Shown here: positions 1 to 64,000 of the stretch, in pieces
Layout of the letters: each line of letters opens with the position of its first letter
How positions within the stretch are numbered: position 1 is the stretch's first letter
Assembly: GCA_002786025.1 (NCBI GenBank)
Contig: NHNW01000058.1
Location: 310,001-374,000, forward strand
Direction: 5' to 3'
DNA: 64,000 bases
DNA from: Zasmidium citrigriseum
Taxonomy: Eukaryota; Ascomycota; Dothideomycetes; Mycosphaerellales; Mycosphaerellaceae
The notes under the pieces: model-generated
Told to the model about the DNA's origin: nothing
What the model saw: the letters and a program-made list of their open reading frames with translations, nothing else
Database searches by the model: none
Made by a program: the position numbers and the translations under genes

Positions 1-298
1 TTTGCTGTTTAGGGGGAGGCTGCAGAACACCGCCCTACGTAATGCAGACTACCAAGTGGAGGCTAGAAAGAAGCCTTTGGTCTCGCCGCTCAAACATGCA
101 CGCAATGCAAGTGTCGGCCGTGTCGAATTCATTCATCAGTCGTCGTTCATGCTCCGCCGTGAAGCTCGTGCTTCTCGTCCCATTATACTTCCTCATCAAC
201 AGCATCAGGGGCTTTCCATACGCCACCGAAAAACCAAGCACAAAAGGTCCGCCCCTGTCGCTCAATCACACCCGAATCCTCCCTCCCCCATATCTCGG
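1..298. other. intergenic, left edge
   Basis: I see no supported gene here. The open frames on both strands are short, lack family motifs and lie downstream of the LanC-like gene, so this is probably its 3' flank. Confidence 0.4.
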
Positions 299-1467
299 CT
301 AGAGATCATTATACCCCAGCACCCTCTTCTCAACCCCCAAATCCGCCACCGCCCAAGTCCACGCCCTCCCCGCCTCCCCAAAAAACAAACTCTCCGGACT
401 GGAACTCTTCTCCAACATCCCATCCTTCTCCATACTCTTCATCTCATGGCCCGTCGTATACGTCAAGAAATGCTCAAACTCCGCCGTCTCCAACGCAAGA
501 GCATTCCCCGAAATCCCGTGGCACAAGCAAGGTTCCTTCGTCAGGAGACCGCGCTCGAGGACGCACTCCCGGCCTTTGGTTATGGCTTTGTCGATTTTGT
601 CCTGTAGGTTCGGGAAGTGGGAGCGGATGCTCAGGAGGGAGGTGACGACTCCTGGGGCGCCGTGACAGATCTGCACGAGACGGTCGCGCTCGGGCGGGAC
701 GCTGGAGGGGAAGTTCCCGCTGTCGTATTGGTAGGTCAGGAGCACGGCGAGTTCGGTCTCCATTTTCTCGGCGTATTTCGCCGGGTTCGTGAGGACGACT
801 TGGGTGATGATGCCCATGGCGCCGTGGATGGCGCCGATGTAGGTCTTGCCGCGCCATTTCCAGGGCCGCGGGCTGTCGAGGATGGCGTCGATGACGTCGT
901 CTTGGGTGTCGGTGAGGAGTTGGAGGGTTTTGGGGTCGTCGATGAAACTGGCCTTCACCAGGCGGAGGAGGTAGAGGTATCCTGCTCGACCGTAGAGCAT
1001 CTCGTTCTCCGTCTCCGGATCAATCGCCTCCGCGCTGTAATCACACAGATTTGCCGCCATCTCTGCGTCCTTACTACTCGCTGCCCCAATCGCCAGCAGA
1101 GCCAAAATGTCATCCGTGATCCCACATTTTCCGATCGAAGGGCCCGGGTACGAGGCGATGTTGTCTTGGGCTTGTTTCAGGTATGCCGCTGACCAGGTGC
1201 CCAGGGCGTGGGATTCGATGACGAGGTCGGGGTACATTTGCTGGAGGACCAGGAAGACGTAGGCAACGCTGACGGGGCCTTTGAAGAGCCCGCCGCCCGG
1301 GCGGACTTCGTTGGGTGGGTGGTCGTTGACGAGGCGGGTGAGGGATGCTTCGAGCTGGCGGCGGGGGTCTAGATGTGTCAGTGAGGTGGTGGAGGTGTTT
1401 GGAGGGAACATGGGTGCGTACCACGCCGCGCCAACGGGGCATCGTTCTTGAAGTATCGCGGCGGCAT
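299..1467 (-). CDS. LanC-like protein (LANCL family)
   Basis: Eukaryotic relative of bacterial lanthionine synthetase C. LANCL proteins bind glutathione and zinc; human LANCL1/2 add glutathione to dehydroamino acids in damaged proteins. What is seen: an HGAMG repeat motif (GAIHGAMGI), then CHGAPG and CHGISG, whose Cys and Cys-His are the zinc ligands of the family. Two exons: 1467-1422 and 1368-299, giving 371 residues. The intron 1421-1369 runs GTACGC to CTAG with a CTGAC branch point. The spliced start MPPRYFKND fits fungal members better than the in-frame internal Met at 1411, which lies inside the intron. Length is normal for the family. Divergent neighbour spacing gives no functional clue. 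Family assignment is secure; substrate is unknown. Confidence 0.9.
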
Positions 1468-2099
1468 GGTCGTGAGGCGGTCAGGCTCCGGTCATTGAAG
1501 TGGATGCCCGAGTCACCAAATCGCAGGTCTCCCTCCAGCTCAGTCGCACTGGTGAGGTGTCGGTGTTCGTATGTTCAAAAGGTAGAGGTCCAAGGTCGAA
1601 GGTCGCAGTCCAGGTGGTTGTGTTGTCACATAGTGTCGTTGTCAAGTGCGAACTTCGAAGAGAGCTCAAGACAAGGATTCCATGTGACACGCGAAGGCCC
1701 GTCGTCCAAAACTGCCCAATTCTGACGTAGCTGCAAGCCACCGAACAGCTCTCACTTGAGCCGCATCGAATCACGAGATTACATGTGTTCGTAGGGGCTC
1801 CGTTTGAAGAGGTTTCATTCACAGATTGAGGGGCGGGAATGAAATGAGCAAGTATGAATGATGGGTCATTAAGGTGTCTTGGCGGCTTCCAAGGTTTGTA
1901 AACTGAGCTGTGAGTGAATGAAAAGGGCTCGCCAAGTCATCTTTCATCCAGCCAGATGATGTTCATACTCTCTCTATTATGCAGTGCCACCTCAGCACAC
2001 ACTCTGTTCTTTTTGATTCGTTCCCAATGTCCCCAACGCCGCAGTCCAACTTAACTCCACTGATATGTCTTCGACTCCCAACGATGCCAGCACAGCTGT
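1468..2099. other. intergenic, no feature seen
   Basis: Holds the 5' leader of the LanC-like gene and the 3' flank of the Sec9 gene. No convincing coding frame, RNA gene or repeat seen. Confidence 0.5.
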
Positions 2100-3537
2100 C
2101 TACCTGATCCGATCCAACCTCGCCCGGTTAACAGCAATCTGATCATCGACCTTATCCGTCTTGCCAATAATCCGATCGATATGCTTGTTCTGGCTATCAA
2201 TCTCCTCGCCCATGGCCTTACCAAGCGAGTTGAGGGTGCGAGCGCCGCGGTGGATGGCGTCCCTGTAACACATATTAGCATTGTCAGAGTAGATCAGTCG
2301 TGGATGGGACTTACAAGTTATCCTCAATCTCATTCTCCATCTCATCATCCTCACTATCCGCCTCAAACTGATACTTGGCCCGATCAGCCAAGTTCCGCTG
2401 GTTCGATGGACGGATAACATTCCCATTGAGATCGCGCTGCTGGCGTTGAGCCCGAGCGGTAGAACTGTACGCCTGCTCCCGCGTAGCATCAGCCTGTCGA
2501 CGCTCGGCCTGATGCTTCTCGAGAGCGATCTGGTTCGCTGCCTCCTCTCTCTTCTTCGCAGTAAAAGGGTTCGCAACATGCACAGCGAACATCGACCGAT
2601 TCAGAGTCTTGAGCTCGCGGGCCTTCTCCTCAGCGAGTCGGTTCTGGTTAGATGCCATATCGAGGTTGCGCTCCGTATTATGGATCCTCTCGCCCTGGGC
2701 ACCCAGACGAGCGAGCGTCTCCCGACCAGTCTGCTCCGCCTGCTCCGCAATTCGACGGGCATTGCGAGTAGAGGCAACATCTTGCTGCTTGATGAACCGG
2801 ATCTCGCCCTTCGCAGCCTGGACATCCTCTTCCTCTTGCTCCTCGGCTGTCAACTCCCGTGGCGGACCAGCACCATACCCACCAGGCATCTCCCCAGAAT
2901 CATACCCGCCAGTGTTGCTATAACTCGCATCACCACCCTGCTGCAAATCCTCCTGTGGACGACTCGCAGCCCGATTCGCCGCATCCCCAAACAGCGCATT
3001 CCTGCCCGCATCCGTAGTCATAGTATCATTACTATTCGTCCTACCCAAACCCCCATACCCTCCCGCTCCATACCTCGAAGAACTCCCCGCGGTGCCGTAC
3101 GGGTCACTCCCATACCCACCCGTCTGTCCATACGTCGTCCCCGTATTCCCATACCGGGGCTGAGAACCTCCATACCCACCGGGCGGCACAGGACTCTTCT
3201 CATACCGATTCGGCGCCGGTCCATTTCCAGCTGACCCATACCCCGGCGGGGCCTCCTTGATATTCTTAGTGTCGTTGAGCGTCAAGCTCCCAAACGAGCT
3301 TGTCGGCGGCTGTGTCAAGCTACTCTGACTCCGCATGTAAGGATCATTTTGCTGCGCCTGGTTGGCATATGGGTTGTTGCCGTTGCCTGGTGGTGGAACG
3401 GCGTAGGGGTTGTTGGACGCGGGCGCTGGAGAGGACCCTGATTTGGAGGCTTTGGAGCGGGAGCCGAAGAGGGAGGACTTTTTGGATTCGAGGTCGCCGT
3501 CTTTCTCCTTGTCGGATTTTTTGAGACCGAAGGGCAT
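2100..3537 (-). CDS. sec9: Plasma-membrane t-SNARE Sec9 (SNAP-25 homolog)
   Basis: Qb/Qc SNARE that pairs with an Sso-type syntaxin and a Snc-type synaptobrevin to fuse exocytic vesicles with the plasma membrane. The first 200 or so residues are low-complexity, rich in Gly, Tyr, Asn, Pro, Ser. A Qb helix follows (IRFIKQQDVASTRNARRIAE through GAQGERIHNTE), then a linker with the NPFTAKK motif, then the Qc helix at the very end (GEEIDSQNKHIDRIIGKTD), each with its central glutamine. There is no transmembrane segment, as in other Sec9 proteins. Exons 3537-2315 and 2262-2100 give 461 residues; the 52-base intron has GTAAGT and TTACAG ends and cuts just before the Qc helix. Without the splice the Qc helix would be lost. 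Confidence 0.95.
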
Positions 3538-3987
3538 TTTCGCGGTTGTGGTTGTTTGTTTGTGAGAGAGAGGGGGTGGTGTTGTTGAGTTGAGGAAGTG
3601 GAGAGAAGTGCGGTCTGGGTTGGGTGTCGATCAGGGCGCAGCAAGCTCATGCACGAGCAGCCAGCGTCGCAAGTGGAGTGGCTGATGACTTGCTGAGCCC
3701 GCATTGGGTGCCGGACAAAGGTGCCTCTCAAGGCAGCACAATAACTAAATCAAATGCTTCATGGGACATTCACCATTGCGTTCAAATGATTTCATTTGTT
3801 GCTACACGTCACAGCCAGCACAGGTTTTCCTGCGCTCGTAAGGCTATCAATCACATGCCTGCTCCTCCCATCGATCGCTTGCTTCAAGACTTTCACAGTC
3901 GAGCTGGATATCTTTCCCCAATGTATACGCCTGACGCCACGCTCAGCATGACAGGACACTTCGCCGACCCATATTCATATCTTATCG
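3538..3987. other. intergenic, no feature seen
   Basis: 5' leader of the Sec9 gene and 3' flank of the adenylate kinase gene. It contains CT-rich stretches but no supported feature. Confidence 0.5.
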
Positions 3988-4873
3988 TCACAGTCCGAAT
4001 CTCCTCTGAAATTCGGCGAACAGTTTCGGCGTGATCTCGTCACTGCTGTTTCCTTGCACTTTCCACAGAACGCCCCTCTTGTCGTAGTGCTCGAGCAACC
4101 CACGACTGTTCTCTTCAAAGGTCTTTAGTCGAGACCTCCAGACTTCGGGCTTGTCGTCCTCGCGCTGGATTAATGGCTCGCCCGTGATGTCGTCCTTGCC
4201 GTCCACTTTCGGTGCATTGAAAGTCGTGTTGTACACCCTCCCACTCGCCGGATGCACCCATCTATTGCCGATGCGCTCGATGATGATCTCGGCCGGGGTG
4301 TGCACGTGGATGGCCATGTTCACAGGCACCATCTGCTCAAGCTGCGTGGCCTGGATGGCATTACGTGGGAAGCCATCCAGAATGAAGGAAGCATCCGGGT
4401 GCTCACTGTATCGATATTCCATATCCAATTCTCGGGGTACTGTTACATATCGCTCGTTCTCGGCGCTGGGGTTGAGCTCGGCGGACGCGGCCATGGAGTT
4501 TAGGGTGATGGGCTGGATGCCATCGGCCGGAATGAGCCAGCCCCGAGTGGTGAGAGCGTTGCGGATGAGTCGTAGGATCATGCTATCGGGGACGAGAGCA
4601 CCGCGCTTCATTATCGCTTCGGCTTGAATGCCTGTCATGGTCACGCGACATCAGATATCATCTCCAAGACCAGGTTTCACGACAGTGCGAGAGGACTTGG
4701 TACCTACCGAGAGGAGTCCTGTTCCTAACATTGTCCCTCAACAAGTCCCCTGAGCTGATTGCCGCCAGCTGGGGGAAGCGCTTCAGTAGACGCTCTGTCT
4801 GGGTGCCCTTCCCTACGCCCGGAGCGCCGATAAGGATGATGCGGGCAGCTTTGCGGAGCTTAGAAGTTGCCAT
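3988..4873 (-). CDS. adk2: Mitochondrial GTP:AMP phosphotransferase (adenylate kinase 3 type)
   Basis: Transfers phosphate between nucleoside triphosphate and AMP. Seen: P-loop [10 protein letters not shown] near residue 16, AMP-binding [17 protein letters not shown], and a LID segment [11 protein letters not shown] that carries no zinc cysteines. The [14 protein letters not shown] form and the [12 protein letters not shown] motif are those of the AK2/AK3 class. Exons 4873-4708 and 4631-3988 give 269 residues; the 76-base intron has GTAGGT and GACAG ends and rejoins TPLG to IQAEAIM. The basic N-terminus ([11 protein letters not shown]) is short, so mitochondrial location is inferred from the fungal Adk2 family, not proven. 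Divergent from the LETM1-like gene, another mitochondrial protein. Confidence 0.9.
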
Positions 4874-5595
4874 GGTCGCAGGTCACAAGAACGTCGATGT
4901 CGGTGGTCGAATATATACAGTAGAAGCGAAGTAGGGCGTGTTTAGGAGGGTCGAGTAGGTGGTCGTCGGTGAGGGTGGTGGAGACTCGCAAGTCGCTCTC
5001 GGTGAGCGGTGGCTAACCTCTATCGTACAGCGCCATGGTGGAGGTGGTGGTGAAGGCGGCGTGGGATAGAGATGTTCAACTGAGAGACAAGTCTGGGACA
5101 GGCGGCGGTGGTGGTGAGGCCGTTGGCGTGGAAATCAGCAGCAGACCAAGACCGCTGGGCGAGGAGCCGGCGGATTGATGAGCGATGCAGATGAGCTTCG
5201 CTTCTCCGCACTCCACGCAACCCGGCTTCGAGAAGTCAACTGCTTCCACTCCGACCACCGAGGCTTTCGGGATGGTCGGGATGAGAATGCCCAACGAGGT
5301 GCAATTGGCCGAAAACAACAACTTCATGCAATTTTGTGCATTCAAGGCCGAAATAATGTTTTGTTCGCTGAATAAACATTCACTGCCATTCGAGCACGAA
5401 TGCCGACCCGATTTAGCAGCAGCACGTGCCGGGCCTTCCCGCAAAGCTTAACTCCGGTCCCTGATCATCATCTTTCGGAGGCGTTCTTCCTCCCAACATC
5501 AACCTCCCAACGACGACCACCATCGCCATCGACATCCACCGAACATCCATCCCGCTGTGTGAGACTCGCACAGCACCTCCGTGCTGCCGGCCAGC
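4874..5595. promoter_or_regulatory. divergent promoter region (adk2 / LETM1-like)
   Basis: About 720 bases separate two divergently transcribed genes for mitochondrial proteins, so both promoters must lie here. A CACGTG E-box is present at 5423-5428 and the leader next to the LETM1-like start is CT-rich. Shared control is an inference. Confidence 0.4.
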
Positions 5596-7287
5596 ATGAT
5601 GAACACCCGCTATTCCGCGCAGCTTGCGCCCCTATTGCTTCGTAATGGCAGCAAAACTGCATTCCACCGTGCTGCCAGGCTTCCTCGCCAGATGCCCGCT
5701 GTCGCCATCTTAGTACCACGAAAGGCCGTAACGACAGACACTTCGCAACATGGAGGAGATGGGCAACCACCGCCTGGTTTCAACCTGGAGCAGGCTAAGA
5801 AGCCTCTCCCAAAGGATCAGGACAAAAACACCTCAAAATCTGCCAGTGCATCGTCAGACGCAGATGCTGTTGTCAAGATACCCACTTCAAAACCATCAGA
5901 GGTTGCACCAACAGCAGCTGCAGAACAAGCGGCCCTCAACGAATTGGCTGCGCAAAAAGCTGCTGAGGACAAAGCCGGTTCATCGAAGGAGGTGGCCAAG
6001 AAGGAGGAAAAGAAGAAGTTGACTCTCTGGCAAAAGGTCAAGCATGAGGCGCAACACTACTGGGACGGTACAAAGCTACTCGCCACCGAAGTGAAGATCT
6101 CTTCTCGCCTGGCCCTGAAGATGGCAGCTGGCTACGAACTCACCCGGAGAGAACATCGACAGCTCACGAGAACAGTTCAGGATCTTGGACGGCTAGTGCC
6201 ATTCTCAGTCTTCGTTATTGTTCCTTTCGCAGAGCTCCTACTACCCATCGCGTTGAGACTGTTCCCTAACCTGCTCCCCTCTACGTACGAAGGCGCACAG
6301 AGCAAGGAGAATAAAGCCACACGACTTAGGACGTCGAGGAAAGAGGTCTCCAAGTTCTTGCGTCAGACTATGCGGGAGTCTGGTCTACCTATATCACAAG
6401 CTACTGCGCAGAAGGAGGAGTTCACGGAGTTCTTCCGAAAGCTGCGTGCTACTGGAGAGGAGCCCACCAAGGCGGATGTTATCAAGGTCTGCAAGCTGTT
6501 CAAGGACGATCTCACTCTGGACAATCTTTCACGGCCACAACTTGTCGGTATTTGCAGATACATGAACCTTTCAACATTTGGAACAGACGCTATGCTGCGA
6601 TACCAGATTCGCCACCGTATGAGGCAGATCAAGCGCGATGACCGAGCCATCAGCTACGAAGGTGTTGAGTCTTTGTCTGTTCCGGAGCTCCAGACGGCCT
6701 GTGCAGCGCGTGGCCTCCGTACACACGGCATGAGCCCAGGTCGTCTCCGGGATGACCTCCAACTCTGGCTGGACCTCCGTCTGAAATACGGCGTTCCTAG
6801 CACCCTGCTCGTGTTGAGTAATGCTTTCATGTACGCCCAGGGCAAGGAGACCGAATTCGACAGCCAGCTCTCCGCACTCCAGGCCGTCCTCTCAAGTATT
6901 CCAGAGGAGCTGTTCCACGAAATCGAGCTGGAGGTCCACAATGCCGAGGGTGCCACCACCAACAAGCAGCGTCTGCAGGTCATCAAGGAACAGCAAGAGC
7001 TCATTCAAGAAGAGAACGAGCAGACCGAGCAGCAGAAGGCCGGTGGTCGGGAGGCTCAGAGCGTGAACGATAAGGAAGATATCGATGAGAAGGAAGAGGA
7101 GCAGAGGCAAGAAGCAGCTCTGTCGGCGCAGCACGCAAATGAAATGCAGGAGGCCGAGCAAGATCTCGAGCGACAACAGGCCAAGTTTGAACGGCCCATC
7201 AAGCAAGAAGAGGAACAAATTGCAGCTTCAAAGGCCGGGACTGCTGAGGGTCCGTCACCGACAAAGGAAAAGGTCGATTCGAAGTAA
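5596..7287 (+). CDS. LETM1/Mdm38-like inner mitochondrial membrane protein
   Basis: Mdm38/LETM1 proteins sustain K+/H+ exchange of the inner membrane and bind mitochondrial ribosomes. The 563-residue protein starts with a basic, Arg-rich presequence (MMNTRYSAQ...RAARLPRQ), followed by an Ala/Lys/Glu-rich stretch. Next comes the LETM1 core: a membrane segment with FVIVPFAELLLPIALRLFPN, the FLRQTMRESG region and the ribosome-binding-like domain (LVGICRYMNLSTFGTD, ALQ-type SVPELQTACAARGLRTHG). A long Glu/Gln coiled coil forms the C-terminus. The first ATG is at 5596 (a second at 5599); the frame is open further upstream but only through GTG. Single exon. Whether it is the Mdm38 or the Ylh47 paralog cannot be told. 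Confidence 0.92.
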   Translation: MMNTRYSAQLAPLLLRNGSKTAFHRAARLPRQMPAVAILVPRKAVTTDTSQHGGDGQPPPGFNLEQAKKPLPKDQDKNTSKSASASSDADAVVKIPTSKPSEVAPTAAAEQAALNELAAQKAAEDKAGSSKEVAKKEEKKKLTLWQKVKHEAQHYWDGTKLLATEVKISSRLALKMAAGYELTRREHRQLTRTVQDLGRLVPFSVFVIVPFAELLLPIALRLFPNLLPSTYEGAQSKENKATRLRTSRKEVSKFLRQTMRESGLPISQATAQKEEFTEFFRKLRATGEEPTKADVIKVCKLFKDDLTLDNLSRPQLVGICRYMNLSTFGTDAMLRYQIRHRMRQIKRDDRAISYEGVESLSVPELQTACAARGLRTHGMSPGRLRDDLQLWLDLRLKYGVPSTLLVLSNAFMYAQGKETEFDSQLSALQAVLSSIPEELFHEIELEVHNAEGATTNKQRLQVIKEQQELIQEENEQTEQQKAGGREAQSVNDKEDIDEKEEEQRQEAALSAQHANEMQEAEQDLERQQAKFERPIKQEEEQIAASKAGTAEGPSPTKEKVDSK

Positions 7288-7927
7288 AAGCCGCTCCAGC
7301 CATTGACAGAATCGGAAGCGGGATGCGGAGTGTTGGATATAGACGCATAGAATGGTCCGGCGTTATTCTCATTTGTGCCGGCGAATCCTTAGAGGGCGAT
7401 GCGGGCAGGAGGGCATTGTGTTACCATTAGAAAAGAGAATACCCCTTTGGGACGGAAAGGAACAGGGAGGGTATTGAAATCGCTGCTCAATCCAGCGCAG
7501 AACAGCGAAGGCGAGTAGCCTCATCAAATGAAGCATTTACAAAAACACATAGCCCGACCTCGTCTCAAGGATGCCACACATAACAGACGTCGTGAAGTCG
7601 GCTCTGGTTTTTCGAATTGACCGCCTTTCGATGGTCTCCTCGGACAGTCCGAGTCATGGTGATGTGTTGTTCCACAAGCGAAGAGAATCGCCAGCCCGCT
7701 AACAGATATTGAATGCTATTTCGGTCCTTTCGACCCACTGAAGCGGGAAAAAGTCCAGCTCTAGAATATGTGCTGTTCAGGTTCACGATCCTTGTGGAAC
7801 GCTGAATACGATGAGGCTGAAGCGATATGTCACACCATGCTCGACGGGAGATGATGTACAAATACCACCAATTTTCCTCAGTTCAGTCCTTTTCGTTTCC
7901 CATTTAACACTCCAGATCAACTGAACA
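7288..7927. other. intergenic, no feature seen
   Basis: 3' flank of the LETM1-like gene and promoter of the secreted-protein gene. No supported feature. Confidence 0.5.
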
Positions 7928-8704
7928 ATGGCCTCTTCAACCCTCCTCACCCTCCTTGGACTCGCGACCACAACCCTCGCACAGAACCCTCCAATCCAGA
8001 ATTCAGACACCTTCGTCCTCTACCCCTACATCACCTCCGGCACCCTCAGCGGCCCTTACACCAACGCCGACATCAATAAACGCTATGCTTTGCGTCCGGT
8101 CTCCAGTAAGCTCCTCCTCATCCCACCCCACAACCCACTAACCTTCTCCCTTCCAGGCAGAGTCGGGGGAATCTACGAACAGGACTGCTTCAACCGCATG
8201 ATCTTCACGAATTATGTGCCTACTCATTGTTATAGTTGGCAAGACCAATGCGGCGGGCAACGCTGGAATTTAAACCAGACGTATCCTCCTGGGTATGCTG
8301 CTGGAGAGGGCGTGACGATCGCCGGCTCCATCTCCGGTCTCTCCAGCATCATCATCGCCGACAAAGATGATCTCGACGACGCAGGACGACGGATGCTAGG
8401 CTGGAGTAGTAGGGAGTGTGGCGGTGAGCCGAAGATGCCGGGGTTCAGCATCGCAGGTGATGGAGAGGAGGAGGTTTTGCATTTGCGGTACGACGCGCCA
8501 GGGGAGGAGTTTGGCGGGTTTGATAGTTGTTGGGTTGAGGATGGAGGGGATATTTATGGGCCTAGGGTTTTTTATCGGGGGAGTGGGGAGGAGATGCCGG
8601 AGGGGTGTGTGGATGTGTTGCTGGTGCCGAGGTGTGTTAATGAGACGGCTTTGGTGGAGAGTCCGGTGGCGGGGAGGTGTTATTTGGGTGGGTTGCCGGA
8701 ATAG
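7928..8704 (+). CDS. Predicted secreted protein, unknown function
   Basis: An N-terminal signal peptide is clear (ASSTLLTLLGLATTTLA then QNPP). The mature part has several cysteines (QDCFNR, THCYSWQDQCGG, RECGG, DSCWVE, EGCVD, PRCVN, GRCYLG) that could form disulfides and at least two N-glycosylation sequons (NQT, NET). An in-frame intron, 8106-8156 (51 bases, GTAAGC, CACTAAC branch, CCAG), is hidden in the open frame; removing it gives 241 residues and deletes a Pro/Leu-rich stretch that looks non-coding. I do not recognise the family. The last third has different codon use (T-ending, GG-rich) from the first. Convergent with the DNA glycosylase gene 57 bases away. Confidence 0.75.
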   Translation: MASSTLLTLLGLATTTLAQNPPIQNSDTFVLYPYITSGTLSGPYTNADINKRYALRPVSSKLLLIPPHNPLTFSLPGRVGGIYEQDCFNRMIFTNYVPTHCYSWQDQCGGQRWNLNQTYPPGYAAGEGVTIAGSISGLSSIIIADKDDLDDAGRRMLGWSSRECGGEPKMPGFSIAGDGEEEVLHLRYDAPGEEFGGFDSCWVEDGGDIYGPRVFYRGSGEEMPEGCVDVLLVPRCVNETALVESPVAGRCYLGGLPE

Positions 8705-8761
8705 ACGGAGGGTCGAGAAAGGTGCAGGTGATGTTGTTCATTCGGACAGTATATCTCGAGA

Positions 8762-10004
8762 TCAGTTCCTCCTTCTCCGTTTCGGTCGAGTGACCGTCTC
8801 TTCAACCTCAACAACCTTCTGCTCCTCCTCAAACTCCCTCTTAATAGCCTTCTCCAAGACCTTTTCCGTCTTGACCACCCCTCCATCCTCCTCAACCTCA
8901 ACCTCCTCCTTCTTAACCAACCTCTCACTAAAAGCCCTCAAATTCGCCGTAAAAAGCACGCTCTGCGCCCACCCGGCCTCCTTCCCCCAAAGTCCCCTAA
9001 ACTTCTCTCCAATAGCATCATAAGTCACCTTCGTCAAACTGCTATGTTTCCCTTTGCCGAATTTATAGTCCCGTTGGGCGATTTGCCAGACGTGGGTATC
9101 GACGGGGATTGCTTCGCCCCAGCCTAGTCCCATTAGACAGACGCAGTCGGCGACTTTGGGACCTACGCCTTGGAGCTCGAGGAGGGCTTCGTGGGCGGTG
9201 CGGTAGCCTGAGCGGCCAGAGGGGGTGAAGGGTTCGCCGGGAGAGGGTTTGAGGCCGAAGGCGGGGGATTCGGGGTTGCGGAGGGTGTCGAGCCAACCGG
9301 GGGGTTTGGAGGCGACGATGCGGGCTGTTTGGTGGATGTATTTCGCTCTATACCCAAAGCCCAGATTCCGCAGTGTGCTTTCCACGCCGTCCTGAGCGAG
9401 GGCTTGTGGTTCGGGGAAGTCATGATAGGCTTCTTCGTCGATGTGTCCGAGGAGGGGACCGTAGTTAATGCAGAGCTTGTGGACCATTTGCGAGATGCGC
9501 GAGATGTTGTTATTGCTGCTGCAGATGAAACCTATTAGCGCTTCCCAGGCGTCTTGTTTTAGGATGCGGATGCCGGTGAATTTGGGGGCTTTCTTGGCGA
9601 AGTTGGGGTCCGAGGTGGACCATTGTTGGTAGAGTTCTGTCAGATTTGGGGTGAGGTTGAGGTAGTGCTTGAGCAAGTCCAGGGTGTCGTCTGAGTCTTC
9701 GGGGATTGAGGGTGGTTTAGATGAGGGTGGCGTTGGCGGGGCTTGGAGTGATGTCGGTGATATTGAGCGGTAGTACAGGTATTCTGGGTCTTGGTGGAGA
9801 GTCAGAATACGGTTGTGTAGGGCAATGGACCAGACGCCAGCGTCGTTCTTTCGCCATCTATATCTTGTTAGCAAGATGGTAAGGGTGATGCGATTGCGGC
9901 TGGGCATACCTGAAAGACTGCCCACAACGGAGCGTGGTGTTGATGCAGAGCTCAGAGAGGCTAATAGGCAGCTTCTGCCATTCGGCGAGGTTGATTGCGC
10001 CCAT
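8762..10004 (-). CDS. ogg1: 8-oxoguanine DNA glycosylase/AP lyase
   Basis: Removes 8-oxoguanine opposite cytosine in base excision repair, in nucleus and mitochondria. Seen: N-terminal OGG domain (LCINTTLRCGQSFRW), the FICSSNNNISRI segment, then the helix-hairpin-helix LQGVGPKVADCVCLMGLG with the catalytic Lys, and the catalytic Asp in IPVDTHVWQIA. The C-terminus ends in a basic PKRRRRN, a possible nuclear signal. Exons 10004-9910 and 9857-8762 give 396 residues; the 52-base intron starts GTATGC and ends ATATAG, rejoining QSF to RWRKND. The upstream in-frame Met at 10052 is less likely as start because MGAINLAEWQKLP matches the usual beginning of fungal Ogg1. Confidence 0.93.
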
Positions 10005-10236
10005 TGTCGCTATGTCGATGGAGAAGATAGGGGAGCAGTGAAGTGGAAACACGAAATCTAGATTGGATCGCGCTGGGACGCGGTTGCGCGTGGCAATTTG
10101 AGTTCAGGGTCCAGCAGAGTGAATGTTCATTGGGCAAGCGCTAGCGGCTGGCTGCAGCGAGTGGCCGCTTCCTCCTTTGCGTCAAATTTCGCTGTACTTC
10201 GTGACTTCTGACCACAACAATCCATCGCCGACAAAC

Positions 10237-10806
10237 ATGGCTGAACCACCCGTATTCAACTTCGAATACGACTCTTCTCTGACAGACCTCGCTGTCTCCA
10301 AACAGGCTTACATGAGCGCCCGAACCGGTCTCTCATTCGAACTCATTGCAACCAGTGCACTCGTGGTAGACACCAGAACTGCAACAGAGCCGCGTGTTCT
10401 CCTTCTCCAGCGGGCGGCCAGTGACTCGAATCCGCACAAATGGGAGCCTCCAGGCGGTGCTTGTGACGATGAAGACGGGAGTATCCTCCACGCAGCCGCT
10501 CGCGAGTTGTGGGAGGAAGCCGGTCTGGAAGCAGCTCGTTTTGGTGGACCTGTTGGAGAACCGCACTACTTCACTCTTCGCAACGGAAAGCATGTCTGCC
10601 AGTTTAATTTGGCTGCATATCTCAAGACTACGCAGGAAGCTCCCGTGGTGAGATTGAGCCCCGAGGAACACCAACGATTTGTTTGGGCGACCGAGGCCGA
10701 AGTTCGGTCCAAGAACGCAAATGGTGTGTCCTTGGATTTCAAGACCGCGGACGTCGAACGTACTGTCCTGCTGGCATTTGATCACTTCCGCGTCAAGCCA
10801 CGTTGA
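10237..10806 (+). CDS. Nudix hydrolase
   Basis: Nudix enzymes cleave nucleoside diphosphates linked to another moiety. The Nudix box is GGACDDEDGSILHAAARELW followed by EEAGLE: the REL-EE-GL core is intact, and the spacing before it is two residues longer than the textbook GX5EX7RE, as in many fungal relatives. I chose the ATG at 10237 (ACAAACATGG context), giving 189 residues; the frame is open to an upstream ATG at 10123 but the added part looks like leader. Substrate cannot be predicted. Divergent from the DNA glycosylase gene, with only 232 bases between the starts. Confidence 0.85.
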   Translation: MAEPPVFNFEYDSSLTDLAVSKQAYMSARTGLSFELIATSALVVDTRTATEPRVLLLQRAASDSNPHKWEPPGGACDDEDGSILHAAARELWEEAGLEAARFGGPVGEPHYFTLRNGKHVCQFNLAAYLKTTQEAPVVRLSPEEHQRFVWATEAEVRSKNANGVSLDFKTADVERTVLLAFDHFRVKPR

Positions 10807-10944
10807 GATGGAAGGGAAACTGAGCAAGAAACTCAAAGCCTCGATTCATCTTATGACGACTCCAGACACTGCCAGACGAAGCAATGCCGACGCTGCAGCC
10901 ACCACTATCCTATCCATGGCCCTTTCCAGCAGAATAATATCCGA

Positions 10945-11285
10945 CTAATTGCGACTCTGTCTTTGCTCGAGATCCAGAATGCTTGCCGCACCCTCATGGT
11001 CCCTCGGATCCTCATACCAGGTGGCGCCCATCTTCTTCAGATTTTCGAGATGCTCATCCTCCTACAGTACCGTCAGCAAAAGATCAAGCCCGATGCTACG
11101 AATCAACTCACATCAAACGTCGGCGGCAGACTGCTATACGCATCCCAATTGTCATCCGTGAGCTCGAGAACCCACAATCCAGTCCCTTCCCCGGCGTACA
11201 TCGTCGGATATGTCGATCCGGTGGGCCTGGGATAGTTTCCAGATGCGACCATGGCCAGGATTTCGTCTTTACTTGGGCAGGTCAT
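10945..11285 (-). CDS. Small conserved-looking protein, unknown function
   Basis: Two exons, 11285-11112 and 11061-10945, give 96 residues. The 50-base intron has GTGAGT, a GCTGAC branch and CTGTAG. The product starts MTCPSKDEIL, contains NYPRPTGSTYPTMYAGEGTG and ends with a charged helix (EDEHLENLKKMGATWYED). No signal peptide or membrane segment. I do not recognise the family. The frame is open upstream to an ATG at 11468, so a longer N-terminus is possible, but that part has no conserved look. The spliced tail supports a real gene. Confidence 0.6.
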
Positions 11286-11672
11286 GTTTCGAACGTTGAA
11301 GAGCTTGTCTTGTTGAGTGAAATGTCCAGACAAGTTCTGCTTAAGTGCTGTGCCGCTCGGGAAACTCGCGAGTGAGTCAAGACATCCGCGGAGCAAGGGC
11401 ACTTGATGCCTGGCACGCATCGAAGGGTCCATTGAAGTTGACATATGCAGAATAAAGCGAACTCGCACGTTCCAAAGACTCAGTCATTCACACGAGCTAT
11501 GCTGTTGAAGCTCACTTGATGATACATCGTCCAGACTATGGCTCTCACTGGGCATAAAATTGGTCGACAGCGGCCTTGACCCTAATTCGCTTCGCCCTCA
11601 CATCTTCCATAGACCATTTGTCTGAAATCTTTCCTCACATACCTCCGACACCTCTTCCCCATACTCGGTTCT
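11286..11672. other. intergenic, no feature seen
   Basis: Leader of one small gene and 3' flank of the next. No supported feature. Confidence 0.4.
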
Positions 11673-12079
11673 CTATGCTCCAACCCCTTTCAACACCTCT
11701 TCTTCCCCAACAACATTAGCGATAGCCACCATCTCACTACTGACCACCCCCAACCCAACTCCCACAACAGGCGGCAACACTCCTAGGCTGGCCAGCTCGA
11801 TAAGGCTGCTGCTCAAACTCGGCGGCCACGAAGCCGTATAGACTAACCACCGCGGACTTCTTTCTTCCCACTGGAAGCGTTTGGAGAGGCGACCGGGGAA
11901 GATGCGATGGTGCTGATGGTGATGGTTTGGGACTATCCGCCATACGGTCGAGTCAGCAGCTAATCAAGGGGGTCCAATTGGGGCGCCACGGAAGGTTTGT
12001 TGGACTTACATTGGTGGTTGTGCCTTTTCTTCTCCCTGCTCTGCAGATGACGTTTGATCGAGGAGAAGACGTTACCCAT
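11673..12079 (-). CDS. Small protein with N-myristoylation-like start (putative)
   Basis: Exons 12079-12010 and 11932-11673 give 109 residues; the 77-base intron has GTAAGT, a GCTGACTC branch and GGATAG. The start MGNVFSSIKRHLQ fits the N-myristoylation signal (Gly2, Ser6) and is followed by a strongly basic stretch (REKKRHNHQ) and His-rich residues. Such a protein would sit on the inner face of a membrane. The C-terminal half has an apolar run (LGVLPPVVGVGLGVV). No family recognised. An open frame just upstream (12455-12072) might instead contribute a first exon, so the model is uncertain. Confidence 0.4.
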
Positions 12080-12479
12080 GTGTCAGGTCAGGCGCAGAAT
12101 GCATGTGCAAGGTCGGGTTGAGTGCAGACAGGCGCGCGTGGGTGGGCTTACATGCGTTGCAGAATGGTGGGATCGTTGGGTTGTATGGGTTGGGGAGTAC
12201 AGAGAGGGGTTGGTTGGCCGGTGTGACTGGGACGATGGATGGGCGATTCGCTGGTTGGGAGATGTTGGTGTGACCCGATTTCGAGGATTTGGCTGAAGAC
12301 TTCTTTTTCGATTTTTCGGCTATCAGTACAGTGTGTGTACTCCAACAGGCATCTTCATGACCTGTATGGAAGTACACCGATTCGTTCATGTCCAGCAACA
12401 CCACAGAGTTTTGAGCCCCTTTGGCTAGCCCATCCTTAACGCCGTCGTCCATCACAGTAGTCAGAGCAGATCGTTTCGT
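12080..12479. other. intergenic or unassigned exon
   Basis: An open frame of 127 codons on the minus strand (12455-12072) fills most of it. It has low-complexity Ser/Lys and Pro/Asn composition and no recognisable motif. It could be a 5' leader or an upstream exon of the MGNV-start gene. Confidence 0.3.
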
Positions 12480-13328
12480 TCATGCCGGTGGTGCACCCGA
12501 AGCACCTGGCGCAGTAGGGAGGCCATTGAGACCAGGCAGGTTGCCGCCAAAGCCTCCAGTTGAGCCGAAACCGCCAGCACCGCGGACAGTCTCGTCCAGT
12601 TGCTCCACAACGAGGACCTCAGGCGTGTAGATCTGTTCAACAATCAGCATAGAGTCCCACACGCCTCACTTTCGAGAAACATGCCCTCTCAACAATCAAC
12701 TGCGCAACCCTCTCCCCCACCTTAACCTCAAAATCCACATCACTCAAATTAAACAGCAAAACCTTCACCGGCCCCCGATAGTCCGCATCAATCACCCCCG
12801 CGCCCGTATCAATGCTATGCTTACTCGCCAATCCACTCCGCGGCGCAACCCGTCCGTACGTGCCTGCCGGCACCGCAATGCTGATGTCCGTGTCGACGAG
12901 CACTTTCCTTCTCGCTGGTACGACGGCTTCTTTGGAGGCGTAGAGGTCGTAGCCGGCGGCGTGGGCGGAACCGCGACTGGGTGGTTTTGCGGTTGAAGAG
13001 AGGAGTTTGACTTGGAGGGCTGGTGGGGGTGGTTCGAAGGACATTGGCGGGATTGAGGGGAGGGTGTTGCTCTGGGAGGGTATTGGGTTGGACATGGGAG
13101 GGAGAGGCGCGGTTTCGGGGGTTGGGGTGGGTGCGTCGTCGTTTAGGATCGCTGTACAGGTCAGTCGTTTGCTTGTAGTTGAAGCTAAGGGGGCTTACAA
13201 GCGACAGTGAGGTTTGGGGCGGGTTCGGTGTATTTCGTTCGCTTTGGCAGTGGTGAAGCTGGCAGACTGGGAGTCTCGTGGACGGGCTGTTCGGGCGCTG
13301 GTGTCTGGTCGTGTCGTTCGTCGGCCAT
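12480..13328 (-). CDS. dut1: dUTP pyrophosphatase
   Basis: Hydrolyses dUTP to dUMP, keeping uracil out of DNA and feeding dTMP synthesis; works as a homotrimer. All five motifs are present: [60 protein letters not shown]. Three exons: 13328-13199, 13151-12685, 12632-12480 (249 residues). The second intron is best read as GC-AG (12684-12633, 52 bases): it restores the family junction VERIYTPEV. A GT donor at 12669 would leave a 37-base intron and insert five foreign residues (ACFSK). The first 60 residues form a Pro-rich tail ahead of the core, with a possible basic signal PLPKRTKY. Confidence 0.93.
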
Positions 13329-13681
13329 TATGAAGTTGGCGGTGGAAGAAAGTGGGCCGGCAAGCAAGGCCGCGCGAGACTGACGCGACTTCCATTTGAA
13401 GCGCGTCTTAGCCAATGCTTAGCTGAAGTCACGTGAGTGTTGTGCAACGTCACCTCTTGTCGCTTCAGCTTTGGCTTCCAGGTTCCTCTCAGCTACTTTC
13501 ATGAAACCGAAGATGGTCGCCATCCCATCGACCTCAGAACTTGGTCTCTGTGCATCTTCAAGCCTGACGACTAATGAATGTTCGTTGCAGTGTACCAATG
13601 TGATCGGAGGATCTTTCGTGTCCACGAAATGAAGAATGCCATGAAGAAGCATGTAAAGCGTGACGCAGAACCCTACTCAAT
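13329..13681. other. intergenic, no feature seen
   Basis: dUTPase promoter side and 3' flank of the dehydrogenase gene. A CACGTGA sequence lies near 13430. No supported gene. Confidence 0.4.
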
Positions 13682-15045
13682 CTATGGAATGAACCTAATC
13701 GCAGCCTTCTGGATCTTGCGCTCGTTAAACAGCTCGTACGCTTCCGGTGCCTCATCAATCGACACAATCTTGTCAAACACAAAGCTCGGCTTCGCCTTCC
13801 CGCTTTGAATCAGGGCCATCAATTGAGGATCGACGCCCAAGTTGACGATACCACCCTTGATACTGACGTTCTTTACCCACCACGTCGCCACGTCGAAGCT
13901 GATGTGTCCCCTGGCAAGCGAGATCAAAGGCTCTCCCTTAGATGGTTTGGCGGCCCAGTAGACGCCTGTCAGCGCAATACCTCCGCCCGCGGCAACAAGC
14001 GCGATGGCATCATTAACAATGAAGGCTTCTTCGGGCTCGCCCAGCACATTGACGCACTCAAAGCCGCAGCAATCGCTCACTCGCTTCACACCGTTCGGCT
14101 CCAGCTTGAGAATCTGTTCCGAAGGCAGGCCTTTGCTGAGATCGATGGGGATCGCGCCGATCTCTTTCGCCTTGGCGAGACGGGAGGGTACTCGATCGAT
14201 GGAGTAGACTTTGCTTGCACCGCGCAGAACGGCTGAGTATGCTGCTAATAAACCCATAGGTCCGGCTCCATAGACAGCGACGACGTCCCCGGCTTCGAAG
14301 CCGGTCTGGCTGATGGACCACCAGCCTGTGGCGAAGATGTCCGAGAGGAGAATGTAATCTAGCTCATTGTCGAATCCAGCGGGGATGCGGCGCAGGATCG
14401 ATGAGTCGGGAGCGATCACGTACTCAGCTGGACCCCATCGTCAGCAACGATCGAGCGACAAATGTCTCGAGAGAACCTCTCACCTTGAAGTCCACCGACA
14501 TCAGGGCCCAGGATATCTCCTGCACCGTAGAACAGTGGAGTCTCGCCAGGGTCGAAAACCTCGCCGGCCAGGATGATAACTCGATCACCGACTTTGTAAT
14601 CTGTGACATCTTTGCCGACTTCAGCGACGACACCGACGCCCTCGTGGCCCAGGATGTAAGGGACGTCATCGGCACCGAACAGGCCGTGGTAGGTGTGGAG
14701 ATCTGTGCCGCAAACTATGTATATGGTCAGCTTTGATATTTCTTTTCGGGACACAAGAAAAATGATCTTACTCGCGGCCGTCGTGATCCGGATCAAGAGT
14801 TCAGAGTCGTTTTGGATGCGTGGCTTGGGGACTTCGCGGACGCAGACGTGGTTCACGCGGCCTTCCCACATTACGGCTTTCATAGTGCCTTGGTGAGAGA
14901 TGAAGCTGCTTTGCTCCTGGACGACGGGGATTGAGACGGTATGGCCGTTCATGGTTTTCTGGGCGACATCGAATGCCGCCTTCCCTGGTTTGTCGGTCAC
15001 TTCGGGAGAGGGCGTCGTTCTGATCGGAAGGATGGGGTGAGGCAT
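13682..15045 (-). CDS. Zinc-type alcohol/formaldehyde dehydrogenase-like protein
   Basis: Medium-chain dehydrogenase/reductase. Exons 15045-14772, 14714-14484 and 14427-13682 give 416 residues; the introns (57 and 56 bases) have GTAAGA/CATAG and GTGAGA/TCCAG ends. Catalytic-zinc residues are visible in ICGTDLHTYHG and GHEGVG; the nucleotide fold has VAVYGAGPMGLLAAYSA. GGLQAEYVIAPDSS is typical of the family. It most resembles the glutathione-independent formaldehyde dehydrogenase branch. Odd: the lobe that normally holds four structural-zinc cysteines (between DRVIILAGE and GGLQAEYV) has no cysteine. About 50 residues precede the catalytic domain. The true substrate is unknown. Confidence 0.85.
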
Positions 15046-15779
15046 GCTGGACTTCGGGGAGCTTGACGGTCTTCTTGATACTACAATACATCGAGACTGC
15101 CGTGCGCTCTCTTATACACCTGTGGTGTGTGAGCTTTAGCCCTCCATCTCATCTTTACGAGGCTGATCAAATCGCAGTTCCCATGACCCTGCTAGACGAG
15201 CTGAGACCACTATTCTCATCCATCAAGCCAACACAATCACACTCGGAGTAACGGAATAATCCTGGCCTTTCAGCTGCAAGAGTCTCGTTTTCGGAATATG
15301 GCGCTCTGACCACCCCCTTCTTCATGCGGTAAGGCTGTCCGAAAGAGGCCGCCCAGCTGTGTATAAGCACTAGAAGCGTGGTCGCCGGGGACCTTGAGTA
15401 AGTGCTTAGCTGAAGAGACTATGACTCCCGTATTCATATAGTCGTCAGCGCTTGTTGTCAGTAGCGAGACATTCAGATGCTGAGAGCTCCGTCTGCGATG
15501 TGGCTGGAGTCGAAGGCTGAGTTCCTGCCGAAGCCGAAGCTTGACTTTGGGATGATGAATGATCGGGACACCTGAGTTGGTTTGGTCGTAATCACTAGTA
15601 CCCTATCTCTTAGTTGGTTTGTAACTAACATACTATTTTCTTGAGCAATCACAAGCGCCCAGCAAATATCTCCTCACGACCAGCCAAGACAGCCGATGTA
15701 TATCTCACCTCCGCCTGCAAGTACTCCATCAGCATATGCGACACCAGATCTAGACCTTAAGCTTACCCACACAGATCCT
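15046..15779. other. intergenic, no feature seen
   Basis: Promoter side of the dehydrogenase gene and 3' flank of the small membrane protein gene. No supported feature. Confidence 0.5.
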
Positions 15780-16073
15780 CTACTGTTTCGATTGTCCATG
15801 CTCCTCTCCCTGTTCCTGTTCCCCCTGCGGTCCCCACGCTCCGTATTTCTTCTCACAATACAACCCCAACCAGGTAAGGACGGTGAAGGACAAGAACCAC
15901 CAGATGTTGAGTGGAGCAGCCCCCGGCAAATAATGATGCAGGGGTCCGAACTGTGTCATTCCGAACCACCAGCAGATACTGCTGAGCGGAAGGTTGAACC
16001 AGATCAAGAGGCGACCGGTGAAGGTTTTCATGCTGGCGAAGGGCTCGATACATTCTGAGTAGAAGCCGCCCAT
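15780..16073 (-). CDS. Small two-segment membrane protein, unknown
   Basis: 97 residues starting MGGFYSECIEPF in good context (GACCGCCATGG). Two apolar, Trp-rich segments (LLIWFNLPLSSICWWFGM and NIWWFLSFTVLTWLGLY) separated by a short loop suggest a hairpin in a membrane. The tail is polar (GEQEQGEEHGQ). No family recognised. The frame is single-exon and the amino acid pattern is protein-like, but no motif confirms it. Confidence 0.5.
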   Translation of the reverse strand: MGGFYSECIEPFASMKTFTGRLLIWFNLPLSSICWWFGMTQFGPLHHYLPGAAPLNIWWFLSFTVLTWLGLYCEKKYGAWGPQGEQEQGEEHGQSKQ

Positions 16074-16804
16074 GGCGGTCGGGTGATCTTGGTGATGTCA
16101 AAGAGGTGGCTAGGGGTTGTGGGCTTTTGGCTGAGGATATTCGAGAGGGACGTGGCAAGCGTGTGATACGGCACGGCTTCTCTTTCCTTTCGACGGACAG
16201 ACGCCTCGGCTCCAAGCTAGTTTGTGGTGCTCCGCGGACACTTACACAGCACGCAGGGTCCCGCGGAGGCTATTGAAGCTATCGGGCTGCGGCCTTGCGG
16301 CGCAACCTACATCACACGGAGCCTCGAGCAGATAATTCCTCTTGATCTCCGTCTCCAATCTTGCCATCCGACTTGCACCGATTGGCATCGACTCGTCTTC
16401 ATTCTTTGAAAGGGCACACCAAGTGGTCCTCTGGCAAACTCGAATATTTTCGCCATAGCTACTTCCCTGGCGCAGGGTCTGGAGCTCTTGAGCTACAAAA
16501 CATCTGTCTTCGATGTACGACTGAGCTACAAAACATCTGTCTTCGATGTACGACTGTGATTGTACAAACTTCTTTCTGATATGTGTCAGACGCCGTCTCC
16601 AGAGCTTGTTGCAGGCTTCGCACAACGGTCTGAAGAGGGCATCGATACTCGGTACTCCGTTCGCCCGCGAATGAAGTCCTCGGATTATTTAGCATGACTC
16701 ATGAGCTACCCTTGAGGATCTCCCATCCATGGTTACAAAAAAGGACTTGGTTCCCTCTACTCGCAATCGGCGAACTTCTAGTTTCGAACAATTTCCAGCT
16801 CACC
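16074..16804. other. intergenic with a short tandem repeat
   Basis: No gene seen. A 33-base direct repeat lies inside at 16489-16554. Otherwise probable promoter sequence of the flanking genes. Confidence 0.5.
16489..16554. repeat. 33-bp tandem direct repeat, two units
   Basis: The unit beginning TGAGCTACAAAACATCTGTC occurs twice back to back with no mismatch that I can see. It is outside any supported gene and most likely a recent slippage or duplication. Confidence 0.85.
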
Positions 16805-17681
16805 ATGGTCTCGCACAGCGACGAAGAACTAGCAAGAGTCATCCACCGCTATGGAGAAATCGCGGACATGGTCAACCATCGAGAAATGAACCGCTTCATC
16901 GAGGAGATCAGACAAAGATGGAAGCCCTGGACGCACGAAGAGGACTGGCGTTACGACGGCTGGACCGACGAAGGCGCTTTCACAAGATGCATCTACACCG
17001 AAGCATTCTTTGATGATGTCTTTCCAGCACCGGACCCTGACACGCCTGGTAACCACTCAAGCCGAGCAAGAAGGGCAGGTGCAATTTCATCCTACCATCG
17101 ACGAGATCATGGACCATGTGGATAGGCCACCGGCCGAGCCTCTACCGCAGAGTGAAATCGCAGAGAAGCTGGATCGCCAACGCAGGGCGATACAGGAACA
17201 GCTCAGGGCTGCGGACTTCAGTGCTACACAGGCATCCGACGCGAAGCTGCCTGCAGATATTGGTCCTCTGTTCTCCATAACAAATGGCATAAAGGGGGCA
17301 GGAGTACCGACAGAGACCGCAGATACATCGCTCGTTTATCGAGATTTTGGTAGTAGCAGGTACTTTGCGAGGCCCGAAATGCCCGACGAGGTCCGCATGA
17401 GAGCCAAACGCCATCAGCAAAGGCGTGGCGAGATGCCGATTGCAGCATGGCAATTTGGCGGCTGCATACAGCATCGGAGTGTATACTATGTCCTTTCTCT
17501 GCCCGATGGGAAAAGTGACATTTCTTCGGCTACGTGGAAAATTTGGGATCGGATCGATGTTCACGTCGAAACTTATGAAAATTTGACGAAGTGGTTGGCG
17601 CATGAGACGGAGTATGTGGAGAGCAGAGAGAGAGGGGCCCAGCGGGAATGGATCGTGATGTATGATCGGTATCCTGTCTAA
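16805..17681 (+). pseudogene. SMI1/KNR4-like protein with a frame break (tentative)
   Basis: The frame opens at 16805 (CACCATGG) with MVSHSDEELARVIHRYGEIA, and after about 17049 coding continues one base out of frame to 17681. The two parts read as one protein of about 290 residues: an acidic, Trp-rich N-part (RWKPWTHEEDW) and a C-part with KLPADIGPLFSITNGIKGAG, which recalls the LP...LY..NG core of SMI1/KNR4 (SUKH) domains. I found no plausible intron of the needed length (1 modulo 3): the GTAACC...GGCAG candidate is 30 bases. Either one base was gained or there is an assembly error. SMI1/KNR4 proteins act in cell-wall and stress control in yeasts. Domain call is tentative. Confidence 0.4.
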
Positions 17682-17875
17682 GGCTGATGATGATAGGGAA
17701 ACCTTTCACAAGCATACGGGATTTGGGTTCCTGCAAGCGAGAGGCACTGTTGTCAAAAGCCTTTCTTCATGAAGGGATGATCGGCTTGCCGGCCCAGCAC
17801 CAGAAAATGTTAACCCTTCGAGCCGTCTCTTCCACTGGATTCAACAACGGCAATCATCTCTTCTTCAGCGGCGCC

Positions 17876-18360
17876 ATGGCCGTCCGAACTCGCCAGTATT
17901 GGAAGCGACTGCTCACAAACGCCTTCATCCTGACCATATGGATCTTGCACAGACTCTACCTTCCTGCACCGGCCATCGACAAAAGACTCGAGCATGTAGC
18001 AACGCAACTCGATATCCTCGCGGCACGGGATCAGTTGGCGATTGAACTGCTTTCTCCTGGACTCTTTGGTCTGAGTGCGTTTTCGAGCCGGTCGGGATTT
18101 TTGGGCTGCTCACTGTAGCTTTCATGCGCCCTCGCCGAGACTCTGGGGCTTGTTGCGGCGCAATCAATGCTTATTTCATTGCTTGGAGATGAGCAGGGTC
18201 GCTCGCTGTTTTGGGCGGATGCTCTGATTGCGGTCTCGTCACTGCTGACTCTGGGATATGCGTCTCTATTTGGAGTATGGATGGCTTGCCTGATTATTAG
18301 GACTATCCTGGCATTCAGGGAGATTGGGGATACCAGTAAATCAAATGTGGGTTGTAGTTG
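17876..18360 (+). pseudogene. Membrane protein frame interrupted by TAG (putative)
   Basis: Starts MAVRTRQYWKRLL at 17876 (GCGCCATGG). A hydrophobic segment (NAFILTIWILHRLYLP) follows, then a polar helix. A TAG at 18116-18118 stops the frame, yet the same frame continues for 75 codons with a good membrane segment (LIAVSSLLTLGYASLFGVW then MACLIIRTILAF). CAG to TAG is a transition, so a nonsense mutation is possible; a cryptic intron of length divisible by three is the alternative. The 3' end is not resolved and runs antisense into copy A of the module family. No family recognised. Confidence 0.3.
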
Positions 18361-18383
18361 TGCCGACATGTCTCGACTTCTCT

Positions 18384-18947
18384 TCATTCCTCGAAAGGAC
18401 ACATCAACCTGTCTTCATGCTCAGGCCACAGCTCCGCGTAAACCTCACGAGCTAGTCGCCATTCCCAGTCATTTCCCCACTCGCCGTCAGATCTGGATAT
18501 CGTCAGCCTCGTGCTTCAAATACCAGACACTTGGGGTATGTACGTGATCCCAACACACTCTGGGGCAAGCATATACGCCCTCAACATAATGCATGCCACG
18601 ACGGTATCGTAAGGCTTCCGAGCTGTCTTGCAGTACCGCTTCTCGGTGTTTCCGACTTCGATCAGGAACAGCTCGTGACCGTTATCCTCCACGCCGTTGA
18701 TTGCAATCCCTTGCTCCTTGTCCACGAGTGGTGCACTTCGGTTCTTGGAGCCCCAGTTGGCGTTCGGCCAGTTTCCACACAGAGGAATGTCTAGCTCTTC
18801 GATGATCCGACGGGTATCACGAACGAGGCGTGGCCAGGCTCTCTGCCACTTCTCGGAGTCCCAGTCGTGGACCTTGAAGGAATGCGAGTATCTGTCCATC
18901 GTATTTCAGCTGCAGTCATTGGATTCAAAATGATTGACGTACCCCAT
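18384..18947 (-). CDS. HET-N module, stand-alone copy A
   Basis: Unrecognised protein of 153 residues, one of five local paralogs (working name: HET-N module). Exons 18947-18943 (ATGGG only), 18891-18544 and 18492-18384; introns of 51 bases each, GTACGT/GGACAG and GTACAT/TCCAG. Shared features: MGYSH start, WQRAWPRLV, YCKTARKPYD, VVACIMLRAYMLAP, then SDGEW, VYAELWP and a C-terminal CPF where other copies have CPW. No signal peptide or membrane segment; predicted soluble and intracellular. Most distant of the array from the HET gene. It is the only copy on the left side of the two secreted-protein genes. Confidence 0.75.
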
Positions 18948-19496
18948 TCTGACTCAATGAACTCGTTGACGGTGGAAATGGTCCCAAATTGAATGAACTT
19001 GATCGTCGCAATCCGTAAAGTTCATGGATTATTGTCTTGAGGTTGACTTTGTGACCGTCGTGACGAACATTTGTCGATGCATGCTGAGCATTTATGGACG
19101 TTTCTTGCCCGCAGCCTCAAGGCAGCGAGCAACGATTTCACATTCCGCGAGCTGAGGTGCCTAGCAGAGGAATGTTGAAGCTTGCTTCATTGCTGGAAAG
19201 TGCAGCTGCAGCCTGGTGATCTCGTGCAAGTTTGTTTGAGGAACAGTGATGGAACTGTATATCCGATGCTTCTCGTTGTGCAATGCACGAAAGAGGCATT
19301 TATGATTCTGAAACATTCGCATTGCTCTCGGTTTCTGGCTCGATAGCGGTCAGCCCAGTCAGGTAAGGGATGCGGAGAATTCGACCACTCTGACCCGCGA
19401 ACACAATGGTAGCCTGATATTCTAGGGCATTCACGGCTGAACTCCAAGATCGGTGCACTGATCGTGGAGATGTTTTCCGTGCCGAAAAAACCACGA

Positions 19497-19513
19497 TTCA
19501 TCCGAGCCGATAT
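19497..19513 (+). repeat. 17-bp motif shared by both SSP upstream regions
   Basis: TTCATCCGAGCCGATAT occurs here, 547 bases upstream of the first secreted-protein start, and again at 21110-21126 upstream of the second. It may be a regulatory site or a remnant of the duplication. Confidence 0.6.
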
Positions 19514-19950
19514 CTCGGCAGAGGCAGGTGTAGTCTCAGCGCTCAGATGGCTTGGCTAAGAGTACGCTCAATACGACTACACGATGGCAGATACGATGAT
19601 ACAAAGCTCAATCCATGAGTGATATCAATCACAAGACCATTCATTCGGCAGAACGCTGACCAATTGGATTTTGCAAACTCTGTTTCAATCAGGCTATCGT
19701 GACACTGAGACTAGGCTCGAATCAGAAGACCACCTCAGCCCGACTTCTTACTACACCTCGGTCTAGAAGATACTTGTGCTTCCATCAGAGGCCAGACAGC
19801 CCGCATGATCACTTGACCACTCAAGCCAAGTCAACAACGGCTTGCCAATGCGCCGGAAAGGTCTCACCTCAAGGAGGCAGCCTGGACAATGGCAGCATTG
19901 GCAGAAGCAAGAGATTGATAGGTTTCACCGGAAAAGGCGAAGAACGAACA

Positions 19951-19957
19951 TATAAAA
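19951..19957 (+). promoter_or_regulatory. TATA box of SSP1
   Basis: TATAAAA lies 109 bases before the ATG at 20060. The second secreted gene has a TATA element at nearly the same distance, which supports both. Confidence 0.6.
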
Positions 19958-20059
19958 GGTCGTCATCTGGTAGAGTATTCAGCATCATCAACACAGATTC
20001 GAACCAGCTTTCACTCAACACATCCAACTGTCCCGGCTCTTCAATCTCCTCCAACCAAA

Positions 20060-20410
20060 ATGAAGTTCACCATCGTCGCCATCATCGCTGCAATCAGCTC
20101 CGTTGCTGTTGCTCAAAGCCCAAGACCATGGTGCAACCGTGGCACCGCTGGCAACGGTAAATGCGAAGAGGCCGGGCTTTGTAAGTATCAAGATTGGCAA
20201 CATCGGGTACCGTGCCTAACGACTTGACAGTCACGTTCTGCTGCGCTGCTGCAAGGGGTGGCAACTACGTCAACGAGAAGCAGGTGAGTGGAACTCCGAA
20301 TGAATTGCAGGCTGCTTACAACGTCCGCTGACTTTCGATGGCAGGACGCCTACGACGCTGGACTCGGCGCTTGCGACAACGGCCAGGGAACGGTCATGTG
20401 TGCCGCATAG
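20060..20410 (+). CDS. Small secreted six-cysteine protein SSP1
   Basis: 79 residues in three exons: 20060-20180, 20231-20283, 20345-20410; introns 50 and 61 bases (GTAAGT/TGACAG, GTGAGT/GGCAG). Signal peptide MKFTIVAIIAAISSVAVA, then a mature chain of about 60 residues with six cysteines in the order C-C-CC-C-C (WCN, KCE, FCC, ACD, MCA). Such small, disulfide-rich secreted proteins act in fungi as effectors, antimicrobial peptides or interaction factors; I do not recognise this family and assign no activity. Tandem paralog of the gene at 21826 with identical exon lengths (121, 53, 66). Lies on the opposite strand to the HET-N modules that surround it. Confidence 0.85.
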
Positions 20411-20639
20411 ATCACTCAATGCTTGGCAAGGGCAGGAGAGAGGACTTCTGAAGGTTGATCAACATCGTGTTGTGCCGCTTCTGTTAGATGACAATTCTCC
20501 GGAAACGATATCCTTGTTCGAAGTTGTTTGCTTTTCATCCGTGATCATCGATGTCTGTGGCATGAGCCCTTTGAAGCCCACAGTTCTCTCAAGTAAGCTG
20601 AGCAGAGCTCTGGTACATACCGGTATCTTGTTAAAAGTT

Positions 20640-20930
20640 GCAGGTATTACTGATAATACAAACACTTCTGAGATCTGGAGCATCTGTTAGATCTCCCAAA
20701 GATGATGGGTTTATATGTGCTCTGACCACTCCTCGCTGTCTTCGGTGTCTCAACACGGACAAGCAGTCCAAGTGAGTGGCACTGCATTGTGCTGTCCGGT
20801 ACTCTTGTCTGTTGGTTTCCTTGAGAGGGTCGTTGACGACTTCGATTATCGACGGACTCGACGATGAGCTTGGTATCTTGAAAGACGTCTGGCCGTTCCA
20901 CTCCCAAGTCAGGCGCTCATTGAAGGAAAG
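20640..20930 (-). pseudogene. decayed HET-N module copy (relic)
   Basis: The minus-strand sequence around 20894-20854 aligns with the intact copies where they read WPTLVEDAKLIIETA; here the relic reads RPDVFQDTKLIVESV, and about 31 of 44 bases match copy B over this core. Frame continuity, the CKTARKPYD region and the splice sites are gone. The match is short, so this is a suggestion, but its position within the array and matching strand support it. Confidence 0.35.
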
Positions 20931-21109
20931 TTCACAAGGGCGGGCGGTGGTCTTATATTCAACCGCTGTACAGGGCTGCGCTGCCACATCCAATCACTAA
21001 TTGATTTTGTTGGCCTCGAAATTGATATTGGCCGATTCTGGATCTACCTCTCATGACCCTTCGTTCATTCGTATGATCTTATTGAACAGCTGAGCCAAAT
21101 CAACCATGC

Positions 21110-21126
21110 TTCATCCGAGCCGATAT
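21110..21126 (+). repeat. 17-bp motif, second instance
   Basis: Same 17 bases as at 19497-19513, here 700 bases upstream of the SSP2 start. Confidence 0.6.
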
Positions 21127-21703
21127 ATACGCGGCGAGTAGACTCAATGCGCCGACTTCGTGAGACAGACACGACACACGAGAATACGAATTATCTTGAC
21201 GACGACATCTTGTTGCAGAGTGACGACATTCTAGAGCCTGATGATGTTCACCAAGTTGATTAGCAAATGCTATGGAGTCTCCATAAAGCTTGCGGTAAGG
21301 CTGTCACATACTTGTATGTTGGAAACTACAACCAACCGACAGCAGATACCTAGGTTGCTACGACTCTTCGTCTATTTGGTTTGAGTCCGAACTTCAGATG
21401 CCGTCTCACTCGTAGTGAAACATTCGATCAGATAGTCCTCGCTGCGCCGGGGCTAAGTATCGATCCGTGTCCACGAAAAGCAGCCTCATGCCGCAGTCTG
21501 GACCATGTTCAAGAGTCTAGATCATCGTAACCTTCCATATGGTAATCTCGTCAGCCTCGAAGACCTTCTGAGCGCGGGATAGGCAGACCTCATGGCTCGC
21601 GAATTCAGCGAGCTGGTCTCACCACTTGAGAGACTTGTCGGACAATCTCAGGACTCTCAGGAGGCAGCTGACTCTGAAGTCGAGAACTCCGGCGATTGTT
21701 GGA

Positions 21704-21711
21704 TATATAAA
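21704..21711 (+). promoter_or_regulatory. TATA box of SSP2
   Basis: TATATAAA about 115 bases before the ATG at 21826, matching the spacing at SSP1. Confidence 0.6.
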
Positions 21712-21825
21712 GACTGTAGTTGTCGCAGGACGTTCACAGTTACCATCGACAGCTTTCTGAATCGTCTTCCACCTTCCTACCAACGAACCCGACGCTCAGA
21801 CTCATTAGTCTTCAAGCAACACAAG

Positions 21826-22175
21826 ATGCACTTCTCGGTCTTTGCTATCATTACCACCATCACCTCTGTCGCTATGGCACAGAGCGCAAGGCCATGGTGC
21901 AACACTGGCTGGAGTGGCAACGGCGGATGTGAGAATGCAGGCAAATGTAGGTTTCAAGCATGGATCAATAAGCACGTCTGACGACTTGATAGTCACTTTC
22001 TGCTGCGGCGCTGCCGAGGGTGGTGCATTCGGAAACTGGAAGCCTGTAAGTAGCGCTGCTACGACAGCGGGCTGCTGATTGTTTGGTGTACTGACTTTGA
22101 AAACAACAGGACGCTTACGATGCCGGCATTGGTCCTTGCCTCGGCGGTCTCGGTACAGTCATGTGCGCTGCATAG
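21826..22175 (+). CDS. Small secreted six-cysteine protein SSP2
   Basis: 79 residues in exons 21826-21946, 21993-22045 and 22110-22175; introns 46 and 64 bases (GTAGGT/GATAG, GTAAGT/AACAG). Same architecture as SSP1: signal peptide ending SVAMA, then QSARPWCN, GCE, TFCCGAA, DAYDAG, PCL, TVMCAA, with six cysteines in the same order. Exon lengths and intron phases are identical to SSP1, so the pair arose by tandem duplication. The mature chains differ at many surface-type positions (for example KCEEAG versus GCENAG, EKQ versus WKP) while cysteines and the DAYDAG block are kept. Function unknown. Confidence 0.85.
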
Positions 22176-22867
22176 AGGATCCCTCTGACTTCGACATGGG
22201 CAAATTGGATGACTGGTGAGACTCGGTAACAGCGGTGTGCTGGGCTCATTTGCAAGTCCGTATCATTCAAATATCAGCTCCTTGGTCGAACTTTTCATTT
22301 TCAATCCTCTTGCAAATTCTCTGTAATCACTCATTCAGCATCAAGAGGCTCAAGAATGAGCCCTTATCAGCCTGATAGTGGTCAAGCTCTCCCCTCCGTC
22401 CCATGCTATAGCATGTTGCTTGGACCATATCTCTTGATACCTTCGCGCCCAGCACTCATGTCGTCCTCAATGTTCCCAATATCGTCTCAGTCCTCCTCAT
22501 CACAAGGTTATGGCGGTTCACCTTCAAAGCAAGGCTTGCTGGCCCAGCGCTTGCAGCGGTGGCCACGGAGAACTGCCGCGGGCTCTTCTTAGAGTCCTTG
22601 TCAAAGCTCTACAAGACTTGCACCTGCGGCTGACAGATTATGGTTCGAACTACGTTGGATTCCGTTCTCGTTGAATTGAAATCGCCCAGAAATCACGTCT
22701 TTGTTCAACTAGCTGACCTCTTGTCCATTCAAATTACCCTTGCGGCAAACCTAACCGAAAGCAAAGAAAGCAGTACTGAGAAGAACGTTGACGAGCAGCC
22801 CTCTGCTGTTTCAGAGCTCTCCCAATTCAATGTCGATGGTCCTGGCTCATTTGTGCAAGTGATCCTC
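22176..22867. other. intergenic, no clear feature
   Basis: 3' flanks of SSP2 and copy B, which converge. Minus-strand sequence near 22500-22430 encodes a short acidic run (DEED, IEDDMS) that faintly recalls the acidic tail of copy D, but it is too short to call. Confidence 0.4.
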
Positions 22868-23405
22868 CTATTCCTCCCGTTGCTCGCCCCACGGACAAAC
22901 CAATTCGTCTTGTGGCCATAGCCTGCTGTACAGATCACGAACTCGCACCCATTCGTCATTCCAGTCGCCATCGGAGCTGTGTATACTTAGCCTGTTGTCG
23001 ACGTACTCCATTGGAAAACATACCTCACTCCAATCCATGGTGCGAGCATATAGGCCCTAAGTAGGATGCACGCCACGACAATGTCGTAACGCTTACGCGC
23101 TGTCTTGCAGAAACTGAAGTTGTAGTCGTTCTTCTCCGACAGAAAGAAATCTTCGTGCGTGGCATCTCTGCCGCTGAGGCGGATGCCCTTCTCGATGCTT
23201 AAAAGTGGTTGGTCTTCTTGACAGTACGAGCGCTGGACTGGAACTTTGGCAGTCTCGATGATGAGCTTTGCATCTTCGACAAGAGTTGGCCAGACCTTCT
23301 GCCAGTCCTCCGAGCTCCAGTCGATGTGCTTCCAATAGTGCGTGTATCTTTGAAACATAAGTCAAAGCTGTACATAACATTGAGTTCCATCGTATCTTAC
23401 CCCAT
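22868..23405 (-). CDS. HET-N module, stand-alone copy B
   Basis: 145 residues; exons 23405-23401 (ATGGG), 23347-23024, 22976-22868; introns 53 and 47 bases (GTAAGA/CAAAG, GTATGT/CACAG). Reads MGYTHYW, DWSSEDWQKVWPTLVEDAK, LLSIEKGIRLSG, FCKTARKRYD, VVACILLRAYMLAP, then SSDGDW, RDLYSRLWP and VCPWGEQREE at the end. Soluble, no targeting signal seen. It is the most typical short member: the protein stops seven residues after CPW. Function unknown; homologous along its whole length to the N-terminus of the HET protein at 26582-29278. Confidence 0.8.
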
Positions 23406-24103
23406 GGTTTTATCAGACGGCGAAAGAGGACCGCGTTCTGCAGTTGTTGCGATAGTTTGAAGGCTTGGAATCTTTCGAGGTCGACCAGCTTGTCAATGAG
23501 GAATAGTCAAAGTTGCGCATGATAATCTCTTTATATATCCCAGTGGCATCTCAGTTCAAGGCAACAGAGTGTGTCCCTGGGTCCCTCGTCAAGGGTTCAA
23601 GAGCGGCAACCATTGGCTGTAGCCTGACTTCCGTGAAGCGGGCTCCTGGCAATGCGAATTCAGACAGTCCAGGCTGGTTTGCAGCATCCCTTGCGTCTCA
23701 ACATGTCGTACACTCAGAGGCAACAACGATGTTCGTCTTGTCACTTTCAAGCCTAGTCTCATGAGGTCTTGTGGCTTGGGAGATTTGATCGCATGCCTTG
23801 CGGGATTCAGGAGCAATTCTTTGGGCGAATAAACTTGACAACCGGAAGGTCAAAGAGTCTTCAGGCCGAGATAATAGAGATCTAAAAGCTGCGATGGATC
23901 AACCACGGTCTATTCTTCGAATGCGTGTCTTCAGTCAAACCTTCACCCTTCACACGGTAGGCATCTCTGATGAGCAAGTCGTCGATGGCCATTTCTTCCG
24001 GCAACTCGCCATCCTGATCTTCGTGCTCATGAATATACCAATCCAGGACAAAAGAGCGGATTTTGCTTCAATATTCCCTCCTTTCAAGACCTTCGTACTG
24101 ATG
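23406..24103. other. intergenic between copies B and C
   Basis: Promoter of copy B and a probable lost tail of copy C (see 23881-24103). Nothing else seen. Confidence 0.4.
23881..24103 (-). pseudogene. probable lost C-terminal tail of copy C
   Basis: Directly after the stop of copy C the minus strand can be read as an acidic tail (EHEDQDGELPEE, then AIDDLLIRDAY) down to a TAG at about 23881. This recalls the copy D tail (acidic run, then LDDLLKMGAAH). A stop and a frame change separate it from copy C, so it is a relic or a misjudged extra exon. Confidence 0.35.
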
Positions 24104-24601
24104 TTATGGCCACACTTTGCTGTAAAGATCTCGAGCTTCTTCCAACTTCTCCCAAGTCCCGTCCGACCTAGATATGGTCAGCTGCGTTTCGCCACGTAAA
24201 ACCACCACACGAACCTCAAGTCGATTCCGGTACCAAGCGCAATGGCTCTGAGCAGAACACAGCATACGACCGTATCTTTTGGGCTTTGGTCCGTGTTGCA
24301 GAAGGAGATCCCGGTGCACGTGTCTTCCGATAGGTCGGAAAGTACGACGTCTACATGTGGCTTGAACCTGTAGCTGAGTCTCATGCTCCCTTCAACGTCC
24401 ACTAGTGGTTGATCAGATCGCTCATATCGATCTGTGAGTAAGAGTTCGGCAGCCTCCATGATGAGATTGGCATCTTGATGGAGTCTCGGTAATATCGTTC
24501 GCCAATTCTCAGAACTCCAATGGATGCCCTTGTAGAAGTGTGTATAGCTGAGATACACATCAGCCATTGTTCAAATTGAGTGACATGGCGACTGACCCCA
24601 T
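24104..24601 (-). CDS. HET-N module, stand-alone copy C (C-terminally short)
   Basis: 133 residues; exons 24601-24597 (ATGGG), 24547-24215, 24167-24104; introns 49 and 47 bases (GTCAGT/CTCAG, GTTCGT/TCTAG). Reads MGYTHFY, HWSSENWRTILPRLHQDAN, FCNTDQSPKD, VVCCVLLRAIALG, then RSDGTW, ARDLYSKVWP and stop. It is the most divergent copy: the CKTARKPYD motif is altered to CNTDQSPKD and the CPW end is missing. A decayed tail follows. It may be on the way to becoming a pseudogene, although the splice sites and frame are still intact. Confidence 0.65.
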
Positions 24602-25316
24602 GTCTTCTCTCGGATAGTGGACAAAAGCTAGTTGGCACAGGTTGACACTTTCAAATCTCTCGGCTTGAAATGATCTGCCAATGGTAACACGCAGTCTTGC
24701 TTGCCCTGCCGGCTTTTTGAAGCTCTAATATACTTGTTTCAAGGCAACGAGCCATACTCGCGGGATATCTTCTGATGGATCGAGAGCGACGATTATTAGC
24801 TACAGCCTGACGAAGCTGGAGTGGCTTCTCGATCCAGACATGCAAGCCTGATTTGCAGGACCCCTTGCGTCTAAATGCCTTGTCCAGGCAGGAACAGCAG
24901 CAATGGGCTAAAAGTCAATTCTGTAGAGTGATTGTAGTCTTACGAGGATTTATGGTCGCTAGATGGCTCCTACTCATTCGTATAAGAACGACTAGACCTC
25001 TATTTGGGATGAGGCGAACAGGCTGGCCTGCATCGATAAGACGGAGGATCTTTTACCATGCATTGAGGTCTTTTAGGAGCACGAAAAGTAATTCCGACAC
25101 ATTGCCATCCAAGACGTGTGGTTAGAGCGACAACAGATTCAAACTACCCCACGTTGCATACACGATGACGAAGGAAGCAAGCCATTTTGAAATCTATGGT
25201 GTCGTTGACTGAGCTTCTCGAGCTTAGTATGTGATTTGCGTGAAGCCCCTATAAAACTTGCAAGATGGAGAATCATCAGAGCACGGGACTTCAGCGGAGT
25301 GCCAGTCATCAAGCGT
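24602..25316. other. intergenic between copies C and D
   Basis: Promoter of copy C and 3' flank of copy D. No supported feature. Confidence 0.45.
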
Positions 25317-26018
25317 TCACTGTTCGCTCATGACATCCGTGCTCTTACCCTCCTCATCTCTCTTCGTATGCGCGGCTCCCATCTTGAGCAAGTCATCGAG
25401 GGTGAAATAATCAAGCCGCTCCTCCTCGTCACCGTCGTCATCGTCGTCACCGTCATCCTCATCCCAAGGGCAGGCCACCTCGTCCTCAGGCCACAGCTTT
25501 GCATACAGATCACGAGCCTCCTTCCAATCATGCTCCCAATCGCCATCAGAGCTACGCACCCTCAGCTAAGATAATGATATTCCCATGTCAAATTCCACGT
25601 ACCTGACTTGAATAATGGGCCACGCAAGATACGATGCACGTAGCAAGACACAGCACACAACAAGATCATACGGCTTACGTGCCGTCTTGCAAAAGCAATC
25701 TTCCGAGGAGCACTCCTCTTCCGAAAGAATGAAGTCGTCGTGTGACTGCCTTTTGCCGTTGAAATGGATGCCCTTCTCGACGCTTATGAGGGGTGCAAAT
25801 GTGCGTCTCTTCGTCCCATCAGGACCGGGTTCTTCTCTGCGAGGACCCTTCAGCGGCACTTTGGCGGCCTCGATGATGAGCCGTGTATCTTCGACGAGCT
25901 GTGGCCAGATGCTTTGCCAGTCTTCGTGGTTCCAGTCCATGAATTCGTAGTAGTGTGTATAGCTGGCGTTCAACGTTAGACACCGGGTTTAGTCACCTCG
26001 CATCTGAACTCACCCCAT
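25317..26018 (-). CDS. HET-N module, stand-alone copy D with acidic tail
   Basis: 199 residues; exons 26018-26014 (ATGGG), 25962-25603, 25551-25317; introns 51 bases each (GTGAGT/GCCAG, GTACGT/CGTAG). Module: MGYTHYYEF, DWNHEDWQSIWPQLVEDTR, LISVEKGIHFNG, FCKTARKPYD, VVCCVLLRASYLA, SSDGDW, ARDLYAKLWPEDEVACPW. A C-terminal extension follows that the shorter copies lack: a run of Asp/Glu (about 20 residues) and LDYFTLDDLLKMG, ending in a charged tail. The middle of the module also carries a Pro/Arg/Lys insert (GPRREEPGPDGTKRR). Function unknown. Nearest stand-alone neighbour of the HET gene. Confidence 0.8.
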
Positions 26019-26581
26019 GGTGTTTTGGACCCAGCAGACTTCCGTATAGATATCAGCAGTGTACTTTGGTTTTGCGAAGCCCGTATGGTGGGCTCGATCT
26101 TTTGAAAGCAGATTTGAAGTGTCGAAGTAGAGAGTGGGAGAGGACTGGATTGGCTGTTCATATAGCCGTGTCACAGTCGCAGATAAAGGCAACACAGATG
26201 GTAATCTGCCGCCGCGGGATCTCTGTTAGTTTCATAGAGCCGCCTACGTCGTTTGCAGCCTGGCGAGGTTGTACGGTCTCTGAGGTGTGGGTGTGCCAAG
26301 GCCGCAGCCTGATTTGTGCCACGTCCACGCCCCAAGCCGTCGCACAAGAACACTCAACCGCGACACAGGTCGCTCAGTCACGCAGTGAAGGTCAACTGCT
26401 CAATGGTATGAGTTCGTGCGAACCGACAATCTCGTACAACTCTGCTAGTGAGTTGTTGATCGAGGAGCCAACAAGAGACCGCTTGCCAGAATGCTTTTGT
26501 CGAACACGTCCGAAGGAAACTTGTGCATTTGTTAAAGCAGCATATAATTCTTATGCCGAGTACCCGACTATCCGCAAGCCT
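26019..26581. other. intergenic between copy D and the HET gene
   Basis: Promoter of copy D and 3' flank of the HET-domain gene. No supported feature. Confidence 0.45.
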
Positions 26582-29278
26582 TTAGACAACCTCAAGATCC
26601 ACCATCTCAGCTTGGGCCATCATCCATCGCTTCCGAGCGATATCCGTGTCCATGACCTGAACTCGCTCATACTTTGCGTATAACGTACGATTGTTCAGTT
26701 TTCGTAGCATCATGAGCATCGTGATCTTCCAATCGCCACCCGAGGTGTCCCGCGTGCCATTCAAAGCCATAAATTCAGCGACCCAAAAGCGAGGGAATTG
26801 CTCGCGCCATTGGCGGTCTAGCCAGATCGATCCCATTGGAATGTGGGCATCACATCGCTCGTGAGAGTCGTGCTCGGCTGGGTCGTAGTCCTTCATGTTC
26901 TTCCTGGTGGCATTGATGGAAACTGCTGGGTCTCGGAGATCGCCTCTGCGGAGGATTTGCCTCTCAATCTTACCCATCTCCCCTTGGTTTTCTCCTCGTT
27001 CGTCCTCTAAATCCAGTCGAATCAGTTGTCCAACAAGGGTGAAAGCGCACATGGTCTTTGGCAGTTCGAGATGATCACAGAACTTGCCACAGCCGCCCTC
27101 TACGCATGTCTTGAATCCGAGAGAGGAACAAGATGTAGGGAATATCAAGTAGCGACCCTGAGAGCCTTCGCTCTCTTCTGGCGTATCTGACACCATCAGC
27201 TTCGCTATACTGGCTTGTATGTTCAAAAACATCGAGGCTTCCAACAGGTCGAAGGTGGGTGCGGCGGGAAAGCCAAAGCTGCCATATTCATCAGGACATT
27301 CCCAAGCTCGGTGTACCGACGCTGGCCTGCGAGGGCCTTGCGCAACTCGCAGTTGCGGGGCACCGGACGAGAAGTAAAGCTCTATCCCTTCGTAATGGTT
27401 GATCGTATGGTCAGTCTGGGCGTGCTCAAAGATCTTTCGGTCAAAAACAGCAGCGGTGTTCCATCCCAGCCAAGAGAAAGAAGGGAATGCCGAGATCCGT
27501 GATCTTGGGTCGTGAACGGCTGCACGCCAACACAGTGCTTGATCGAACGCCAGCGATGGTAGGCCCCACCGGAATCCAGACCGTTGACCATCCACGCCAT
27601 GGGCGTATTGCCGGAAAACGCCTTCGAATGCATTTTGCCGATCATCGAGATTCCCCAGTTGTCGTCTTGAGTAGTACTCCACGGCAGCCAGGTATGATTC
27701 CAGTTGTTTCCCCTCGGGTACATCGATCAGTCCACCACAGGTGTTGTACTTATCAAGCGTCCGCCCTGAAATCCGTGGCATCTGTATTCCTTCCAGGGTG
27801 AAGATTCCTTCTTGACATTGTAGAAATATCCCATGGCTTGTGAAAAGTATCATCCGGTGGGACAGAACCTTTTCTTGATAGCACCAGGCCCGCTTGCTCC
27901 AGGGCGACGCCTCGACCAACTCAGATACAGCGTCTTGGGAGCGAAGCTCTTCACAGTCCATCGCAGGAGAGATTATCAATCCCTCATCGGCAGTAGCAGC
28001 CGAGACAGCCGCAATGGTCAGTTTCGCCGAAGCATAAATTTGCCTCATCCAGGTGATTTGAATTTGCTTGTCAATCGACGAGTCCTGTAAGATGCAAAGG
28101 GTGTCTGTCCAGAGATATCGTTCCCCAAGATTTTCGCACCCCAGAATCGCGTCGCGGACGGTCGTTGAAAGTTTCGGCCACAGGGCCTTAAGACTGCCGG
28201 TCTTCATCAATACCGACTCTGTCTCCCGCGTCAGCTTCAATTGATTAACCCCACCCCAAACGTATGTTAACGCGATGAATGATTCCGGCTCATGCACCGG
28301 AACAAGGCATCGTTGTCTGACGTCGACGAGTCGAAAGCAGACATCGGGTAGTCTCTCGGGCTTGAATTGAAAGGGTTTGCAGGCCAGGTGCTCAGCGTTC
28401 GAGTCGCAGCACTTTAGCCAACGAGAAGCACCACCAAGATCCAGCTGTGTCACCGTTTCCTTTGCATCTTGCGAGTTCGTCTCGTGTCTATCATACTGAA
28501 TTGTTCCCGGGGGGTCTGAGAGCTTCATGCTCGCGATGGAAGTCTGTAAATCCTTATCATATTGGCGGGCGTCCTCCGCTCGGGCTACATCCGCGCTCGT
28601 AAGGCTAGACTGGCCAGTGTCGCCGCCATTGCCCTTTGGAAGGCTCTCTGTCTGATCGTCGGCCTGCCTGGAGCAAGGCCTTCCCTCTACGCCAGCTTCA
28701 GAGTCTTTGCAATGACCTTGACTTGGTTTCTTCCAGGGACAAGTCAGCGACTCCTCGGGCCAAATGTTAATGTAGAGTTGGCGAATCCGCAACCACTTCA
28801 ATTCGTCCCAGTCACCATCAGAGCTAGAAGTGTAAGCTTCGTATTCAAAGAATAGACCTTGAATCTTGCTTACCCGATTGTAATACACTCAGGGGCATGC
28901 TTGTAGGCTCTCAGCAGCACACAACCCACAACGACGTCGTAGGCCTTGCCAAACGTCTTACAATAGTCGGTCTCGGGGAGGTAATCAACCGCAAGCTCGA
29001 AAGTCTGGTGGCAGCCCTCGAACACTCCGTTGATCTTGATCCCTTCTTCTAAGCTGACGAGCGGTGGTTCAAGCTCTCCGTGTTCCAAGTTACCGCCGTG
29101 GTCAGATCCGCAAAGACGGACGTCGGCCGCTTCGACAATAAGCCGTGTATCTTCGACCAGCTTTGGCCAAATCTGTTGCCACAATTCCCACTTGTCGGCC
29201 TTGAAGTGCCATCTGTGAGAGTAGCTATGACTGATTAGCGCTTTTCTCCTTGTCCTTGGGTTCTGCGACGTACCCCAT
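26582..29278 (-). CDS. HET-domain protein with N-terminal HET-N module (copy E)
   Basis: HET domains (PF06985) trigger or carry the cell-death response of heterokaryon incompatibility. Exons 29278-29274 (ATGGG), 29224-28874, 28823-26582; introns 49 and 50 bases (GTACGT/CATAG, GTAAGC/TCTAG). 865 residues. Residues 1-150 are the local module: MGYSHRW, WQQIWPKLVEDTR, LVSLEEGIKING, YCKTFGKAYD, VVGCVLLRAYKHAP, GSDGDW, LYINIWPEESLTCPW. A low-complexity linker follows (about 151-270), then the HET domain from about 300: FIALTYVWGG, LWTDTLCILQDS, QIYASAKLTIAAV, and the usual RAWCYQEKVLS and later FPSFSWLGW. No NACHT, WD40 or ankyrin part seen. The splice that joins the module to the HET part uses the same intron position and phase as the stand-alone copies. 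Confidence 0.88.
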
Positions 29279-29778
29279 GGCTCTCGAGTGTTTGTCAAAT
29301 CAAGAGATCTATGACATCTCAGTCCAGATCAATGAAGCTCTGTATCCAAAAGGCCGGGCACGCAAACAGAGGGAGTCGAGAATGAAGTCATTTGAGAGAG
29401 GGTGGCGATACTCCAAGGCAGAAGCCCCATCAGCAGCTCTTGCCTGGAGACAAGTCATTACCAAGAGGCAGGAGTGACCCACTTCGAGATTAGACGTTGC
29501 ACAGCATGTTGACAGGGATGACAAGCGAGCTTTGCCACCTGGAGGAGCGGGTCAGAGGGGGGCGATGCGAACATCCTTTTTCACAATTAAAAATTGATGT
29601 GATTGTAGTAATCAACAGATCGTGTATGTCGACTGAGGCCGGACGACGGAGAGCGGGTATGCATGTCGTGAGGCCGTATGGTTGAAGGCACTCGGGTAGA
29701 AAAGTCGATTCGATGCAAGGGGGGCGAGCAGTGGAGCCACGAAGACCCATTCTGGTTGGTCTGGACAAGCTGCGTAAG
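29279..29778. other. intergenic, HET gene promoter side
   Basis: 500 bases upstream of the HET gene and downstream of the membrane-protein gene. No supported gene or repeat. Confidence 0.5.
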
Positions 29779-31789
29779 TTAGTCGAACGTTCTTCTCTTG
29801 TTCGCCCTCGCAACCGCCTGAAGGTCCATCGATCCAACAGCGAAATGTCCAACATCTCGCTCAGGTTCAACATCGCCGAATCGCACCATCTGCCTCTTCA
29901 TCATTCGCGAGCGCTTCGCATGGTCCAGCGATGAAGTATTGATATCCGACTCAACGTAAGGATTGTCTCTGGTCAGGGTAGACCAATTCAACGAGAGCTC
30001 CGGAGTCTTGCTTATGAGACGCAGTGTGATCGAAAGTATGCAAGCGGCGATCATGAAAATGGACGATGCAAGTAGCACGCCCAGCCACGGCCGATGGCAG
30101 CGGATAACATCAAAAGTTCGGGTGAGCTGACCATCCGTCGTCGTCACGTTCGCTGATAACGAATCGTCGAACAAGCCGGTGTGATCCACCTTTGGAATAT
30201 CTCCAGAGAAGCCGTATGGGATCACATAAGGGCCGGCAGAAGCTGTCCAGAAGGTATTGAACAGCTGTGCAAGTCGGATCGCGAAGACGTCCGTAGGTAC
30301 CGAAGTCATCGGCTTGTCGAGTGAAGGGGAGGCGGGAGAACTGGGATCGAGCAGATAACCTTGCACAGGTGTCATGGTGCCTCCTCGGCCAATGGACACC
30401 GCATCCATGAATTGTAGGAAGAAGTAAGTCTGTGCATTGCAGCCGCCTGGCGGCGTTTCCAGCATTGTCCACGCTGACTGGGGATGCGCTTTTGTTGATT
30501 TGCGGACGGCAGTTGAGGTACAATTGGTTCCTCCTGTGCAATGGACCTGGACTTCCACATAGGATGTTGAGATGGCACACAGAGCCCCGAATTGTGTTTC
30601 GGTTGCGTCATAGGAGTTATAGGCGAAGACGAGCGGAGTGTAGTTTGGGTCGTACGGATCACCCCTGCAGAATCCAGTCGTGACATTCTTTCCCGGGAGC
30701 GGATGGGTGAGAACACTAGTGCTGCTACCTACAGCCTGTATCTTGTTCCATCCACTTGTTGCGTTGCGACTGTCGGAGCTTTGGGGCTGAGGCGTCTCGG
30801 TAAGGGCAGAGCAGTCGAGCGTCCAGTAAAACGTCTCAAGTGTGAATGTAGCGTTCGCTGTCGGCACTAGACCGGCGACCGGAAGCCCTATCAACGAGGC
30901 ATAGGTCACCTTTTGATCTGGCACAGGAATCCAAGACTCGTCACCCGAGATACCGGATGTGTGGAGAGTTTCGATGAAAGGAACCTTCACATTGTTCCAA
31001 AGGTCGGTCGGCGACGCTTTGACTCTGTCGGGACCGAGAAGGGCGGCAGTAAACAGACCTGACATTAGAGTACCCACGGGGGCAAGGTCGCCCGCCATGT
31101 AGGGATAGTAGGAGTGGTTCGTCGACATGTAGCTTATCGGGGTTGTCGACGTGGAGTTCTCCAGCCCCACTGTCATCACTCGCAGTGATGCTTGACCACC
31201 CAAAGGCGAAATGGCCCACGCAATGATCAGTATTAGGCCAGCAACACTCATGATCCGCAGACTGATTTGAGTCAAGACCGTGTTCACCACTGTGGTGCTG
31301 CCAGCAAGCAAATCGAGTAAGCCTAGCCGTTCGCCGCGCTCGATACGCCAAAGCATGATCGCCTTCAGGGCTCGTCCAAGCACGGCGGCAAAGAGAATCG
31401 GGAAGATCGTTGGGCCCTACCGACTTGTTAGTAAGCTCATCGTAGAGCACATTGGGCTCATGGTGTACAATCTTTGCGGCATTGGTGAGCGCATTGGTAG
31501 CTTCTTCATGCTCAGCAACTGGTTTGCCACTGTAATGCAGGACGTAGAGCCCATATACAAAGAAGACTGCCGAGAGCAATGCAAAAAGGATATCAGTGCA
31601 CACTTCAAACGTAGCACTGGAGCGGCTGCGATGGAAGGTCTGGCCTTGCTTTGGTATGTTGTCCGTGGACGCCCGGAGTGTAGCGCTTGACCGGAGAGAG
31701 CTTCCAGGCCGCGAGTCGGTGCTGTGGACTTGAATCAAGGGAATGTCTGCAGAGCTCAGACTCGTGCTGTACTTGTGAGAGCGAGACAT
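29779..31789 (-). CDS. Fungal multi-pass membrane protein, unknown function
   Basis: Exons 31789-31469 and 31416-29779 give 652 residues. The 52-base intron (GTACAC, perfect TTACTAAC branch, GGTAG) joins AAKI to GPTIFPILFAAVLGRALK, a hallmark of a large, mostly unnamed Pezizomycotina family. Membrane segments: ILFALLSAVFFVYGLYVL, PTIFPILFAAVLG, VAGLILIIAWAISPLGGQAS and, near the C-terminus, VLLASSIFMIAACILSITL. Between the third and last is a long extracytoplasmic-type region with many NXS/T sequons and about ten cysteines. A Ser-rich cytosolic N-terminus precedes. Probably a plasma-membrane protein; role unknown. Confidence 0.8.
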
Positions 31790-32866
31790 TGCGGCGACAG
31801 CTGGTCGACACAGCGGAACACTCGGCGGATGGCTCGACGTCCTTTTGATCTCACGCCGAAATAGCCAGCCTTACTGCACGACCCCTCCAGCGCGGGCGGC
31901 GTGCATGCATGTACAATTTGTGGCGCAAGATCATTGCCATTCTTGGCCCGCAACTTAGGTCTCGCTCATCCACGATTTACCAGGTCGACAAGCCAAAGCG
32001 GACGAGGAACAGCAGTTTCAGTATATTCAGAAGGCATGCATTTAGGCATTTGGTTGTACTTACTTTGCACAAGCAGCGTGCGCCTGCGATTGTGAAGCTC
32101 CGGCCACAATCGCCAGTGATACGTCTGCGGGATCTTCAAAGCAGGATCAGCTGGACTCAATACATCTTGCAGCACACCCTCAGATGCGGAAAAGCTGCCG
32201 CTTGCCCATGCACGCCACGCAGCAAAAACCATTCCAGACTCCGCCCAATAGTGATCATCTTTGTCGAGATAAGCTGGTGGTTTTGGCTCCGTGGACGACT
32301 GGCCTCGATGGATGTCCGCCTCTCACCATAAGTGTTCTCCAGTACAGACGCAAGCCACTGGAGATGCTTAAAGTGGCCGGCCGGGCACACAGTGGCAGAA
32401 GTGAAGTTCGATCATTTCTTTGTGAGGCAAATGAAGACGATCGGCGGAGGTGAGGTCGAAGTGCTTGGAAAGCTGACCTGGTGGTCCAAGCTTTGTGGAC
32501 GTGTCATTTTGGCGTTTCGACTTCACGTCTTCCTCTACATCCCGTCTTTCCATCAACGTTATATCCTCAACTTTCTCGAACATACATCTCAAAGCTTCGA
32601 CATGCATATCCGCACTAGAGATTCTACCTCAAGACCGCACGACTAGCATCTCGCAGGCTCACCAAAGATACTGCCATCGATTCCTCGAGCTGAACATGGC
32701 AGCTCTGAACATCGCCATGTCAGCGCTGGAAGAAAGCGAGTTCCAACATATCGATTTCTAGCCCGAGACTCAAGGAGATCTTGGCCCGGCTCATTTCACG
32801 TCTCGGCATTGATTGTCTCCCAATTGATAGAGACGAAGACTTCCATTCCTGACAACAAGCTTCACT
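31790..32866. other. intergenic, no clear gene
   Basis: More than 1 kb with several short frames on both strands, none convincing. A block near 32440-32600 resembles sequence near 36340-36440 (minus-strand reading shares NDxxTxLGPP), so it may be a small duplicated remnant. Confidence 0.4.
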
Positions 32867-33033
32867 ATGGATGTTAAAGAGGAAGATCCAGTTCCAGGTG
32901 AACTCATCGAAAAGTGGTACGCTAGCGCCACAGATTCGATTAAATTTCAGAGTCTAATGGACTCCTGCAAAGGGCCACATACAACGATCCGTCTCACGTC
33001 TCCGCTTTTCGAGAGACCTGTGGAGAGGCAAAT

Positions 33034-34239
33034 ATGAGCACCGTTCAAGTTGCTCTCCGCCCATTCTTCGCCTCTTGGACAACTACCCTGATGGGCTCTG
33101 ATATTGAAAGGCTAAGGTCTATGTCCCAAGACCCCTATCTCTGCAGCCTCGTGGAAACAATCGTGCTCAAAGACGACAGCGAAAAGCTCGATCCTTGGGC
33201 GGCACCAGAGCTTCCTTCCACAGACTCAACATACAACATCTGGCCTCGGAATGAAGCAGGCGTTGTGGAGGTCGACAAGATTGGGTTAGCGGACTTGAGA
33301 AATATACTACGAAAAAGGTCTTTAAGACCCAGGACAATCGTAATTCGGGAATACCGAATAGCCGACGACAACTTTCGAGTGTGCCCGGAGATGGCTTGCG
33401 CTCGGGAGTTATTCAGACATCAGCCAGGGGAAGGAGTCGGACCACTGGCTGCGCTCGCCAAAGAACTGATACATGGAAATGACTTCGCCATAACGTCTAT
33501 TGCATTTCAGTCCATGCAATCAAATCTTGCCGACGATTCGGTGTTACACTCGGCGAGATTCCAAGACGGACCTGAAGTTCATGTTCTCGGCAATCCCACG
33601 ATCTATGAAGCGACCATTGAAGTTTCATCAGAAGCACAGGACGGCACGTCCGAATCATCGGCGCTCCGCTCAGCTGATTTGATCATTGGGGGCGAATTGG
33701 CATCGTACTGGCTCGAGCAAATCTTTTACAAAGCGCCAGCGCTGAAGGTTCTAAAGCTGTCTATGAAGACGCTAGGGACTTGGATACTTGAGCCTTCTAG
33801 AGTCGTCCCACGTCTGACTAGTTTCACACTGAAGGGTTGCATCATTGGCGCAGAGCAAATCTTTGCCATGTTGGCGTCTTCCAAGACCAGCTTGACATAC
33901 ATTTGCTTCGGCGGCATCACACTCGAGAGAGGAGCAAAGTGGGCAGAAGTCTTATCTCTGCTTGCGGACGAGTATCACAGCCTTGGAGGGTTCAGCCTCC
34001 GACTTCTACGAGAAGAGAATCCAGGGGCTCTTGCTGTGGACTTCCGCAAGATCAAAAATGACACCCTCCCCGAGGGTCTGGAATTGAAGGAGATTGGCCC
34101 GGTGCACAACAAGAGAATCACGTCGCTCACTTACGAAGGATCTGGTGCAAGCAGAGTCTTGCAGCGTTTAGCTGAGTGTGTGCAAGCGGACATACCCAAC
34201 GGGGAGGATGTCGATACGAGGTTACGTACTTATGACTAG
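33034..34239 (+). CDS. F-box/LRR-like fungal protein lacking a clear F-box
   Basis: 401 residues from the ATG at 33034. The pattern is that of fungal leucine-rich-repeat-like proteins that usually begin with an F-box: STVQVALRPFFASW, then repeated Leu/Ile-rich strands such as PALKVLKLSMKTLGTW, PRLTSFTLKGCII, SLTYICFGGITLE. Upstream, in another frame, 32867-33028 encodes a Leu/Arg-rich stretch (LIEKWYASATDS, TTIRLTSPLFER) that looks like the missing N-terminus, so the gene may be frame-shifted or spliced in a way I could not resolve. If the F-box is lost it may not join an SCF ligase. No membrane or signal sequence. Confidence 0.6.
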   Translation: MSTVQVALRPFFASWTTTLMGSDIERLRSMSQDPYLCSLVETIVLKDDSEKLDPWAAPELPSTDSTYNIWPRNEAGVVEVDKIGLADLRNILRKRSLRPRTIVIREYRIADDNFRVCPEMACARELFRHQPGEGVGPLAALAKELIHGNDFAITSIAFQSMQSNLADDSVLHSARFQDGPEVHVLGNPTIYEATIEVSSEAQDGTSESSALRSADLIIGGELASYWLEQIFYKAPALKVLKLSMKTLGTWILEPSRVVPRLTSFTLKGCIIGAEQIFAMLASSKTSLTYICFGGITLERGAKWAEVLSLLADEYHSLGGFSLRLLREENPGALAVDFRKIKNDTLPEGLELKEIGPVHNKRITSLTYEGSGASRVLQRLAECVQADIPNGEDVDTRLRTYD

Positions 34240-34410
34240 CTTTCCCAAAGATATCAGATATCCAGATGAGAAGTCACCCACGCCGAGATCGCAAGCACCG
34301 CAAAATGAGAGCGTACGCGGCTATCGTGTGCAGGAACTTCGGAGACGAGAATGATGGAGCCGGAACTCATCTCGCTCATCCTCTTTTCTGGTGAGTCTCA
34401 ACACAGCTCT

Positions 34411-35895
34411 CTAGCCGATCCAAAGCATTGCGAGAAAACTCAGTGGCAGCAGGGCATCCCAATGCAAATGAGGGAATGCGTCTCGGAACTCAGTCTCTAT
34501 GCGTGTACACTCCTTCAGAGCGTGATTGTTACCACTTTGCTGGTACCACCTGGTCGCAAAGTAAATTGGTGCCCGAACGGCCAGCGCTTTCCCAACTTCA
34601 CCGCTGGTCGTCGCTGCCAGGTATGGAATGTATTCGAGTAGGTCATTGCCACAGCGGTCTCCTTTTTGCAAAGTAATCCCACCTCTGTTGGTCAATCTCC
34701 ATTCTGCTTCGTATATGAGTAGAAGCAGACATCTTTGAAACGCTAGCCCAAGGAAGACAAAATGTGGTTTGTCAGGCACCGGCTCTGTCTCCGTCATGGT
34801 GCATGGCCCAAGGTGGTTTTGACGGAAGACCTCGCTCCACTCTATCAATCTCAGCTCGAGTTGTCGCAAACACTCGATGGTCGAGTGTTGCCTGATCGAG
34901 CTATTTGCGCTTGTACTGCTGGCATCAAGACAATCTGTGATCTCCAGTGATTTCGCCACATCAAGAGCCAGTCTTGTCAACTCTTCCATGCTGCCCAGAT
35001 CTACCGGTGTCGATTGTGACGCTAAACAGTACTCAGGCACCAAAGCGATCGACCTTGTGAGCAGCGCATATATGGTTGCAATATGACGGAACTGCTTAAA
35101 CATAAAAGCTGTGAACACTGGATTCATCCTCTTAAAGCCAGAAATTCTGACGATGGCATTAATTCCGGCGATGTGAGCGGCCCAGCCCTCAAACCCGGAA
35201 GAGATAGTGGAGTATATCTCGCAATTGAGTAGGTCTTGAGCAGAGGCAAACATGCTCTCAAACGTACGACTGCCACCAGGACCTTTCTGCACATCGTATC
35301 GAACCATACGTAACGCACGAAGGTATAGGCGCTGACCTTGGGTAGATATTCGCTGGTCTCGGAGGGCGCCCCCAAAGTGTAGAAGGGCCAGAGCATTGTT
35401 CCCAGTCTCGAAAGTCGGTGACGTTGGATTTGCCCAGTGGCTCATGATACTTGCAAGGCTTTTGCTGTCTCTGGCTGGGGCAAAATAACCATCGATGAAG
35501 TTGTCAGTTAGAGCATCAATGTAGAGGCGCATTTGCTGCACCATGTGTGCGATACAGCTGGGCGACAAGCGGTCTTCCGGGGAGACTTCTCGTTCCTGAG
35601 CTGAATCAGATTGTGCCGGGGAGAGATTTGAGAACTGGGTTGAATCCGCACTGGGAGCGTCATGGTGTAGGACGTTCGAGGCGACCTTGGATGCTCGCCG
35701 AGCTTGCTTTCGATGATTCTTCCATGCGGCATTGGGCGAGAGCGCAGATTGAACCAGGGACTCGAGTTTGTGGCGCTGGTCTCGTCGAAACACCTTCATT
35801 GCCTGGGATCGCACCAGCTTCCTGTCCGCCTTGCCGTTGACCATTCTGGTATCGCCAGCCGAGAGGTCGGGCGTGACATGGATGAACAGCGACAT
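34411..35895 (-). CDS. Fungal-specific transcription factor-like protein (no zinc cluster)
   Basis: 494 residues from the ATG at 35895 (MSLFIHVTPDLS). The N-terminus has the DRKLVRSQAMKVFRRDQRHK pattern found in ascomycete regulators that keep the fungal-specific factor domain but carry no Zn2Cys6 cluster. The rest is a mostly helical domain with the usual landmarks (ALLHFGGALRDQR, YDVQKGPGG, WAAHIAGINAIVRISG, LLTRSIALVPEYCL). The frame is open upstream to an ATG at 36138, but that part is basic and low in conserved features. Head-to-head/tail context with an amidase, an oxygenase and an RraA-like enzyme suggests a local pathway regulator; this is inference. Confidence 0.8.
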   Translation of the reverse strand: MSLFIHVTPDLSAGDTRMVNGKADRKLVRSQAMKVFRRDQRHKLESLVQSALSPNAAWKNHRKQARRASKVASNVLHHDAPSADSTQFSNLSPAQSDSAQEREVSPEDRLSPSCIAHMVQQMRLYIDALTDNFIDGYFAPARDSKSLASIMSHWANPTSPTFETGNNALALLHFGGALRDQRISTQGQRLYLRALRMVRYDVQKGPGGSRTFESMFASAQDLLNCEIYSTISSGFEGWAAHIAGINAIVRISGFKRMNPVFTAFMFKQFRHIATIYALLTRSIALVPEYCLASQSTPVDLGSMEELTRLALDVAKSLEITDCLDASSTSANSSIRQHSTIECLRQLELRLIEWSEVFRQNHLGPCTMTETEPVPDKPHFVFLGLAFQRCLLLLIYEAEWRLTNRGGITLQKGDRCGNDLLEYIPYLAATTSGEVGKALAVRAPIYFATRWYQQSGNNHALKECTRIETEFRDAFPHLHWDALLPLSFLAMLWIG

Positions 35896-36543
35896 GACGG
35901 ACGGGCAAAGGCTTGATGCGGATCGAGAAGGGGAAAATGAAGGATTTGAAAAGTGATAGCGAAGGTGCGGTCGAGGAGTGGCAAGGAGGAGAGGTTCGCT
36001 CAGCTCGTCTAAACTTGCCCTTTGAGCAAGACCCAAGAAGCGTATAGCGCAGAGCCTCGAGTGGACGGAGTATGGTACTTGCAAATTTGAGAGTCTCATG
36101 AAGAGTAAGTATGCGGACCCGCGGAAATGCATGCCCACACCTTAGTCTTTGTAGACTGTGCACTTTCAAGGACTGCGCCTGAGCTGGGAGGTATTGGAAC
36201 GCCGATGGCGTCTGGCCGATGGCGTCTGGCCTCTGAGAGCGGCCGGGGAAAGAAGAAGTCCAGCTCCAGGGTAGAGGGTCTGCGACAAGCAGCTCGGTTG
36301 TTCCAGAGACGTGGTTGTCATAAGTAGGGTGGGACTTGAAGAAGTGAGGTCGAGGTCGAGGTGGCCCGAGCTCAGTGGGCGCGTCATTTTCGTGCAGCGA
36401 CTCCGCGTCTTCACATGCATGTTCCTCCATCATGGTCTTCTTCATCTAACCTGCGTGGAACATCTTTTCCAGTATCATCCAGCGTCCAATTGAGTGATAG
36501 ACATGTTGAGAGATACTCACTTGATCTTTATATCGATCTTTAT
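35896..36543. other. intergenic, regulator promoter side
   Basis: Promoter/leader of the transcription factor gene and 3' flank of the amidase gene. Contains GATGGCGTCTGGCC repeated twice in tandem near 36203-36230 and a block resembling 32440-32600. Confidence 0.45.
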
Positions 36544-38352
36544 CTATCCACTCACAATCTTACCAATCAGCTGCAGCATGGCAGTCACCTTCTCCTCTTC
36601 AAGCCGCCTTCCAATCACTGCAAGTCCGACTGGAGCGTTCTTGTGGTTCTCGGGGCCCTTGTCTGTTTGCTGTCAGTTGAGCCGGCAATCAGCACCTAAT
36701 GATCACTCACAGAAGTCCCTCACCATCTGATCTCTTGGAGACAGCGGCTGGAAATCCGGCGATTTGACATCCTTGTCGAGGTCGACTCTAGTCACCGGGA
36801 ACGAACCAGTGGTGAGATCGAGCAGCGGCGAGAGCGTGCCATAGTGTGACGGATACGATGAATCATGGTTCACCGCGGGGAACGGCAGACTTGGCATGAT
36901 CAACCCATCAATCGGCCGACCTGTACCAGTAAGGTTCTGGCTGTCTTCCCATCGCTCTGACCACTTCTGTGCCAACAATGTTCGCTGATACTGAACCTTC
37001 CACGTCTCCGACACAGACGGCCTAGGCGCATTCGCACTATGCCCGAGCCATTCTTCGAGGTCCGGGTGCAGTGGCTCTCCAGACAGATCGGTGTCTCTTT
37101 GGAATTCTTCGCCTCCGTCAGCCATCCACATCTTGGTGATCAGTTCCCTCGATTCTTGCATCTCATGCGGTATATACTCGATGACTCGGTGGCCAGCCTC
37201 AATCAGCTTTCGCTTCACAATCTCAATGGCTCGCACCAGTGGAGGAGTGGCCGACACAAAGCCATCGTGCGCTGCTATACCGAAACACAACTGCTCTGGG
37301 AGGTTCTCCTCCTCTTCGCGCCAGGGAATCGGAAGACACGACGGATCCTGACGCCATGGCTTTTGCGCAAGAATACTGGTAATGAAGAGCTTGATGTCGT
37401 CTGGCGATCTGCACATGGGCCCGGCACTGGATTTGACAGCCTCTTGGCCCACAAATGTGTTCTCGACATTCTGGTACGAAACTCTCCCCTGAGAAGGCCG
37501 AAGACCGAACAAACCAGTAAAAGAACATGGATGTCGAATGGAGCCACCTAGCTGCGTCAGCATCTCTTTTTCGCGACACGATCGATTCGAACGTAACATA
37601 CCGATATCAGTTCCAACGCCAAGGAAACTGCCTCCTATCGAGATCAACGCAGATTCGCCACCTGAGGATCCACCCGGCGTCAGTGTCCTGTTGTACGGAT
37701 TCAAAGATCGACCGAAGACGTTGTTGACGGTCTCTCCCATCATGAGCGTTGCTGGAACATTGGTCTTGACGTATAGCACGGCTCCAGCGTTTTCCAGAAT
37801 CTTGACCAGAGTTGATGGGCTGGTGGCAGGCTTTCCGATCCTCGAGACATATCCTAGCGTCGATTCGAGGCCGGGGATATTGAACTGGTCTTTCAAGCTG
37901 CTTTGCCTTTAGCATGGAACCAGATGTTCTCCTTGGAGGACTTACCTGATTGGGAGGCCATGCAATGGACCCGTCGGCTTCCCGTCTTCCTTCAGCCTCC
38001 TGTCCAGCTCTTTTGCTCTGGCTATCGCTGCATCAAAGCATACCTCCGTCAAGCAATTGACAAGTTGCTGTGCCACCGCTGCCCGCTTGCATACAGCTCG
38101 GGTAACCTCTTCAGATGTCCATATCCCAGACGCTATCTTGGCCACGACGTCTGAAGCATTTGTGCTGGTCAACTCGAGCTCCCTCGAGGTGAAGAACCCC
38201 GATGATTCTGGGAAGTTGGAGACGTCTTCAACAGCGTCCTTCGGGAGTAGCGACGAGGGAAGTCGCCATTCAGCCGGAATCTTGCTGTCACGTTCCTCTC
38301 GCTTGCGTGCAGCAATGGCCTGCCAAGGCTCTTTGTCGGCCACTGATCCCAT
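36544..38352 (-). CDS. Amidase signature family enzyme (acetamidase-like)
   Basis: Hydrolyses amides to acid and ammonia. Exons 38352-37946, 37897-37602, 37547-36711, 36662-36544 give 552 residues. Catalytic Ser-Ser-Lys triad: Lys in SLKDQFNIPG, first Ser in the intron-rejoined GTDIGGSIRHP, nucleophile region TPGGSSGGESAL. Introns are 48, 54 and 48 bases; the 54-base one (GTATGT, GCTGACG branch, CTAG) is in frame and would otherwise split the catalytic GGS. The last exon adds HKNAPVGLAVIGRRLEEEK, the family end. Start chosen at 38352 (MGSVADKEPWQ) because acetamidases begin close to WQ.IAARK; an ATG at 38487 would add 45 residues. No signal peptide. Substrate unknown. Confidence 0.88.
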
Positions 38353-38679
38353 TGGAAAAAGAGTGTTGACCACGTTTCCAAAGTCGAAGGGCTTTTGGAG
38401 TTTTATCTTCAGTCGATGACTCAGCTTTGAGTCACATGCAGATAAGTCGCCAACGTGTTCAGGTCCACCAACGCAGCCGACGTTCATAACCGGGTCGGCC
38501 ACATCAATATCAAACGGTGGCCTATCTGAGAGCTACAGCAAGCAAGCATGCAGCTTCCGAACGCGTGCGCCGTCGGCGAGCTTATCACAGCTACGACCAG
38601 CTAAGTAGTTTGACATTCACTCTGAACTTCATTGCGATACCAAAGTAGACGTTACTAAGTTGAACAGCATCTATTAAAA
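38353..38679. promoter_or_regulatory. divergent promoter region (amidase / 2OG oxygenase)
   Basis: 327 bases between divergent starts, small enough for shared regulation of the two enzymes. No specific binding site recognised. Confidence 0.4.
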
Positions 38680-39733
38680 ATGGCATTCCCAGTGATCGAC
38701 ATCTCGGCCATCAACGAGCCGGAGGCACAACTATCGATCGCTAAGGAGATCACGGAGGCTGCTCGAACCTGGGGTTTCCTGCTCCTCAAGAACCATCCCA
38801 TTCCCTCAGACGACATCGGTTCAATGTTCGCACTGGGCCGCGATTTCTTCATCAACGTCTCCGAGGACGAGAAGGCGCCATATCCCATCAATGACAAATA
38901 CGTGGTAGGGCATCATTCCGGATTTGAGAACGCTGGCAGAGCTAACGAACATCGCTTTCCAGGGCTACAACGCTCCACTCAGCGACAAGAAGAAAGACGA
39001 CAAGGCTTCCATCTGGCTATCCGGCAAACCAGGTTTCCTAGCCGGCGAAGGTCGCAAAGCCTTACCACCATACTGGCACGACAAGATCGACGCCATTGAA
39101 GAATTCAAGCACGCCTGCTACGACCTCGTCAGCAAATTGTTAGTCTGCTTCGCCTTGGCCATGGATCTGGATGATCGCAACTACTTCGCCAAAGCCCACG
39201 CCGAGGACGCTGGCAATGGAAACCAATTTCGAATGTTATGCTATCCTTCTCGAGGCAACGAGCCGCTGCAGACTACAACTCGCATGTCGCCGCACTCAGA
39301 CTCTGGATCTGTAACTTTGCTGTTCCAGAACTGTGCTGGGTTGGAAGTTGAGTCGCCTTCGGGTGAATGGGTCCCAGCGCCTTATCTCGAGAACCATATT
39401 CTCGTGAATCTGGGCGATGCACTGGCTTTCTGGTCTGGTGGGCAGCTGAAGGCGACAAAGCATCGAGTTACGTTTGGAAGCGTTCCTCACGATGTCGAAC
39501 GCATGTCGATGGCGTATTTCGGGGCTGCCGCTCCTGAGACTATCCTTGAACCGCTCAAAGCGGATGGGAAGAAGGCGTTCGAGAAGTATGAAGCTAATGG
39601 GCTTACGATCCCGCCTGGTATCACTGTGGGCGACTACTCGAAGATGATAATGGCCGGTATATACGGTGCTGGCATTCATGAGAAGCGGGAGGATGTTAGT
39701 GGAGCATCGTCAGTCGTACAGGTTGGTGCTTGA
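38680..39733 (+). CDS. 2-oxoglutarate/Fe(II) dioxygenase (IPNS-like)
   Basis: Exons 38680-38904 and 38963-39733 give 331 residues; the 58-base intron has GTAGGG, a GCTAACG branch and TTCCAG. Family landmarks: VIDISAINEP at the start, EAARTWGFLLLKNH, then the iron ligands in SPHSDSGSVTLL (His-X-Asp) and KATKHRVTFG (distal His, with the Arg that binds 2-oxoglutarate just after). ILVNLGDALAFWSGG is typical. Soluble enzyme. Substrates in this family include plant hormones, amino acids, flavonoids and secondary metabolites, so none can be named. Shares a 327-base divergent promoter with the amidase. Confidence 0.9.
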
Positions 39734-40083
39734 TGTGTTACACATTCAATCCATGGTCTCGGCGTTTGTCCGTAGCGCATCTATTCCTTTCGTAACGGCA
39801 TCGACATTGATCGGCTCAGTTCCGGTCGACACACAAAACGAGCGCAACGGTCATCCATTATATAGCCCTCGGACAGTCTCCACGGAGACTTTCCGAATGC
39901 CGAGATCGGCCGATCACGGGGTAGGTCGCTATCGAATGAACCTCACTGCTTGCTGCATTTCATCCATCAACCGCATGTACTAGGTGTCTTTCGGTGGACA
40001 GATATATACTACATCGCGACCAGTGGCAGGTATGTATTGGTGTAACCTCTTCGAGCCACAACCAGGAAAAGATCTGGCTCACC
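39734..40083. other. intergenic, no feature seen
   Basis: 3' flank of the oxygenase and promoter of the RraA-like gene. No supported feature. Confidence 0.5.
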
Positions 40084-41001
40084 ATGAACGGCAGCAACGA
40101 CGTTGATATGAGCGCTTCGAAAGCAATCGTCAAGGCACTTGAAGCCTACACAAGGTACGAATACGTTCCACAACAACTCAATGCATTTTGTTTATGATTC
40201 ATAGCTGCGATGTTGCCGACGCCCTGATCAAACTAAAAGTCCCTCACGGCGGCTTCCTCCCAGGCCTCACCATGTGGTCCCCCAAACGACAAGAAGGCAC
40301 AACGAAAATCATCGGTCCAGCATACACCGTGCGATACGTACGGAAGAACTACGAGAACGAACCCAAGCCTGCTTCTCACTACGTACGTCTTGATGCTCGA
40401 AGTCTACGGCCATGATACTGACACTTCCAGATCGATTCGGTCCCAGCCGGCGCGGTCATTTTCGTCTCAGCGCCTCCAAAGATGATCAACGCTTGCTATG
40501 GCGGTTTGATGAGCACGCGAGCGCAGTATTTGGGTGCGGCGGGGACTATCATTGATGGAAGGTTGAGGGATTTGCAGGAGCATCGGGATCTCGAGTTTCC
40601 TGTGAGGCTTCCTACTCAGATTTAGAGCTTCGATGACCGACTTTGCATCCAGGTATTCGCCAAAGACGTAGGAACCACAGCGCCCGCGGAGGTTGCTCGT
40701 GTCAGTGAAGTAAGTCAATCTCATCGAAGCCATGAAATGGTTCTGACACGTCTAGGTAAACGGCCCGGTGCGATTCAACAGCGAAGACCAAGACTCCTAC
40801 ATCCATCCCGGAGATATCCTCATTGCCGACCTCAATGGAGTCGTCTGCCTTCCGAAGGGACTGGCTGAGCAGGCAATTGACCTCATTGCTTCGCAAGTCG
40901 AGGCTGATGAGAAGACTGCTGCTGAGATTAAGCAGGGAGCTCTGGTCGATGAGACGATGAAGAAGTACCGGAAGAATGTGAAGCAGCCGAAGCTGGCGTA
41001 A
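40084..41001 (+). CDS. RraA-like aldolase/decarboxylase
   Basis: Five exons: 40084-40154, 40205-40382, 40431-40601, 40653-40709, 40756-41001, giving 240 residues; all introns are 46-51 bases with good ends. The RraA fold landmarks are present: GPAYTVRYV, GGLMSTRAQYLGAAG, TIIDGRLRDLQEHR, and IHPGDILIADLNGVVCLP. Related enzymes split 4-hydroxy-4-methyl-2-oxoglutarate or decarboxylate oxaloacetate, with a divalent metal held by the DGRLRD region. The name menaquinone methyltransferase sometimes given to this family is a historical error. Same strand as the oxygenase upstream, 350 bases apart; joint function is inferred only from position. Confidence 0.9.
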
Positions 41002-41403
41002 CTGAATTTGAGCATTTTTGACGATAGAAGAGAATGCCACTGATGATCATAGAACGATCAAGACATCTCAGACGTACCTTTTAGCGAGGGAGCTCCGCCC
41101 TGTCAGCAGAACGTTCTGCGCTGTGGTGGCGCTTTCCACGGTTTCGGACAGCTTCATTGGATTATTCTCACGCTGTGCGACCCTACACCACGAGTCTTCT
41201 TCCATTTGCCAGACTTCTGCGCCTCTGGAGTACCTCAGCTGCGCTGGCATGGGCGAGGCGTAGCAGCTGTGGCCCTGATGCCCATAAGAGCTGGTGCAAA
41301 TCCGCGTTCACTCCTCACACAAAACACCTACTCGCTCTTCTCTTAAAGGGGCCAATCTTTGCGAACCTGGCACAAATTCTCAGCCTCGTTCTTCCTCTCT
41401 GAT
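41002..41403. other. intergenic, no feature seen
   Basis: 3' flank of the RraA-like gene and promoter of a small membrane protein gene. Confidence 0.45.
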
Positions 41404-41978
41404 ATGGCGTACCCACCCTCGAACGATCACTCTTCCGAGATGTTCCCTGAACTGCCGACGATGGAACCACGCGAACCTGGCCACAGTCGATACCATCAAA
41501 TCGACAGGTCCCTTCAGATAATCGGCATCGTAATCGCCATTATCTTCGGGGTCTTCTCTATGATTTCCTATGCCAGCGCGAAAGAGGCAGAGAAGCAGGC
41601 CGATATAGCCAATCTCTTGGCTCTTGTCTCATTCTGCCTGGGCAGTAGAGACGTCAGTACCCAAATTGATCCCCGCTTTGGTACAGCTCAACTGAGAAAC
41701 TGTCGCCCCAGACCATGAGTGTTGCAGGAGAACTTAGTGACGAACTATGTGCAAGGCACTCTGCACTCGCGGTCATTTCCCTGAAGAACACTTTCGGCGA
41801 AGGGCCGCCTATGCTGCCTCACCCTGAGGAGATCGCTGATTATCGACTGCGATTATTCTTCATAGTGTACAGCGGCCTTTGTGGTGGTTTAATGATTGTG
41901 ACTATGATCATTTACTTCCGCTATCCGCAACAGTGGAAGAGAATGTTCCGTGTGTTTGACTTTAAGAAAAATTCTTGA
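41404..41978 (+). CDS. Small two-pass membrane protein, unknown
   Basis: Exons 41404-41652 and 41712-41978 give 171 residues; intron 41653-41711 has GTCAGT and CCCAG ends. Two membrane segments: IIGIVIAIIFGVFSMISYA, followed by a polar helix (SAKEAEKQADIANL), and LFFIVYSGLCGGLMIVTMIIYF near the C-terminus. Between them is a polar loop with the only cysteines. Both termini would face the same side. No family recognised. Confidence 0.55.
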
Positions 41979-42214
41979 GAATGCAGATGGAGGGCTTTCC
42001 AATGACTTGGGATCGACGCATGTGTAGCTGGCATACCTTTTTGTCCCGTTCTCAATTCTATGTCGTTGATGCCGTAGAATAATCTGTCTATTTCCAGCTC
42101 GGTACAGTTCTTTCCTCCTGCTGGCGGTGGTATCGTCAGTCCAATCTTTCCTCCTTGAAGAGCCCGAGATATCTACAGCCATTAAACATTAATGCAACCC
42201 CCAGACTTCTTTCC

Positions 42215-44504
42215 TCAGATCCCCGAGTCTGTCTGTGCGTAGTACGAGTTCGTAGGGAAATACTCGTCCCAAGCCGCACACTGACTTTCGTAGTCAGACG
42301 GCAGAGGATCAATATCGAGCATGTTCGCCCGGTTCTCAATGAACTGAACAGCGAAGCCCTCATCGGCGTGCCACGCCTAGTATCAAGTCAGCAAAATACA
42401 ACATCACATGTCAAAAAAGGAGTATTGACTCACAATATGACAATGCATCAACCAAGCCCCGGGATTATTCGTCTGAAACGCCAAAGCCAACCACCCATTC
42501 GTCGGCAACATAGCCACATCCCTCCTCATAGGATTCTCATAATTCAACCCTTCCGCATCAGCCTCCGTCCACGCGCTCGTGCCCCAGCCCAGAACATAAA
42601 AATCATGACCGTGGAGATGGATCGGGTGGGGGATGTTGACGGTGAAAGGACTGCCGATTCCTTCGGTTATGACCCAGTATGTCCACTGGCCTTCGGTGGG
42701 GAGCTCGATGGCGCCGGAGCGGGACCCCATGTCTGTTACGCCGTCGCGGACGGAGGAGAGGGATGGGTTGGACCAGTCGACCCTCAGGGGCGTGCCGTTG
42801 ACTTGCCAGTAGAGGGTTAGGGAGCCGTCGGCCGCGGTGGATTGGTTGATTGCTGTGTCGAGTTGTTCGAAGTTGGATACGATTTCGCCTTGCGGGACGT
42901 AGGAGTTCCAGTAAGGGATGAGTTGCGTCTCGTCGGTGCAGCGCATGGTGTAGGCGGTGGCTGTGCTGATGGGGGTCTCGGTCTCGTGGCCCTCGTAGGA
43001 GAAGATGGAGAGGATGTTGCCGTTTTGGAAGTTGGAACCGCAACCGGCGGCGTCTTGCGATTCGGCGCGGAACCAGTAGCTGCCTGGGGCTTGGTCGGCG
43101 GTGATGATCACGTCGTAGCGTTGGCCGATGCCGATGAAGATCCAGCTGGTGTTGTAGGGGACTATGGGGACGAAGTCGGCGGAGATGACGGTCATGGTGT
43201 GGCCGTCGAGGGAGAAGGCGAAGTGGTTGTCTACGGCGGTGTTGATGACGCGGAGACGATGTCTCATGCCTGCTCGGAGGATTGTTTGGGCGTAGGCACC
43301 ACCATTAGCAGAGACCATAGTGCCGTTGATCAAGCCGTTGTCTGCTGTAGGCGCAAGAGCGTTCTGGTGCATGGCTCGGGATGAGACAACGTAGATACCG
43401 GGGTAGTACACGTCAGTGATGGGAAGTGGTCCGAGGTCCTCTTCGTAGTCTGCCGTTGCCGGACCGTAGATGACAATCGGGCCCAGGACTCCATCACCGT
43501 ACTGAGCCGAAAAATGCGAGTGATACCAAGAGGTGCCATACTGAGTAGCCTGGAGAGTGTACGTCTTGCTGCCTCCTGGAGCAATAGGACATTCTGTCAC
43601 TCCTGGAACACCATCCTGAACGTTGTCCTGGAACAGACGCATTCCGTGCCAGTGGATCGAAGTGCTTGACTGAATGTTAGCCATCATCCAACAATCTCAT
43701 TCTTCTTCCAACTCACCCATTGTCCTCCATCTCATTATGCACCGTAATCTCAATGGTATCACCCCAGTTCGCATAAATGGTCGGACCAGGATACTGCCCA
43801 TTGATAGCGAAACCCTGCCTCTCGAATCCATCCGGCGCAAGCGTAGTATTCGTAATAGTAAGATCGTAGGTCACAACTCTGCCCGTGTTCGGCCAGTCCT
43901 CATCAAAGTCAGTATCAATCGAATAACCACCGCTCCAGCAACCCCGCGAGTTGGGTCCGTTCGTACACGTCGAGCTCGGAGCACTCGTCGACGTCGTCGA
44001 AGATGCCGTCGTGGTCGTCGAAGTCCCGGTCTGCTGCCAGGTGTTCGAGACAGTCGCGGTAGTGCTGCAATCCGTGGGCACTGTATAGCTGTGATTCGGG
44101 TCTGCTTCCCAGGTAATCGTGCCGTCTGTGCCGATGCGGATGAATTTGTAGTTGATTTGTGTTCCGGGAGTCAAAGAGACTGTCGTGCTCCAGACCGGGT
44201 TGTCTGCCGTGTATTGGTCTGCTGAAAGAGCGACTGCGCTCGCAGTATCCCAATTGCCCAGCGCATCGATAGATCCAACTAATTGAACACTCTCGCCCCA
44301 AAGTGTTGTAACAAGCTCGTTGAAAGTCACGGCAACATCTCCGCATTGCCGTGCTTGATGATGTGAAGTAGATCTTCTTCTGTCGAATGATATCGGTTTC
44401 GAAGGTTGAAATGGTGTTGCGACTCGTTTTCCATCATTGGAGAAAGGTGAAGCGGCAACAGGCGCAAGCAATGCCGCCCAATTAAAGATTGATTGTAACC
44501 GCAT
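42215..44504 (-). CDS. Secreted laccase (multicopper oxidase) with N-terminal CBM20
   Basis: Oxidises phenols with reduction of O2 to water. Exons 44504-43717, 43664-42434, 42376-42215 give 726 residues. The start at 44504 gives a signal peptide (FNWAALLAPVAASP). Residues about 54-157 are a starch-binding CBM20: VAVTFNE, GSIDALGNWD, NPVWSTTVSL, INYKFIR and ITWEADPNHSYTVP, with both starch-stacking Trp. A Ser/Thr linker follows (158-179). The asco-laccase part starts CTNGPNSRGCW and has all four copper motifs: HWHG, WYHSHFSAQYGDG, HPIHLHGHDF and HCHIAWHADEG. The first intron must end at CAAG (43665), restoring NGTSIHWHG; the second (57 bases) joins HCHI to AWHADEG. A CBM20 at the front of a laccase is unusual. 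Confidence 0.92.
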
Positions 44505-45161
44505 ATTGAACGAAGAAAACAAATGCAAGCGATAAGATCATTAAAGAAGCAGTAGTGAGTAGGTCTGCAAAAGAAGAAGTTGACGAGGCAGCAAAGAAGT
44601 AAAACCTACCATCGAAAGAAAGGGAGAGAGAGAACCGAACCAGCGTTTGAGACCGCGACGTCAGGTATATCAATTCCGTTCGCGTTGCCACGAGGCGGTG
44701 GATCCTCCGCTCGTTTGTCTGAAAGCGCGCCTTGCGGCCTCGAGCGTATCATCTCGCCATGCTGGTGGATTCGGTCGGAACGGGTTTTTGTTGTGATACG
44801 AAGCGAATGTGTCTGAAGATAGCAGCAGTGCGACTGTGTTGCCCGGCAGAAAATTTCGCTTGCAGCGCCTCTCCTGGGCTCGTGCAGTAGCCTCGCTGCA
44901 GTCTGTCTGGGATATAGAGTAAGGAGACAGATCCGATAGCCGCTTGCACGGCGCTTCTCACCGGGCCGTTGCAGTCGGGAGGAATTCGGAGGAACGGCTG
45001 TCGTTAAACGGTGGCGATAGATGTGGTGGTGTAGAAATTTTGAACGGTGGACCTGAGTCGGATAGTTGGAAGGTGTAGTTCGGTTGTGGAGAGCGGTCAG
45101 CGAAAATCTCGACTCCTTTCTTGGTCGCTTGGTCACCACAGAAACGATCGTGTCAATCCAT
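44505..45161. other. intergenic, laccase promoter side
   Basis: Promoter of the laccase and 3' flank of the GMC oxidase. Purine-rich (GAAAGAAAGGGAGAGAG) near 44600. No gene seen. Confidence 0.5.
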
Positions 45162-47114
45162 CTATGATCCCTGACCCCAGCGACCCACTGCGTTTGAGCC
45201 GCATTCGTGACCCACCTCCTCCGTTCTCGACTTGCCCTTTATGATCACTGCTGCTCGCTCGGCGACAGCATACAGCGTGCTACAAGCTACGTCAACGACA
45301 CCCTCCTTGGGGAAACAGTGTGGCGGGAAAAAGGGACCCTTACCTCGTCAAGTGGCCATTGATCTGGAATGGTAGCACACTCGCATCGACAACACGCACG
45401 TTTTGTGTTCCGTACACGATCAGCTCTTCCGAGCACACCCCACCGAGCTCGTGGCTCATCATGGCACAGGTGGATACCGGGTGGTTGTTGGGCGTATCTC
45501 GTGTCTTGTCAGCTCCGCGGCTTTCGGCAGCGATTCGATAGTGAGACAATAGTACTTACAGCTCTTCTTTAAAAAGGGTAACCACTCCTCCACTCCTGCT
45601 CCATTGGGAACGACAGTGGTGTTCGGTGTGATGTCCGCTCCGGTGTATTGGCTGAGTGGTCCCGAATGGAAGGCTCGCCTGACCAGATTCGCGATCGCCG
45701 TCTGTGCGATGGCATCCCAATCCAGCATGAAGAAGTTCGGATTGATGTGCGGTGTGTCAGTGGTGTTTGTGCTGCTGATGTGCGTGCTCCCGCGCGAGAA
45801 AGGTAGCAACAACCAGAACGCTGCAAGTATGTTCGTCTTGGACGGTACGGTCAGGATTTCGCCCACCGGGATGTTCTTGTTAAAGATCAGGTCTGCTTGA
45901 ATGCGGAGCTGCTTCTCCACCACATCTGCAGTGGTAGCATTATTCGACTGGGCCACAATTGTCGCAGCATATGCAGGGATCTGCTTCCTGACATGCGATG
46001 CAACATTCGAAGTGTTGGCACCAAAGAGGTCTGATGCCGTTGGATAAGTCACGAAAGGCGTATAGCCTGTCCAGTTCGTGCTCGCGTTGGCCATAATCAC
46101 AACATTTGGTTGATCTTGCAGATTGTCACCCACGGCCGGGAGAGCACGCTTCACTTCGATACCCATCTTTCCGAGAACTTGTGGGTTGCCGACTCCTGAG
46201 CGTTCCAGCATACCAGGCGACTTGTGTGAGCCCGCGGACAGAATGACTTCTCGCCTGGCTTTGACAATGCTCGACTTTCCATTGACGGACTGGACATGGA
46301 CTCCAACCGCCTTGAGCTTCGATCCGCCATATCCCGAAGTCGATTTCTCCCACTCAATCTTGTCACCCAGCGTACTAGTGAGCAGATGCAGATTCGGCCG
46401 GCCCTCAATAGCATAAAGATAGCTCCTCGCAGCATCCGAACGAATCTCCAACTCAGCATTGATCGTGCTCGGGAAGACAGAGAACCCATGAATATCTCCA
46501 GTAGACTGATCCTTATTATACGGTATACCAAGGTTCTGGAACGTCTCATTGAGCACAAAATGCGCATTTCCGCCCATGGTGTAATTGCTCCATCCCACAC
46601 CCACATGGCCGTCCAGGCCATGAGCGGATGGCTCATACTCGACGCCTTTCGCCACGAGATCCGGTGTTGGTCGATAGAAGCGCTCACTCTCCAGATAATA
46701 CGGCCAGAGCGAGTCCCAGTTCCAGCCTTTATTCCCCACGTCTTCCCACGCATCGATCTGCGCTCTTGATGCCCGCACGTACGTGGCGCCATTGATGGTG
46801 CTCGAGCCTCCGAGGGCTTTCCCGGCATTGTAAGTCAGGACTCTGCCGTCTGTGTACTCTTGAGGTACACTCTGGTAGGCCCAGTCGATCGAGGTCCCGT
46901 AATTGACGAAGAAATTCTCAATCTGAGTGACGTTGTAGGAGTTCTTTACAGATTCTCCGGCTTCGATGACGGCGACTGTCACGTTGGGATCTTCTGTAAG
47001 TCGATTCGCGAGCACCAGGCCACAGGTGCCGCCGCCGACTATGACATAGTCGTAGGCATCTTGATGGTTGGCGAGAGCTGCCGGCAGGGCGAAGAAAGCG
47101 AGTGTTGGACGCAT
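45162..47114 (-). CDS. Secreted GMC oxidoreductase (glucose oxidase-like)
   Basis: FAD enzyme that oxidises an alcohol or sugar, often making H2O2. Exons 47114-45560, 45497-45344, 45279-45162 give 608 residues. ATG at 47114 gives a signal peptide (MRPTLAFFALPAALA); the longer open frame starts only with GTG. Landmarks: FAD-binding DYVIVGGGTCGLVLANRLTE, GMC signature 1 GKALGGSSTINGATYVRA, signature 2 GSHKSPGMLERSGVG, catalytic NNHPVSTCAM and NGHLTSTLYAVAERAA. The two 3' introns (62 and 64 bases) end at CACGAG and TTGTAG; both are needed to keep the catalytic His pair in frame. Many NXT/S sequons fit secretion. Glucose oxidase, aryl-alcohol oxidase or a relative cannot be told apart by eye. Confidence 0.9.
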
Positions 47115-47536
47115 GGCGACCTGGTGATACACAGCACTCCAGAGGGAAGCAAAGCAGTCCCCAATGAGGACGAGAAGCAGGCTATACATACCGTTCGCGT
47201 CCCATTTTTCTGCTAATGCCACTTCGCAATGCCTTCCGAAACGGTAGCGATCATCGGCCGCGTGCTGGCCATGTGGAGAGCGGTCTCTCCTGCCTCCGCG
47301 GCCATTTCGCCAGTCTCTCCATCAATGTAACATCAGACAGAGGCATTGACGGCAAGTCTGCTTGTACGTGACTATGTCGTCTGCTGGAGAGAAAGGAAGC
47401 AAAAAGGAGAGCAAGATCTCATCTGCAGTGAGATCCGATCAGCGGGGCTCCACATTTCGGGCCGACGAGACGAACCCCAACCTCCAGCTCTCGAGCTTCA
47501 AGTTCACTTCCCTCACATCAACCCCATCTTCACACA
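47115..47536. promoter_or_regulatory. divergent promoter region (GMC oxidase / rhodanese-like)
   Basis: 422 bases between divergent starts. No specific site recognised. Confidence 0.4.
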
Positions 47537-48178
47537 ATGGCCTCCTCCAAAGCAGTAGAACCCACCACCCAAAATGCCGAACCCCCCTGGCACGCCTCCT
47601 TCCCCCAACCAACCCTCACCCCAGACTCCTTCCCCGCCCGCCGCGCCCTAATGGTCCTCTCCCTCAAAATCGCCTCCCTCCTAATAATCGACGTCCGCCG
47701 CACCGACTACGTCGGCGGCAGCATCCGTGGCTCCCTAAACATTCCCGCAAACGGATTTTATTGGAATCGCGGGATTCTGTACGAGCTAGCGTACAAAGCG
47801 GACATGGAATGGGTGGTTTTTACTTGCGGGAGCTCGAGTGAAGGGGGCAGGGCTTGGAGGTGTGCGGGGTGGTTTTTGGAGTGGGTGAGGGAGGTTGTGG
47901 GGGATAAGGATATGCAGGTTTGTGTGCTTGAGGGGGGCGTTAAGGGGTGGGTTAGGAGGGGACCTGAGTATAGGGAGTTTATGGATGGGTTTGTGGAGGG
48001 GGAGTGGGAGGGGGTGCTTGAAGAGGGGAAGAAGGAGGAGAAAAAGACGGCTGCAGTACAGTCGGCTGAGCAGGCCGGGACTGTCAAGTCGGATGCTGAG
48101 AGTGCTGCGAAGGCCGCGGAGGAAACTGGCGAGGTGAAAGAGAAGGTTTGGTCTTTTGAGGCCATGATGAATGATTGA
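47537..48178 (+). CDS. Rhodanese-like domain protein (Cdc25/Acr2 type)
   Basis: 213 residues, single exon. The rhodanese fold is recognised by LLIIDVRRTDYVGGSIRGSL then NIPA, and an active-site loop VVFTCGSSSEGGRAWRCAGW, where the Cys and downstream Arg resemble the P-loop of arsenate reductase/Ibp1-type enzymes. The last 70 residues are a Lys/Glu/Ala-rich tail, probably disordered. Activity could be phosphatase, arsenate reductase or sulfurtransferase; the loop is one or two residues longer than in yeast Acr2, so activity is uncertain. Codon use shifts from C-ending in the first third to G/T-rich later. Confidence 0.8.
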   Translation: MASSKAVEPTTQNAEPPWHASFPQPTLTPDSFPARRALMVLSLKIASLLIIDVRRTDYVGGSIRGSLNIPANGFYWNRGILYELAYKADMEWVVFTCGSSSEGGRAWRCAGWFLEWVREVVGDKDMQVCVLEGGVKGWVRRGPEYREFMDGFVEGEWEGVLEEGKKEEKKTAAVQSAEQAGTVKSDAESAAKAAEETGEVKEKVWSFEAMMND

Positions 48179-48318
48179 GACAATGTCGTTTCAATTTGTA
48201 CACTTGCAAAACGACACCTGCGAGCAAGCGATTTGGAACGCTACACGACGCGGAACGCTCAGAACGAGGACCACATCCAGCCAAACGCAACGATGCGATT
48301 GCGACTTTCGTTCTTTCC

Positions 48319-49932
48319 CTACGACGAGGTCTTCATAGCTCCACACGCACTGCACGTCCACCATCGATGCTCCATGAATGCGCCGCAATTGCACTTCCAC
48401 CCCAGGCTTTCGTTCTGCTTGGGTGGTGGCATCTCCCACTTGCCCTTGCCAAATGAAGTAGACGCGGCACCTTTCGACGGCTTTACTTCCTTCTCCAACT
48501 TCACCTTGGCATCGGCCTTCGGTTTCATGTTCGACTGGGGACGCTCAATGCCACACGCATCACAGGAGAGAAACTGCAGCGGATTGACCAGTGTGCAGAC
48601 CTCGCAAGTCCAAGAATCGTGGGAAGCATCCGGAATACTGGTGAAATCGATGAGTGGCTGGTCGTCGAGCATCTCGTGCTTGATCGGTCTTGCGGGTGTT
48701 CCATTTGTATCAGATGGAAAGGGCTCGCGCTTGATCTTGGTCTTGTCATCGATTGGGAAGGTCTGAGAGATCGTCGGCTTTGAATCCAATGGCAACGGTG
48801 GCGCTGATTGCACTCGCTCGAGGTCCGGAGAGGTTGCCGGAGGCAGGATCGGTTGAGCGATACCAGAATTCATACTTTCTTGCATCGCCCACTTCAGTTG
48901 CTCTTCTTCGCTTGGTTGATTCTGGCCCCCATTTGAAGGTGGCGGACTCGTCGGCAACGTCATGCTCGCATCGTGAAGACCATACTTCGGATCCCAGGCT
49001 AGTCCGGCACCGGATTTGGGCGGATCTTTGAAGGTTCCATTCAACTTCGCGGCTTCCTCTTCTTCCATCAATTCCATAAGAGCTTGAGCTATGGCCCTGT
49101 TGTTGGCGTCGTCCTCTTCTGCCTTTGTCTTGAATGTGTTGTTAGAAGCTTGCTCGGCTAGCTGATTGGCATCGCTTCTGCCGGAGCCGCAGCCTTTGTT
49201 GATTGTGTTCCGTCGGGTGACCTGGTCCGCGATGACTTCTCTGACGTCTCTACCGTATGCATGAAGTGGTGTACCACCTAGTCTCTGACCAGACCCTTGA
49301 CCGAGCGTTGCTTGGGTCTTGCGCTTCTCTGCACTTGCTCGAGCACGTTGGCGCATCTCATGTAATGGTGGCGGTCGTCCATAGCCAGTCCCACCGAGTT
49401 TTTTACCCTCGCCGAGGAAGCCTTCGCCAGTGTAGCCCTTGCGGACGAGAGCTTCGTGTTCGTCGCGAAGCTCATCCCATAGCTTGTGGAAATTGGAGTC
49501 GTGTTCGCCCCACACGTTGTGCGACAGCTCGTGAAGCATGGTATCGACGACCTGCTCAAGTGGCAGGAACAAGTCCGGATTGTTGTGGTACCGCAGCCGT
49601 ATGCAGATCTTGTAGCCTTTGTTGATGTTGAGACCTAGGAGGTTCTGCTCTGGCGGTAGGAACTCGGCAAGGACCTGCACTCTCCATCCGCGCTTCCTCA
49701 TGATCGGTTTGACCAGAGATGCCACCTTCCGCAGCATCGTCAAAGCAGCGTCGGCGCGTGGAAGGCCTTGCAGATGCTCATAGGTCGTGAACAGCGACTC
49801 ATGCTCCCTAAGCTGTGAGGCTGACGATCTCGAGACGCCTGATGGTCCTCCATTGTTGGACTGTCGGTTGTGGCCGCGATATCCAGGCCCCGAGTGTGGG
49901 TCACCAGGTCGGCCTGGAGGTCTCCACGACAT
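48319..49932 (-). CDS. wss1: DNA-dependent WLM metalloprotease (Wss1/SPRTN type)
   Basis: Degrades proteins crosslinked to DNA and SUMO-modified chromatin proteins. 537 residues, single exon. The WLM domain carries the zinc-binding protease motif HELSHNVWGEHDSNFH. A later WTCEVCTLVNPLQFLSCDAC is a RanBP2-type zinc finger, and a second CX1C...CSAC finger (WKCNCGAFMEHRWWTCSACG) closes the protein. The middle is disordered, Gln/Pro-rich, with acidic patches that could include SUMO- or Cdc48-binding motifs. Convergent with the rhodanese-like gene (140 bases). The start MSWRPPGRPGD matches an ATG at 49932. Confidence 0.92.
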   Translation of the reverse strand: MSWRPPGRPGDPHSGPGYRGHNRQSNNGGPSGVSRSSASQLREHESLFTTYEHLQGLPRADAALTMLRKVASLVKPIMRKRGWRVQVLAEFLPPEQNLLGLNINKGYKICIRLRYHNNPDLFLPLEQVVDTMLHELSHNVWGEHDSNFHKLWDELRDEHEALVRKGYTGEGFLGEGKKLGGTGYGRPPPLHEMRQRARASAEKRKTQATLGQGSGQRLGGTPLHAYGRDVREVIADQVTRRNTINKGCGSGRSDANQLAEQASNNTFKTKAEEDDANNRAIAQALMELMEEEEAAKLNGTFKDPPKSGAGLAWDPKYGLHDASMTLPTSPPPSNGGQNQPSEEEQLKWAMQESMNSGIAQPILPPATSPDLERVQSAPPLPLDSKPTISQTFPIDDKTKIKREPFPSDTNGTPARPIKHEMLDDQPLIDFTSIPDASHDSWTCEVCTLVNPLQFLSCDACGIERPQSNMKPKADAKVKLEKEVKPSKGAASTSFGKGKWEMPPPKQNESLGWKCNCGAFMEHRWWTCSACGAMKTSS

Positions 49933-51383
49933 GGCGATGTCTTCTGTTCTGAAAAGTGTTGCTGGCGTTCAAGGTGATGTCTTTGGCAGGTGCGAGGAAG
50001 TCGGTGCCAAGCACGAGGAAAGAGGCGCTGCGATTGATTGCCGCTTCAGATGCAAGATTATTTGTGGTCAGCTCCAGCAACGTCTAGCGAGATCTGATGT
50101 TAAATCATTCACTCGTCGATGCATGATGTCGGTGAAGGATGCGGAGATGGAAGGTGGTGCGGTGCGGGTGGCGAGCAACAACTGACGACGCGTACCAGTG
50201 GACGCCTGCCCTCCGAACCTCTTGGACCACCGCCGAAGCTCATGACAAAGCCGACACCACTCCAAACTAATCACAGGCTGCTCGAGATACAGCACCTGGG
50301 ATTGCGAAGAAGATGATGTGATTGAGGAGAAAGCACAGGATGCAAGATTCACGACTCCTCTCCATTTTGACTTTGGCGTGCCAAGACAAGATGGACTTCA
50401 TCTCCTTCCGGAACCCAAGCGGCCATGCGCATTGATCTCGCAATCTCTAGGTCTTTGACACCAGAAGACTGTTGCAAGAGAGCCTACTATGTATCTCGAA
50501 CAAGAACACCGTCAAATAGTACCTGCTCCAGTCTTTGCTGGTCTCCCTCATGAACGCGCGAATTTGGGCTGAGTCCTAGCGTTCATCCATGATGTCTTTC
50601 ACTCAAGACTATCGGCTTGCCAAAGGCGACGATTTCTATGCCAGTAAAGTTGGGGTGCTCACGAGGATGTTTTATACGTTTCGGTTGATGTTTTAGCGGC
50701 GATCTGAGGGATCTCCGGATGTGAGGCGGCACATCGCACGTGGCAAGCAAGCCACATTGCGCCTCGGTCTTCTTTGGCGACGGCTTCTTCGTCCTTTCAC
50801 TCCTGCAAGGGACTCCTCTGAAGCCCAAGGTAGGACCACGTCCACCACAGAGCGCACAGGTAAGGGTCCTCAGATCTGCTATCTCGTTCGCACTACACCA
50901 TCTTCTTTGCAGCGATCCGGAACGACGGATGCGGCTCTGGCAAAACTGCAGCGCCCTCATCGAGCGATGCGAGGGTTAGTTGAACTCTAATCTGTTCCAG
51001 CCAGACCACGTCAAAACTCACCTAACCTTCTCACATGCCGCCTTTGCGCGTGCCTCAGCAACACCTCAACAACGCCCTGTGTCTGACATTTTCCTGTGCA
51101 TCTTCTTTCCCCTCTCCATTCTCTACCCTGCCTGGCGTGATCCCTGCCCGCGAACCTTCCAGACGCGCGAGTATCCAGTCCTGTGCAACGGCCGAGTTCC
51201 GACCAGGTCCCTCCAGGCATCCCGCGGCCGCCGAATCCCTAGACTGTTTGTTTGTGTACACAGTGTTATCATACAGGATTGGATGAGGCTCGCAGACTGC
51301 GTCAGAGTGGGTGGTGCGAGCCTGGGTGCGCGCAAAACCCCGTAGTTTGCCCGCCATTGGAGATTCGCGGCGGGGATTACACA
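49933..51383. other. long intergenic, divergent promoters
   Basis: 1.45 kb between the protease and the histidine kinase starts. Small frames on both strands lack motifs. Such a long region is common before hybrid histidine kinase genes and may include a long transcribed leader. Confidence 0.5.
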
Positions 51384-54300
51384 ATGGACGCGGCGCGCTC
51401 GCGTGTATCCTTCGAAGACGGCCATGCCCAGGACAATCTCGACTCCCTCCCCGAAGACCAGGACTTCCAAGATGGCTACTTCGGTGCTAACGGCGTCGAC
51501 GATGATGACGATGAGGGAGATGAAGGCGGAACTGTCTCGCCATATTCACGACGTCGAGCGTCGCTGTCCATCCGAATACCTCCCTCCCGAGTGACCTCAG
51601 ACATCGCCTTCACGGCGTTACAATACCTGCCAATGCCTGTCCTCGTACTGTCGAGCGAAAAGACTGTAGTCCTGGCGAACGAAGCGATGGGTCGGCTGCT
51701 CGGGATTGAGCCTGGATATGAGCAAGAAGAGAACGATGCGAACATGGGCCCGTTGGAGAGGTTGACAAGTCGAGAAGAGGCAAAGAGTTATACAGACATT
51801 CTCTACGGTGCAACGCTGGCACAGCTTGGCTTCGATTTGCTCCAAAATGGCAATGCAGTTTTCGTGGCATGGGAAGAGTTCCTGGATACCATATTCGACG
51901 ATGCTTCCAGAGCGCAGTGCAGTACAACACAACTCAACACGTTCCATTCGCGGGCACGAGATAAAGACACCACCCCTACAGGGAACAGCCACAAACGCTC
52001 CGTCTCTGCCGCAAGCTCTGGAAGACTCAGCCAGATGAGCGGCACACGCACCGAGGTGCATGACGCTGCTGTCGAAGTCGTCTTCTCAACCCATCGTGAT
52101 CCCAAGACTGGACATCCCCTGGCGCACCGCAACGAAATGGCAGATCATGTTCAAGCTTCGATGATTGTTTCAGTCTGGGCCACTGAGGATGAGCAATACT
52201 TCACACTAACCTTCACAGCCTCCAGGGCAGATTCTGCACTTTCGAGCACACCTTCCTCAGAGGGCACGAAATCCACCAGCCGCACAGTGTCTCGAACAGC
52301 TACCAGCTTCTCTGCCGGCGCGCGATCAGGACTGAGCTCCTCGTCTAGCTCAAGCTCTCGTTCAGAACTTAAGAAGTCTGGGAGAGTGCAGAGCCCGCCG
52401 AGTACGACCTACGCCAGCCCGACTCAAATCCCCATCATGGACTTTCCGCCCAGAGGGCCTCCCGCAAAGGCCTCACAGACATCAGCTCCAAGCATGTTCA
52501 GCAAGAGCAACAAACTCAAGGAGGCACTGCTGAACAGTATGAACATGCCGGCCTATGCCATGTGGAAGGACGAAAGCTTTGGCATTCCCAACAAAGCTGC
52601 AATCAAGTTATTGTATCCTTGGATCGAAGACGGACAACACGACTCCAGCGAACAGGCTCGCGACTTCTTATCACGATATACCCTGTATCGGGAGGATTTC
52701 TCAGAAGAGATGCCCATGGACGAATTCCCCATCTATCGGCTTATGAGGCTACGAGAACGATTCGAGGGATATCGCGTGGGCATGTACAGTGTTAAGGACG
52801 GCAGCCAAATGGTGTTTGACACGAGCGGTGAACCTTTGCTGGACGAGAAGGGCGAGTTCCTTGGCGGAGTTGTTCTCTTCCACGATGTAACGGACTACGC
52901 CCGTACCATCACGGCAGAACGCACAAAGAACGAACGACAATTCGAGGAGATTACAAACATGATTCCGCAGCTCATTTGGCGGACGACCCCTGAAGGTGCT
53001 CACGACTACTTCTCAGACAACTGGTACACCTATACCGGCTTGTCGCCTGAAGAAAGCCTGGGCGAAGGATGGGTCAACGCTTTCCACAAAGATGATCTTG
53101 TAGCGACCGAGGCCAGGTGGAGAAACAGTCTGGCGACGGGCGATGAGTATTTGACAGAGTACCGATGTCGCTCTGCAGCTGGAGAGTGGAGGTGGATGCT
53201 CGGGAGGGCGACCGCGATGAGAAATGAGCATGGAAAGATCGTGAAATGGTTCGGCACATGCACAGAGTAAAGTTCATCTTCTTGCGCGTTTGAGACCTTG
53301 ACTGACGTTTCCTTAGCATCCATGAATTGGTCATGGCCCGCGAAGAAGCCAAACAGACGAAAGCACAGCTAGAGCAGGTTATCGAGCATGCTCAAATCAC
53401 CCTTTGGGCTGTAGACAAGGACTACAGGCTCACACTTGCAGAGGGAAAGCCCATGTCTCCAGACAAGCCTGGAAACATCATGAGTCAGGAGCCTTATCAC
53501 GGCAACAACAAATTCGTCGGAAAGACCATTTGGGAGATCTTCCAAGCGCAAGGCCGACAATCCGAACAGCCATCATTCGAGAAACCCATTAGAGATGTGA
53601 TGAGTGGCAGATTGCCGGACGAAACGATCGAGACGCAAATTTCGACGACCAAACGATGGTTCCGTACGAGACTCTATCCCTTACTTCGCCAGGAGCGAAA
53701 TGGAGGAATCGAAGGCGACCAGTATCTTGATGGTGTGGTTGGCGTGAGTATGGATGTGACCGAGCTGAGGAAGGCTGCTGAAGAGGTGGCTGAACGAGAC
53801 CGGGAGAACTCGAGGCTGATGGCTCAATCTGTTGCTGCGAAGGAGGCCAGCAAGATGAAGAGTCAGTTTCTCGCGAACATGTCTCATGAGATCCGAACGC
53901 CAATCGCTGGCGTGATCGGCATGTCTGAGTTGCTGCTCGATGATGAGACGAACAATCTCACGAAAGACCAACGGGAGTGCGCCGAGAACATCCAGCGCTC
54001 TGCTAACGGCCTCCTCACCGTCATCAACGACATTCTTGACTTTTCCAAGGTGGAAAGCGGACGACTGGATATCGAGGAAGTGCAGTTCGACCTCTCGGTC
54101 GTTATTCGCGACGTCAACAAGATGTTGAGCTTTGCTGCCGAGCGGAAGGGATTGAAATACATCGATGAGATTGAAAATCTCAAGAATTGGAAGGTTATGG
54201 GCGATCCAGGACGATTACGACAGGTCATGACGAATTTGTTGACGAATTCCATCAAGTTCACGAGCGAGGGAAGTGTCACGATGCGGGTCAAGGCGATGAA

Positions 54301-55803
54301 AGAGACGGCTGAGCTTGTGGAGGTGCATTTCACGGTGGAGGATACGGGAATTGGCATTGAAGAGGAGGTGAGGAGGAAACTCTTCAAGCCCTTCTCGCAA
54401 GCAGACAGTTCGACGGCACGGCGTTTTGGAGGGACAGGACTGGGGCTCACCATCAGCAAAAACTTGGTTGAGTTGATGCGCGGTGGGATCAGTCTAGAGT
54501 CGAAGCTGGGCGTCGGGACGAAGGCTTCGTTCTGGATACCGTTTCACAAGGCGCCATACCAGTCCAGTAACTCGCCTTTGGTGGATTGTGGACCTATACC
54601 GGATCGCTTGCAGTCTGAACTTTCGGTGTCGAGGCCTGGCTCGGACAACAGTGCGCCAACCACTCCAACTTTACCCAAAACTTTGCACAAACGGGATCAC
54701 TCCGGATCTGGGATTCCTGGCTTTCCTCCTTTCCCTGATGGCCAGCCGTTGGAAATCGATCTCAGCGAGGAGGAGCGGAAGGCCGTCAATGTTCTTGTAA
54801 GTCATCCAGAAGTATTGGTCGATCAGTTGCTAACATAGAACAGGTCGTAGAGGACAACCCGATCAATCAGCAAATCGCGCTCAAGACGATTAAGAAGCTG
54901 GGATTCCCCGTCCGCGCCGTGTGGAATGGCAAGGAAGCACTGGACTACCTCTCGACACCCTCGAAAGAGCAACCACTTCCAGATATCATCCTCATGGACG
55001 TTCAAATGCCAATCATGGATGGCTACAAGGCTACGTATACTATACGAAATGCCCGCCCGTTCGCCAACGATCCCGAAGTCCAAGGTACGCCTATCGTCGC
55101 CATGACTGCCTCAGCAATTCAAGGCGACAAGGAGAAATGCCAGACGGCCGGCATGGACGACTACCTCGCCAAGCCCGTCAAGAAGCCCAACCTCGAGAAG
55201 ATGCTCGTGAAGTGGGCGATCGAAGGCAAACGAAAACGCGCGGAACTACGAAAGAATCCTCACCTCCTGCGAGCGAACTCGCGACCTGGGAACCCTCGCA
55301 ACGGCTCCTCTTTCACATCCGACGGTTCCAATACCCTCAACCCGCAAGAACACCTCTCCTCCGAACTCGACCGCCTGGAATTCGTCCATCGCTCCTCCGT
55401 CCAAACCTCCAGCGAGTCCGTCTCCGACCGCGCCCTCCGCCAACAAGCCGCGGAGGAACAAGCCATCGCGCTCCGCGACCACGAACTCATCGAAGCCGGC
55501 GAGGATCCCAAAACAAAACTCGGCCGCGGCGTGAGTGATGAACCGCATCACGCCCAGGACTCGCCCACATCAGCGTTGACAGCGGAGAATGTCGGCAAGC
55601 TGGATATGGTCGATCAGCGGATGGCGAAGTTGCGGAAGGAGCATTCTGGCGGAGGGGGTTTCCTTCACCATGATGATGGGTCGAGTGTTATGGCGACTAG
55701 GGCGGATACGAGTGATAGTACGATGCCGTTGCCGCGGACGACGAGTGGGAGTCCGGAGGGGAGTGGAGTTGTGGGGTTTAATAGGAGGAGTGTTGGGCCG
55801 TGA
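51384..55803 (+). CDS. Hybrid histidine kinase with PAS domains
   Basis: Two-component sensor that autophosphorylates on His and passes phosphate to its own receiver. Exons 51384-53266, 53317-54796, 54844-55803 give 1440 residues; introns 50 and 47 bases. Order: acidic N-terminus; PAS from about 72 (TALQYLPMPVLVLSSEKTVV); Ser-rich linker; PAS about 524-630 (NMIPQLIWRTTPEG, DNWYTYTGLS); a third PAS-like part about 649-790 (ITLWAVDKDYRL); HisKA with MSHEIRTPIAGVIGMSELL (phospho-His about 818); HATPase with NLLTNSIKFT, EDTGIGI, GGTGLGLTIS; receiver with VVEDNPINQQ, LMDVQMPIMDGY (phospho-Asp about 1173) and LAKPVKK; long disordered tail. No membrane segment, so a cytosolic sensor. Signal unknown. 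Confidence 0.93.
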
Positions 55804-56115
55804 TTGGATATCGACAGTCATGTGAATATGGGCTTCGTTAGCGATAGGTGTCGAGGGGTTCTGCACAAGGGTAGATATGCCTTTGAATAGAAGGCATGCC
55901 GAATGGCATGTGACCATCCTATATCCCTCTCCTTTCCTGTCTGCTAATTACATCGCCCGAAAGATCTTATACGTCCATCCAAAACGCTTCGTCAACCTCC
56001 TCAAGATTCCGTACCAGCGCATGCAAATGCTTCTGCTGAATCGCTCCTAGTCGCGCTGCCTCCAACTCTATAAGTCTAGCAACTCGTTTCTTAACAGCAT
56101 GGAGATGCATCGGTA
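55804..56115. other. intergenic with duplicated 3'-end remnant
   Basis: 3' flank of the kinase gene and of the SnoaL-like gene. Holds a remnant of the end of the large gene at 57023 (see 55930-56000). Confidence 0.6.
55930..56000 (-). repeat. partial duplicate of the 3' end of the 57023-59771 gene
   Basis: ATACGTCCATCCAAAACGCT and its flanks match the region at 57057-57080, and the similarity extends to CCGAAA.G.CT.ATACG on one side and CTCCTTTC.TGTCTG on the other. On the minus strand both read GAAGCGTTTTGGATGGACGT, encoding KRFGWTY at the C-terminus of the larger gene. The copy has a premature TAA after that motif. Confidence 0.75.
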
Positions 56116-56574
56116 CTAGAACGGCATAGCGGCTTTAGTCCCCATATCCCAGACGGTCTCAAAAGCCCACAATGTCATCTTCCAAGCCGCTTCAACTTTG
56201 ACAAATTCGCATTTATACCGCCTCGCAGCAAGGAGAAACTGCTCTTTCCCGGGATCCAGACCCTCGCCGATGCGGTAGTGTTGATGCAGTCCGAGTGCTG
56301 TGGCAGAGGCTTTTTCTGCGTCGTCTTCTAGAGTCACGCGGATGTTGCTGACGTGGTGCGAGGTATCCATTGGTCCGATCTTGTCAAATACTTGTTGCAC
56401 GCCGTCGCCTTGCATGGTATGACCTTCGAATGAGATGGACGCGGCCGAGCGGCTTGTCCAGGCCGAGTCCCAGAGATCTTGGTCGTTGGTATCGATGGCT
56501 AGTGCAGCGCGATACAGGACGTCGGCAATGGCGTCGCGATCGCTGAGTCCTGGGAGTTCGTATGAAACGGCCAT
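56116..56574 (-). CDS. SnoaL/NTF2-like small protein
   Basis: 152 residues from the ATG at 56574 (MAVSYELPGLSDRDAI). The opening helix (DAIADVLYRAALAIDTNDQ), a WTSRS.ASISFEG strand, GVQQVFDKIGPMDTSHHVSN and a final WKMTLWAFETVWDMG match the SnoaL-like fold. These proteins are small cone-shaped barrels, sometimes enzymes (cyclases, dehydratases, isomerases), sometimes binding proteins; no catalytic assignment is possible. The frame extends upstream to an ATG at 56691, but the added residues look like leader. It lies between a duplicated remnant and its parent gene. Confidence 0.75.
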   Translation of the reverse strand: MAVSYELPGLSDRDAIADVLYRAALAIDTNDQDLWDSAWTSRSAASISFEGHTMQGDGVQQVFDKIGPMDTSHHVSNIRVTLEDDAEKASATALGLHQHYRIGEGLDPGKEQFLLAARRYKCEFVKVEAAWKMTLWAFETVWDMGTKAAMPF

Positions 56575-57022
56575 CTTTGCTGGAGAACGATCGATAGTGT
56601 TGTTCCTTCGAGCACCCCGGTGCCTTGATAAGGAGTTGTTTGGGAAAACATTGAACACCGAAGTCCACTCGAAGTACTTATGTTTCTGCATTTTCCGTCT
56701 TGCTCACGATCTCCGGGATTTCGGGCATCTCGATCGGCTATACAATAGAGCATGGCCGACCCGAACAGGCAGTCGGCTCGCAATGGCAGGCCGTATCTGG
56801 AGCCGGGAAAGGCTGCGTCCTGGGTTTGATTGCTCATTGAGCCCTTCGACAGTCCTAACTCCATAGTCGTAACCGCAATCGTTGCGCGGGCGTAGACATC
56901 TCTGAATCAAGTCGCAGTCGTTCCAGTGGAAGCGCCGGAGTTGGAACTCTCCACGCTTGCACAACCCCCATGCTACAAGAAGGCAGCACGCAAGCCTCTA
57001 CACCACTCTCCTTTCTCGTCTG
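56575..57022. other. intergenic, no feature seen
   Basis: Promoter of the SnoaL-like gene and 3' flank of the large gene. No supported feature. Confidence 0.45.
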
Positions 57023-59771
57023 TTAAGCACTATTACTGGCCACCCGAAAAGTCTGATACGTCCATCCAAAACGCTTCTCCAATCTTCGCCCATACGTCTG
57101 CAAAAGCGAGTTCTTCACGCTCGTCTTTCCACCTCCATGCGGAGCATGGAGCAATAGAGATTTGTTGGTCCCTTTGAAAGACACTCGTGAACCACCAACG
57201 TATTCATGACTAAGCCCTATTCCATTCATGGTCGCCAGAAAATCATCAAATCGGAATGTGCCTTGACGGACTCTTGAATTCCGCGACTGGTTGGGCCATA
57301 GCCGGCCGAGATTTTCGAAAGTCTGGAAAGCACGCATTGGGTTAGCATCTAATCTTCAATATAGGGGGCTTGTTGTGTTCTTTGCTGCTTACCTTGGCAG
57401 AGACGATGATCTCCAGAGGCGGTGCTGCAGGTGGACGTGGCACGACAGCTGGAGCGGGTCGAGGTTCTGGATTTTCTGCCGTACCTTGGTCATCGTCCAC
57501 CATCTGATATCGCTTCGGAGGTTTCTTCTCGTCGCTGTCGGAATGTCTAGCACGTTTCGGTGAAGTCTTGAGCTCGCCCCAGACCGTCTGCGGTGTAGCC
57601 TGTGTTTCAGCGGAGCGTTTGCGGCCTGATGGCGCTGGTGTCTGCTCTTCGACCTGCGCTCCCTTGGATGCATTCAACTCATCAAGATCCTCGCCGATAG
57701 ACTGGAGATATTCTTCTTTCCGGTAGAGCTCGAGCACTCGTGTTTCTCGAGCCCATTCTACGTTCTCTTCGGTGAATCCGCACCCCCGAATCAATTCGGC
57801 AGTTTTGATCTTGCGCACTTCTTCCCAAAAGGCGTCCAGGGCGTTTTTCGATGCTATTGCTTGCTTCAGCCATATTTCTGTCTTTTGGCGACGGTGGGCT
57901 TCGAATTTCAGATCCCAGAAGGCTTGCAACTTCTCTCCCGCCGATTTGTACGTTTCTCGGTGACGTCTCCTATCCTCCTTTGTCTGCTCAATTGTCACGC
58001 CGACATTGGCAAAATAGCCGTCCTCGCCTTCTCCCGCCGCCTCGATCAAATCTTCGAGGTCGTCTTCCAGCGCAGCACGGGATTTGTCCGTACGCTCAAG
58101 AAACCGCGGGCTTGTATGCTGAAGCATCGCATCTATCATCGATAGCGCCGATACGTCCATCAGGGCCTGCCAGCCACGACTTGACTCACGGTCTAGATGC
58201 AATTTTTTGCCTTTCACGGCATCGTTCAAAAAATTGCACATTGTTGCGATCATTGGCGTATACTCGTAATTTTGCAAGCCCACAACTTCGCCGAGTGCCC
58301 ACAAGACAGGCTGATCTCTGTGCTTCGTAGGCGGGTGTTTGTTTTGGAATTGATCATGAAGGGAAGATACCAGGCGGGTGATTCTCTGGTTTTTGGCGAG
58401 CCGTGTGATGCGCTGTCCTTGTTTTGGCAAGAATATGTTGTCGAATGACGAATCCCGGTTCATGAGGCCGAGAATGGTCCAAGCCATTGTGCCGCCCCTT
58501 GTGCCGCTGATGTTGTCTTTCATGTGGTCCATGATACGCTCGATATTCTCCTGAGATTCTCCCTTGGCGAAGCAGTGGCGGAGCCAACCGACCTGTGAGC
58601 CTAGTCTTGAGAAGGCTGAAGCTGTTATCAGAGGTGGCTCGCACATATCGTAGGCGATGGCTTCGAATTTCTCCTCCGTCGTAAGGCTCTTGTGGTAATC
58701 GCCATTCGACATGGCTGTAATAACGTCGTAAGCGTGAGCCGGCTCCGTTTGCAGCAGCCAGAGTTCATCTTCCGAAGAGTCTTGACGCTCTTCAATAATG
58801 CGTTGAATCCAATCGAGATCAAACTTCGGGGGTGGATCGAGATATGCGAGTGGCTCGTAAAGTAAATCTTCCGTGAGTGCTTCGTCAGTCTTGTACTTCG
58901 GTGGTACGTGTTGGGAAAATCCTTCAGCAGCTTGAGCCTTCCAAACGATGTCGCCAGTGTCTTTGACTTCTGCATTATCCAGCAGCAGATTCGTGGTGGT
59001 GACGAGAAAATCGTATAGGTGATGTTGAGCCTCGAACAGAATCTCTGCTGCGGGAAATCCCATGCATTCTCGCCTATGGAAAGCCTCGTGATTGTATTCG
59101 ATCAATTTGCCATACGAGTGCTCTTTCGTCGAGAACATGGCCTCTGAGAAATGTGGCATTAGTAGCATCCCATTCCCACGTCCCCACTCCGTCGCCTTGA
59201 AGTCTGTCCAAGCCCATTGCGAGGGGTGATGTTCCACACGCCTGTTCAGCAAACAAAGCAGTACGGATGGATTTGCAATCAGCTCTTGCGGGTCCAGCAA
59301 AGGCAGGAGGAAATCCTTCCGCAGCTTGACTGGCCGTTTCTTGGCCATGTATGCATCCATATGTGCCCACTTGTCTTTCGACAGCCCCTTCAAGGCCTTT
59401 AATATGATGTCTTTTCTTCGCTTGCTGTTTTTACTCCAACGACTTATTAACTGATCGCCCCTTTTGCGAACTGTCTCGCCAAGCGCTGAAAAGCTATCAT
59501 TGACGATCTGAACATGTTCTGAGATACATCTGCGTCAGCAAGTAGTTCGGGTGATCAATCCACGTTAGATCAACTTACTCTGAATCACATCCGCGGCCTC
59601 CTTATCCGATATCGCTTTGTCATATCGTCTTGGTACATCCGGATGTCCGTAGCTGTCTTTACACGGCTCGCATCCCGAATCGCCATGATGGGAGAAGGGG
59701 AACTTAGATGGACGTGCAAAGAAGTCTGTTATCAGAACAAGTCCATGTTCGAAGGCCTCCTCCAGGTCCAT
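57023..59771 (-). CDS. Large fungal protein, unknown function
   Basis: Exons 59771-59579, 59518-57393, 57322-57023 give 872 residues; introns 60 and 70 bases (GTAAGT/TCTCAG, GTAAGC/TTCCAG). It belongs to a family seen across filamentous ascomycetes but without a known role, recognised from AYMAKKRPVKLRKDFLLPLL, LIANPSVLLCLL and EAQHHLYDFL. A Lys/Glu-rich coiled region (about residues 540-640) is followed by a basic, Pro-rich disordered segment with possible nuclear signals (KTSPKRARH). The last exon has TFRFDDFLATMNGIGLS and HAPHGGGKTS, which fits the loose P-loop pattern [AG]X4GK[ST] but may be chance. GQRITRLAKNQRITRL shows an internal tandem duplication of about eight residues. Confidence 0.78.
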
Positions 59772-60490
59772 GATGATGTCTGAGTGGTGTTGCTCTCAAG
59801 ATATAACGTAGTGAGTACATGGTCGTTGGTACAGGTTCAGACGTCGCTTATGAAAGAAGGCCTCCTCGAGTTCCTTTGTCTCGCAGCCGGATTCGGAAAG
59901 ACAATGCATTCCTGCATACTCTCTGTAACGGAAAAGTCAGATCGCGTCAATGACAGACTGCCAGTCGTGTCATGGAGACATCGGTTCTAAACTTTGCGAC
60001 TGCACTGCATCCCAATCCGATAGGCTTCTTCAGACTCAGGGCATCTTGAGAGGTCTTACGTTGGTCGAGTCTTCCTCTGATCCAAAGAGGAATTTCGAAC
60101 CTAGCCACATTGCTGTTGCGCTGTAATACAGAGAGCAGTCCTAGGAGGGAGACCGGCAAACGTACGAGCAGCTGTTTGAGCAGGGAGAAAGATTCTTGAG
60201 TGATATGAAGGAGTAGGAACATGTCCGCAATTTCAATGACGAGTTGCACGATCATTCCGGAAAATGCACCCACTGCAAATATCAAAGATAGATGTTGCAG
60301 CCAAGGCGGTCGAAAAATGTATAGTTCGGAGAATGGGATGTGAGGAGGTGGCGTTCGGCGCCTGGACCGTGCAGAATTGGCCCGTGCTCAAGCCGCGAAA
60401 TCGAAACAAGAACGACCAACATGCTCTCCTTCTCTATCGCCATTTCCCACTCAATCACTTCCCGACATTATCCATTCGAAAGCTCCGACG
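59772..60490. other. intergenic, weak membrane-like frame
   Basis: A minus-strand frame from an ATG at 60255 to 59947 encodes about 102 residues with an apolar start (IVQLVIEIADMFLLLHI) and LPVSLLGLLSVLQRN. It has no recognised motif or splice support, so I do not call it a gene. Confidence 0.3.
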
Positions 60491-61070
60491 CTACCGCAAA
60501 TTCGCTCGGAAGAACTCCGCCATCCTGAGCAAAGCGGAGTCAAAGATTCCAGGCCGATCGTACAGATCAAAGTGAGAGGCACCTTCCACGATCATGATGT
60601 CCTTCTCCTGGGATACCGCGGTCCCGTACAGGAACTGTCCGTCGTCCAAAGAGCGGTACGAGCCACGCACGCTGCCAACAATGACCTGCAGCGGCTGCGT
60701 GAGCAAGGTATCGGCAAGATCGAAGCCATCGAAAGCCATCACGGTATCCATCGTCGACGGACGCATTTCGTTGCGCCAGTTTGGGTGTGCTCCTCGCGAA
60801 GTGTGGTAGTAGTCATAGGCTTGGCGTAAGTCGATGTCGGTCTCGTTTGCGTAGCTATCCGGAATCCATGGCTGAATGTTCGGCTCTTGACCCCGAGCCT
60901 CTGCGGTACGAAGGCTGGCAGTCTGCTCGAGCGAAAAGATTGCCGCTGCTGCCCCAGCTGCTCGCATCTCTCTTCCGCCGTTGACTGGTGCTACGACCCC
61001 GACAGCACTGATCCGGCGCTCTGTCATAGCTGCACTCGCAGCGTACGCCCCGCCAGCACAAACAGAGCGG
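60491..61070 (-). pseudogene. Alpha/beta hydrolase, C-terminal fragment
   Basis: The frame reads VCAGGAYAASAAMTERRISA from about 61060, which is the nucleophile elbow of a dienelactone hydrolase/YcjY-like alpha/beta hydrolase, and continues with the cap and acid-His part (PLQVIVGSVRGSYRSLDDG, IVEGASHFDLYD) to the stop at 60491. Everything before the elbow is missing: within a few codons the sequence turns into AT-rich transposon. An ATG exists at 61027 but lies after the nucleophile. The fragment is therefore almost surely non-functional as an enzyme, although the frame is still open over about 190 codons, so truncation may be recent. Confidence 0.75.
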
Positions 61071-64000
61071 TCATGAATCGATTCAATTCATGAATATATT
61101 CATTATAATCACGAATATATTCCTATTCAATATTCAGAATATGGCCTGACTTGAATTGAATCCTATTTAATATATTTATAACTATTTAATGACTATAGCT
61201 TCTAATTTAGGAAGCATTCTAACCGTCTAGTACCTCTATTAATCGATATATATATATAATAGTATTATAAGTAAATAAAAAGGGGGTGGGTAGATAGTTA
61301 GGCTAAGGAAGCTATTAATTGCTTTAAATATTAATTGAATTTAATTAGCGGGGAGGCGGAGAGACCTCTAGCTTAGCGTATAAACTCTAAATCCTAAACT
61401 TTAGCTCCTAACCCTTCCTTTAATACTACTCCTTCTATAGTACCTATATTACTACTAGAGCTATAGTATTTACTAATACTAATTCCTTCCTATCTAACTA
61501 TTATACTACCGAGTTTAGCGACCTTCTAGACTACTAGGACCCCCCTAAGACCCTATTATTTAAGCCTAAATCTTAACCTTCTTAGGAAGCTAATACTAGT
61601 ACTTAAAGTACCTCTATTTCTTAACTAACTAACTTATAGGCTTCTAGCCTTCTTAAGTATAATTAACCGAAGTATATACGTAAGCGACGACGAGCTAGAC
61701 TACGTACTTACGCTATTTAGACCTACTCTCGTAATACGAAGGGCGATAAGAAGGTTAAGGACTACTATAGGTATAGATTTTAGTACTATAATTAACCTAG
61801 GGCACCTAGATCTTAGAAGCCCTATCTATTCGTTAGTACTATAACTCTAGACTACGCTCGTAGGTATTTACTAAGGGAGTATAGTATTTAATATATTAAG
61901 GATAAAATTAAGAAGGCCTAAGAGTAGTAGTAGTCCCTTATAGGGGCTTTCTTACGCTAGTAGCGAATTAATTAAGCTATAATAACTAAGCGTAATAAGG
62001 ATACGCTACGTAACGCTACTAATAAGTATATAGTTATAAGGGCCCTTCTACGCCTTATCCTATATAGAAACTTACCCTATCGGATAGTAGAGTAGCTAGA
62101 GTTCTACGCCTTTATTACCTTACTTAACTTAGAAGCTCTATTAGTACTAGATAAGACTTATATATCGATTCCCCGCTACCTTAGCTCTATATATAACTAA
62201 TAGATTATCTTAATTAAGCGATATCTTCGATAAGCTCGCTTAAGGATCTACTTTATAATAGATATATAGACTACTCCGAAGGGTTACCGTATAGAGTATA
62301 TTACTATTAATACTTACTTTATAGACGCTCGTAGCTACTCTCGTAAGGCGCTCCTTACTCTACGAAAGCTTAATAATAGGTATAGTAGCTAAGAGTACTT
62401 AGTAGTAATTCTAAAGGTTTTAAAGGAATATAAGATTAAGAAGAAGCTTAGAGCTATAACTACGGATAACGCCTTAGCTATAGATACTACCTATTAGAAG
62501 CTAGAGACTCTACTATAAGAGTATAACCCCCCTATCTAATAGTCTACCTCTAATAATAGGCTCTACTACTACAGGTATATCCTTAATATTATCTAAGGCG
62601 CTTTCCTTAAATCTAAGAACCCTAAAGTAGTCTAATATACTTAAGATCTAGCCTTATAGTAAGAGTAGCTACTAGATAAGGTAATTTAAGAGCTATCTTT
62701 AAAAGATAATAACTCTAAAGGCTAGTAGGCTATTAAGCCTATAAGGAAGCTTAAGGACTTTATAGTAGAGCTTAGAAACCTTACTCTTAGTAATACCTTC
62801 GTCGAGTACGCTAGAAGGATCCTCTTACGCCTAGGTAATACCCGCTAGTACTTATAGATTATAATACTAGAGTCTACGTTTCCTCTATAGCTATATATTA
62901 ACTCGTTTATCGATAAGTAAGAGTCTCTATACTACCTAGAGCTTATAAGGTATAACTAGTAGATACTAGACGATACTCTAAACTTCCTTTAGCTATTTAA
63001 AGAAGCTTACTTAGACTATAAGGGCGACGGCCTTATACTAGACGGTATATAAGCCTCTATAGATATATTAGTCTAATACTTCGAGAGCTCGAAGTCTAGA
63101 TACGCTAATAACGAGGGTTTACTTAGCGCTATTATAACGGCTTAGTATACGTTTAATAAGTACTATATAAAGGCTAACGAGTTACCGCTTCTAGTTACCG
63201 CTATCTTACTCTACTCCTTATACTAGAAAGCCTACCTTAACGCCGAGTAGAAGCTATAATAGATAAGAGAAGATATAAAGCGAGTACGAGCTCTATAGAT
63301 AAGTAATTATAGCTACCTACTACTACCCTTACGCTCTACTTTAACGAGCGCTTACTTATTAACGAGCGGCGGTAAGGAACCTTCCTTCTATCGATTATAG
63401 AAGGAGCGGTATAAGAAGTAGCGGCTACTTATAATTAGTAACGAGTTTAAGTACTTTATTAATACCCCTACTATCGACGTCTTAGATACTATTTAATAGT
63501 AGTATAAGCTAACGTAGTAAGCTACCTATCTACGGCTATTATAGATAGCTCTTAACGTCCTATTAGCGCTAGCTATAAGCGCTAAAGTAGAGCGTATCTT
63601 CTTAATAGTAAGGCGCTCGCTATTATAGGACCGTCTTAAGTAGAAACCTTCTAACCTTAAGAAGAATAAGCTTTAGAAGTTATAGATTTAAAACGGCTTT
63701 CTTAATAATAGTATCTATAGTAGTAGTACTAACGACGATAATAGCTTTTAGACTAGTAGTAGTAAGAAACTACCCCCTATAGTAGAAGAAGTAGAAGAAG
63801 ACCTATACGATACCTTATCGTAAGGTACCTTACCTTAATAGATCTACTAATAGATAATAGATAGTAACTCTACTTAAGAAACCACCCCCCCCCTTAACCC
63901 TTTAGATATTTATGAATATATTCGAATTCATAAACAACTTCATGAATAACCTATTCATAAAACCCATTCATATTCATGAATATCTACTAGTTGAATTATT
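61071..64000 (+). mobile_element. RIP-destroyed hAT transposon
   Basis: About 2.9 kb of AT-rich sequence with stops in all frames. Near 63480-63640 the plus strand can still be read, through stops, as a hAT dimerisation domain (AISAKVERIF, RRSLL.DRLK); around 61740-61900 a BED-finger-like N-part is suggested. CpA and TpG are almost absent while CpG is kept, the outcome of saturating RIP. Both edges carry repeated TTCATGAATA-type sequences (61070-61140 and 63910-63990) that look like subterminal repeats. The right boundary may lie beyond the window. Identification as hAT rests on the C-terminal pattern; no target-site duplication could be fixed. Confidence 0.75.

Follow-up and report, generated by a model that had tools for sequence, protein, structure and literature searches.

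A HET-domain gene of Zasmidium citrigriseum carries, at its N-terminus, a small module that the same locus also encodes in four free-standing genes. The five copies, each of about 150 residues, all lie on the minus strand of a 64-kb window (the whole stretch of contig analysed). By sequence comparison, the module belongs to a family that is also held by bacteria, phages and plasmids, and its coupling to HET domains extends to other fungi. HET domains are abundant in filamentous fungi, and the domain is reported to trigger cell death in other HET proteins (PMC10890737, in part). We tentatively favour the reading that the locus encodes a predicted HET death effector whose N-terminal part, a sensor or bait, comes from a prokaryotic-type free protein, accompanied by four free copies; this reading is plausible but falls short of probable. 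The arrangement hints that fungal cell death in self/non-self recognition or immunity may make use of a new kind of sensor part.

Organization of the array

The five copies share one gene structure (Table 1): a 5-base first exon, ATGGG, is followed by two phase-2 introns. Intron 1 spans 49–53 nt, exon 2 324–360 nt and intron 2 47–51 nt, and exon 3 opens with the final base of the codon preceding SDG in every copy. Splice sites were picked by eye on the DNA alone, guided by the reading frame and by agreement among the copies, and GT..AG ends are found in 10/10 introns. The coordinates of all five modules in a preliminary description were correct by splice models and BLASTP, as were its head-to-tail order on one strand and the strong divergence between copies. 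Pairwise identity of the modules is 31–54% with E values from 6e-16 to 3e-56, so their likeness is not due to chance. Since the whole row is read from the minus strand, the HET gene comes first in it, and 563 bp separate its stop (26582) from the M4 start (26018). Exon matches in the 44.4-Mb genome numbered 8 with M4 and 9 with M5 as the query, all within the cluster, and these whole-genome searches found no module copy outside it.

Table 1. Genes of the module array (all on the minus strand; splice model and BLASTP) and parts of M5-HET
Feature	Type	Length (aa)	Position	Exons
M1	free module	153	18384..18947	18947-18943, 18891-18544, 18492-18384
M2	free module	145	22868..23405	23405-23401, 23347-23024, 22976-22868
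M3	free module, degenerate	133	24104..24601	24601-24597, 24547-24215, 24167-24104
M4	free module	199	25317..26018	26018-26014, 25962-25603, 25551-25317
M5-HET	module fused to HET	865	26582..29278	29278-29274, 29224-28874, 28823-26582
M5-HET, module			residues 1-151	
M5-HET, linker			residues 152-262	
M5-HET, HET domain			residues 301-436	
M5-HET, C-terminal region	with PSFSWLGW			

The motif set proposed for all copies is to be corrected for the degenerate M3, in which FCNTDQSPKD replaces FCKTARKPYD, and N-G, E and the CPW tail are missing. M3 still has an open frame and intact introns. M1 retains N67, E75, CKTARKPYD and SDG, M2 carries S in place of N67 and R in place of P95, and M4 has an additional acidic C-terminal tail.

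The module family

The module was described at the outset as unnamed, and the curated libraries bear this out: the five window copies match no Pfam, NCBIfam or PADLOC family, four of them were searched against PHROGs with no match, and five phage members have no match in Pfam or PHROGs. The family is thus missing from all four libraries tried. Pfam gives no match for the module at E up to 5, and no PII entry stands among the fold matches listed, observations with which a PII-like fold would still be compatible. No paper containing the motif strings FCKTARKPYD or GYTHYW was found in open-access PMC full text.

Relatives are nevertheless numerous beyond the locus. At E<=1e-3, 3,079 of 4,335 candidate proteins match, and they come from Pezizomycotina, bacteria, plasmids and large phages; free copies are present in many fungi (protein search). 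The module was present in 201/276 stretches from viral contigs and in 19/37 from prokaryote genomes. With P0059 as the query, matches were found in 8 of 50,697 phage records and 14 of 72,556 plasmid records; all 14 plasmid records and seven of the eight phage records annotate the match as "hypothetical protein", the eighth phage record being without annotation.

For conservation analysis, 129 metagenomic and phage rows of 125–200 residues with the required MGYTH start were used, among which at least P0040 and P0041 fall inside the fungal clade; P0042, P0057 and P0089 were excluded. These rows share 28–45% identity with the Zasmidium module. The invariant residues are N67, E75, K90, T91, Y96, D97 and D120. 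Of the 26 reference columns, each conserved in at least 90% of the 129 rows, M4 retains 25, M2 24, M1 22, M5 20 and M3 16. A Zasmidium homologue, P0001, is predicted with a confident fold (pLDDT 93.9) that has no convincing match in PDB. Structure prediction succeeded for this homologue and failed for a fused protein, whose whole-protein model reached a pLDDT of 37.

Fusion of the module to HET

Intron 2 of M5-HET lies exactly at 28873-28824, as had been proposed, and exon 3 remains open through the HET domain for 746 codons plus the stop. With this continuous frame, module and HET can be joined without any splice between them. The HET domain (PF06985) was detected at E 1.1e-23 with 84.6 bits versus a curated cut-off of 22.5. 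PF06985 is the sole Pfam domain in M5-HET and in four fused relatives at E<=0.1, with no NLR scaffold among the matches.

The host genome contains at least 150 HET matches, and therefore a HET neighbour is in itself unremarkable. This richness, together with the decay of M3, would suit a scenario in which an ordinary accessory enzyme was duplicated in tandem and one of its copies was then attached to a HET protein with an unrelated role. The recurrence of the fusion makes such an incidental origin quite unlikely. Only four long proteins (about 470–1,500 residues) matched the module, and 4/4 are module–HET fusions; none of these long proteins joins the module to anything besides HET. They come from Dothideomycetes, Eurotiomycetes and Sordariomycetes, and are collinear with M5-HET through to the common C-terminus. 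The HET parts of the five fused proteins form one clade with support of 100/99 against the nine nearest HET genes of the host genome, and thus one lineage among the HET genes compared. The coupling of module and HET in three fungal classes fits the earlier suggestion that the module is a sensing or partner domain.

The fused modules themselves perhaps do not form one clade. A single clade gave AU p values of 0.039 and 0.025, which are marginal and come from a test chosen once the tree was known; the tree behind the second value did not include M3. A single clade of all five window copies was not rejected (p 0.325). As the HET parts form one clade and the modules perhaps do not, it looks as though a constant HET chassis has received changing modules; the AU values hint at some exchange, over long times, of modules between the free and the fused genes.

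Such turnover, and the strong divergence of the copies, would be expected if the locus were an allorecognition (het) locus, in which a variable module array is held under balancing selection and modules from different haplotypes, free and fused, recognise each other. Consistently, M5-HET carries PSFSW and its four relatives PSWSW, a motif named for TOL and PIN-C (PMC10890737, in part). However, the AU values are marginal and post hoc, one clade of the window copies is compatible with the data, and known incompatibility genes make up only 4 of 132 Podospora HET genes (PMC10890737). An allorecognition role is accordingly rated as unlikely.

Divergence and constraint among the copies

Silent sites are saturated between the window copies, third positions being 31–46% identical, and the longest DNA stretch common to two copies is 17 nt across the ten pairs. 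The near-identical tracts expected of a gene-conversion cassette array are thus absent above that length. On these grounds a recent supply of variants to the HET gene by gene conversion from the free copies is not supported. Of the earlier interpretation, an unnamed module and its coupling to HET are supported, and the free copies remain candidate decoys or regulators. A head-to-tail array on one strand, and the ancient free–fused exchange at which the AU tests hint, are features that silent cassettes donating variants to the HET gene would also show. However, the free genes have preserved their start, introns and frame, and in view of the short shared tracts and divergent third positions such donors are extremely improbable; silent-cassette gene conversion in recent times is disfavoured.

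dN among the window copies is 0.36–0.68 versus saturated dS, which suggests constraint on the copies. Constraint would also be expected of a toxin–antitoxin-like pair, in which the free modules hold the fused HET effector inactive, and loss or mismatch of a free copy, as when unlike strains fuse, would lead to death. The same module occurs free and fused side by side, and het-B provides a case of incompatibility from adjacent non-allelic genes (PMC10890737, in part). However, free copies are present in many fungi, which may or may not also have the fused gene, and an inhibitor would not need four copies at 31–54% identity, so that we regard this alternative as somewhat unlikely.

Proposed mechanism

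In the favoured reading, of a HET effector with a captured sensor or bait, the M5 module would derive from a free-standing family of bacterial, plasmid and phage type. The invariant residues may form a pocket, at which the free module would bind or act on a ligand. The fused module would keep most of this putative pocket and often lose the near-invariant glutamate. E75 is changed in 3/5 fused, 1/30 free fungal, 2/4 free window and 0/129 metagenomic and phage modules, two of the three fused changes being the mild E to D; the free window copies without it are M4 (D) and M3 (V). A92 is changed in 4/5, 6/30, 1/4 and 0/129, respectively. The eight other columns of the ten inspected gave no fused-versus-free difference at 0.05. 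C89 is changed in 4/5 fused modules, but also in 14/30 free fungal ones. The free fungal set comprises 30 of the first 33 matches, P0027, P0029 and P0031 being omitted as odd or partial. This residue comparison is weak: the rows share ancestry, and a test made on a tree that left out M3 offered only 1–2 independent pairs.

Because the glutamate is often lost, we propose that the fused module binds the ligand, or an altered free protein, without acting on either. Binding would release the HET domain and so lead to cell death. The free copies may be the monitored protein itself, or co-sensors that set the threshold. The candidate HET sensor thus comes from a family of small proteins with a confidently predicted fold and thousands of members, many of which belong to prokaryotes or viruses. 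Bacteria or phages can therefore serve to look for its ligand, which could afterwards be tried on the fungal HET protein. A phage and plasmid protein family of unassigned role would thereby be tied to a eukaryotic cell-death effector. A broader scenario, which we consider distinctly improbable, is that ascomycetes took up a protein that phages and plasmids carry among accessory genes, in part anti-restriction ones, kept it free and built copies into HET effectors as an integrated sensor; the result would be a fungal immune receptor in which a counter-defence protein of mobile elements was domesticated and its modules were swapped on one conserved HET chassis.

Comparison with known systems

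The locus resembles het-B of Podospora anserina, in which Bh, a HET–lectin protein, adjoins Bp, which is small, PII-like and, beyond Pezizomycotina, most closely related to bacterial proteins; 89 PII-like/HET neighbour pairs are reported in distant classes (PMC10890737, in part). As there, a HET gene adjoins a small gene with prokaryotic relatives, M4 lying next to M5-HET. By sequence, the module belongs to another, unnamed family, and the small protein is here also fused N-terminally to HET and has four free copies. M5-HET may further differ from the HET–lectin protein Bh in its C-terminus, which has a PSFSW-type region; Pfam shows no domain besides HET. Neurospora TOL and PIN-C likewise combine a HET domain with a PSFSW/PSWSW motif downstream of it, and were compared by the motif alone (PMC10890737, in part), whereas M5-HET has the additional N-terminal module. 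At most, M5-HET may work like plant immune receptors with integrated decoys (NLR-ID, named in PMC12258605), which carry a copy of a free protein with some conserved sites changed, but it has HET alone by Pfam in place of an NLR scaffold. The phage, plasmid and bacterial GYTH...FCKTA(R/Q)KPYD...SDG proteins belong to the same family by sequence, but were read as single open frames, none of which was seen with HET.

A row of five genes with one layout

Four free single-module genes (M1–M4) and one fused gene with an N-terminal module (M5-HET) stand in one row in a genome of 44.4 Mb in 148 contigs that is fungal by its gene structure and its HET content. The array of five paralogs proposed in the preliminary description, the fifth being the N-terminus of a HET protein, is confirmed by a common gene structure and 31–54% module identity between the window copies (BLASTP). 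In every gene, exon 1 consists of five bases, ATGGG, and is followed by a phase-2 intron of 49–53 nt; exon 2 encodes the bulk of the module; and a second phase-2 intron of 47–51 nt precedes exon 3, which opens just ahead of SDG. All 10 introns have GT–AG borders, their splice sites being picked by eye from the frame and from agreement with the other copies. Because this exon/intron layout is common to all five genes, the five motif lists compiled earlier represent one gene family. Exon 3 of M5-HET has 746 open codons and contains the HET domain (residues 301–436; Pfam PF06985, E = 1.1e-23).

Module genes, Cys-rich genes and module–HET fusions
Feature	Position	Strand	Remark
M5-HET	29278-26582	minus	first of row, 5' to 3'
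M4	26018-25317	minus	second of row
M3	24601-24104	minus	third of row
M2	23405-22868	minus	fourth of row
M1	18947-18384	minus	last of row
Cys-rich protein	20060-20410	plus	79 residues
Cys-rich protein	21826-22175	plus	79 residues
Module–HET fusion			Paraphaeosphaeria sporulosa
Module–HET fusion			Trichoderma velutinum
Module–HET fusion			Cladophialophora psammophila
Module–HET fusion			Colletotrichum filicis

From their sequences, the window copies are old duplicates and apparently under constraint: dN is 0.36–0.68 and dS 1.3–3.3, past estimate in 3 of 10 pairs. Third positions are 31–46% identical and the longest common DNA stretch is 17 nt, which speaks against the suggested supply of variants by gene conversion, at least in recent times. 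A rival explanation, considered very unlikely, regards the free copies as silent cassettes. M3 keeps 16 of 26 conserved columns and has lost 10, with frame and introns intact, and may be a decaying or repurposed copy.

All 8 exon matches to M4 and all 9 to M5 in the whole genome lie inside the cluster, in searches that may overlook very diverged copies. HET itself is common there, with at least 150 matches among 282 candidates over all contigs. The upstream regions of M1–M5 (560–600 bp) have four 6-mers in common, against a maximum of 2 in shuffles, and a 44-nt block is common to those of M2 and M3; co-regulation is possible. The two Cys-rich proteins are paralogous, are encoded on the plus strand in the gap from M2 to M1, and by inspection have an apparent signal peptide, six Cys and the same two intron sites; neither has a Pfam match.

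Fusion of the module to HET in other fungi

All four matches among 96 candidates in a search admitting proteins of about 470–1,500 residues are module–HET proteins (HET checked by Pfam). They are collinear with M5-HET from the module through to the final residues, with 38 additional residues ahead of the module in the Trichoderma velutinum model. Identity to M5-HET is 40–55% in the module, 15–30% in the variable linker and 46–63% in the HET core. In a tree with the nine nearest HET genes from the own genome, the five HET parts form one clade (100/99); the own-genome rows have long branches, and no module is seen at their loci. One single fusion event behind the five genes is likely but not proven. 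Judging from these proteins, the fusion is more than a local accident at the window; that the free genes are ordinary accessory duplicates, one of them incidentally joined to a HET protein, is improbable.

Relationship of free and fused modules

Fungal modules and two metagenomic ones form one group (91/86, 81 rows; 100/100 against four outgroup rows), a pattern that would be expected from one entry into fungi. The five fused modules are split in the tree: that of M5 groups with M1 and the free Zasmidium module P0001 (97/82; 92/77 in a second tree), and the other four with free copies of Aspergillus and Penicillium (97/93 and 92/98). AU tests, carried out once the tree was known, weakly reject a clade of the fused modules (p-AU 0.039; 0.025 in the tree without M3) and do not reject one of all five window copies (p 0.325). 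Because the fused modules are ungrouped and their joint clade is weakly rejected, free and fused genes may have swapped modules, in one direction or the other, though the signal is marginal.

E75 (module numbering) is replaced in three of the five fused modules (D, D, Q), in one of 30 free fungal ones, in two of the four free window copies and in none of the 129 metagenomic or phage modules; the corresponding counts for A92 are 4/5, 6/30, 1/4 and 0/129. Fused and free fungal modules, whose rows are related, differ at these positions (Fisher, p 0.006 and 0.017), a tree-based test having no power. The other eight of the ten columns compared show no difference at 0.05, including C89 (4/5 fused, 14/30 free fungal) and P95 (2/5, 2/30). 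K94, H74, D97, D120, K90 and T91 are kept in all five fused modules.

Proposed mechanism

In het-B of Podospora, death is reportedly decided jointly by a HET gene and the small PII-like protein next to it, which has bacterial relatives; pairs of PII-like and HET genes are also reported from distantly related fungi (PMC10890737). This is the nearest characterised case; systems of this kind, a HET effector with a small partner, were already known. By analogy, the module would do the sensing and the HET domain the killing, with the free copies as monitored protein or co-sensor. Because near-invariant residues are changed in fused copies, a fused module that binds but does not act would be favoured. 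Beyond the sequence, we infer all of this working. A HET effector with the module as sensor and the free copies as partners or source is the explanation that we tentatively prefer; alternatively, the free copies may inhibit the fused effector, or the array may be an allorecognition locus. The earlier interpretation is partly supported: fusion to HET in three fungal classes fits a sensing or partner domain, and gene conversion finds no support for recent times. The family is missing from the curated libraries tried and is recurrently fused to HET, and the module–HET coupling is testable.

The module family and its prokaryotic neighbourhoods

The module, previously not recognised as a named domain, indeed has no match in Pfam, PHROGs, NCBIfam or PADLOC. 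Pfam was searched with all five window copies and PHROGs with four of them, each also with five phage members; NCBIfam and PADLOC were searched with the window copies. Of 4,335 candidate proteins, 3,079 match a profile built from the five copies at E ≤ 1e-3. Among the 120 matches listed, 35 carry a fungal name (Aspergillus, Penicillium, Zasmidium, Zymoseptoria, Pyrenophora and others) and the remainder are mainly metagenomic. On viral contigs, 276 stretches yielded 201 relatives, of which 80 were retained, and 19 of 37 prokaryote genome stretches contain relatives. The metagenomic member P0059 has matches in 8 of 50,697 phage records (144–595 kb) and, among 72,556 plasmid records, in 14.

Residues M1, G2, Y3, N67, G68, E75, K90, T91, Y96, D97, D120, G121 and W129 are invariant over 102 aligned members. 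Because patterns around FCKTA(R/Q)KPYD were used for the viral and genome scans and later sets comprise rows with an MGYTH start, conservation there partly reflects how the rows were chosen; E75, N67–G68, D120–G121 and W129 lie outside the selecting patterns.

In 13 annotated phage and plasmid regions inspected, the module gene neighbours small, mostly hypothetical genes. Other neighbours are confined to single cases. ArdA and SSB lie near it on one Streptomyces plasmid, and on one Thermus plasmid it is accompanied by SSB together with a SWIM and a Rad52-type protein. A SprT-like protease occurs nearby in a Microbacterium phage, a zincin-like metallopeptidase on a Paenibacillus plasmid, LPD29 or DUF932 on Streptomyces plasmids, and restriction or methylation genes in some of the 13; the remaining phage regions and one plasmid show no such neighbours. 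When neighbours at 95 loci from 34 module lineages are clustered, no partner turns out to be constant: GP88 occurs in 7 lineages, DUF932 in 4 and ArdC-like in 2. A tie to anti-restriction neighbourhoods is therefore no more than a lead. A novel case, in which the sensor would be a domesticated mobile-element counter-defence protein with modules swapped on one HET chassis, is considered unlikely.

Some members are longer. In the viral-contig member L025 (5001-5888) the C-terminus is extended by a stretch that is similar to a SWIM zinc finger (Pfam E 0.029, under the cut-off), and the phage members L126 (1415-2173), L135 (4001-4777) and L136 (4001-4771) carry about 100 additional C-terminal residues.
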